This document shows positions 1 to 33,305 of a stretch of DNA of 33,305 nucleotides, in pieces; within the stretch, counting starts at the first letter, position 1; each line of letters begins with the position of its first letter. The notes beneath the pieces were generated by a model. The model saw nothing but the letters and a program-made list of their open reading frames with translations. It ran no database searches and was not told where the DNA came from. The stretch spans positions 302,123-335,427 of the forward strand of contig NZ_LT838844.1 in NCBI RefSeq assembly GCF_900176655.1. Reading direction: 5' to 3'. Source of the DNA: Collinsella vaginalis. GTDB taxonomy: Bacteria; Actinomycetota; Coriobacteriia; Coriobacteriales; Coriobacteriaceae. The translations under genes and the position numbers were made by a program.

Positions 1-603
1 ATCCCGCTCGGCGCCGGCGCCGGCACGCTCGTGCGCCGCGCCCTCCAGTCCCATCTGCGCCAGCCCATGAGCATCATCCATCTCGTGTATCTGGGCGTCG
101 TGCTCATCCCTGCGGGATCCCTGCTGATCGCGGTCCAGCCGCAGCCGCCCGCGCTGATCGCCTGGGGCTTGCTCCTGGTCATGTCGCGCTCGGCGGTGGG
201 CGGGCTCTCGCTCGTCTTTCGCGAGGACGTGCGCGTGCGCCTGGTGCGGGACATGCTGCCGTTCGGCACGCGCACGTTGGCGCTCGTGGACGGCCTGCTG
301 CCGGCGGTGCTCACGTGCGCGCTCTCCCTTGCGGTGATAGCGGGGATCGGGGTGCTGGCCCCGTGGGGCCCCTCGATCCTCGCACCCCTCATCGGTCTCG
401 GGTTCACCGCCTGCCTCGCCCTCGCCTCCGCGCTCGACGGGATCGAGATCCCCCGTGCCCGGCACCGCCCCACGGCGCTCGTCGGCATCTTGGGCACGGT
501 GCTCCCCGCCGGATTGTTCGCGCTCGTCGCCCCGGAGGTCGTTCCCGGGGTGCTTGCGATCGTCGCCGTGATCTACGTGACGGTGCTCGATCGAGCGCGC
601 TGA
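1..603 (+). CDS. Integral membrane protein, C-terminal part
   Basis: The reading frame is open from the first base, so the gene begins outside the window; a GTG at 31 is the first possible start inside but is unlikely to be the real one. About 200 residues are visible. They are almost entirely hydrophobic, with roughly five membrane spans separated by short polar loops; the longest loop, rich in Arg and Asp, lies near residues 65-85. This looks like the end of a multi-pass permease or exporter subunit. No family motif is recognisable, so no substrate is proposed. It ends 25 bases before the convergent LacI-type regulator gene. Confidence 0.6.
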   Translation: MPLGAGAGTLVRRALQSHLRQPMSIIHLVYLGVVLIPAGSLLIAVQPQPPALIAWGLLLVMSRSAVGGLSLVFREDVRVRLVRDMLPFGTRTLALVDGLLPAVLTCALSLAVIAGIGVLAPWGPSILAPLIGLGFTACLALASALDGIEIPRARHRPTALVGILGTVLPAGLFALVAPEVVPGVLAIVAVIYVTVLDRAR

Positions 604-628
604 ATGTGGGCTACCGCCGAGAGGGATC

Positions 629-1642
629 CTACAGCGTGGTTTCGCCCCACTGGACCTCGCAGTCAAGTACATGATGCGGGTCGACCTCACCTTTCTCGGA
701 AATGAGGTCAAGCAGGATGTTCGCGGCAGTTTGGCCTTCTCGGAAAGCGGGCTGCTGGACCGCGCTCACAGATGGGCTCGCCACTCCCACCCACTCAGGG
801 TTGTCGAAACCCAGGAGACCCACACGGTCAGGCATGAGCGGGTAGAACTCGCGCATGGCAGGGTAGATGTCGGGCAGGGCCCAGCAGTTGGGAGCAAACA
901 CAAGGGTGGGCGTCTCGCCATCGATGTTCTCTCGAAGGAAGTCCTGGAGCTCCTCAGTGTCAACCCGGTCATTCGCGAGCAGGAACTGCGTGGAGCCGAT
1001 ACCGTTGGCCTCGAGGGCATCGACAAAGCCGGAGAAACGCTCGATGCGGCTACTCACTAGACCAGGCTGCGCAAGAACCACCAAAAAACGCTTGTATCCT
1101 TTGTCGACGCATTCTTGGATCGCACGGTAGGAGGCCTCGTAGTTATCGGTTTTCACCCAGTTGGAAGCGAAGTCATAGAGTTTCGAGTCAATGAAGACGA
1201 GCTGCTTGCCGGCGTCGGTAATGGATTTGGTGATTTCTTTGAACTGCGCGGTGGGCTGCACGATGAACCCATCCACGCCGATGGAGAGCAGACGATCGAT
1301 GTAGGCGAGCTCGTTCTGCTTGTCGTAGTTGGAGCTGCATACGAGCATGCGGTACCCGTTGGCACCCGTGACCGAGTCGATCCCCTTCACGATCTGGTTG
1401 GAGAACGTGTTGGTGACATCGCCGATGACCACGCCTATGAGCGAGCTGTTTTTGGCGTTCATGCCGCGGGCGAGCGGGCTTGGCTCGTAGCCGGTGTCTT
1501 GGATCGCCTTGCGGATACGCTCTTGGGTGTCCTCACCCATGCGATCGGTTTTGCCGTTGATGTAAAAGGAGACAGTCGTCTTGGATGTATCCGCCATCTG
1601 AGCGATGTCGTTGATGGTGATGCGCTTTTTCGTTTTTGCCAT
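629..1642 (-). CDS. LacI-family transcriptional regulator of the uronate locus
   Basis: A 337-residue repressor of normal LacI-family length. The N-terminus has the helix-turn-helix and hinge: ITINDIAQMADTSKTTVSFY, then the YEPSPLARGMN hinge segment near residue 55. A periplasmic-binding-protein-like effector domain follows (SLIGVVIGDVTNTFSNQIVKG onward; GLLGFDNPEW near residue 280). An AAGGAG-type site precedes the ATG. The neighbouring genes handle unsaturated uronates, and six good 12-bp palindromes near TAAACCGGTTTA lie at their promoters, with a weaker one in front of this gene. The regulator probably binds these and responds to an uronate-derived metabolite, as KdgR-like LacI proteins do. 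The family call is firm; target and effector are inference. Confidence 0.9.
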   Translation of the reverse strand: MAKTKKRITINDIAQMADTSKTTVSFYINGKTDRMGEDTQERIRKAIQDTGYEPSPLARGMNAKNSSLIGVVIGDVTNTFSNQIVKGIDSVTGANGYRMLVCSSNYDKQNELAYIDRLLSIGVDGFIVQPTAQFKEITKSITDAGKQLVFIDSKLYDFASNWVKTDNYEASYRAIQECVDKGYKRFLVVLAQPGLVSSRIERFSGFVDALEANGIGSTQFLLANDRVDTEELQDFLRENIDGETPTLVFAPNCWALPDIYPAMREFYPLMPDRVGLLGFDNPEWVGVASPSVSAVQQPAFREGQTAANILLDLISEKGEVDPHHVLDCEVQWGETTL

Positions 1643-1679
1643 GGCGGGATCTCCTTGTAGGCGGCGTCACGTATCAGTA

Positions 1680-1691
1680 TAGCCTGGTTTA
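1680..1691. promoter_or_regulatory. Weak copy of the LacI-type operator upstream of the regulator gene
   Basis: TAGCCTGGTTTA matches TAAACCGGTTTA at 9 of 12 positions. It overlaps a second small palindrome, GTTTAGTAAAC at 1687-1697. It lies 38-49 bases upstream of the regulator's start codon, where autoregulation would act. Confidence 0.4.
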
Positions 1692-1698
1692 GTAAACA

Positions 1699-1726
1699 GC
1701 AACGGCCTCAAGGCAGAGGCCGTTGC
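1699..1726 (-). terminator. Hairpin terminator after the RpiB-type isomerase gene
   Basis: A perfect 11-bp inverted repeat (GCAACGGCCTC / GAGGCCGTTGC) with a 6-base loop lies 26 bases past the isomerase stop codon. On the minus strand it is followed by TGTTTACT, only a weak U-tract. It separates the isomerase transcript from the regulator promoter. Confidence 0.6.
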
Positions 1727-1752
1727 GAGTGCCTGACGGTCGCCGGGGCGGG

Positions 1753-2394
1753 CTACAGGCCCAGGATCCCCCTAACCTTGGCGATGATGAGCGCGTCAGT
1801 GGCGTTGGCGAAGAAATACTCCTGGAAGTGCTCGCCGGCGAGGGCGCCTTTCACCAGGTCCTGGTCGAGCTCACCGAGGATGTTGATGAGCGGACGCATG
1901 GTCACGGCGCGGACGCCGTCGAGGATCTTCTTATTGCGCTGTTCGGGCACGACGCGGTCTGCGGGGTAGCCGTTGCCGGAACCGAACCCGAAGAGCTTCT
2001 CAAAGGTGTACTCGAGATTGAGCTCCTGCCCCCAACCGTTTTTGAGGGCGAAAGGCATGGCGACTGCGTTACCGTCGTTCACCTGGGCAAACGTATAGGC
2101 GTCAAGAGGGTCGGCCACATGTCCGCACAGCACTCCGGGAAAGGAGTTGCAGGCGAGCATGGCTCCCTCGCCGGTGCCGCAGCCGGTGACCACATAGTCG
2201 ACCGCACCGGAGTTGAGCAGGACGGCGGCAAGAATGCCGTTCTGCACGTAGGTGAGCGGTTTGGAGTCCGCGTCGGCGTACATGCCGTAATTGAACACGG
2301 TGTGGCCCATGGGCTCGACGACCTTCTTGAGGGCGGCCTCGATCATGGGGTTCTTCGAGTTCTGGCTGTTCTCATTGATAAGGGCGATCTTCAT
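1753..2394 (-). CDS. dhuI: RpiB/LacAB-family isomerase, DhuI-like
   Basis: A 213-residue protein of the RpiB/LacA/LacB sugar isomerase family. It starts MKIALINENSQNSKNP and has the family's glycine-rich signature VTGCGTGEGAM near residues 69-79. It is about 60 residues longer than ordinary RpiB (near 150). Streptococcal glycosaminoglycan clusters carry a long RpiB-family protein, DhuI, that isomerises 4-deoxy-5-hexosulose-uronate in place of KduI. Here the gene sits with a GH88 hydrolase and a KduD-type dehydrogenase, and no KduI is present, so the same role is likely. The ATG has a GGAAAGGAAG site just upstream. A regulator operator lies 52-63 bases before the start. Family certain; substrate inferred from context. 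Confidence 0.8.
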   Translation of the reverse strand: MKIALINENSQNSKNPMIEAALKKVVEPMGHTVFNYGMYADADSKPLTYVQNGILAAVLLNSGAVDYVVTGCGTGEGAMLACNSFPGVLCGHVADPLDAYTFAQVNDGNAVAMPFALKNGWGQELNLEYTFEKLFGFGSGNGYPADRVVPEQRNKKILDGVRAVTMRPLINILGELDQDLVKGALAGEHFQEYFFANATDALIIAKVRGILGL

Positions 2395-2445
2395 GAGTGG
2401 CTTCCTTTCCTGGAACGATTCGGCACGTCTGCTTGAATAATAAGG

Positions 2446-2457
2446 TAAACTAGTTTT
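2446..2457. promoter_or_regulatory. LacI-type operator between the isomerase and HAD genes
   Basis: TAAACTAGTTTT is a near-perfect copy of the 12-bp palindrome. It lies between the divergent isomerase (start 2394, minus) and the HAD gene (start 2542, plus), so it could control both. Confidence 0.7.
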
Positions 2458-2541
2458 ATAGCGATGTCATCACAAAAAGACAACAGGTGCGGTTGGGCGA
2501 TACCGTTCCTGCACTCCGTAACAGAATTGAGGGTCGGTCCT

Positions 2542-3374
2542 ATGAGGTATGAATCAAATAAAGCTCTGCTGTTCTTTGATGTAGATGGAACGTTGGTGTG
2601 GCGCGATGTCGAGGCGGCGAAGCGAGGTGAACAAGTTCCAGGATACGATGAGGTGAGGCCATCCCCTGCTGTAGAGAATGCCCTCGCGCGCCTTCGCGAG
2701 CAAGGGCACAAGGTGTTTATCTGCACAGGACGTGCCTGTGCGAGATCCCGCAGACGCTCCGTGACCTCGACCCGCATGGCTGGATTCTACAAGCCGGGTC
2801 GTACGTTTCGATAGGGGACGAGGTTATAAGAGACGCCCGTATAGGCCCGGATCTGCTGTCCTATGTGGTCGCGAAGCTTGAGGAGCTGGGCATAGACGCC
2901 GAGTTCGAGAGTAATACAAGCCTGCTTGGCTTCTATCCGACGGCGGCCAAGCCGCGGCATCCCAATTTCCCCGCCGCCCGCGATGCAGAGGGGTTCTTGG
3001 CCGCTGCACAGCAGCTGCCGCTTGCGAAGTTCTGCGTGCATGACTTTTCGAAGGTGCGAATCACCGAACTGCTTGAGGCCTTGAACTCGCACTTCGAGAG
3101 CTGCGATCTCACCCATGACGTGTTGGAATTCTCTCTGCCGGGATGCACAAAGGGGAGTGCAATCAGGGCGGTCTTGGCGCACCTTGGGTACGACGGTGTT
3201 GGAACCTATGCCTTTGGAGATTCGGAGAACGACCTGTCGATGGCAGAGGCGGTCGATTGTTTTATCGCACTTGGGAATGCGCTCGAACAAGTCAAGGAAA
3301 GAGCCGATTATGTTGCCTTGCCCGTATGGCAGGATGGAGTACCTGCGGCTCTCAGGTACTTCGGGTTGATTTAG
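2542..3374 (+). pseudogene. HAD-superfamily (Cof-type) phosphatase, broken by a frameshift
   Basis: Two reading frames together make one Cof-type HAD hydrolase of about 277 residues. The first begins MRYESNKALLFFDVDGTL, which is HAD motif I with both catalytic aspartates, and runs to ICTGRA near 2736. There the frame shifts; the following sequence reads CEIPQTLRDLDPHGW in another frame and continues to the stop at 3374. It includes CTKGSAI (motif III Lys) and FGDSENDLSM (motif IV). Adding one base near 2735 restores a continuous protein. The flanking parts look conserved, so the break is recent or a sequence error. Such enzymes dephosphorylate sugar phosphates; the substrate cannot be read. 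The ATG at 2542 has GAGGG 8 bases upstream. The regulator operator lies upstream. Confidence 0.8.
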
Positions 3375-3391
3375 CCTATGCTGATGGATTA

Positions 3392-3403
3392 TAAATCGGT
3401 TTA
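3392..3403. promoter_or_regulatory. LacI-type operator, distal of three before the uronate operon
   Basis: TAAATCGGTTTA differs from TAAACCGGTTTA at one base. It lies 194 bases before the DUF2264 gene, just after the HAD gene stop. Together with the sites at 3515 and 3567 it could support looping by a tetrameric LacI-type protein. Confidence 0.65.
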
Positions 3404-3514
3404 TCAACATCCATCTCATAACATGCCGTTCACCGATAAATTACTACCGTTCATAGCGACATTTATATTTTGAAAAGATATCTTATCGCAGATAACAAGC
3501 ATATTACGGACATG

Positions 3515-3526
3515 TTAACCGGTTTG
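3515..3526. promoter_or_regulatory. LacI-type operator, middle of three
   Basis: TTAACCGGTTTG keeps the AACCGGTTT core and matches 10 of 12 positions. The stretch 3404-3566 around it is AT-rich compared with the rest of the window, as expected for a promoter, but no single -35/-10 pair stands out. Confidence 0.6.
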
Positions 3527-3566
3527 TGTCACAGAGGGCGATAGGTTAAGGTGGGCAATCGAAAGC

Positions 3567-3578
3567 TAAACCGGTTTC
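3567..3578. promoter_or_regulatory. LacI-type operator, proximal to the uronate operon
   Basis: TAAACCGGTTTC ends 18 bases before the ATG at 3597, close to the G-rich ribosome-binding site at 3585-3591. Bound repressor here would block transcription of the operon leader. Confidence 0.75.
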
Positions 3579-3596
3579 TTAGATGGGGGGGCTGCG

Positions 3597-5372
3597 ATGT
3601 CCGGCATGAAATCAAAGGACGATCGTGTTCGTGACGTAAAGCGCCGCGCCACCTCCGTCCTTGACCGGTTCGCGAGCGACGCCAGTGGGCTCGATCACAT
3701 GTCGCGCGAGGAGATGGCGGCTATCGCCGAGGGATACATCAACCCTTTGCGACCGTTCTTCTCAGATGCCTGTGCGCGCGTGAGCCTGCCTGGCGCCGGC
3801 GTGTCTTATGAGTTGGACACAGCTTCGTTCGAGGCGTTTGCACGCCCACTTTGGGCCTTTGCCCCCATGTGGGCTGGCGGCGACGAACTTGCTGCCTATG
3901 CGGAGGTTTACCGATCCGGGCTGATCGCCGGCACGGACCCCGCCCATGCTGAGTACTGGGGGGAATGCCGCGACTACGACCAGAAGTTCGTCGAGATGGC
4001 TGCCATCGCATACGCACTCCTGCTCGCACCCGACATTCTTTGGGAGCCGCTTCCGGCAGATGCGCAAGAGCGTGTCGCGACATGGCTCGGTCAGGTCAAT
4101 CGCTATGAGGTCTGGGATAACAACTGGCTCTTCTTTCCGACCTTGGTGAATCTCGCTCTCCGCAGCCTAGGTATGCCTTGGAGCCCTGCGGTTCTCAAGC
4201 GCTGCCTCGACGGGATCGACGCCTGCTATCGCGGAGACGGCTGGTACACGGACGGCCCGGTCGGCGGTCCCAATGCCAACACGGATTATTACAACCCGTT
4301 CGCCTTTCATTTTTACGGGCTTGTCTACGCGGTGTTTGCCCGCGATGTCGATCTCGAACGCTCTGAGGAGTTCGCGCGCCGCGCCTCTGCCTTTGAGCCT
4401 GATTTCCGTCGCTGGTTCTCCTCCAGGGGGGAGTCTATCGCGTATGGTCGTTCGCTGACCTACCGTTTCGCGCAGTCTGCGTTCTACTCGATGGCGCTGC
4501 TCGCGCGGGCCGAGGGCGTTCCGGTGGATGTCGATCCGGTCATCGCGAAGGGCATCGTCGCCCGCAACATTGTCGCGTGGGCATCTCTTCCTTGTACCGA
4601 TTCCTCCGGTGCGCTCCAGGTTGGGTACCACTACCCAAACCTCCATATGGCTGAGGGATACAATGCGCCCGGGTCCCCGCTGTGGGCGTGCAAGGCGTTC
4701 GCCATGCTCGCGATCCAGTCGTGCGACCCGATCTGGGAGACCCCTGTCTCGCCGCTCGAGTTGGCAGACGGCGTGTTTCCCGTTGTGGGTGGCAGCATGC
4801 TTGTCCGCCGCGATCGGGGCGAGGCGACCCTCTACACCGGCGGTCGTACCCGCCGGCGCCGCTTCACCCACTGCGAGGAGAAGTACTGCAAGTTTGCGTA
4901 CTCAACACGATGGGGCTTCTCAGTATCGGTTTCGTCGTACTCGCTCAAGGAGGCAGCGCCCGATTCGATGCTCGCCTTTGAGGTCGATGGGATGATCCGC
5001 GTCCGCTCAGAGAGCGAGTTCGTGCGCTTGCTCGACGGCGAGCTTGAGAGCGTCTGGTCGCCGTGCTCCGGCGTCCACGTCACAACGCGGATCCGTCCGG
5101 ACGCCGAAGGGCATGTTCGCACTCATGTGGTCGAGAGCTCGCTCGTTTGCCGTGCGTTCGACTGCGGGTTTGCCGTTCCCGCCGAATCCTTGGAAGAGGC
5201 TGAGGGCGTCTGCGAGGTGCTCCCGGCCGAGGACGGTATCCAGGGCGAGCCGTTCTCTTTCAAGGCAGAGCCCAACACCAATCTTATGGCTCCTAAGACA
5301 GCGATACATGCCGTCGTGTACGACATCCCCGTGGGGATTTCGCGGATAGTGACGAAGGTTCGAGAACGCTGA
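3597..5372 (+). CDS. DUF2264 family protein, candidate intracellular exo-beta-glucuronidase
   Basis: A 591-residue protein that matches DUF2264 as I know the family: FARPLWAFAPMWAGG (near 80), DYDQKFVEMAAIAYALLLAP, NNWLFFPTLVN, DGWYTDGP, FAFHFYGLVYA, YGRSLTYRFAQSAFYSMALL, VGYHYPNLHMAEGYNAPGSP. The first 400 residues should form an alpha/alpha toroid and the rest beta structure. My recollection, not checked, is that DUF2264 proteins belong to glycoside hydrolase family GH154, which includes beta-glucuronidases. No signal peptide is visible, so it acts in the cytoplasm. First gene of the operon; the GH88 gene follows after 39 bases. It may remove saturated glucuronate while GH88 removes unsaturated uronate. 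A seven-G stretch sits 5 bases before the ATG; a second ATG at 3606 is a possible start. Family call firm, activity inferred. Confidence 0.8.
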   Translation: MSGMKSKDDRVRDVKRRATSVLDRFASDASGLDHMSREEMAAIAEGYINPLRPFFSDACARVSLPGAGVSYELDTASFEAFARPLWAFAPMWAGGDELAAYAEVYRSGLIAGTDPAHAEYWGECRDYDQKFVEMAAIAYALLLAPDILWEPLPADAQERVATWLGQVNRYEVWDNNWLFFPTLVNLALRSLGMPWSPAVLKRCLDGIDACYRGDGWYTDGPVGGPNANTDYYNPFAFHFYGLVYAVFARDVDLERSEEFARRASAFEPDFRRWFSSRGESIAYGRSLTYRFAQSAFYSMALLARAEGVPVDVDPVIAKGIVARNIVAWASLPCTDSSGALQVGYHYPNLHMAEGYNAPGSPLWACKAFAMLAIQSCDPIWETPVSPLELADGVFPVVGGSMLVRRDRGEATLYTGGRTRRRRFTHCEEKYCKFAYSTRWGFSVSVSSYSLKEAAPDSMLAFEVDGMIRVRSESEFVRLLDGELESVWSPCSGVHVTTRIRPDAEGHVRTHVVESSLVCRAFDCGFAVPAESLEEAEGVCEVLPAEDGIQGEPFSFKAEPNTNLMAPKTAIHAVVYDIPVGISRIVTKVRER

Positions 5373-5411
5373 CCTCCCGCAAACCGCAGATCACCTTCGA
5401 AGGAGAGAAAT

Positions 5412-6545
5412 ATGAACAAGTACGTGGAAGAAGGCAAAGTGTGGGTCGAGTCCCTCTATGGGAGGCTCGATGAGAAGATCTCAGCCGAGGTAGAGCGCAA
5501 CGGCGACAGCATTCCGTATGTCTCGCGCGATGGCCGCTATGACGACAAGTCCTCCCACGATGATATCCACTGGTGGACCAATGGTTTTTGGCCAGGGATC
5601 TGCTGGCAGATGTACCGCCTTACGGGCGGTGAGCGTTATGCGGACACGGCCCGTGGTGTCGAGGCTAAGCTTGATGAGGCCTTCGACGAGTTCGTGCGGA
5701 TCCATCACGACGTGGGCTTCATGTGGCTGCCCTCCGCAGTTGCCAACTGGCGAACCACAGGTAACCAGAAATCCTACGATCGCGGCATGCACGCCGCCAC
5801 CATCCTCGCGGGCCGATACAACCCTGCCGGCCGTTTCATTCGCGCGTGGAACAAGGGAAAGACCGGTTGGGTGATTATCGACAGCATGATGAACATCCCG
5901 CTGCTGTACTGGGCAAGCGAGCAGATTGACGACCCGCGCTTCGCCTATATCGCGCAGCAGCATGCCGACACGGTCGCGCGCACGCTCGTGCGTGCGGACG
6001 GCTCCTGCGGCCACATCGCCATCTTCGATCCCGCGAACGGCGAGCTGCTCGATATGCCCGCCGGTCAGGGTTATGAAGCTGGTTCCTCCTGGTCTCGTGG
6101 CGCCGCCTGGGCGATTTACGGTTTCGCTCTCAGCTACCGCTACACCGGGCGCAAGGAGTACCTGGACACCGCCAAGAAGGTCGCCCACTACTTCATGTCT
6201 GAGATCGCGCGCACGGGCGATGTCGCCCTACTCGACTTCCGCGCCCCCGCCGATCCTGTGATCTGGGACTCGAGCGCCGGGTGCTGTGCGGCCTGCGGGT
6301 TCATCGAAATCGCCCGGCACATCGGGGGGTTCGAGCGCGACCACTATCTTGAGTGGGCGATCCGCATCCTGCGTGCGACCGAGGAGAGGTTTTGCGATTG
6401 GAGCCCGGCGGTGGATGGTTTGGTGCGGATGGGGACGGTCGCCTACGACGACCTCACCTGTCAGCACACGCCCCTGATCTTCAGCGACTACTACTTCATT
6501 GAGGCGCTCCTTAAGCTCAACGACAGGGAGCTTCATCTTTGGTGA
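5412..6545 (+). CDS. ugl: Unsaturated glucuronyl hydrolase, GH88
   Basis: A 377-residue enzyme with the full GH88 pattern. It hydrates and cleaves the 4,5-unsaturated uronic acid from the non-reducing end of oligosaccharides made by polysaccharide lyases. Visible motifs: WWTNGFWPGICWQMYRLTG near residue 54, HHDVGFMWLPSA with Asp100, and IIDSMMNIPLLYWAS with Asp157. These aspartates correspond to the two catalytic ones known from Bacillus UGL (Asp88 and Asp149). SSWSRGAAWAIYGFAL and YYFIEALLKL close the barrel. There is no signal peptide, so substrates must be imported. The product feeds the isomerase at 1753 and the dehydrogenase at 11695. GAAGGAGAG precedes the ATG. Length is normal for the family. 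Confidence 0.93.
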   Translation: MNKYVEEGKVWVESLYGRLDEKISAEVERNGDSIPYVSRDGRYDDKSSHDDIHWWTNGFWPGICWQMYRLTGGERYADTARGVEAKLDEAFDEFVRIHHDVGFMWLPSAVANWRTTGNQKSYDRGMHAATILAGRYNPAGRFIRAWNKGKTGWVIIDSMMNIPLLYWASEQIDDPRFAYIAQQHADTVARTLVRADGSCGHIAIFDPANGELLDMPAGQGYEAGSSWSRGAAWAIYGFALSYRYTGRKEYLDTAKKVAHYFMSEIARTGDVALLDFRAPADPVIWDSSAGCCAACGFIEIARHIGGFERDHYLEWAIRILRATEERFCDWSPAVDGLVRMGTVAYDDLTCQHTPLIFSDYYFIEALLKLNDRELHLW

Positions 6546-6705
6546 TCGATCGGTTGGTGCTTTGGGCACGCCGGTTGCACGTGATATTGGGCCAACAGCG
6601 GGGAACCGGAATCGGGAGGTGTGATTGGAAGGGCCGGTTCGTGTTCGTATTGCAATATGCGGCGGGTCGCCGCGATAGGAATCAAATGAGAGAAGGGGAT
6701 TCGTA

Positions 6706-7515
6706 ATGGAGGCTTGGCAAATTCTGCTGCTGACCCTGTACGCGGCCGTGTCCTGTTGGGACCACCTCTGTCCGATGTGGTACACCTGGCAGCCAGCGAT
6801 CGCGGGTCTGTTCGCAGGCGTCGTCATGGGTGATATGACCACTGGTCTGTACATCGGTGGCACGCTGCAGCTCATGGTCCTCGGCCTGGGCACGTTTGGC
6901 GGCTCTTCACTTCCGGACTACACCTCCGGTGCCCTGATCGGCACCGCCTTTGCCGTCACGAGTGGCAGCAAGGAGATCGGCCTTGCGATCGCCGTCCCGA
7001 CCGGCGTCTTGCTGGTCCAGCTTGACGTGCTCGCCCGCTTCGCCAACACCTACTTTCAGCATCTGTGCGAGAAGGCATGCGAGAGGCATGACTGGCGTAT
7101 GGTCCAGGCCGGTGTCGTTATGGGCATCATCCCGTGGTCACTCTCACGCATCATCCCTATGCTGGCCTGCCTGCTGCTCGGCCAGGAGGTTATCGCAACC
7201 GCCGCTGCCGTCGCCCCCGAGTGGCTCATCAACGGCTTCAAGTTCGTGGGCAGCCTGCTTCCCTCTGTGGGGCTCGCAATCCTTCTGCGCTATCTGCCCC
7301 TCTCTCGCTACTGGATGTTCGCGCTGCTGGGCTTCTTTCTGGCCGCGTACCTCAAGGTCCCGGTGCTCGGCGTCGCCATCGTCGGCCTGATCGCCGCTGG
7401 CCTCAAATATGCGGAGCTGATCAAGGCGCCAGCTCAGCCTGTGCTCGCAGCCGCTGCTCCTGTTGCTGTTTCCGCCGATTCCACCATTGAGGGGACGATT
7501 GACGATGACGAATAA
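6706..7515 (+). CDS. PTS mannose/sorbose-family EIIC component
   Basis: A 269-residue membrane protein of the mannose-fructose-sorbose PTS family (AgaW/SorA type). It starts MEAWQILLLTLYAAVSCWD, then has the conserved GDMTTGLYIGGTLQLMVLG segment near residue 45 and several further spans. The last 30 residues are an Ala-rich cytoplasmic tail ending in acidic residues. It forms the sugar channel with the IID encoded next; the two genes overlap by 11 bases, so translation is probably coupled. The GH88 neighbour suggests glycosaminoglycan-derived disaccharides, as in streptococcal clusters. The 160 bases before it hold a small GC hairpin near 6660-6675 and a GAAGGGG ribosome-binding site, but no operator copy. 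Confidence 0.9.
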   Translation: MEAWQILLLTLYAAVSCWDHLCPMWYTWQPAIAGLFAGVVMGDMTTGLYIGGTLQLMVLGLGTFGGSSLPDYTSGALIGTAFAVTSGSKEIGLAIAVPTGVLLVQLDVLARFANTYFQHLCEKACERHDWRMVQAGVVMGIIPWSLSRIIPMLACLLLGQEVIATAAAVAPEWLINGFKFVGSLLPSVGLAILLRYLPLSRYWMFALLGFFLAAYLKVPVLGVAIVGLIAAGLKYAELIKAPAQPVLAAAAPVAVSADSTIEGTIDDDE

Positions 7516-8341
7516 CGAAACCCTGCAGCCCGCCGACGGCCGCGGCAACGTTGAGCTCGATAAGGCCACGCTCCGCAAGGTGTTCTTCCGCTGGTACTTC
7601 TTCAGCCAGGCGAACTGGAACTACGAGAAGATGCAGGGTGCCGGCTACTGCTTCTCCATGTTCCCCGTCCTCAAGAAGGTCTACGGCGACGACGATGAGG
7701 CAATGCACGCCGCCGTTGCCAACCATCTGCAGTTCTTTAACTCCAGCCCACAGGCCACCCCGGGCATCCTCGGCATCAACAGTGCTGTCGAGTCTCGTCT
7801 TGGCAGCAAGGGTACCGAAGCCATCGCCGGCCTTAAGACTGGTCTCATGGGCCCCTTCGCAGGTGTCGGAGACTCGCTGTTCGGCGTGGTGCTCCAGACG
7901 GTGTGCGGCTCGCTCGCGGCATACCAGGCACTTGAAGGCTCTCCTGTCGGATGCCTTATCTACTTGGCGGTTGGTTTCGCGATGATGGCTGTCCGCTGGA
8001 CGCTGTTCAAGATCGGCTACACCCAGGGTGAGCGCGCGGTCGATACCATCACCGAGCACCTCAAGCCCATCACGGAGTGCGCCTCGGTTCTCGGTCTCAC
8101 GGTTGTCGGTGCGATGATCACCACGGTCATCTCGATCTCCCTGAGCGGCACGTACGTCATGGGGGACCTCGAGAAGCCGATTCAGGGAATGCTCGACGGC
8201 ATTCTCCCCGGAATGCTGCCCCTGATCGCCGTTGCCCTGGTTTACATGCTGCTTTCTCGTAAGGGCATGACGTCCAACAAGGTCATCGCCATCGTCTGTG
8301 CCCTCGGCCTCATACTCGGCTGCACCGGCTTCTTCGCTTAA
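7505..8341 (+). CDS. PTS mannose/sorbose-family EIID component
   Basis: A 278-residue EIID. The family hallmarks are present: RWYFFSQANWNYEKMQGAGY near residue 29, GLKTGLMGPFAGVGDSLF near 108, and C-terminal hydrophobic spans. The start at 7505 (MTNNETLQPADG) is preferred over the in-frame ATG at 7463, because GAGGGG lies 10 bases ahead of it and the family begins here. It overlaps the IIC stop. With IIC it makes the membrane complex; IIB follows after 46 bases. Confidence 0.92.
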   Translation: MTNNETLQPADGRGNVELDKATLRKVFFRWYFFSQANWNYEKMQGAGYCFSMFPVLKKVYGDDDEAMHAAVANHLQFFNSSPQATPGILGINSAVESRLGSKGTEAIAGLKTGLMGPFAGVGDSLFGVVLQTVCGSLAAYQALEGSPVGCLIYLAVGFAMMAVRWTLFKIGYTQGERAVDTITEHLKPITECASVLGLTVVGAMITTVISISLSGTYVMGDLEKPIQGMLDGILPGMLPLIAVALVYMLLSRKGMTSNKVIAIVCALGLILGCTGFFA

Positions 8342-8387
8342 CCTGTACCTGCAACCTGTTTCAACCGCATTTGAAGGGATTATCGCC

Positions 8388-8888
8388 ATGAACCCGATGG
8401 ACGACATTGTTCACATCCGCATTGACGACCGACTTCTCCACGGCCAGGTTGTGGGCATGTGGACCAACACGCTCCAAGCAACGCGCATAATGATTCCGTG
8501 TGACCGCGTGGCGGAGGACGAAGTGTTGAGGAAGGTGCTCCGCATGGCCGCGCCTGCCGGCGTGAAGACATCGTTCATCCCTGCAGAGCGTGCGGCGCGC
8601 CAGATCATGGAGGGCCGTTACCAAGGCCAGCGCGTGTTCATGGTCTGTGAGAACCCAGCTGACATCCTCAGGCTGATGGATCTCGGTCTACCGATCACAA
8701 AGGTCAACGTTGGCAACATCGGCGGTGCCGAGGGTCGCATCGCGGTGAAGACCTCGCTGTCGATGTCTCCCGAAGAAGCCAAGATGTTCCACGAGATCAT
8801 GGACCGCGGCGTCGAGGTCACCTCTCAGATGGTGCCTGCGGATCCTGTCACGCACCTTATCGACTTCATGAAAGAGAAGGGCCTGTAA
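8388..8888 (+). CDS. PTS mannose/sorbose-family EIIB component
   Basis: A 166-residue cytoplasmic phosphocarrier. The signature IRIDDRLLHGQVVGMW is at residues 10-25, with His18 as the phosphorylated residue. The rest (VFMVCENPADILRLMDLG, KVNVGNIGG) fits the family. The ATG at 8388 is chosen because it has GAAGGGA upstream and because the longer frame from 8298 would overlap the IID gene. IIB receives phosphate from a mannose-type IIA, which is not encoded beside it or anywhere in the window; a shared or distant IIA must serve. Confidence 0.93.
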   Translation: MNPMDDIVHIRIDDRLLHGQVVGMWTNTLQATRIMIPCDRVAEDEVLRKVLRMAAPAGVKTSFIPAERAARQIMEGRYQGQRVFMVCENPADILRLMDLGLPITKVNVGNIGGAEGRIAVKTSLSMSPEEAKMFHEIMDRGVEVTSQMVPADPVTHLIDFMKEKGL

Positions 8889-8926
8889 GCATTTCGGCAA
8901 GCGGGCCTCGATAGATACGAAGCTCA

Positions 8927-8958
8927 CGGCTCCCTGGCGCATGCAAGGGAGTCGTTTT
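8927..8958 (+). terminator. Terminator-like hairpin inside the uronate operon
   Basis: Ten bases (ACGGCTCCCT, 8927-8936) pair with AGGGAGTCGT (8946-8955) with one G-T pair, then a short T run. It lies between the IIB gene and the gene at 8975, whose ribosome-binding site follows. It may end a fraction of transcripts or protect the 3' end of the PTS message. Confidence 0.5.
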
Positions 8959-8974
8959 ACGTGCAGGGGAGACC

Positions 8975-10771
8975 ATGGCAGTTTTGGATGAACGCTTTTC
9001 GGTTTGGTGCGAGTCTCTAGCCAGGCTGCAGGTGGAGGGGACGGGCGACCCCCATCTCGACGGCGCGCTGCTGTGCCCAGCATGCGGGCGCATACACGGC
9101 AGATGCGCAGATGCCATGCACCCCTTTCTCGTTATGGCTGAGCAGACCGGCGATCGAAGTTGGGTCGCTCGCGCCGAGGCTCTCTTCGATTGGACCGAAG
9201 TGACGTTGAGCCGGGCTGATGGATCTTTGCTCAACGACATCGATTCGTCTTGGAATGGCATCACGGTGTTTTATGCTGCACAACTTGCCGACTGCCTGCG
9301 CTATCACAGTGATCTACTCGAAGGGCAAACATACGATTTGTGGGCGGGACGCCTGGCACGTGCCGCCGAATTCCTGACGGGTTGCGATACTCTCGATCAG
9401 AACAACGTGAACTACAGCATCGGGCTCGCCTATGCGCTCGAGCGAGCGGGCTCGCTTTTGGGCGTCAAGAGGTACTGCGCCCGCGGGGAGCGCTCGATGG
9501 AGCTTGCCATCACATGCCTTGAGGATAGCGGCTTGCTGTTCGGTGAGGGAGTGCCTCGCCACAGGCTGTCGTCAAGGGGCTGCAGGCCCGTTGACATAGG
9601 CTACAACGTCGAGGAGAGCCTTCCCATCATGGCCCGGTACGCGTGCGAGCGCCATGATCTGGGGCTGATGGAACGCGTGCGCGGAGCGTTCCTATGGCAT
9701 CTGGGTTTTATGCTGCCCGACGGTGGTTGGGACAACAGCTTCGGCACACGGAAGTTCAAATGGACCTACTGGGGGAGCCGCACGACCGACGGGTCGTATC
9801 TCGGGTTGGCGCTGGCAGCCCGCGGCGCTCGAGAGCCCGTGCGCGGTGAGCTACTCGCTGCCTCCCGTGCCAACCTCGGTTTGATTTTCCGCTGCTGTGA
9901 CGGACAGGGCTTACTTGCTGGCGGCCCCCACTATGTCGATGCAGGGCAGCGTTCCTGCATCCATCATACGTTCGACCATGTAAAATCCCTCGCGGGGGCG
10001 ATCGATCTGGGGCTGATGGATGATATGGAGGGTGATGGCGCGGACTGGACCCCCAGAAGTTCCCAACCGCTTGAGCAGTACCCCGACCTGGGTGTGGCCG
10101 TGATTCGCAAAGGCGATATGCGTGCAACGGTCTGTGCGACAGATTGGGAGTACGAGCAAGACGCTTGCACGTCGGGCGGCATGATCTCCTTGCTGCACCA
10201 CAGGGTGTTCGGGGCCGTATGCACCGCAGGCATGGGATCATACCGCAGGATTGAGCCTGCAAATATGCAGGTGCCTTGCGGTGTGCGCCACGAGTCATTG
10301 GCGCCCCGCATCGAGTTGGAGGATGGCCGGGCAGTTTGGAGCAGCATTTTCGACTTGCGGGCTGATATGGTTTGCTCGCGGGCTACCGCACCCCTTGTCC
10401 ACGCGACGGGCGTGCTCAGAGATGCCCGCCATGTGGAGCTGCCCGAAAGCCGGTACACGGTTCGATACAGGTTCGATGAGGACGGGGTCGCCGTGCGTGC
10501 CGAGATCTCAGCCGGGACGTTCGTGCTCCCCTTGATCGGCCGGTCATGCGAGCAGGTTGAGGTAGCGGCTGATCGCCTTTCGATCTGCCGTCTGGATGGG
10601 TCCGGCTTCGAGGCCGGGGTTATCACATTGGAGGTTCTTGAGGGGGGACTGCACTTGCCTTACGGAACGGAGCGCGTCTTCAATCTGACCCCTGGGTTCC
10701 AGGCAGTTAGGGTGGATATCGTGCCTGAGGGCGGTAGGGTGTCGTTTCGTTTGAGCTGCAAGACAAAATAG
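8975..10771 (+). CDS. Unrecognised 598-aa protein, likely alpha/alpha-toroid glycosidase or lyase
   Basis: I cannot assign this protein to a named family. Residues 1-360 look like helical repeats of an alpha/alpha toroid: NNVNYSIGLAYALERAG, GLLFGEGVP, RPVDIGYNVEESLP, then an aromatic GGWDNSFGTRKFKWTYWG stretch near residue 250 and HHTFDHVKSLAG near 330. The remaining part is rich in beta strands. This toroid-plus-sandwich layout is shared by heparinase-like lyases (PL12, PL21) and several uronate-handling hydrolases. A CPACGRIHGRC segment near residue 33 could bind a metal. There is no signal peptide. It is the last gene of the PTS/GH88 operon, so it most likely acts on imported uronate-containing sugar. 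AGGGGAG precedes the ATG. Enzyme class and substrate are open. Confidence 0.6.
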   Translation: MAVLDERFSVWCESLARLQVEGTGDPHLDGALLCPACGRIHGRCADAMHPFLVMAEQTGDRSWVARAEALFDWTEVTLSRADGSLLNDIDSSWNGITVFYAAQLADCLRYHSDLLEGQTYDLWAGRLARAAEFLTGCDTLDQNNVNYSIGLAYALERAGSLLGVKRYCARGERSMELAITCLEDSGLLFGEGVPRHRLSSRGCRPVDIGYNVEESLPIMARYACERHDLGLMERVRGAFLWHLGFMLPDGGWDNSFGTRKFKWTYWGSRTTDGSYLGLALAARGAREPVRGELLAASRANLGLIFRCCDGQGLLAGGPHYVDAGQRSCIHHTFDHVKSLAGAIDLGLMDDMEGDGADWTPRSSQPLEQYPDLGVAVIRKGDMRATVCATDWEYEQDACTSGGMISLLHHRVFGAVCTAGMGSYRRIEPANMQVPCGVRHESLAPRIELEDGRAVWSSIFDLRADMVCSRATAPLVHATGVLRDARHVELPESRYTVRYRFDEDGVAVRAEISAGTFVLPLIGRSCEQVEVAADRLSICRLDGSGFEAGVITLEVLEGGLHLPYGTERVFNLTPGFQAVRVDIVPEGGRVSFRLSCKTK

Positions 10772-10789
10772 GCGAGGGGCCTCCTCGCC
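10771..10789. terminator. Terminator between convergent uronate-locus genes
   Basis: GGCGAGG (10771-10777) pairs perfectly with CCTCGCC (10783-10789), starting at the last base of the plus-strand stop codon. On the minus strand it is followed by TATTTTGTC, so it terminates the minus-strand pair best and may work in both directions. Confidence 0.65.
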
Positions 10790-10815
10790 CTCCTGCAAAC
10801 GGCCGCATCAGTCGG

Positions 10816-11601
10816 TCACAGGCTTCTGCCCCATACTTGGACCTGTGAGAGGGCTGGGAACTTTCCAGGCTCACCCTGATGAAGGTTTTGGATACGTATC
10901 CAGCTGAGGGGGCCGCCTCCGAGGCCGAAGGTTTGTGGGGCGCCGGTCTTCTCAAGAGCGAGCGTGCGTGACCTGCCGTCACTCGCGATCGCCTCTGCCT
11001 TGTCCCACCAGCTGTCGTGAGGGAAATCGGCTCGGGAGAAAACCCTGAGCTCGTCAGCCTCGACCATGCATCCAAAATCAATCTGGATCCAGGCATCGCG
11101 TCTTCCGTTGATCCCCCACGATGCATAAGGCCATTCACCATGCAGGCGGGTCTGGGTGACGCCGTCTATGGCGTTGCGCGCCATGAACCGCTCGTCGGCC
11201 GTGCCCGAGTTGGTCGATGCATGCGGGAATACCGAGGTTTGCCCTGGTAGGTCGTATGTGTTGAGGGAGAGGTTGCGGTAGTTGCGGCGCTCTCGAGGGT
11301 CGAGTGCGCGGATATACCCCCATAGCCGGTTGCCGCCGAAGGCGGCTGGCGGGTACGCCCTGCGGCGCTTGTCGAAAGGAATGGGGAATTCCAGGTGCCC
11401 ATCTGTGAGCAGGACACGGCTCACGCCGAGGGACGTATCGAGTAGGATCTCAAGTTCTGTGATCTTGTCGCTCGAGGTGATCACGAAGCGGTCGCCCAAC
11501 CTGAAAGGCGTGTTCAACATGTCGAATTGGAGGAAGCCCGTTCCCTGAGCGGAGAAGAGCGTCTCGTTGGTGTCCGAGATGATGTCGAGAGATAGCTTCA
11601 T
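10816..11601 (-). CDS. Discoidin-like (F5/8C-type) protein without signal peptide
   Basis: A 261-residue protein when started at the ATG at 11601, which has AAGGAG 5 bases upstream (the frame is open further, to 11670). Residues 1-100 form a beta-rich region with FPIPFDKRRRAYPPAAFGG. The C-terminal 150 residues read like a galactose-binding or discoidin fold: ERFMARNAIDG, WPYASWGINGRRDAWIQIDF, VFSRADFPHDSWWDKAEAIA, WIRIQN, FPALSQVQVWG. Such folds normally bind sugars outside the cell, but no export signal is seen. It lies 93 bases after the kduD-type gene on the same strand and presumably shares its operator-controlled promoter. It may be an intracellular uronate-sugar binding subunit or an enzyme of unknown class. 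Confidence 0.55.
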   Translation of the reverse strand: MKLSLDIISDTNETLFSAQGTGFLQFDMLNTPFRLGDRFVITSSDKITELEILLDTSLGVSRVLLTDGHLEFPIPFDKRRRAYPPAAFGGNRLWGYIRALDPRERRNYRNLSLNTYDLPGQTSVFPHASTNSGTADERFMARNAIDGVTQTRLHGEWPYASWGINGRRDAWIQIDFGCMVEADELRVFSRADFPHDSWWDKAEAIASDGRSRTLALEKTGAPQTFGLGGGPLSWIRIQNLHQGEPGKFPALSQVQVWGRSL

Positions 11602-11694
11602 GCCGCTCCTTAAGGAAAGAAGACGATAAGGGCCGGTGTCGGCTTCCGGCCCGGGCATCCTCGTCTGCACAGTCGGGCTGCGCTTCGCAAGGGC

Positions 11695-12528
11695 CTACTG
11701 CGGTTGCTTGCCGATGTAGGCGAGGATACCGCCGTCGACGTAGATGACCTGGCCGTTCACGAAGCTCGAGGCATCGGAGGCCAGGAAGACCGCAGTGCCC
11801 ATGAGGTCGACCGGGGTGCCCCAGCGCGCGGCAGGCGTCTTGGCGACGATGAAGCTGTCGAACGGGTGACGTGAGCCGTCGGGTTGGCGCTCGCGGAGCG
11901 GAGCAGTCTGCGGTGTGGCGATGTAGCCGGGCCCGATGCCGTTGCACTGGATGTTGTGCTCACCGAACTCGGAGCAGATGTTGCGGGTCAGCATCTTGAG
12001 GCCGCCCTTGGCCGCGGCGTAGCCGGCGACCGTCTCGCGGCCGAGCTCGCTCATCATAGAGCAGATGTTGATGATTTTGCCATGGTTCTTTGCGATCATG
12101 CCGGGTAGACATGCCTTGGAGACGATGAACGGCCCGTTGAGATCGATGTCGACAACCTGACGGAAGTCCTCGGCGGTCATCTCGAGCATGGGGATGCGCT
12201 TGATGATGCCGGCGTTGTTGACTAGGATGTCCGGCGTGGTGCCAAAGTGGCCCTCGATGTCCTTCACGAGCTGTTCGACCTCGTCGACCTTGGTGACATC
12301 GGCGACCCAGCCCTTGGCCTTGATGCCCTCCTTGGCGTAGCTTGACTCGCTGGCGGCGATCTTCTCGGGATCGCGATCGTTGAAGGCAATCTTGGCTCCG
12401 GCCTTGGCCAGCGCGGTGGCGATGGCGAAACCGATGCCGTAGGAGGCACCGGTCACGAGGGCGACCTGGCCGTCAAGGCGGAAACTGTCCATGCTAAAGG
12501 CGCTAGGGTTCGCATACTGCTCAGCCAT
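11695..12528 (-). CDS. kduD: 2-deoxy-D-gluconate 3-dehydrogenase-type SDR (KduD/DhuD)
   Basis: A 277-residue short-chain dehydrogenase that should reduce the keto-uronate made by the isomerase to 2-keto-3-deoxygluconate. The cofactor motif VTGASYGIG is at residues 25-33, NNAG at 104-107, Ser157, and the catalytic YAAAK with Tyr170 and Lys174. The sequence INICSMMSELG matches the KduD group. The ATG at 12528 is chosen because GGAG lies 9 bases ahead; a TTG at 12543 is less likely. Two operators lie upstream, one touching a TTGACA -35 box, so expression is probably repressed until uronates arrive. Confidence 0.88.
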   Translation of the reverse strand: MAEQYANPSAFSMDSFRLDGQVALVTGASYGIGFAIATALAKAGAKIAFNDRDPEKIAASESSYAKEGIKAKGWVADVTKVDEVEQLVKDIEGHFGTTPDILVNNAGIIKRIPMLEMTAEDFRQVVDIDLNGPFIVSKACLPGMIAKNHGKIINICSMMSELGRETVAGYAAAKGGLKMLTRNICSEFGEHNIQCNGIGPGYIATPQTAPLRERQPDGSRHPFDSFIVAKTPAARWGTPVDLMGTAVFLASDASSFVNGQVIYVDGGILAYIGKQPQ

Positions 12529-12584
12529 ATCTTCAAACTCCAATCTTATGGGGCTCTCTGGTGGTACAGCAGATGGTCGGATAG

Positions 12585-12601
12585 TAAACCGGTTTTGTCA
12601 A
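12585..12601 (-). promoter_or_regulatory. Operator overlapping the kduD promoter -35 box
   Basis: On the minus strand TTGACA (12601-12596) runs directly into the palindrome at 12596-12585 (TAAACCGGTTTT on the plus strand). Repressor on this site would cover the promoter spacer. The -10 box is not clear; GACCAT at the right distance is poor. Confidence 0.65.
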
Positions 12602-12661
12602 GAACACGTTTCAAAGATTGATAAACAGCAGAACATAATAGAGGTAAGAACATGGAATAAA

Positions 12662-12673
12662 TAAACTGGTTTA
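12662..12673. promoter_or_regulatory. LacI-type operator, distal site upstream of kduD
   Basis: TAAACTGGTTTA, one base from the perfect palindrome. It lies 77 bases from the proximal site, centre to centre, close to a whole number of helical turns (7.3), and could pair with it by looping. Confidence 0.68.
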
Positions 12674-13050
12674 TTTCCGACCTAGATGGCATGAGGTTAG
12701 GGGCGAGGATCTTCGGTGCGCGATCCGAAGGCACGGGCGAGAGCCCGCGGAGGCCTCGTGCAGCGAGATGAAATAGGGCTCTTCGGGGAGTTGTGGGTTT
12801 GACGCCAGGTGAAAATGCGTGCTGAACAGCGGCGGCGAGGCCATGTATCGCCTTTGACTGAGGACGGCGGCCGCGCGTCGAGCGCGTTCCCTATGATCAT
12901 GGTCTCGATGACAGGACGATCCAAACGATGGCGGGCACGGAAGACGGCGACATCTCAGCGCGACCGCGCCAGGCGCGTGTCACGGCTGCGGGGGCGGTAC
13001 CGCAAACGAGCGCGAACGGTCGATTCAGCCCGGTAAATGGTTACAGCCAG
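12674..13050. other. Intergenic stretch without recognisable gene
   Basis: About 380 bases between the kduD operators and the murR promoter region. Short open frames exist on both strands, but they are Arg-rich, lack ribosome-binding sites and show no known motif. Nothing functional is recognised; it could be a decayed gene. Confidence 0.4.
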
Positions 13051-13056
13051 TGGCAA

Positions 13057-13131
13057 TTTTGTTCAACGATGAAACAAAAGAACTACAGTAGCTCTCAAAG
13101 CATGACAACTTTGTGCTGAACGCGCTACATT
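13057..13131 (+). promoter_or_regulatory. Promoter and possible operators of the MurNAc salvage operon
   Basis: ATGACA (13102-13107) and TACATT (13126-13131) with an 18-base spacer make a plausible promoter 23 bases before the regulator's ATG. Two dyads flank or overlap it: TTTTGTT/AACAAAA (13057-13079, 9-base spacer) and CAAAG/CTTTG (13096-13113). RpiR-family regulators bind such dyads, so autoregulation is possible. The promoter is fair, the operators speculative. Confidence 0.4.
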
Positions 13132-13154
13132 GAGCCTGGACGAGGGGGGACCTG

Positions 13155-14015
13155 ATGCCAACGAGAGGTTTGCTGCTGCGGATCAAGGAGCTTGCACAGG
13201 GCACCAGTCCTGCGCTCCGCTGCATTGCCGAGAGCATCACCCGCGACCCGCGTGCGGCGGCGGACCTCACGATCCGTGGCCTCGCCGCGGCGAGCAGCTC
13301 CTCGCCGTCCACCGTAGTGCGGTTCTGCCGCAAGCTCGGATGCCGGGGCTACAAGGAGTTCCAGCGCGAGCTGGTGTACGAGCTCGCCGCCATGGAGCAC
13401 ACCTCCGATGTGACGATCGAGGGTGTCGGCGCCGGGGAGACGGCGGAGCAGGTCCTGGACAAGGTGGCCCGCAGCGATGTGCACTCCCTCGAGGCCACGG
13501 CGCGCCTGATCGACCCGGAGGTGCTCGGGGCGTGCGCGGATGCGATCGCCGCGAGCCGGGTGGTGGACCTGTTCGGCATCGGCGCGTCCCTGCTTGCCGC
13601 TCGCGACCTTGAGCTGAAGCTCAACCGCGTGGACAAGCAGTGCCATGTGTACGAGGACTGGCACAGCCAGCTGCTGTGCGCTCGGAACATGCATCGCGAC
13701 GACGTCGCGATCGTGTTCAGCTACTCGGGTCTGACCCGCGAGATGGTCGAGGTCGCCCGGCTCGTCCACCTGAGCGGCGCGCGGATCATCGCGATCACGC
13801 GGGCCCAGGGCAGCGAGCTCGCAGACGAGGCCGATTGGGTCCTCGGGCTCGCGACGAGCGAGCCCCTGGTGCGCAGCGGGGCCATGGGGTCGCGCCTGTC
13901 GCAGCTCATGGTCGTGGACGCCCTGTACACCCTGTACGTCGCACGTGATTACGAGCGGAGCACGAAGACGATGCTCCGCAACTTCGAGGAGAAGAGACCG
14001 AGGGATGAAGCGTGA
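13155..14015 (+). CDS. MurR/RpiR-family transcriptional regulator
   Basis: A 286-residue RpiR-type regulator. The N-terminal helix-turn-helix domain (ADLTIRGLAAASSSSPSTVV, FCRKLGCRGYKEFQREL, residues 35-75) is followed by a SIS sugar-phosphate-binding domain with VVDLFGIGASLLAARDLELK near 136 and VFSYSGLTREMVEVARLVH near 190. It stands directly before murQ, overlapping it by 4 bases (GTGA), so it probably controls the operon in response to MurNAc-6-phosphate. A run of G residues lies 5 bases before the ATG. Confidence 0.9.
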   Translation: MPTRGLLLRIKELAQGTSPALRCIAESITRDPRAAADLTIRGLAAASSSSPSTVVRFCRKLGCRGYKEFQRELVYELAAMEHTSDVTIEGVGAGETAEQVLDKVARSDVHSLEATARLIDPEVLGACADAIAASRVVDLFGIGASLLAARDLELKLNRVDKQCHVYEDWHSQLLCARNMHRDDVAIVFSYSGLTREMVEVARLVHLSGARIIAITRAQGSELADEADWVLGLATSEPLVRSGAMGSRLSQLMVVDALYTLYVARDYERSTKTMLRNFEEKRPRDEA

Positions 14016-14920
14016 TTGATCTGACCGAACTGTCCACAGAGGCTCGGAACCCCGAGACCTCCCGGCTCGATGAGATGAGCCCCTTGGAGATCGCCCAGGC
14101 GATGAACCGCGAGGACGCCCGCGCGGTCGCCGCCGTCACCGAGGTGCTTCCCCAGGTCGCGCAGGCGATCGCCTGGACGGCGGCGGCGCTCGGCGCCGGT
14201 GGGCGCATCATCTACATGGGCGCGGGGACGAGCGGGCGCCTGGGCGTCCTCGACGCGGCGGAGTGCCCGCCGACCTTCGGGGTCTCGCCGAACCTCGTGG
14301 TCGGGCTGATCGCCGGTGGCGAGCAGGCGATCCGCGTGGCGATCGAGGGCGCCGAGGACAGCCCCACGCTCGGCGAGGAGGATCTGAAGGCCCTCGGTCT
14401 CACGGCGGATGACGTGGTCATCGGCCTGGCGGCGAGCGGGCGGACCCCGTATGTGGTGCACGGCCTCAGGTACGCCCGCACCCAGGGCTGCAAGACGGTC
14501 GCGATCGCATGCAACCGAGGCTCGGCGATCGGCGCCGAAGCCGCACTCGCCATCGAGCCCGTGCCGGGCCCCGAGGTCCTCACCGGATCGACCCGCCTCA
14601 AGGCCGGGACCGTCCAGAAGCTCGTCCTGAACATGATCTCGACCGCGACGATGGTGGGGCTCGGCAAGGTGTACGGCAACCTCATGGTCGACGTGCAGCA
14701 GACCAACGAGAAGCTCGTGACGCGCGCCCAGAACATCGTGATGGAGGCCACGGGGGCGAGCCGCGACGAGGCCGTCCGCGCCCTCGCCGAGGCAGCGGGG
14801 AGCGTCAAGGTCGCCGTGGTCATGGTCCTCGGCCAGATGGGCGCCGATGCGGCCCGCACGGCCCTCGCGTCGGCGGACGGCCAGGTCAGGCGTGCCCTGG
14901 ACATGACAAATCGGGGGTAA
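14012..14920 (+). CDS. murQ: N-acetylmuramic acid 6-phosphate etherase
   Basis: A 302-residue MurQ that removes the lactyl ether from MurNAc-6-phosphate to give GlcNAc-6-phosphate and lactate. The SIS domain has YMGAGTSGRLGVLDAAECPP at residues 68-87, with Glu84 matching the catalytic Glu of E. coli MurQ (Glu83), and GLAASGRTPYV near 137. The C-terminal part has KLVLNMISTATMVGLGKVYG and MVDVQQTNEKL, both typical. It starts with GTG overlapping the regulator's stop codon. Length is normal and all key residues are present. Confidence 0.96.
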   Translation: MIDLTELSTEARNPETSRLDEMSPLEIAQAMNREDARAVAAVTEVLPQVAQAIAWTAAALGAGGRIIYMGAGTSGRLGVLDAAECPPTFGVSPNLVVGLIAGGEQAIRVAIEGAEDSPTLGEEDLKALGLTADDVVIGLAASGRTPYVVHGLRYARTQGCKTVAIACNRGSAIGAEAALAIEPVPGPEVLTGSTRLKAGTVQKLVLNMISTATMVGLGKVYGNLMVDVQQTNEKLVTRAQNIVMEATGASRDEAVRALAEAAGSVKVAVVMVLGQMGADAARTALASADGQVRRALDMTNRG

Positions 14921-14988
14921 GTCCCGCGGACCCGGGAGGGTGCGCGGTCAGAGCAAGGTTCAGCTCTCAGTCGGAAAGGGAGAACGAG

Positions 14989-16422
14989 ATGAACGACAAA
15001 GAGCTCAGCGAGCAGCTGCTCAAGCTGCTGGGAGGCAAGGGGAACGTGACCTCCAACGCGGCCTGCATGACGCGGTTGCGCGTCGGCACGCGCGACCTCT
15101 CGCAGGTGGATACGGAGGGCATCAAGGCCCTCGACGACGTGATGGGCGTGGTCGAGGACGACACGATGCAGATCGTGCTCGGGCCCGGCAAGGTCAACAA
15201 GGTCCTCAACGAGTTCTCGAAGCTCACGGGCCTCGCCAAGGGGACCGCTGATGACGTCGACGTGACCCAGGCGGCCGCGGAGAACAAGGCGGCCCAGAAG
15301 GCGAAGTACAGCCAGAAGCCCGTCCAGGCCTTCCTGAAGAAGATCGCGAACATCTTCGTCGCCCTGCTGCCGGGCATCATCGCAGCGGGCCTCATCAACG
15401 GGGTGTGCAACGTCATCAACGTGGCAACCGGCAACGCCTTCGCAGACGTCTGGTGGTACCAGGGCATCCGTTCGATGGGCTGGGCGCTCTTCGCTTACCT
15501 GCCGATCCTCGTGGGCTACAACGCCGCCCGCGAGTTCGGCGGCTCGGCCGCGCTCGGCGGCATCGCGGGCGCCATGTGCATCGCAAACGCCAGCATGCCG
15601 CTTCTGGCCGCCGGCGCCGCCGATCCGGCTCAGGCGATCCTCCTGCCCATCACCAACGCGGCGTACAACCCGGCCGCCGGCGGCATGATCGCCGCCCTGA
15701 TAGCCGGCGCGTTCTTCGCGGTCTTCGAACGGCAGATCCGCAAGGTGATGCCGAACGCGCTCGACACCTTCATCAGCCCGCTGCTGGTCCTGATCATCGG
15801 CTCGTTCGCGATGATGCTCGTGATCCAGCCGCTCGGCGCCTGGCTGACGACGGGCATCTTCACGGTCCTGAGCTTCGTCTACGACCAGATGGGGGTCCTG
15901 GGCGGCTACATCCTCTCCGCCGGCTTCCTGCCGCTCGTGGCGGTCGGCCTGCACCAGGCCCTGACGCCGATCCACGCCCTGCTGAACGATCCCGACGGCG
16001 CCACGCAGGGGGTCAACTACCTGCTGCCCATCCTGATGATGGCCGGTGGCGGCCAGGTCGGAGCCGGAATCGCGCTCTACTTCAAGACGCGCAACCGGCG
16101 CCTCAAGAAGTTCATCTCCGAGTCCATCCCCGTCGGGATCCTCGGCGTGGGCGAGCCGCTGATGTACGCGGTGACCCTGCCGCTGATGCGCCCCTTCGTG
16201 ACCGCCTGCCTGGGCGCCGGCCTCGGTGGCGTCGTCGCGGCCCTCTTCCACGTGGGCACGGTGTCGCAAGGCGTGTCCGGCCTCTTCGGCCTCTTGATCG
16301 TGGTACCTGGCCAGCAGCTGTTCTACCTGCTCGCCATGCTGGCGGCATATGCCGGAGGCTTCGTCCTCACCTGGTTCTTCGGTGTGGATGAGGACCGCAT
16401 CAACGAGTTCTACGGCGAGTGA
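14989..16422 (+). CDS. murP: PTS EIIBC for N-acetylmuramic acid (MurP type)
   Basis: A 477-residue glucose-superfamily EIIBC. The IIB domain comes first, with SNAACMTRLRV and phosphorylated Cys26. A linker near residue 100 leads to a IIC domain of about ten spans (IFVALLPGIIAAGLINGV, GVNYLLPILMMAGGGQVGAG, ILGVGEPLMYAVTLPLMRPF). No IIA domain is attached, as in known MurP, so a separate glucose-type IIA is needed. It follows murQ by 68 bases, and its context with murQ and mupG points to MurNAc or MurNAc-GlcNAc. The ATG at 14989 has GGGAGAA just ahead; longer in-frame starts run through murQ and are rejected. Confidence 0.9.
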   Translation: MNDKELSEQLLKLLGGKGNVTSNAACMTRLRVGTRDLSQVDTEGIKALDDVMGVVEDDTMQIVLGPGKVNKVLNEFSKLTGLAKGTADDVDVTQAAAENKAAQKAKYSQKPVQAFLKKIANIFVALLPGIIAAGLINGVCNVINVATGNAFADVWWYQGIRSMGWALFAYLPILVGYNAAREFGGSAALGGIAGAMCIANASMPLLAAGAADPAQAILLPITNAAYNPAAGGMIAALIAGAFFAVFERQIRKVMPNALDTFISPLLVLIIGSFAMMLVIQPLGAWLTTGIFTVLSFVYDQMGVLGGYILSAGFLPLVAVGLHQALTPIHALLNDPDGATQGVNYLLPILMMAGGGQVGAGIALYFKTRNRRLKKFISESIPVGILGVGEPLMYAVTLPLMRPFVTACLGAGLGGVVAALFHVGTVSQGVSGLFGLLIVVPGQQLFYLLAMLAAYAGGFVLTWFFGVDEDRINEFYGE

Positions 16423-16447
16423 CGCATCCTTGCGTTGACGAAGGTCG

Positions 16448-16479
16448 CGGGCCCTGCGGACGGAACGCCGCGGGGCCCG
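16448..16479 (+). other. Intercistronic hairpin in the mur operon
   Basis: CGGGCCC (16448-16454) pairs with GGGCCCG (16473-16479) around an 18-base loop, between murP and mupG. There is no T run, so it is more likely an RNA-stabilising or attenuating hairpin than a full terminator. The mupG ribosome-binding site follows it. Confidence 0.4.
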
Positions 16480-16503
16480 TGGTCATATGAAAGGGGCATA
16501 CGC

Positions 16504-17559
16504 ATGAGGACGGGCATATCGGTCTACTTCGGCAGCGGGATCGAGGAGAACGAGCGGACGATCGACCGAGCGCGGCGGTCGGGCGCCACGCTCGCGTTCA
16601 CCTCGCTGCACATTCCCGAGGAGGACGGGGTCGACTACATCCGCGACGCGCGGCGGATGCTGCGGTCGCTGCGCGATGCGGGAATCGACCTCATAGCGGA
16701 CGTGGGCCCGGAGACCTGCTACAAGCTCGGATGCGCCGCGATCGAGGATCTCGTCGGACTCGGCATCACCTACGTGCGGCTCGATGACGGGTTCGACGCC
16801 CAGCGAACGGTGGAGCTCTCCCGCACCTTCCACATCGCCTTCAACGCGTCGACGGTGACCGCGGGCGAGATCGCGACCTGGCGGGCACTGGGAGCCGATC
16901 TCCGACGGTTCGCCGCCTGCCACAACTACTATCCCAAGCGGAACACAGGGCTCGATCTTGAGGATGTGCGCCGCATGAACGACCGGCTGGCGGTGCACGG
17001 CTTCGAGATCCTGGCATTCGTGCCGGGTGATGGGGAGCTGCGCGGCCCGCTCCACGAGGGGCTGCCGACGGTCGAGGCCCACAGGGTCCGTTCCGGTGAG
17101 CTCGCCCGCAACATGTTGGAACTTGCCTGCGAAGCCGGTTGCGATGGCGTGCTTGTGGGGGATGTTGGCCTCAGCGATGCGTCATGGGGGAGTCTCGCGC
17201 GGCTCTCGGCGGGGTATGTCGATGTGCGCTGCGCACTCGAACCGGCGTTCTCCTATCTAGCGGGGCAGATCCACCACGACCGGCCCGATTCGAGTCGGCT
17301 CGTCTTTCGCTCGCAAGAGTCGCGCCGCTCACTCAAGCCCGGGTTCCCCATCGAGGCGGACGGGCTTGCCGGTGCTCCGCGGCCGGTGGGGAGCATCGCC
17401 GTTTCCAATACGGGCTACCTGCGGTACGAGGGCGAACTAGAGATCGCGCGCGTGGGGCTTGCGGCAGACGAGCGCATGAGCGTGGTGGGTCAGGTGCACG
17501 ATGACGACCTCGCCCTGCTTCCGCTCATCAAGAACGGGTTCGGGCTCCGGCTGGTCTAG
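16504..17559 (+). CDS. mupG: 6-phospho-N-acetylmuramidase, MupG family (DUF871)
   Basis: A 351-residue protein of the DUF871/MupG family, a TIM barrel followed by a beta domain. MupG of Staphylococcus aureus splits MurNAc-6-phosphate-GlcNAc into MurNAc-6-phosphate and GlcNAc. Visible family motifs: TGISVYFGSG at the start, FTSLHIPEEDG near 32, DLIADVGPETCYKLG near 66, VRLDDGFDAQ, FNASTVTAGEI near 114, ACHNYYPKRNTGLDLEDV near 138, and RGPLHEGLPTVEAHR near 179. With murP and murQ it completes a path from the imported disaccharide to GlcNAc-6-phosphate. The ATG at 16504 is chosen over an upstream ATG at 16435 because AAAGGGG lies just before it and the family starts here. Confidence 0.92.
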   Translation: MRTGISVYFGSGIEENERTIDRARRSGATLAFTSLHIPEEDGVDYIRDARRMLRSLRDAGIDLIADVGPETCYKLGCAAIEDLVGLGITYVRLDDGFDAQRTVELSRTFHIAFNASTVTAGEIATWRALGADLRRFAACHNYYPKRNTGLDLEDVRRMNDRLAVHGFEILAFVPGDGELRGPLHEGLPTVEAHRVRSGELARNMLELACEAGCDGVLVGDVGLSDASWGSLARLSAGYVDVRCALEPAFSYLAGQIHHDRPDSSRLVFRSQESRRSLKPGFPIEADGLAGAPRPVGSIAVSNTGYLRYEGELEIARVGLAADERMSVVGQVHDDDLALLPLIKNGFGLRLV

Positions 17560-17586
17560 ACGGGACGACCCATCACAGAAACTCCC

Positions 17587-17615
17587 TTCAAAACTACGAA
17601 CATATGTTCTATAAT
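17587..17615 (+). promoter_or_regulatory. Promoter with a LexA-type SOS box filling its spacer
   Basis: The 12-base perfect palindrome GAACATATGTTC (17598-17609), preceded by C, fits the Gram-positive/actinobacterial SOS box CGAAC-N4-GTTC. It ends at the base before a perfect -10 box TATAAT (17610-17615). TTCAAA at 17587-17592 gives a -35 with 17 bases between. LexA bound here would block the promoter of the small gene at 17661. Confidence 0.75.
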
Positions 17616-17660
17616 ATGATATACTCGCTTCACCAGATGAGGACGGCGAAGGGAGCCATG

Positions 17661-18008
17661 ATGGAACTGTTCCAAACCGCTGAAACCCTGTTCGAGAGCT
17701 TCGATAACGATGAGTCCCTCCGTATCACCTGCTCGCTGACGGACGCCGGCAGCCTGCTTATAGATCAAGTGAGCGAGGGCCCCGTCACGCAGTGGTGTTT
17801 CGAGGAGTCTCCGCACCGCGTGCTCGTCGAGGTTGAGCCCGAGGGCGCATCCCGGCTCGCCTCCCACTTCAAGGCCGTTGAGACCGAGCAGCTGCCTCGC
17901 CTGCTCGGTGCCTCGTTCACCGGGTATGACACATCGGCGCAGATCCGCGATCTGATGCGCGAGCTCGGCATTCCCTACCAGGTTCACGAGCGCGCCATCG
18001 TCCGATAG
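17661..18008 (+). CDS. Unknown small protein, probable SOS-controlled gene
   Basis: A 115-residue soluble, acidic protein with no motif I recognise. It begins MELFQTAETLFESFDNDESL, is mainly alternating short helices and strands, and ends with YDTSAQIRDLMRELGIPYQV and HERAIVR. There is no signal peptide or membrane span. Two adjacent ATGs occur at 17658 and 17661; the second is preferred because GAAGGGAG then lies 5 bases away. An upstream in-frame ATG at 17604 falls inside the promoter and is rejected. The LexA-type box in its promoter suggests induction by DNA damage. It is followed after 81 bases by an unrelated reductase gene with its own -10 box, so it is probably a single-gene unit. Function unknown. 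Confidence 0.7.
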   Translation: MELFQTAETLFESFDNDESLRITCSLTDAGSLLIDQVSEGPVTQWCFEESPHRVLVEVEPEGASRLASHFKAVETEQLPRLLGASFTGYDTSAQIRDLMRELGIPYQVHERAIVR

Positions 18009-18026
18009 GCATCTCGCGTCGCGGTG

Positions 18027-18055
18027 GGCGGATATCCTCCGCCGGGCGCTATACT
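18027..18055 (+). promoter_or_regulatory. Hairpin and -10 box between the SOS-box gene and the FAD reductase
   Basis: GGCGGA (18027-18032) and TCCGCC (18038-18043) form a short hairpin that may end the upstream transcript. TATACT at 18050-18055 is a good -10 box for the reductase, with the sequence context GCGCTATACTG also seen before gluQ (24285-24295). No clear -35 is present. Confidence 0.45.
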
Positions 18056-18089
18056 GGGGCGATCGCAGCGCAGACGGGGAGATGTCGCC

Positions 18090-19244
18090 ATGGGGATGCC
18101 GGAAAGCAGGGAATATCGGGCAATCACGTTCGATGCCATCCGCGAATACTATGACGTGGTGGTTGTAGGCGCAGGTCCGGCCGGTATCATGGCGGCTATC
18201 GAGGCCGCGGCGGCGTGTGATCGCGTGCTGCTCGTGGAGGCGTCCGCGCTCCCGCGCGAGAAGAGCTGCGGGGGCATGCTCAACGTGTACTCGCTTCGGG
18301 CCCTTGAGCGCTTCGGGGGCGTTCCTGAGGATATGATCCTCAGCCCGCGGTGGATCTCCTTCCGGTACTACCACATGGACCGCGAGGTGAAGAAGGCCAC
18401 CCAGGTCCGCTTCCTCAATGTGGACCGCGCCCGCTTTGACGCCTGGCTGCTGGGCTTGCTTCCGGCAAATGTCGAGGTCGCCGCTGAGGTGCGGCTGGCG
18501 GACGTCTCACAGGGCGAGCAGGCCGTCGCCGCATCCCTGGTTGCCCGGGGAGCGGGGGGATCCTCAACCCGCTCGGTCAGCTGCCGGCACCTCATTGCCG
18601 CAGACGGCCCGCGCGCGACGGCGCGCGAGCGCCTGAAGCTCCGCCCGTTCGACCGCTATATCTCCGTCCAGGAGTACGTCCGCATAGAGCCTGGCGCCTT
18701 GGAGCCCTATTTCGACTGCATCTACTCGCGGCGCTTCTCGCGTGATTACGGCATCGGCTACATCATCCCTAAAGGGGAGGTGGCCATCATCGGATCGATC
18801 TTCTACCCCGGCACCAAGGATTGCGGGCGCAAGCACGAGGAGGTGCTCTCCATCTTGAACGACCTCTATCCGTTCGGTGAGCCCGTCAAGCGCGAGACCT
18901 GGATCGCCGCCCACCTCACGCGTCCTTCTGATCTCGTGGCGGGGGCTGGCCGCATCCTGCTGGCGGGGGAGGGCGGCGGCTTCCTGTCCTGCACCTCCGG
19001 TGAGGGTATATCGTTCGCGCTCAACTCCGGGTCGATGGCGGGTCGTGCCGTGGCCGCGTCGCTCTCAGCGGGTGCACCGGGTCCTACGGATGCCCTGCGC
19101 CGCTATGAGCGGGCCCTCTCCCCGCTCAAGCGCAACCTCGCCTTCCGCATGCGCATGTTCCCCTTTATGAACAGCTATGCCGGCAAGAACCTCGCCTGCT
19201 TCATTCCTACCCCTATCGTCAGCAAGCTGACCGAGCGGGTCTAG
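18090..19244 (+). CDS. FAD-dependent oxidoreductase, geranylgeranyl-reductase-like
   Basis: A 384-residue flavoprotein. The N-terminal dinucleotide fold reads YDVVVVGAGPAGIMAAIEAA (residues 21-40), with Glu50 for ribose binding, then KSCGGML at 58-64, the conserved Cys-Gly-Gly region of the geranylgeranyl reductase group. LIAADGPRATARERL near 170 and ILLAGEGGGFLSCTSGEGIS near 290 are the other FAD contacts. The family saturates isoprenoid chains or acts on related lipids; the real substrate here cannot be read. The ATG at 18090 has GGGGAG 8 bases upstream and is preferred over the first in-frame start at 18024, which lies upstream of the -10 box. Confidence 0.8.
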   Translation: MGMPESREYRAITFDAIREYYDVVVVGAGPAGIMAAIEAAAACDRVLLVEASALPREKSCGGMLNVYSLRALERFGGVPEDMILSPRWISFRYYHMDREVKKATQVRFLNVDRARFDAWLLGLLPANVEVAAEVRLADVSQGEQAVAASLVARGAGGSSTRSVSCRHLIAADGPRATARERLKLRPFDRYISVQEYVRIEPGALEPYFDCIYSRRFSRDYGIGYIIPKGEVAIIGSIFYPGTKDCGRKHEEVLSILNDLYPFGEPVKRETWIAAHLTRPSDLVAGAGRILLAGEGGGFLSCTSGEGISFALNSGSMAGRAVAASLSAGAPGPTDALRRYERALSPLKRNLAFRMRMFPFMNSYAGKNLACFIPTPIVSKLTERV

Positions 19245-19279
19245 CCGCCCGGTCCTTACGGTGAGGGCCGCCGGGTGGC
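19244..19279 (+). terminator. Weak terminator-like hairpin after the FAD reductase
   Basis: GCCGCCCGG (19244-19252) pairs with CCGGGTGGC (19271-19279) with one G-T pair and an 18-base loop. No T run follows, so termination is uncertain. Confidence 0.35.
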
Positions 19280-19550
19280 CAATGCTGCCCGGTCATGCTG
19301 TTCAGTCCGGAAAGCAAGGTCATCTCAAGACAGCCCGCTTACCGGGTCTTATTCACGCATTGATACGGTGGATGGTACGGATGCGACGAGTTCCGCCATC
19401 CCTGGACCGCATCAACCAGGGCGTGCCAGCTCGGAGCATCTGCCGGATGAGCACTCGCATCGGGGAAGGAGCGGGGCACCGGCGCAGGCCCCGGGGCGTT
19501 CACCGCGCGGTGTGGCCCGGATTCAGAAGACGAGGGAAGGAAACGCAACC
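19280..19550. other. Intergenic leader before the TM2 gene
   Basis: No gene is supported here: the in-frame open extension upstream of 19551 has no family sequence and no ribosome-binding site. A small hairpin CCCTGG/CCAGGG (19400-19421) and the GGGAAGGA ribosome-binding site at the end are the only visible structures. No convincing promoter pair was found. Confidence 0.4.
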
Positions 19551-19913
19551 ATGTACGAGGACCTGAAGACCCTGCAGGAGCTGCGGGACAACGGAACCAT
19601 CACCGAGGATGAATTCGAGACGAAGAAGCGGGAGATCCTGGAGCGGCCGGCATCCTCCAGCTCGGAGAAGAACAAGATGGTGGCCGGCCTGCTCGCCATC
19701 TTCCTCGGGGGTCTGGGCATTCACAAGTTCTACCTCGGCTATTCAAAAGCCGGGGTGATCATGATCTGCGTCACCATCCTCGGCTCCTTCCTGCTCTTCC
19801 TCGGCCCCATCATCATGGGGGTGATCGGGCTCATCGAGGGCATCATGTACCTCATGAAGTCCGATGCCGAGTTTGAGCAGATCTACGTGGTGGGCCAGAA
19901 GGAATGGTTCTAG
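19551..19913 (+). CDS. SHOCT-TM2 domain membrane protein
   Basis: A 120-residue protein. Residues 5-30 (LKTLQELRDNGTITEDEFET) form a SHOCT-like helical motif, here at the N-terminus. A Ser-rich linker follows, then a TM2 domain at 44-103 with two spans and the family motif FLGGLGIHKFYLGY at 51-64. TM2 proteins are widespread small membrane proteins of uncertain role. The ATG at 19551 has GGGAAGGA 9 bases upstream; longer in-frame starts are rejected because the domains begin here. Confidence 0.85.
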   Translation: MYEDLKTLQELRDNGTITEDEFETKKREILERPASSSSEKNKMVAGLLAIFLGGLGIHKFYLGYSKAGVIMICVTILGSFLLFLGPIIMGVIGLIEGIMYLMKSDAEFEQIYVVGQKEWF

Positions 19914-19944
19914 GGCGCCTGTCCAGCGCAACAGGGCGAAGGGA

Positions 19945-19984
19945 TGCGACCAGGCCTGTGTCACAGGCAGGGTCGCAGTTTTTT
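19945..19984 (+). terminator. Intrinsic terminator of the TM2 gene
   Basis: TGCGACC (19945-19951) pairs with GGTCGCA (19971-19977), and inside it GCCTG pairs with CAGGC. A run of six T residues follows at 19979-19984. Classic rho-independent form. Confidence 0.85.
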
Positions 19985-20095
19985 CTCTCGCGAGCCAGTA
20001 GGTGTTGGTAGCCCTGTGCTGCCCTGCGTAGCTGCGGGGCACTTCCGTTTATTCAACACGGGCGATCCGGCGCCGGGGGTCTCTGCGGGGCCGTC

Positions 20096-20124
20096 AAACA
20101 AAAGAACCCCGGGCCCCGGGGTTC
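20096..20124 (-). terminator. Intrinsic terminator of tRNA-Ser
   Basis: GAACCCCGG (20104-20112) is inversely repeated by CCGGGGTTC (20116-20124), a very strong GC stem. On the minus strand it is followed by TTTTGTTTG. It lies 14 bases past the CCA end of the tRNA. Confidence 0.88.
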
Positions 20125-20138
20125 TCAAGAAGACTGTC

Positions 20139-20229
20139 TGGCGGAGAGCTGGGGATTCGAACCCCAGATTCCCTTGTGGGGAATACTCGCTTAGCAGGCG
20201 AGCACCTTCGGCCTCTCGGTCAGCTCTCC
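20139..20229 (-). tRNA. tRNA-Ser(GCT)
   Basis: The minus strand folds as a class II tRNA with a long variable arm. The acceptor GGAGAGC pairs with GCTCTCC, followed by discriminator G and an encoded CCA. The anticodon loop is CTGCTAA, giving anticodon GCT for AGC/AGU serine codons. The T arm CTGGGGTTCGAATCCCCAG is intact. The variable arm pairs TTCCC with GGGAA. Confidence 0.96.
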
Positions 20230-20243
20230 GTAACAGCCCAAGC

Positions 20244-20273
20244 ATCATACCCCAGGTGTGCCCTGCGAGACAA
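20244..20273 (-). promoter_or_regulatory. Promoter of tRNA-Ser
   Basis: On the minus strand TTGTCT (20273-20268) and TATGAT (20249-20244) are separated by 18 bases. The expected start is a few bases before the mature 5' end at 20229. Confidence 0.6.
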
Positions 20274-20306
20274 GCACAGCCGGCCAACTTACGAAACTTC
20301 CCCCAG

Positions 20307-22712
20307 CTACCAGTTGAGGGAGCGGCACACCAGGCCGAGTTCATCGTCCGATCGGATGCGCCACATCTCGAAGCAGCAGCGGGCCGCCAGAAAGTGGAAG
20401 CCGGCGTCGCAGAGCATCACGGTGGCGTCAGAGAGGAATCCGAGGACGCGCTCACTTGGCGGCAGGGAGATTCCCAAGCGCGCGATCTCGGCTCGCGCGG
20501 CATCGAGATCGGGCGGCTCCTGCAGCCGTAACTCAGCCATGAGCTGGCGCATCTCCTCCTGCGCTGCGGAGAAGAGGCTGGAGTGCGGCGAGACCATCCG
20601 ATAGCAGGCGAGCGCCGCACCGGCGTCGCCCTCCCGCCAGTACGCGAAGGCGAGTCGGTAGAAGTAGTACTCCGAGCCCTCGCGGTCGAGGGCGCAGCTG
20701 AGCCCGTGGCGCGCGACCTCGATGACCTCATCGAAGCGCTCGAGATGCGCGAGGACGTTGATCAGGGCGAAATGGGCGCCGCCGGCAGTCGGCGCCATGT
20801 CGAGGAGCTTCCGCGCCTCGACGACGGCCTCCTCGTAACGACGGTCCCGCGACAGCAACGTCGCGATCTCCATCTGGGCGTAGAAGAGCGCGTCGGGGGC
20901 GCGGAGGATGCGGCGACTCCGATCCTCCTCATCGAGCCCGAGGAGCATGCGGTTGAAATACCCCTCGGCATAGCGGCTGACGACGGGACTCTCAGCGAGT
21001 GCCTCGGCCGCCGCCGCATGCGCGCTGAGCTCCTCGACGAGGCGCGTGAGCCCCTCGATGGCACCCGCGCGGTCGCGGAGGGCGAGCTCGCGCAGCTGCG
21101 CCACACGCTCCATGGCGGGGTCGCCCTCGGCCTCCATGACCTCGAGGTCCGCTGCGGTGTCGGCGAGGAGCATGGCGCGCAGCGGCTCGGGCAGAGCGCG
21201 ATGGTCGTGCCGCGGCTCCGCGGCCTTGCCAGAGCACGGCGGTAGGAAGATGGCGAGCTCCGGGGAGTCCGCGGGGATTGCGTATGTTGCGAGCGCGTCG
21301 GCGGTCCAACCCTCGTCAAGCGGATGGGCCCCAAAATCCCGCGTGCGCTCGAGGGTCTGTGAGAGGAACGCCGCGCGATCGCAAGCGAACGCCTGCCCTG
21401 GACGGTCCTCGACGGACACCAGGCGCACCACGCAGCGCTCTATGTTCAGACTGGCCCCGAAGGACGCGGCCATGAGGGTCATGGCCATGCGGCGCGCAAG
21501 CTCGTCCGCCTCGGCGCGCAGATCGCGCATATCCGCGGCAACCCAGGTGCGGTCGGCGGCACTATATATATCTGCGGGGAGGAACGCCGGTGTCGGGGCG
21601 ATGAACTCGACCCCCATCGTCTGGGTGTCGGCCTCGTAGCGGAAGAGGCATTCCAAGCTGGCGACGAGGCTCAGCCCCTCGCAGAGATGCGCCATGCGCG
21701 TGCGCACATCCCATTCGCCCCCGGGCCCACAGGCGATACCGCCCGGTTGCCGCCAATCGTTCTCGCGCTGCCCGCGGTCGAAGACAGAGCCGGCGGACGT
21801 GCCCAGGGCCTGCAGGGCCGCGCTGTCCATCCGCTGGCAGGCCTCCTCGGACGGGGAGGCGCTGAGTGGGGCGAGTCCCGGCCCGATGAGGTCGAGGAGG
21901 TGGGAAATCCGGTTCAGCGCCGTCTCGAGGGAGAGCGTGAAGGCCTTGTCGTCGTTGCTCGAGTTCTTGCGGTCGAACACGATGTAGAACGCGCCGGTGC
22001 GCTCGATGCGCGCGATGTGGACCTCTCCGCTCATGGCGATGGCCCGCAGGCGCGTGAGGTCGAAGCGGCCGAGGACACGGCGGGCGTAGCGCTCGATGCC
22101 GCTGGGGTCCTCGGTGGCATCGATGCGGAACAGCATGGCCTCGATGGCGTCGGGCAGCGGCAGGCTGCGGAAGCCCTCGAAGATCTCGACGGGGCGACCG
22201 AGCTCCTTGAGCCCCATGTCGATCGTGGGCTCACCCGCCACCTCATCCCGCTTGGCGGGAGCGAACAGGCAGTGCATGAGGAACAGCGTGGCCATGAAGG
22301 CGCGGTAGGGGAGCGCATGCTGTCCGTGCCAGGTTCCCTCATCGCCTCTGAGGAGCCCGGTGACGGTTCCGCTGAACCCGCCGACGCGGAGCGGCTCCGT
22401 GCCGGCGCCATGCAGGTAGATCCCGCCGCCTTCTTCAGACCCCTCATGCATGATGGAGAGATCGGGAGCGGCGTCCGGGATCTCGGTCACCGCGTCATCG
22501 ACGCGGTAGACCTCTCCGGTTCCGGTGATGAGGGCGAGGATGCGCGCCTGCGACCCCTTAAGGTACTCGACAAGGTAGCCCTGCGTATTCGGAGGTTCAG
22601 GGCAGATACGGCTGATCAGGCCGTAGCGTGCGTGGCGGGGCTGGTCGGGTACCGGGGGCAGCCGATGCTTGCGGCTGAGCAACGGTAGCTTTATGGATGA
22701 AACCTCTGACAT
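20307..22712 (-). CDS. Large tetratricopeptide-repeat protein
   Basis: An 801-residue soluble protein, rich in Ala, Arg and Glu. The first 550 residues match nothing I know. The C-terminal 200 carry TPR-like helix pairs: DALFYAQMEIATLLSRDRRY near 670, AGGAHFALINVLAHLERFDE, and YYFYRLAFAYWREGDAGAAL. It may scaffold protein contacts; no catalytic motif is seen. The start at 22712 (MSEVSSIKLPLLS) is chosen with GAGAGG upstream. The frame stays open to 23258, but that extension is the antisense of tRNA-Arg and of repeats and cannot be real protein. The gene runs divergently from tRNA-Arg and ends 78 bases before the tRNA-Ser gene. Confidence 0.75.
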   Translation of the reverse strand: MSEVSSIKLPLLSRKHRLPPVPDQPRHARYGLISRICPEPPNTQGYLVEYLKGSQARILALITGTGEVYRVDDAVTEIPDAAPDLSIMHEGSEEGGGIYLHGAGTEPLRVGGFSGTVTGLLRGDEGTWHGQHALPYRAFMATLFLMHCLFAPAKRDEVAGEPTIDMGLKELGRPVEIFEGFRSLPLPDAIEAMLFRIDATEDPSGIERYARRVLGRFDLTRLRAIAMSGEVHIARIERTGAFYIVFDRKNSSNDDKAFTLSLETALNRISHLLDLIGPGLAPLSASPSEEACQRMDSAALQALGTSAGSVFDRGQRENDWRQPGGIACGPGGEWDVRTRMAHLCEGLSLVASLECLFRYEADTQTMGVEFIAPTPAFLPADIYSAADRTWVAADMRDLRAEADELARRMAMTLMAASFGASLNIERCVVRLVSVEDRPGQAFACDRAAFLSQTLERTRDFGAHPLDEGWTADALATYAIPADSPELAIFLPPCSGKAAEPRHDHRALPEPLRAMLLADTAADLEVMEAEGDPAMERVAQLRELALRDRAGAIEGLTRLVEELSAHAAAAEALAESPVVSRYAEGYFNRMLLGLDEEDRSRRILRAPDALFYAQMEIATLLSRDRRYEEAVVEARKLLDMAPTAGGAHFALINVLAHLERFDEVIEVARHGLSCALDREGSEYYFYRLAFAYWREGDAGAALACYRMVSPHSSLFSAAQEEMRQLMAELRLQEPPDLDAARAEIARLGISLPPSERVLGFLSDATVMLCDAGFHFLAARCCFEMWRIRSDDELGLVCRSLNW

Positions 22713-22835
22713 GCGGGCCTCTCGCTCGAAGGTGTGCTGAGTTTCATTGTCCCCCGTATGACGGACCACCCATCTGCGAATATGTGGGGCGGTTGGGGCA
22801 GGGGGAGAAAACTTTCCCGCGAGTCGAAAAAGTTC

Positions 22836-22864
22836 TTGACGCCGCCATGGCCCCATGCCATTAT
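22836..22864 (+). promoter_or_regulatory. Promoter of tRNA-Arg
   Basis: TTGACG (22836-22841) with CATTAT (22859-22864) 17 bases downstream; TTATAT overlaps it at 22861-22866. Transcription would start just before the tRNA at 22877. The GC-rich sequence between box and gene resembles a stringent discriminator only weakly. Confidence 0.6.
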
Positions 22865-22876
22865 ATCTCTTGCGTT

Positions 22877-22953
22877 GCGGCGTTACCTCAGCTGGATAGA
22901 GGGTCTGACTACGAATCAGAACGTCACAGGTTCGAATCCTGTACGCCGCACCA
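22877..22953 (+). tRNA. tRNA-Arg(ACG)
   Basis: Complete cloverleaf: acceptor GCGGCGT with ACGCCGC, D stem CCTC/GAGG, anticodon stem TCTGA/TCAGA with loop CTACGAA (anticodon ACG, read as ICG after deamination), T arm ACAGGTTCGAATCCTGT. Discriminator A and CCA are encoded. Confidence 0.97.
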
Positions 22954-22965
22954 GTTTGAACTTGC

Positions 22966-23002
22966 AGGTCAGGCAGCATAAAGCGCCTGGCCTTTTTCTT
23001 TT
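22966..23002 (+). terminator. Intrinsic terminator of tRNA-Arg
   Basis: AGGTCAGGC (22966-22974) pairs with GCCTGGCCT (22985-22993) including one G-T pair, with a 10-base loop. TTTTTCTTTT follows. It lies 12 bases after the CCA end. Confidence 0.92.
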
Positions 23003-23171
23003 GCGCGCATCTCGGATGGCTTGCACGCTTGCAGATATCTATCATATTGCCCACCTGCGCCACGCTCTGCGCGCGAGGACGGCCTGCATGTATGTGGGTG
23101 TCTATTTCGACATGCACGGGGCACGCAAGCGGCCGGGAGGTCCGCGCATCCGCGGATCGGCTCAAATACTT

Positions 23172-23196
23172 TTGCATTTTCTTGAGCTGTGCATAG
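23172..23196 (-). repeat. Dispersed 25-bp repeat, copy A
   Basis: Read on the minus strand this copy is CTATGCACAGCTC followed by AAGAAAATGCAA. It matches copy B at 20 of 25 positions and faces it across a 34-base spacer, so A and B together can fold into one long imperfect hairpin. Confidence 0.7.
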
Positions 23197-23230
23197 ATTT
23201 CGCTCGAAAAGGGGCGAGATATGAACCCCG

Positions 23231-23255
23231 CTATGCAGAGCTCGCGAAAATGCAC
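23231..23255 (+). repeat. Dispersed 25-bp repeat, copy B
   Basis: CTATGCAGAGCTC followed by GCGAAAATGCAC. It is inverted relative to copy A and direct relative to copy C. The A-B spacer has its own small stem (TCGC/GCGA, around 23199-23219). Confidence 0.7.
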
Positions 23256-23306
23256 CATCGTTGAACAGGCGTTTTACCGAAACAACCGCGGACCGTCCCT
23301 CCGAGG

Positions 23307-23331
23307 CTATGCATAGCTCGCAAAAACACAA
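23307..23331 (+). repeat. Dispersed 25-bp repeat, copy C
   Basis: CTATGCATAGCTC followed by GCAAAAACACAA, 51 bases after copy B in the same direction. The first 10 bases form the palindrome CTATGCATAG. It is followed by GGGGACCGGTCCGGCCCC, a GC-rich dyad at 23335-23352. Confidence 0.68.
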
Positions 23332-23403
23332 AACGGGGACCGGTCCGGCCCCTTGCGAAGCGCCGCTTTGGAGGCCCCTCCCTCAAAAGTCATTCCCTGT
23401 CTG

Positions 23404-23569
23404 AATCAACTGCCGTCGGCCAACCATAACCAACTGCCGAAACCCCATTTGAATCAACTGCCGGCGATCCACCTGAACCACCGCCGACGGCCCGCCCAAT
23501 CCATTCACCGGAATCCCATCCAGCCCACGCACGGGAAACCCGTTCAAGCCGTTCGCCGCAGACCCTGCC
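23404..23569. repeat. Degenerate tandem repeat, 24-bp period, seven units
   Basis: Units start at 23404, 23428, 23452, 23476, 23498, 23522 and 23546; all are 24 bases except the fourth, which is 22. The first three share AAYCAACTGCCG exactly; later units drift but keep AA-C---T--CCG. Because 24 is divisible by three, frames stay open on both strands with an 8-residue period (LNQLP repeated on plus, RRQL and GLNGFPV types on minus). No ribosome-binding site supports either as a gene. The stretch 23003-23690 has no supported gene. Confidence 0.75.
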
Positions 23570-23690
23570 CGGAGCATCTATTTATTTGACATCTCAATGC
23601 CATGCGATTCACACCGGGGCTCCGGGGTATAACAGCGGGAGCAGATGACAGCGCACCGAGCGCTCGTCCCGAGAGAAAGAGGGAATCGCC

Positions 23691-24209
23691 ATGGCAATGA
23701 ACGAGAAGGTCTCCGAGGTCCTTGAGAAGCAGATCAACGAGGAGCTGTTCTCCTCCTATTTCTACCTCACCATCGCTGATTACTTCGAGGACCGCGGCCT
23801 CAAGGGCTTCGCCAACTGGTATGTGATCCAGATGAAGGAGGAGCTCGACCACGCCATGGCGCTCCGCCGGTACCTGCTAGACAATGACTACACCCCCACC
23901 ATGGAGGCCATCGAGAAGCCGACGGCCAACTTCGCGAGCGATCTCGACGCCCTAAAGGCCGGTCTCGCTCATGAGGAGCATGTCACCGACCTCATCCACA
24001 ACTGCTACTCCGTCGCCCATTCGGTGCATGACATCCGCGCCATGAAGATGCTCGACTGGTTCGTCGAGGAGCAGGGCGAGGAGGAGGCCAACGCCCGTGA
24101 CATGATCACCAACATGGAGCTCTTCGGCACCGATCCCAAGGGCCTCTACGAGCTCGACCGCGAGTATCAGGCCCGCGTCTACACGCAGCTCACCGCGCTT
24201 CCGCTGTAG
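23691..24209 (+). CDS. ftnA: Ferritin (non-haem, FtnA type)
   Basis: A 172-residue iron-storage protein that forms a 24-subunit shell and oxidises ferrous iron. The ferroxidase residues are in place: Glu17 (INEELFSSYFYL), Glu50 and His54 (MKEELDHAMALRRYLL), Glu95 or Glu96 (HEEHVTD), Glu127 and Gln128 (WFVEEQGEEEANA). AGAGGG precedes the ATG. A TTGACA at 23586-23591 and a TATAAC at 23628-23633 lie upstream but are too far apart to be one promoter. No iron-regulator box is recognised. A strong terminator follows. Confidence 0.96.
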   Translation: MAMNEKVSEVLEKQINEELFSSYFYLTIADYFEDRGLKGFANWYVIQMKEELDHAMALRRYLLDNDYTPTMEAIEKPTANFASDLDALKAGLAHEEHVTDLIHNCYSVAHSVHDIRAMKMLDWFVEEQGEEEANARDMITNMELFGTDPKGLYELDREYQARVYTQLTALPL

Positions 24210-24231
24210 TCAGTCAGACCCCTTCCTCTCT

Positions 24232-24275
24232 GGAGAGCCCCGGCGTCCCCATGCGCGCCGGGGCTCTCCGTGTTT
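24232..24275 (+). terminator. Strong terminator after ferritin
   Basis: A perfect 14-bp inverted repeat, GGAGAGCCCCGGCG (24232-24245) and its complement at 24256-24269, with a 10-base loop, then GTGTTT. The T run is short but the stem is very stable. Confidence 0.82.
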
Positions 24276-24287
24276 ATGCGGCAGCGC

Positions 24288-24301
24288 TATACTGCGATCC
24301 A
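24288..24301 (+). promoter_or_regulatory. -10 box giving a probably leaderless gluQ transcript
   Basis: TATACT ends at 24293, only 7 bases before the ATG at 24301. Transcription should therefore start at or next to the A of the start codon. No ribosome-binding sequence lies between. A -35 box is not evident. Confidence 0.55.
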
Positions 24302-25398
24302 TGGATTCACACGACGACAGAGCGCAGGTTGCAGATGGCCCCGCAGGCGACGCGCCCCGCAGGGCAGATAGGAGCGTGACCTCCTGCATGGGCGGAGGTC
24401 CTGAAAGCCCGGCTGCTGCAGTTGCCCCCGGGCGCCCCTCATCCACAACGGTTGAACCGGCGGGCGCGGCCCCCGTCGGCCGCTTCGCCCCGTCGCCCAC
24501 GGGGCGCATGCACCTCGGCAACGTGTACGCCGCCCTCCTGGCATGGCTCTCGGTGCGCTCGCGCGGAGGGCGCGTCCTCATGCGCATCGAGGATCTCGAC
24601 CCCCGGGCCATGAGCGGCCCATGGGCCCCTTTGATCCTCGACGACCTCAACTGGCTTGGCCTCACCTGGGATGGTGATCCCGTCTACCAGCACGACCGCC
24701 TCGGCCTCTACGAGGACGCCGCGAACCGCTTGCGGGATTTCGGTCTCGTCTACCCGTGCTTCTGCTCGCGCGCTGAGCTCCATGCGGCGTCGGCCCCGCA
24801 TGCGAGCGACGGGTCCCCGATCTACCCGGGGACCTGCCGCGACCTCTCCCCTGAGGAGGTCTCCGCCCGGTCACGGGTCCGTCCTCCGGCATGGCGGCTT
24901 CGCGTGCCGGACGCCGCGGACCCAGCCGGCACCTTCGCCTTCACTGACCTGGTCTTCGGTTCGCAGTGCCAGCATCTGGCCACCACCTGCGGGGACTTCC
25001 TCATCCGCCGCAGCGACGGGGTCTTCGCGTATCAGCTCGCCGTCGTGGTGGATGACGCCGCGATGGGGGTGACCGAGGTCGTGCGCGGCCATGACCTCAT
25101 GGGGTCCGTGCCGCGCCAACTCTACCTGCAGCACCTGCTCGGCCTGCCCCATCCCGTGTACGCCCACGTGCCCTTGCTTCTCGCTCCGGACGGCCGCCGC
25201 CTCTCAAAGCGCGACCAGGACCTCGACATAGGTGAGCTCAGGGCCCGTTTTGGCGATGCGGCGCACCTCCTTGGCTGGCTCGCCGCCCTGACCGGCCTCT
25301 CCGAGGACGCCGCTCCGATAACCGCCGAGCAGCTGGCGACATCGTTCGACTGGGAGCGCGTGCGCCGTCACCGCGCTGATGTCGTCATCAGCCGCTAG
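24301..25398 (+). CDS. gluQ: Glutamyl-Q tRNA(Asp) synthetase
   Basis: A 365-residue truncated glutamyl-tRNA synthetase that attaches glutamate to queuosine in tRNA-Asp. The catalytic domain begins near residue 59: GRFAPSPTGRMHLGN (HIGH motif as HLGN, 71-74), LMRIEDLDPRAMSG, a zinc-site region YPCFCSRAEL with YPGTC further on, FLIRRSDGVFAYQLAVVVDD, and RLSKRDQDL (KMSKS equivalent). It lacks the anticodon-binding domain, as expected. The first 58 residues are Ala-, Pro- and Gly-rich and are not part of the family; an ATG at residue 30 or another internal start is possible. Transcription from the -10 box at 24288 would make the message leaderless. Confidence 0.9.
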   Translation: MDSHDDRAQVADGPAGDAPRRADRSVTSCMGGGPESPAAAVAPGRPSSTTVEPAGAAPVGRFAPSPTGRMHLGNVYAALLAWLSVRSRGGRVLMRIEDLDPRAMSGPWAPLILDDLNWLGLTWDGDPVYQHDRLGLYEDAANRLRDFGLVYPCFCSRAELHAASAPHASDGSPIYPGTCRDLSPEEVSARSRVRPPAWRLRVPDAADPAGTFAFTDLVFGSQCQHLATTCGDFLIRRSDGVFAYQLAVVVDDAAMGVTEVVRGHDLMGSVPRQLYLQHLLGLPHPVYAHVPLLLAPDGRRLSKRDQDLDIGELRARFGDAAHLLGWLAALTGLSEDAAPITAEQLATSFDWERVRRHRADVVISR

Positions 25399-25409
25399 GC
25401 CTGCCCGAA

Positions 25410-25484
25410 CCCGTGCGAATTGCCGCCGCCCGCCTCGGTAGGAGGCTTGGATCTGAGCGGAGCCTCCGGGCCCGTGTGAATTGC
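25410..25484. repeat. Short direct repeat and hairpin after gluQ
   Basis: CCCGTGCGAATTGC (25410-25423) recurs as CCCGTGTGAATTGC (25471-25484). Between them GGAGGCT (25441-25447) pairs with AGCCTCC (25461-25467), a terminator-like stem without a T run. Confidence 0.4.
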
Positions 25485-25530
25485 GCACGGCCCCTGGGCT
25501 CATCCGGGGCCTGCGGTATGGGTACAGAGA

Positions 25531-25536
25531 TACAAT
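25531..25536 (+). promoter_or_regulatory. Possible -10 box of the DUF2207 gene
   Basis: TACAAT lies 34 bases before the ATG at 25571. No good -35 is found at the usual distance, so this is tentative. Confidence 0.35.
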
Positions 25537-25570
25537 ATCGGTAGACCTGCCGCCAAACGAAGGGTTTCCC

Positions 25571-27457
25571 ATGCGTCCACGCTCCATCGCCCTCCTCCTG
25601 GTCTCACTCATCGCCCTCATGCTGCTGCCGGCAGTCGCGTGGGCGGACGGGTTCTCGATGCCCCAGGTGGACATCACCGCCGAGGTCCAGACCGACGGCA
25701 CCCTGCGTGTGACCGAGCGGCGGACCTTCTCCTTCGACAACGACGTGAACGGTGTGTTCTGGACCATCCCGCTCGGTGCGAACCAGCAGGGCGGGGCCAC
25801 CTCGCTGACCGTCACGGGCATGTCGGAGGAGAGCGGCTCGGAAACGAGCGAGTTTCGCCGCGATGACACGGCGCTTAGCGGGGATCGCGGGGTGTATTCG
25901 GTGAGCGACGACTCCGGCTCGATCACCCTGAAGGTCTACTCGCCGCATGAGGACGGCGACACGGCGACCTACACCCTGAGCTATACCTTCATCGGCGCGG
26001 TCATGGGCTGGGCCGATACCGCCGAGCTGTACTGGAAGTTCATCGGCGACGAGTGGGACGAGGACTCCCAGAACGTGACGCTCGCCGTGACCTTCGCCGG
26101 CGCGGCCTCGTTGGGTGTCGCCGCCACCACCGGGGACGACAGCGCGAACCTGCGCGCCTGGGGGCACGGCCCGCTCAACGGCAACGTCTCGCTCGATACG
26201 GCTGCGAACTCCGTCAGCTACACGGTCCCGTGGGTCCAGTCCGGTGAGTTCGCCGAGGCCCGCGTGGCCTTTCCCATGGCGTGGGTCCCAGGACTCACCG
26301 CCTCGTCATCTAGCCGGCTCCCGACGATTCTGTCCGAGGAGGAGCAGTGGGCATCTGAGGCCAACGCCCGCCGCGCGCGGGCGCGCACCATAACCGGCAT
26401 CGCCACTGTTGCCAGCATCGTCGTCCCCGCGATCTTCCTCGCGATCATGGTGCTCATCAAGCGGCGCACGAAGAAGCCGGTGCCCGTGTTCGACGAGACC
26501 TATTTTCGCGACCTCCCCTCAGACGACCATCCAGCGGTGATCGCCGCCTTCATGAACGACGGGTCGGTGGGCAACGAGGCCCTCGTCTCGACGCTCATGA
26601 AGCTCACCGACGATCGCGTGGTCGCCATCTCGAAGACGAGCGAGACCCGCCGCGGCATCTTCGGCAACAAGACCGAGGAGGATTACCTGCTCGCGGTCGA
26701 GAAGGAGAAGCGCGACGCCCTCACCGACGACATCGACCGCAAGGCGCTCCGCGTGTACTTCGGTAAGAAGAACCAGATCTCGTTCAGCGATATGGCGGAG
26801 GATGCGAAGGAGCATAAGACGAGCTATGCGGACCGCTGGGACACGTTCGTGGTGACGGTCACAGCCCGCTTCGAGGAGCGGAACCTCGTGGCCGACACCG
26901 GCAGGGGCAAGGCCGCGGCGACCATGTTCGTGGCCGGCCTGCTCATCACGGGATGCGTCGTCGCCCTCGTGCTCTCGGAGAACCCCGTCATCTTCGCTGG
27001 CATCGCCCTCAGTATCGCCGGCGGCATCATAGGCATGACATTCCACCGCTACACGCAGGAGGGGGCTGAGCTCCGCGCCCGCTGCGTGGCGCTCAAGCGG
27101 TGGTTCGAGGACTTCACGCGTCTGGGCGAGGCGGCTCCCGGTGACGTGGTGCTTTGGAACAAGCTGCTGGTGCTGGCTGTCGCCCTGGGCGTCTCCGACC
27201 GCGTGCTCGAAGAGCTCGCCGCCGCCACGCCGCGCGAGTTCGAGGACGATTACGTGGGCGGCTACTACTATCCGGCCTGGTGGTGGGTGCGCAGCCACGG
27301 TTCGCTCGGGTCCCCTGCGAACACGCTGAACACCGTGAGCCCGCTCTCGCTCGCGCAGATCGCGAGCAGTTCGGACAGCTCGGGCGGCGGTTTCGGCGGC
27401 GGGTTCTCCGGCGGTGGCGGTGGAGGTGCCGGCGGTGGCGGGGGCGGCACGTTCTAA
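25571..27457 (+). CDS. DUF2207 family membrane protein with Gly-rich tail
   Basis: A 628-residue exported membrane protein. A signal peptide covers residues 1-25 (RPRSIALLLVSLIALMLLPA, cleavage likely after AWA). The extracellular DUF2207 domain follows (VDITAEVQTDGTLRVTERRT, YTLSYTFIGAVMGWADTAEL). One span lies near 270-290 and ends in KRRTKK. A cytoplasmic region comes next, then a pair of spans near 450-490, a YYYPAWWW segment, and a tail of Ser and long Gly runs ending in GGTF, which is usual for this family. Its role is unknown; such proteins occur widely in Gram-positive bacteria. The start at 25571 has AAGGG upstream and begins the signal peptide; an earlier in-frame ATG at 25481 is rejected. 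Confidence 0.88.
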   Translation: MRPRSIALLLVSLIALMLLPAVAWADGFSMPQVDITAEVQTDGTLRVTERRTFSFDNDVNGVFWTIPLGANQQGGATSLTVTGMSEESGSETSEFRRDDTALSGDRGVYSVSDDSGSITLKVYSPHEDGDTATYTLSYTFIGAVMGWADTAELYWKFIGDEWDEDSQNVTLAVTFAGAASLGVAATTGDDSANLRAWGHGPLNGNVSLDTAANSVSYTVPWVQSGEFAEARVAFPMAWVPGLTASSSSRLPTILSEEEQWASEANARRARARTITGIATVASIVVPAIFLAIMVLIKRRTKKPVPVFDETYFRDLPSDDHPAVIAAFMNDGSVGNEALVSTLMKLTDDRVVAISKTSETRRGIFGNKTEEDYLLAVEKEKRDALTDDIDRKALRVYFGKKNQISFSDMAEDAKEHKTSYADRWDTFVVTVTARFEERNLVADTGRGKAAATMFVAGLLITGCVVALVLSENPVIFAGIALSIAGGIIGMTFHRYTQEGAELRARCVALKRWFEDFTRLGEAAPGDVVLWNKLLVLAVALGVSDRVLEELAAATPREFEDDYVGGYYYPAWWWVRSHGSLGSPANTLNTVSPLSLAQIASSSDSSGGGFGGGFSGGGGGGAGGGGGGTF

Positions 27458-27541
27458 TCTGTCCGCTCATCTGGCTCGGGGCATGCGACGTGCGGTGTTG
27501 ATCCGCAGCCGCGTGCTCGAGCGGGCGTAATAGGTAAAAGA

Positions 27542-27568
27542 AAAGGCCCCCTGCCCGGGGCCTTTCTT
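27542..27568 (+). terminator. Intrinsic terminator after the DUF2207 gene
   Basis: AAAGGCCCC (27542-27550) pairs with GGGGCCTTT (27557-27565) around a 6-base loop, followed by CTT. It lies 84 bases past the stop codon. Confidence 0.8.
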
Positions 27569-27856
27569 ATGAGCGGCTGGTGTGCGCTCTATGTGTCGGG
27601 TCGGCGGTTCACCTCGCCGGCTCGGCACTTGCGTTGTACCACGCGCGGACCAGGGGTAATCCCGGTTACCCCGGCATCACGGATGCACCGCAAAGTCTTC
27701 GCCGATCGATCACGGCTTCGGCGCATTTCCTCCAAATATCAGACGGGGCGCTTGTGCGCTCCCCGCGACCGATCGGGGGTCAAGTGCGCTACATTTAAAC
27801 CGTCGTGCCGGCGGGGCATTCGGACACCCCGGCAACCTGTTCCCCAAGGAGGGCGT

Positions 27857-29575
27857 ATGTCGCTGGATAGGAAGATCGAGCGGGCGTTGATCTCGGTGAC
27901 GGACAAGACGGGTGTGGTCGACTTCGCGCGCGCCCTGGTCGAGACCTTCGGGGTTGAGATTATCTCGACGGGCGGCACGGCTGCTGCGATCGAGGCCGCG
28001 GGCATCCCCGTGACGCCGATCGAGGAGTTCACCGGCTTCCCTGAGATGATGGACGGCCGCGTGAAGACCCTTCATCCGCTGGTCCACGGCGGCCTGCTCG
28101 CCCGCCGCGACCTGCCCGCTCACATGGCCGAGGCTGAGGAACACGGCATCCGCCTCATCGACCTCGTCGTCGTCAACCTCTATGAGTTCGAGAAGACCGT
28201 GGCCGCTCCGGACGTCACCTTCGCCGACGCCATCGAGCATATCGACATCGGCGGCCCCTCCATGCTCCGCTCCGCCGCCAAGAACGCCGACGCGGTGACC
28301 GTGGTCATGGACCCTGAGGACTACCCCGTCATCCTTGCCGAGATGGCCGACCACGCCGGCGCCACCACGCTGGATACCCGGCGCATCCTGCAGTACAAGG
28401 TCTACACGAGGACGGCTGCATACGACGGTGCGATCTCGAACTGGCTCTCCGGCCAGCTGCTGGCCGCCGGCAACCTGCCGCAGGACCGCGGGCTCACGGG
28501 CATGGCGCTCTCCGAGGTCGTGCCGGTCGACCCTGAGAGCGAGGAGACCCGGCGCGAGGTGCTCGAGGGCATGGCGGTCAACGCCGAGGAATGGCGCGCC
28601 GAGCCGGCCTCGTTCATGACGGTGCCCCTCATGAAGCAGCAGGATCTTCGCTACGGTGAGAACCCGCATCAGACCGCATCCTTCTACCGCACGCCGGGCG
28701 CCTCGGAGCACTCCCTGGTGAACGCCCGTCAGCTCCAGGGCAAGGAGCTCTCTTACAACAACCTGCTCGACACCGATGCCGCATGGGGCCTCGTGCGTGA
28801 GTTCGCGGAGCCGGCCTGCGTGATCCTGAAGCACCAGAACCCCTGCGGCAGCGCGGTTGCCAAGGACGTCACCGAGGCCTACGACCGCGCCTTCGCCTGC
28901 GACCCCAAGAGCGCCTTCGGCGGCATCATCGCCTGCAACCGCGAGGTCCCGCTTGAGCTCGTCGAGCACTTCGCCGATCAGAACAAGCAGTTCGTGGAGG
29001 TGCTCATCGCGCCGTCCTACACCCCTGAGGCGCTTGAGCGCCTGGCGCGCCGCACCAACTTGCGCGTGCTCGCCACCGGCGGCATCGACGCCCCGACGGC
29101 GCTCGAGTACCGCTCGGTTGACGGCGGCATGCTCGTGCAGACCGTGGACCGCGTCGAGGAGGATCCCGCCTCGTTCATCGTGCCCACGAAGCGCCGGCCC
29201 ACGGATGCTGAGATGGCCGACCTGCTCTTCGCCTGGCGCGCCTGCAAGGGCGTGAAGAGCAACGCGATCCTGATCGCCAAGGACGGGGCGGGCATCGGCA
29301 TGGGCCCGGGTCAGCCCAACCGCGTCGACTCGGCCCTCCTTGCCTGCAGTCGTGCCGAGGAGGCCTGCGGGCGCATGGGCGTCGAGGCTGGCGGCTTCGC
29401 GTGCGCGAGCGACGCGTTCTTCCCGTTCCGCGACAACGTGGACACGCTCGCTGCCCACGGCGTGACGGCGATCATCCAACCGGGCGGGTCCAAGCGCGAC
29501 AACGAGTGCATCGCCGCCTGCGACGAACACGGTATCGCGATGGTGTTCACGGGCACGCGCCACTTCCGGCACTAG
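27857..29575 (+). CDS. purH: Bifunctional AICAR formyltransferase / IMP cyclohydrolase
   Basis: A 572-residue PurH that carries out the last two steps of IMP synthesis. The N-terminal MGS-like cyclohydrolase domain has ALISVTDKTGVVDFARAL, EIISTGGTAAAIEAAG and MDGRVKTLHPLVHGGLLARR. The formyltransferase domain has DLRYGENPHQTASFYR near residue 263, VILKHQNPCGSA with the catalytic His, KSAFGGIIACNREV, and AFFPFRDNVDTLAAHGVTAI near the C-terminus. It is about 50 residues longer than the usual 510-525, mostly between the two domains. The ATG at 27857 has a strong AAGGAGGG; the frame open upstream to 27569 has no family sequence. The 280 bases before it hold no recognised regulatory RNA. Confidence 0.96.
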   Translation: MSLDRKIERALISVTDKTGVVDFARALVETFGVEIISTGGTAAAIEAAGIPVTPIEEFTGFPEMMDGRVKTLHPLVHGGLLARRDLPAHMAEAEEHGIRLIDLVVVNLYEFEKTVAAPDVTFADAIEHIDIGGPSMLRSAAKNADAVTVVMDPEDYPVILAEMADHAGATTLDTRRILQYKVYTRTAAYDGAISNWLSGQLLAAGNLPQDRGLTGMALSEVVPVDPESEETRREVLEGMAVNAEEWRAEPASFMTVPLMKQQDLRYGENPHQTASFYRTPGASEHSLVNARQLQGKELSYNNLLDTDAAWGLVREFAEPACVILKHQNPCGSAVAKDVTEAYDRAFACDPKSAFGGIIACNREVPLELVEHFADQNKQFVEVLIAPSYTPEALERLARRTNLRVLATGGIDAPTALEYRSVDGGMLVQTVDRVEEDPASFIVPTKRRPTDAEMADLLFAWRACKGVKSNAILIAKDGAGIGMGPGQPNRVDSALLACSRAEEACGRMGVEAGGFACASDAFFPFRDNVDTLAAHGVTAIIQPGGSKRDNECIAACDEHGIAMVFTGTRHFRH

Positions 29576-29745
29576 GAGAAGACCTGTCGGGGCTCATCGC
29601 AGCGCCGGGGCTGCAGTAGGGTGCCTCGTCGCTGGGCCCTTCTCGCAGCGGGACCTGCTCTGCGGCGAGATGCGGGTCCCGCGGCGGCCCCCGCTGCGGT
29701 TGGCCGTTCCGCGGGGCGCGATGGGACGTGCGGGTCGCAAAGGTA

Positions 29746-29773
29746 GGCGCGGACGTCGGGAGACGTCCGCGCC
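29746..29773 (+). other. Perfect 12-bp hairpin before the gene at 29791
   Basis: GGCGCGGACGTC (29746-29757) and its complement (29762-29773) enclose a GGGA tetraloop. It ends a few bases before the GAGGAGG ribosome-binding site at 29779. With no T run it could be the 3' end of the purH transcript or a leader hairpin of the next gene. Confidence 0.55.
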
Positions 29774-29790
29774 GTGGTTGAGGAGGCAGC

Positions 29791-30555
29791 ATGGAGGACG
29801 AGCTCAGCTCCCTGTTCGACGATGAGAACGAGTTCCGGGCCTATGAGGCGTTCTGCGCCGCCGAGGAGCGGGGGCCTGAGCCCTTCGACCTGGACCGCCC
29901 TGCCCTCGTCTGCCGCTGGCGCATGGCAGGCAAGCGGGTTCCCCTGCTCAACCGCCATATCCGCGCGCTTTCCCGGCGCACCGTTCAGGGCGCGCCGCTT
30001 CCGCGGAACCTCATCTCCTGGGTCAAGCAGCATATCGAGTGGTCGCTCGCCGAGGGGGACTATGACGAGCGTGACGGCGTGCTCATGCTTGTTGTCGACG
30101 TGAACGGCAATGCCGCGATGTCGGTGGGGCCCTATGCGCCCCTGGCGGACGTTTCTGCGGCGGGGCTTTGCGGCCGCGCCGGGCTCGCCGCCGTCGAGGC
30201 AGCGGAGACCGGCGTGGCGCCTGAGGCGCTCTGCCAGGTCGACGGCGATCGGCTCACCGTGTTCCAAGGAGAGGGCGCCGTGCCGTCCGGTGCGCTTACC
30301 CTGATCGAGCAGCTGGCCGACACCCGGGGCCTCGCCTGGGACCGCGCTGGGCTGCCGAGGGGGGTGATGGCGACAGGGGATACGGCGCCCGGAGCCGCAG
30401 CGCCTGTTTCCAGTCTCGATTCGGTTGTCGTCGGGGGAGGGAGTCTCTTCCTCGTCTCCGATGAGCACGGGATCGTGCCTGCCGAGGGTGCCGATGATCC
30501 TTTTATCTCGCTCTGCATTGCCGGTTATAAGAAGATATTCGATAAAACGAGATAA
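29791..30555 (+). CDS. Unknown 254-aa cytoplasmic protein
   Basis: A 254-residue protein without signal peptide or membrane span and with no motif I can assign. It begins with an acidic stretch, MEDELSSLFDDENEFRAYEA. Some segments loosely recall a class IV PLP aminotransferase: PLLNRHIRALSRRTVQGAPL, then VDGDRLTVFQGEGAVPSGAL followed by a LIEQLADTRGL helix, and SLFLVSDEHGIVPAEG near the end. However the catalytic lysine region is not recognisable, so if related it would be a degenerate, non-catalytic member. GAGGAGG precedes the ATG. It stands alone between purH and the structured element. Confidence 0.6.
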   Translation: MEDELSSLFDDENEFRAYEAFCAAEERGPEPFDLDRPALVCRWRMAGKRVPLLNRHIRALSRRTVQGAPLPRNLISWVKQHIEWSLAEGDYDERDGVLMLVVDVNGNAAMSVGPYAPLADVSAAGLCGRAGLAAVEAAETGVAPEALCQVDGDRLTVFQGEGAVPSGALTLIEQLADTRGLAWDRAGLPRGVMATGDTAPGAAAPVSSLDSVVVGGGSLFLVSDEHGIVPAEGADDPFISLCIAGYKKIFDKTR

Positions 30556-30569
30556 TTTAAAATAGCTCT

Positions 30570-30743
30570 CGTTTCCTTGCATACAGAAGGAAACGGCGGG
30601 AGTGCAAATCTCCAGAAGTGCGGCAGTGCATTCGAACAGACGGAGTAGGAGCCGGTTTTCTCATGCGAGAACCTGCGGAAACACCGCGGGATCAGTTGGC
30701 CTACTCGGCAATCCCGGATTCACTGCCGCACTTCTGGAGGTTT
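30570..30743 (+). ncRNA. Candidate structured RNA or invertible element
   Basis: A 9-bp hairpin (CGTTTCCTT/AAGGAAACG, 30570-30595) is followed by a 23-bp inverted repeat with arms at 30606-30628 and 30721-30743; 19 of its pairs are perfect and contiguous, with one G-T pair further out. The 92 bases inside pair as well: GAGTAGG with CCTACTC (30642-30648 and 30700-30706), enclosing GGTTTTCTC/GAGAACC and CTGCGG/CCGCGG hairpins. An alternative hairpin, GGAG-TGCAAAT-CTCC, overlaps the left arm and would exclude the long stem. It lies between the gene at 29791 and the response regulator. No open frame in it is supported. Confidence 0.55.
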
Positions 30744-30816
30744 TCAACATCGAGTACGATCGGCGGCCGCGGATCGCTGTCATCGGGCGACGCTGTCGGA
30801 CGTTGCCGGCCGATGT

Positions 30817-30822
30817 CATAAT
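30817..30822 (+). promoter_or_regulatory. Possible -10 box of the two-component operon
   Basis: CATAAT lies 36 bases before the response regulator ATG and downstream of the structured element. No good -35 lies at 17 bases. Confidence 0.35.
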
Positions 30823-30858
30823 GCAAGAAGTCACAACACGCTGTACGAGGGGAGCGCC

Positions 30859-31536
30859 ATGGCAGAATCCGAAGCGCTGATTTACATCGTCGAAGACGAC
30901 GCCGCTATTCGCGAGGAGCTTATCGCCGCGCTCGAACGCAACAGCTTCAGGACCGCGGCATCCACCTCCTTCGAGCATGTGACGGAGGAGATCCTCGCCG
31001 CCCACCCGGACCTCGTCCTGCTCGATCTGACGCTTCCCGGCACCGATGGGCAGTTCATCTGCCGTGAGGTCCGCGCGGCGAGCGATGTGCCCATCGTGGT
31101 CTTGACTTCGCGCGTGACCGAGATCGACGAGGTCATGAGCATGAACCTCGGCGCTGACGACTTCATCGCCAAGCCCTATAGCACCCGCGTGCTCGTTGCG
31201 CGCATCCAGGCCCTGCTCAGGCGGGCCGCAGGCAGTGACACTCCGGCGACGCTCAGCCACAACGGCGTGGAGCTCGATCCCGCCCGCTTCATCGCGTACG
31301 CGAACGGCAGCCAGGTGGAGCTCACCAAGAACGAGATGCGCATCCTTTCACTGCTCATCTCCCGGGCCGGTGCGATCGTCTCCCGTGAGGCCATCATGCG
31401 CGACCTGTGGGATTCCGAGGCCTTCGTGGACGACAACACACTCACCGTGAACATCAACCGCCTCCGCGGCACGCTCGAGAAGATCGGCGTGACGGGCTAC
31501 CTCACCACCCACCGCGGCCGCGGTTACTCGGTGTGA
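30859..31536 (+). CDS. OmpR-family response regulator
   Basis: A 225-residue regulator. The receiver domain has the acidic pair Asp13-Asp14 (IYIVEDDAAIREEL), the phosphorylated Asp56 in DLVLLDLTLPGTDG, a switch threonine in VLTSRV, and the conserved Lys in FIAKPYSTRVL near 108. The C-terminal winged helix (VELTKNEMRILSLLISR, SREAIMRDLWDSEAFVDDNT, YLTTHRGRGYSV) binds DNA. GAGGGGA precedes the ATG. The kinase gene overlaps its stop codon by 4 bases. Confidence 0.95.
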   Translation: MAESEALIYIVEDDAAIREELIAALERNSFRTAASTSFEHVTEEILAAHPDLVLLDLTLPGTDGQFICREVRAASDVPIVVLTSRVTEIDEVMSMNLGADDFIAKPYSTRVLVARIQALLRRAAGSDTPATLSHNGVELDPARFIAYANGSQVELTKNEMRILSLLISRAGAIVSREAIMRDLWDSEAFVDDNTLTVNINRLRGTLEKIGVTGYLTTHRGRGYSV

Positions 31537-32618
31537 CCGTGAACGTCCTGCGCTACCTGCGAGACACGCTGGCGTCGCTGTCCGTCGTGGCGGTCACGCT
31601 GGTCCTCACCTGGGTCATCCTGCGGGTCTCGGGCTCCAACGAGGCGGTGTCGATCTTGATCGTCGCGCTGGGGGCCTGCTGCGTCTTGACGGTCTTTGCC
31701 ATCGAGTACGGGCGTCGGCGCGAGTTCAACCGGGATCTCAACAGCTACACCGAGAGCCCGGGACGTGCCCTCTGGTCCATGGAGATTGCTGATCGGCCCG
31801 AGTACCTGGAGGGCCAGATCGCCTACGACGCCCTGCGGCAGGTCTCCAAGGCCGCCAACGACGGGGTCGCCGAGACCAACCGCCAGATGCAGGAGTATCG
31901 CGAGTACATCGAGACCTGGGTCCACGAGGCGAAAAGCCCGCTCGCCGCCGCGCATCTCATGATCGAGAACATGGACGCCGAGCTCTCTCGGGCGCAAGGA
32001 GGGGGCCCTGATCCCGCGGTGCTGAACGCCCGACTCGACGGGCTCGCCGACGCGCTCGACCGCATGGAGGGGTATATCGAGCAGGCCCTGTTCTACGCGC
32101 GGTCCGAGACGGTGGACCGCGACTACCTGATCAGGCCCCACAGCCTTCGTGATCTGATATCCCAGGCGCTGCGCGACAACGCCCGCGCGATGATCGACGC
32201 CCGTATGCAGCCACGGCTCGAGAACCTCGACCTCACGGTGTTCGCCGATGAGAAATGGCTGCGCTTCATCGTGAGCCAGGTGATCCAGAACAGCGTGAAG
32301 TACGCCCGCTCCGAGGGCGCGGAGATCAGTTTCGTCGGGCGCCTGGTTGGCGAGGGCACGGCGGACGAGCGGATCGAATTCACCGTGGCGGACAACGGCT
32401 GCGGTGTGCCCGCCGCCGATGTGCCCCGCGTCTTTGACAAGGGGTTCACCGGAGATGTTGGCCGCACGGGGAGGCGCTCAACCGGTATTGGACTTTACCT
32501 GGTTAAACGCCTCTGCGACAAGATGGGGGTCGGCATCCGCGCCAGCTCCGTCGCAGGCGAGGGGTTCACCGTGCACTTCAGTTTCCCCACGAACAAGTTC
32601 CATTACTTCGAAGGCTGA
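31533..32618 (+). CDS. BceS-like sensor histidine kinase
   Basis: A 361-residue kinase with two adjacent spans (residues 15-33 and 38-57) and almost no extracellular loop, the layout of intramembrane-sensing kinases such as BceS. The phosphorylated His131 lies in ETWVHEAKSPLAAAHLMIEN, close to the WVHEIKTP pattern of that group. The catalytic domain has the N box (FIVSQVIQNSVKYAR), G1 (VADNGCGVPAADVPRVFDKG) and G2 (STGIGLYLVKRLCDKMG). Translation starts at GTG 31533 within the GTGA overlap, or at GTG 31539. Members of this group usually sense antimicrobial peptides together with an ABC transporter, which is not encoded after it in this window. Confidence 0.9.
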   Translation: MTVNVLRYLRDTLASLSVVAVTLVLTWVILRVSGSNEAVSILIVALGACCVLTVFAIEYGRRREFNRDLNSYTESPGRALWSMEIADRPEYLEGQIAYDALRQVSKAANDGVAETNRQMQEYREYIETWVHEAKSPLAAAHLMIENMDAELSRAQGGGPDPAVLNARLDGLADALDRMEGYIEQALFYARSETVDRDYLIRPHSLRDLISQALRDNARAMIDARMQPRLENLDLTVFADEKWLRFIVSQVIQNSVKYARSEGAEISFVGRLVGEGTADERIEFTVADNGCGVPAADVPRVFDKGFTGDVGRTGRRSTGIGLYLVKRLCDKMGVGIRASSVAGEGFTVHFSFPTNKFHYFEG

Positions 32619-32622
32619 GCGC

Positions 32623-32647
32623 GGAACCGGATCGCGCGTCCGGTTCC
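32623..32647. terminator. Hairpin after the kinase gene
   Basis: GGAACCGGA (32623-32631) pairs perfectly with TCCGGTTCC (32639-32647) with a 7-base loop, 5 bases past the stop codon. No T run follows. It lies between convergent genes. Confidence 0.55.
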
Positions 32648-32768
32648 AGGGGATGCCAGCAGACACGCTGCGAGATCCAGGATACGCGCCTCGTGGTCCT
32701 TGCCCTCGAAATCGGCCATCGAAGTGCGATGTGCCATCGGTAGGTGAGCAGCCTCCCAACCGAATGCA

Positions 32769-33305
32769 CTACGCCTGAGCCAGCACGAGCTCGGGGCCGT
32801 CGTGCGCCTCCGAGATGGCGCGCCCCATCTCGCCCTGCGGGTCCCCGTTCATGACCAGCACGTCGAAATCGGAGAGCGAGGCGAACTGGAAGAAGCTCGT
32901 CGTGCCCAGTTTGCTCGCGTCGAGGAGCATGAAGCGCTGGCGCGCGTTCGCCAGGTAGCGTTGCTTGATGCTCACACTAAAATCGTGCTTCACGGTGAAG
33001 CCGCGATCGGGATGAAATCCATCGGCGCCCACGAAGGCCTTGTCGGCGTAGAGCTTCGACATGCTGTCCAGGGTGAGCGAGCCCGCGGTGTAGAGGTGCC
33101 CCTTGCGCAGGATGCCTCCGAGCAGCAGGACGTCGGCACTGGGCAGGTTGTAGCTCACGTAGTTCGCGATCGCCAGATCGCCGGTGATGATCGTGATGTC
33201 GCGCTTGTCGGTGAGCTGCTGCACGAAGGAGAAGCTCGTGGTCCCGATGTCCGCGATGACGACGTCCCCGTCCGAGACGAAGCCCGCGGCGGCCCGACCG
33301 ATGGC
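32769..33305 (-). CDS. DeoR-family transcriptional regulator, C-terminal part
   Basis: The frame is open to the right edge, so the N-terminal helix-turn-helix lies outside. The visible 178 residues are a DeoR-type sugar-phosphate sensor domain: VVIADIGTTSFSFVQQL (ribose-phosphate isomerase-like start of the domain), ITIITGDLAIANYVS, LLLGGILRKGHLYTAG, KAFVGADGFHPDRGFTV, QRFMLLDASKLGTTSFFQFA, and a C-terminal SDFDVLVMNGD. Such regulators usually control sugar or polyol genes next to them; those genes would lie beyond the window. Confidence 0.88.
   Translation of the reverse strand, partial: AIGRAAAGFVSDGDVVIADIGTTSFSFVQQLTDKRDITIITGDLAIANYVSYNLPSADVLLLGGILRKGHLYTAGSLTLDSMSKLYADKAFVGADGFHPDRGFTVKHDFSVSIKQRYLANARQRFMLLDASKLGTTSFFQFASLSDFDVLVMNGDPQGEMGRAISEAHDGPELVLAQA

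What the first reader, a model, noticed from the sequence alone, without database searches (positions are those of the whole stretch)
30570..30743. Strongly structured element before a two-component system
A 9-bp hairpin, a 23-bp inverted repeat and nested internal stems together form a plausible multibranched RNA of about 175 bases. A competing hairpin with loop TGCAAAT overlaps the left arm, as in a switch. GGAAAC followed by GTGCAAATC recalls part of cobalamin riboswitches, but the rest does not fit. Alternatives are a MITE or an invertible segment between the repeats.
Basis: partly seen in the sequence, partly recalled or inferred. Interest (0 to 1): 0.68.

Follow-up and report, generated by a model that had tools for sequence, protein, structure and literature searches.

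The report
Dispersed palindromic repeats in Collinsella genomes
The long hairpin before the two-component system is one of at least 14 copies of a palindromic DNA repeat scattered between genes in this Collinsella genome, and relatives of it, found across the order, are landing pads for an RNA-guided insertion sequence, so it is probably not an RNA switch for the neighbouring gene.

Summary
The hairpin is real (z = -8.8), but it is not specific to this locus and shows no sign of being a riboswitch. It is one of 14 copies of a roughly 175-bp intergenic palindrome in this genome, with an AT-rich stretch on exactly one side in all 14. At the two-component locus it is absent from the relatives checked, and it ends about 60 bp upstream of the response-regulator -10-like box. 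It belongs to a larger family: 41 of 42 Collinsella genomes sampled, all sampled genera of its family, and some of a second family in the order. All share one geometry: outer arms 45-70 bp from the dyad, an inner hexamer (GAGTAG-like) at 27-30 bp, and a conserved box, ACCTGCGGTTTTGTTG, at or within a few bases of the axis. Arm sequences differ between subfamilies, and at one orthologous site they have been replaced as matching pairs. In relatives, an IS110-family element sits at this box at 21 or more sites; its predicted bridge-RNA loop matches the box at 14 of 15 positions (1 of 200,000 random targets does as well). Rfam, phage, plasmid and literature searches found nothing. Best reading: a new family of REP/MITE-like palindromic repeats that serves as an RNA-guided IS110 target; the factor that binds or moves it is unknown. 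Inversion is untested in this strain.

The parts
30524..30565 (.). AT-rich stretch on the left side of the element, overlapping the 3' end of the upstream gene
   Evidence: All 14 copies have a 50-mer of at least 70% AT within 110 bp on exactly one side and none on the other; about 1% of background windows do. Without an empty site it is not proved to be part of the inserted unit.
30570..30595 (+).
   Evidence: Present in the sequence; not found at this place in the other 13 copies.
30606..30628 (+). Left arm of the palindrome, AAATCTCCAGAAGTGCGGCAGTG (family consensus TNAAAACTTCCAGAAGTGCGGYAGTGAA)
   Evidence: Mean pairwise identity 88% among 14 copies.
30643..30648 (+). Inner hexamer GAGTAG
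   Evidence: At 27-30 bp from the axis palindromy rises again, to 0.71-0.93 in own copies and 0.76-1.00 in relatives.
30671..30681 (+). Axis box ACCTGCGGAAA (superfamily consensus ACCTGCGGTTTTGTTG); the dyad lies at about 30674.5
   Evidence: In relatives the box start lies 3-4 bp before the dyad in nearly every element. An IS110-family element inserts here in relatives.
30701..30706 (+). Inner hexamer CTACTC, partner of GAGTAG
30721..30750 (+). Right arm, CACTGCCGCACTTCTGGAGGTTTTCAACAT (family consensus TTCACTRCCGCACTTCTGGAAGTTTTCAACAT)
   Evidence: Mean pairwise identity 91% among 14 copies. The trailing CAACAT is more constant than its left counterpart, so the unit has a direction.
30817..30822 (+). 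Likely -10 box (CATAAT) of the response-regulator gene, outside and downstream of the element
   Evidence: A matching box stands at this place upstream of the gene in most relatives.
30859..31536 (+). Response regulator gene (context, not part of the element)
   Evidence: Pfam Response_reg and Trans_reg_C.

Best explanation
It is one copy of a multi-copy, intergenic, palindromic DNA repeat of the REP/MITE kind, belonging to a family spread over Coriobacteriaceae and sparsely beyond. SHOWN: dispersed copies; fixed geometry of arms, inner hexamers and axis box; arms that differ by subfamily and are replaced at an orthologous site; use of the axis box as an insertion site by an IS110-family element in relatives. 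INFERRED: the arms and hexamers are bound as double-stranded DNA by a two-fold symmetric protein complex (a transposase-like or other host factor, not identified), which constrains arms and spacing while the rest drifts; the IS110 is steered to the axis by its bridge RNA. The downstream two-component system is a bystander.
For: Fourteen copies in the own genome, none within a recognised gene. Arms are 88-91% identical pairwise, but the interior outside the boxes is 34%, the same as the flanks (34%), so arms and boxes are under constraint and the rest is not. Palindromy peaks at 27-30 and 45-69 bp from the axis in 14 own and 21 foreign elements whose arms are unrelated in sequence. 41 of 42 Collinsella genomes and 48 of 149 genomes of the order have matches. 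At one orthologous site in seven species the centre and flanks are conserved while the arms are of GTGCGG or GTATGCGG type on both sides, with one hybrid. Tandem against single copies at another site differ by one unit of about 134 bp. IS110 insertions at the box: 23 left junctions, at least 21 with a hexamer at -30 to -32, and all five two-sided cases palindromic. The predicted target loop reads GACCTGC (7/7) and pairs 7/8 with CGGTTTTG; 1 of 200,000 random targets scores as well; the guide geometry follows PMC11208160.
Against: No transposase or binding protein has been identified, and no empty site or target duplication was found, so mobility is inferred from dispersal and copy-number differences. 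The own genome has no detectable IS110, so that role is shown only for relatives. The own axis box differs from the IS110 target (TTTCCGCAGGT instead of AAAACCGCAGGT). The middle of the IS110 gene is masked, so its family rests on end fragments: PF02371 above cut-off, PF01548 below. The relation between the own family and the wider family rests on geometry, hexamers and the core of the box, not on alignable full sequence.
Confidence: 0.77

Rival explanations
1. A structured RNA (riboswitch or small RNA) that works in cis on the two-component system or in trans.
For: Very stable fold, z = -8.8; G-U pairs are tolerated in the arms.
Against: No Rfam family at E 10 for the window region, nor in 20 loci of relatives at E 1 (which found only an unrelated RNase P above threshold). 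Interior stems are not conserved; covariation is slight. Fourteen unrelated loci carry it; at this locus it is absent from relatives and lies upstream of the likely promoter. The variable arm position 38/132 shows G-U, G-C and A-C with no preference for a pair on either strand.
Confidence: 0.08
2. An invertible segment: a site-specific recombinase flips 30629-30720 between the arms.
For: Perfect inverted repeats. The asymmetric centre occurs in both orientations relative to the AT-rich side and relative to the hexamers in relatives.
Against: At orthologous sites of relatives the centre keeps one orientation. The spacer is only 92 bp, without a conserved promoter or coding sequence. No recombinase gene was noticed next to the copies; genes were only called roughly.
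Confidence: 0.05
3. An ordinary MITE: a deletion derivative of an insertion sequence sharing its terminal repeats.
For: Terminal inverted repeats, small size, intergenic dispersal.
Against: No full-length partner was seen: in the own genome arms occur only as pairs about 110 bp apart; in relatives one 1.4-kb pair of GTGCGG arms exists, and it is an IS110 inserted in the axis, not a parent. Interiors of own copies are no more alike than unrelated sequence, unlike copies of a recently amplified MITE. The same axis box occurs with unrelated arms.
Confidence: 0.12
4. A REPIN moved by a RAYT (Y1 tyrosine transposase).
For: GAGTAG contains the GTAG typical of REPs (PMC8266576). RAYT-like genes occur in most Collinsella genomes.
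Against: Own genome: no Y1_Tnp match. No element of this family within about 2 kb of 18 RAYT-like genes; several of those genes have other, shorter palindromes beside them. The unit is far longer than a REP.
Confidence: 0.05

Closest known systems
REP/BIME elements as targets of IS110-family insertion sequences (IS621 in E. coli; ISPpu9, ISPpu10, ISPa11)
   Same: Intergenic palindromic repeats in which insertion sequences insert at a fixed place (PMC1525189); for IS621 through a bridge RNA (PMC11208160); tandem copies occur.
   Different: About 130-175 bp instead of 20-50; three concentric conserved zones; arm sequences differ widely between subfamilies; no link to RAYT genes; found in Coriobacteriales.
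ERIC-type palindromic repeats of enterobacteria
   Same: About 127-bp imperfect palindromes in intergenic DNA, tens of copies (size from general knowledge).
   Different: Different organisms; the present family has variable arms around a constant axis box. No sequence comparison with ERIC was made.
MITEs (e.g. Correia, RUP, bcr elements)
   Same: Short, dispersed, terminal inverted repeats (PMC2229807 reviews such small repeats; only its abstract was seen).
   Different: No partner transposase found; interiors not homologous between copies.
Integron attC sites
   Same: Arms that vary in sequence yet stay complementary, fixed layout (general knowledge).
   Different: The conserved part is the axis, not the ends; copies are dispersed rather than in a cassette array.

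Membership tests
Cobalamin riboswitch | Match to the Rfam covariance model | tested here: not met
   No match at the gathering score or up to E 10.
Collinsella-1 RNA (RF01700) | Match to the Rfam covariance model | tested here: not met
   No match in the window region or in 20 loci of relatives at E 1. That the motif is RF01700 is read from PMC2864571.
Structured regulatory RNA in general | Compensatory changes supporting conserved helices | tested here: inconclusive
   Arms: 2 of 23 pairs with a two-sided change; interior: no conserved helix. Paired arm replacement between orthologues fits a DNA dyad as well as RNA.
MITE | Terminal inverted repeats and dispersed copies | tested here: met
MITE | Autonomous element with the same ends | tested here: not met
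   No such element seen in the own genome or for GTGCGG arms in 42 genomes; the own genome is 92.6% complete.
MITE | Target-site duplication | tested here: inconclusive
   Orthologous intergenic regions of the nearest relative are not alignable.
REP/REPIN-RAYT | 20-50 nt palindrome preceded by GTAG | tested here: not met
   The unit is about 130-175 bp; GTAG occurs only inside the inner hexamer of some subfamilies.
REP/REPIN-RAYT | Associated RAYT gene | tested here: not met
   None in the own genome; none of 18 RAYT-like loci in relatives carries the element.
IS110 target repeat | IS110-family element inserted at a constant position | tested here: met
   In relatives only: 23 left junctions, at least 21 in such elements; five two-sided palindromes.
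IS110 target repeat | Bridge-RNA target loop complementary to the site | tested here: met
   14 of 15 positions; 1 of 200,000 random targets as good. Prediction, not experiment.
Invertible DNA segment | Both orientations at one locus | tested here: inconclusive
   One orientation in the orthologues examined; reads of this strain are not available.

The most novel reading that the evidence does not exclude
A Coriobacteriales-wide class of symmetric nucleoprotein sites: a constant axis box and hexamers flanked by arms that are rewritten in matching pairs, following a fast-evolving host protein that reads the arms (a recombinase-like or chromosome-organising factor), and exploited by RNA-guided IS110 elements.
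Probability: 0.3. Interest if true: 0.78.

Novelty: new variant of a known kind. Interest (0 to 1): 0.56.

Why it matters
Dispersed palindromic repeats are best known from proteobacteria; here is a widespread, apparently undescribed family in gut actinobacteria, with a layout not matched by REP, ERIC or MITE elements as far as could be checked. It gives a natural, multi-site example of an IS110 bridge RNA matched to a repeat family. The arm replacement at orthologous sites poses a testable question: what reads the arms, and why do both change together?

Tried and rejected
Cobalamin riboswitch and Collinsella-1: no Rfam match. DNA uptake sequence: AAGTGCGGT equals the Haemophilus uptake core (general knowledge), but AAGTGCGG is not enriched in the own genome (59 sites against 157 for the control pattern). 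RAYT/REPIN. Phage or plasmid origin: no similar DNA; the two viral hits for the centre pattern are not palindromic. Most non-Collinsella hits of the genome scan (Streptomyces and others) are not palindromic. Empty-site analysis against the nearest relative failed because the intergenic regions are unrelated. First alignment A1 had some copies in the wrong orientation and was replaced by A2. Rotating the arms onto a conserved RNA structure gave no consensus helix inside the arms and none for the wider set.

Full report
1. The observation. The 9-bp hairpin, the 23-bp inverted repeat and a strong fold are all at the stated place. The fold is far better than shuffles on both strands, as a DNA palindrome gives.

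2. It is a repeat. A search of the whole genome (2.16 Mb, 92.6% complete) with this element returned further copies. Thirteen were fetched, making 14 with a core of 127-129 bp between the arms. A covariance model found the same 14 strongly, and a few weaker elements with other arms. In none does the element lie inside a clearly recognised gene, though genes were called only roughly. Arms are 88% (left) and 91% (right) identical pairwise, the interior outside the boxes 34%, the same as the flanks. In all 14 one side, and only one, has a 50-mer of at least 70% AT, against about 1% of background windows. When copies are turned so that this side is on the left, the right arm carries a more constant CAACAT tail, so the unit has a direction.

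3. Not a leader of the two-component system. In the response-regulator upstream regions of relatives the element is absent. The nearest relative has instead a different element of about 190 bp with 27-bp terminal repeats in the same intergenic region. A CATAAT box at 30817-30822, also found upstream of the gene in most relatives, lies downstream of the element. Two scripts matter here: one search ignored strand and is valid only for + loci; one search corrected it.

4. A wider family. They are palindromes with other arms but the same plan: inner hexamers such as GAGTAG, GACCAG or GAGCAC, and a box ACCTGCGGTTTTGTTG whose start lies 3-4 bp before the dyad. Palindromy measured from the axis peaks at 27-30 and 45-69 bp in both the own copies and 21 foreign elements. 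In subfamilies with GGTACA-like arms a second pair of half-arms stands about 41 bp further out; this spacing was counted by hand, and the outer zone is visible. A sequence-only model of the centre matched 41 of 42 Collinsella genomes and, in a sample of 149 genomes of the order, all sampled genera of the same family plus some of others. Those counts are lower bounds because few candidates per genome were scored, and weak hits outside the family were not inspected one by one. The named records of one pattern scan show that the genus is Collinsella.

5. Arms change at fixed places. At one site in seven species, flanks and centre align, while the arms are GTGCGG-type on both sides in two species, GTATGCGG-type on both sides in four, and mixed in one. 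A second mixed element is at L135. At another site some species have one element and others two in tandem, differing by about 134 bp. Both arm types occur in one genome (G007), so arms are not uniform within every genome.

6. An RNA-guided insertion sequence uses the axis. In G011 two GTGCGG arms stand 1.4 kb apart; between them is an IS110-family gene inserted in the box, AACAAAACCG | IS | GCAGGTCG, where the orthologue in G009 is uninterrupted. A search with the IS end found further copies in eight genomes of the genus. Of 23 left junctions all read AAACCG before the IS; 21 have a hexamer at -30 to -32, and 20 carry a recognised arm. L140 and L158 do not fit the plan. In five cases with both flanks, complementary arms were found (in three of them the dyad lies about 6 bp from the box, which an earlier script with too narrow a range missed). 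The non-coding region holds an internal loop with CACUGACCUGCU on one strand and CCUCAAAUCCG on the other around a hairpin. By the published rule that the left guide pairs with the bottom strand and the right guide with the top strand (PMC11208160), this matches the box at 14 of 15 positions; 1 of 200,000 random targets does as well. The loop strands were picked by eye after seeing the target, so the control somewhat overstates significance. The own genome has no detectable IS110, although masked stretches could hide one.

7. Mechanism. The most likely reading is a DNA-level repeat: a symmetric site whose arms, hexamers and axis are constrained while the remainder drifts. That a protein complex reads it is inferred from the fixed spacing; no such protein is known. 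How copies arise (transposition, recombination, conversion) is open: the unrelated interiors of the 14 own copies are hard to square with recent amplification from one source, and the paired arm changes at an orthologous site suggest replacement in place.

8. Known families. It fails the tests for cobalamin riboswitch and Collinsella-1 and for REPIN/RAYT, and lacks an autonomous partner expected of a MITE. It works like REP elements in being an IS110 target (PMC1525189, PMC11208160). Literature searches for such repeats in Collinsella or Coriobacteria found nothing, in an open-access library only.

Noticed in passing
L078 (G001:C18), reverse complement about 1168-1348: The nearest relative has a different element of about 190 bp with perfect 27-bp terminal repeats (GGACAAAAATGACGTTAGTCGGTATTT) in the same intergenic region.
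   Followed up: partly
L075 and L076 (G000:C2:39496-39664, C3:121743-121885): A second subfamily in the own genome, with GGTACAGGTTTT arms and an outer pair of half-arms about 41 bp further out.
   Followed up: partly
L135 (G041:C9), 1785-1912 and 3758-3890: Two elements flank an XRE/ImmA-type gene, next to AbiH and AAA_21 genes, a possible defence island.
   Followed up: no
L212, L220, L226: RAYT-like genes in Collinsella with other short palindromes beside them (such as TGGGAAAATAGGGAC and TTTGGGGTCTGACCCCAAA).
   Followed up: no
L109, L111, L120, L122: Streptomyces species share TGACCTGCGGTTTTGTTG just after what looks like a gene end; not palindromic, probably unrelated.
   Followed up: no
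L133, around 168-203: Atopobium sp. UBA1382: the box between arms GAGGTTTGGGTTCA / TGAACCCAAACCTC, a possible member outside Collinsella.
   Followed up: no
window 22877-22950: A tRNA gene, the only Rfam match in the window.
   Followed up: no
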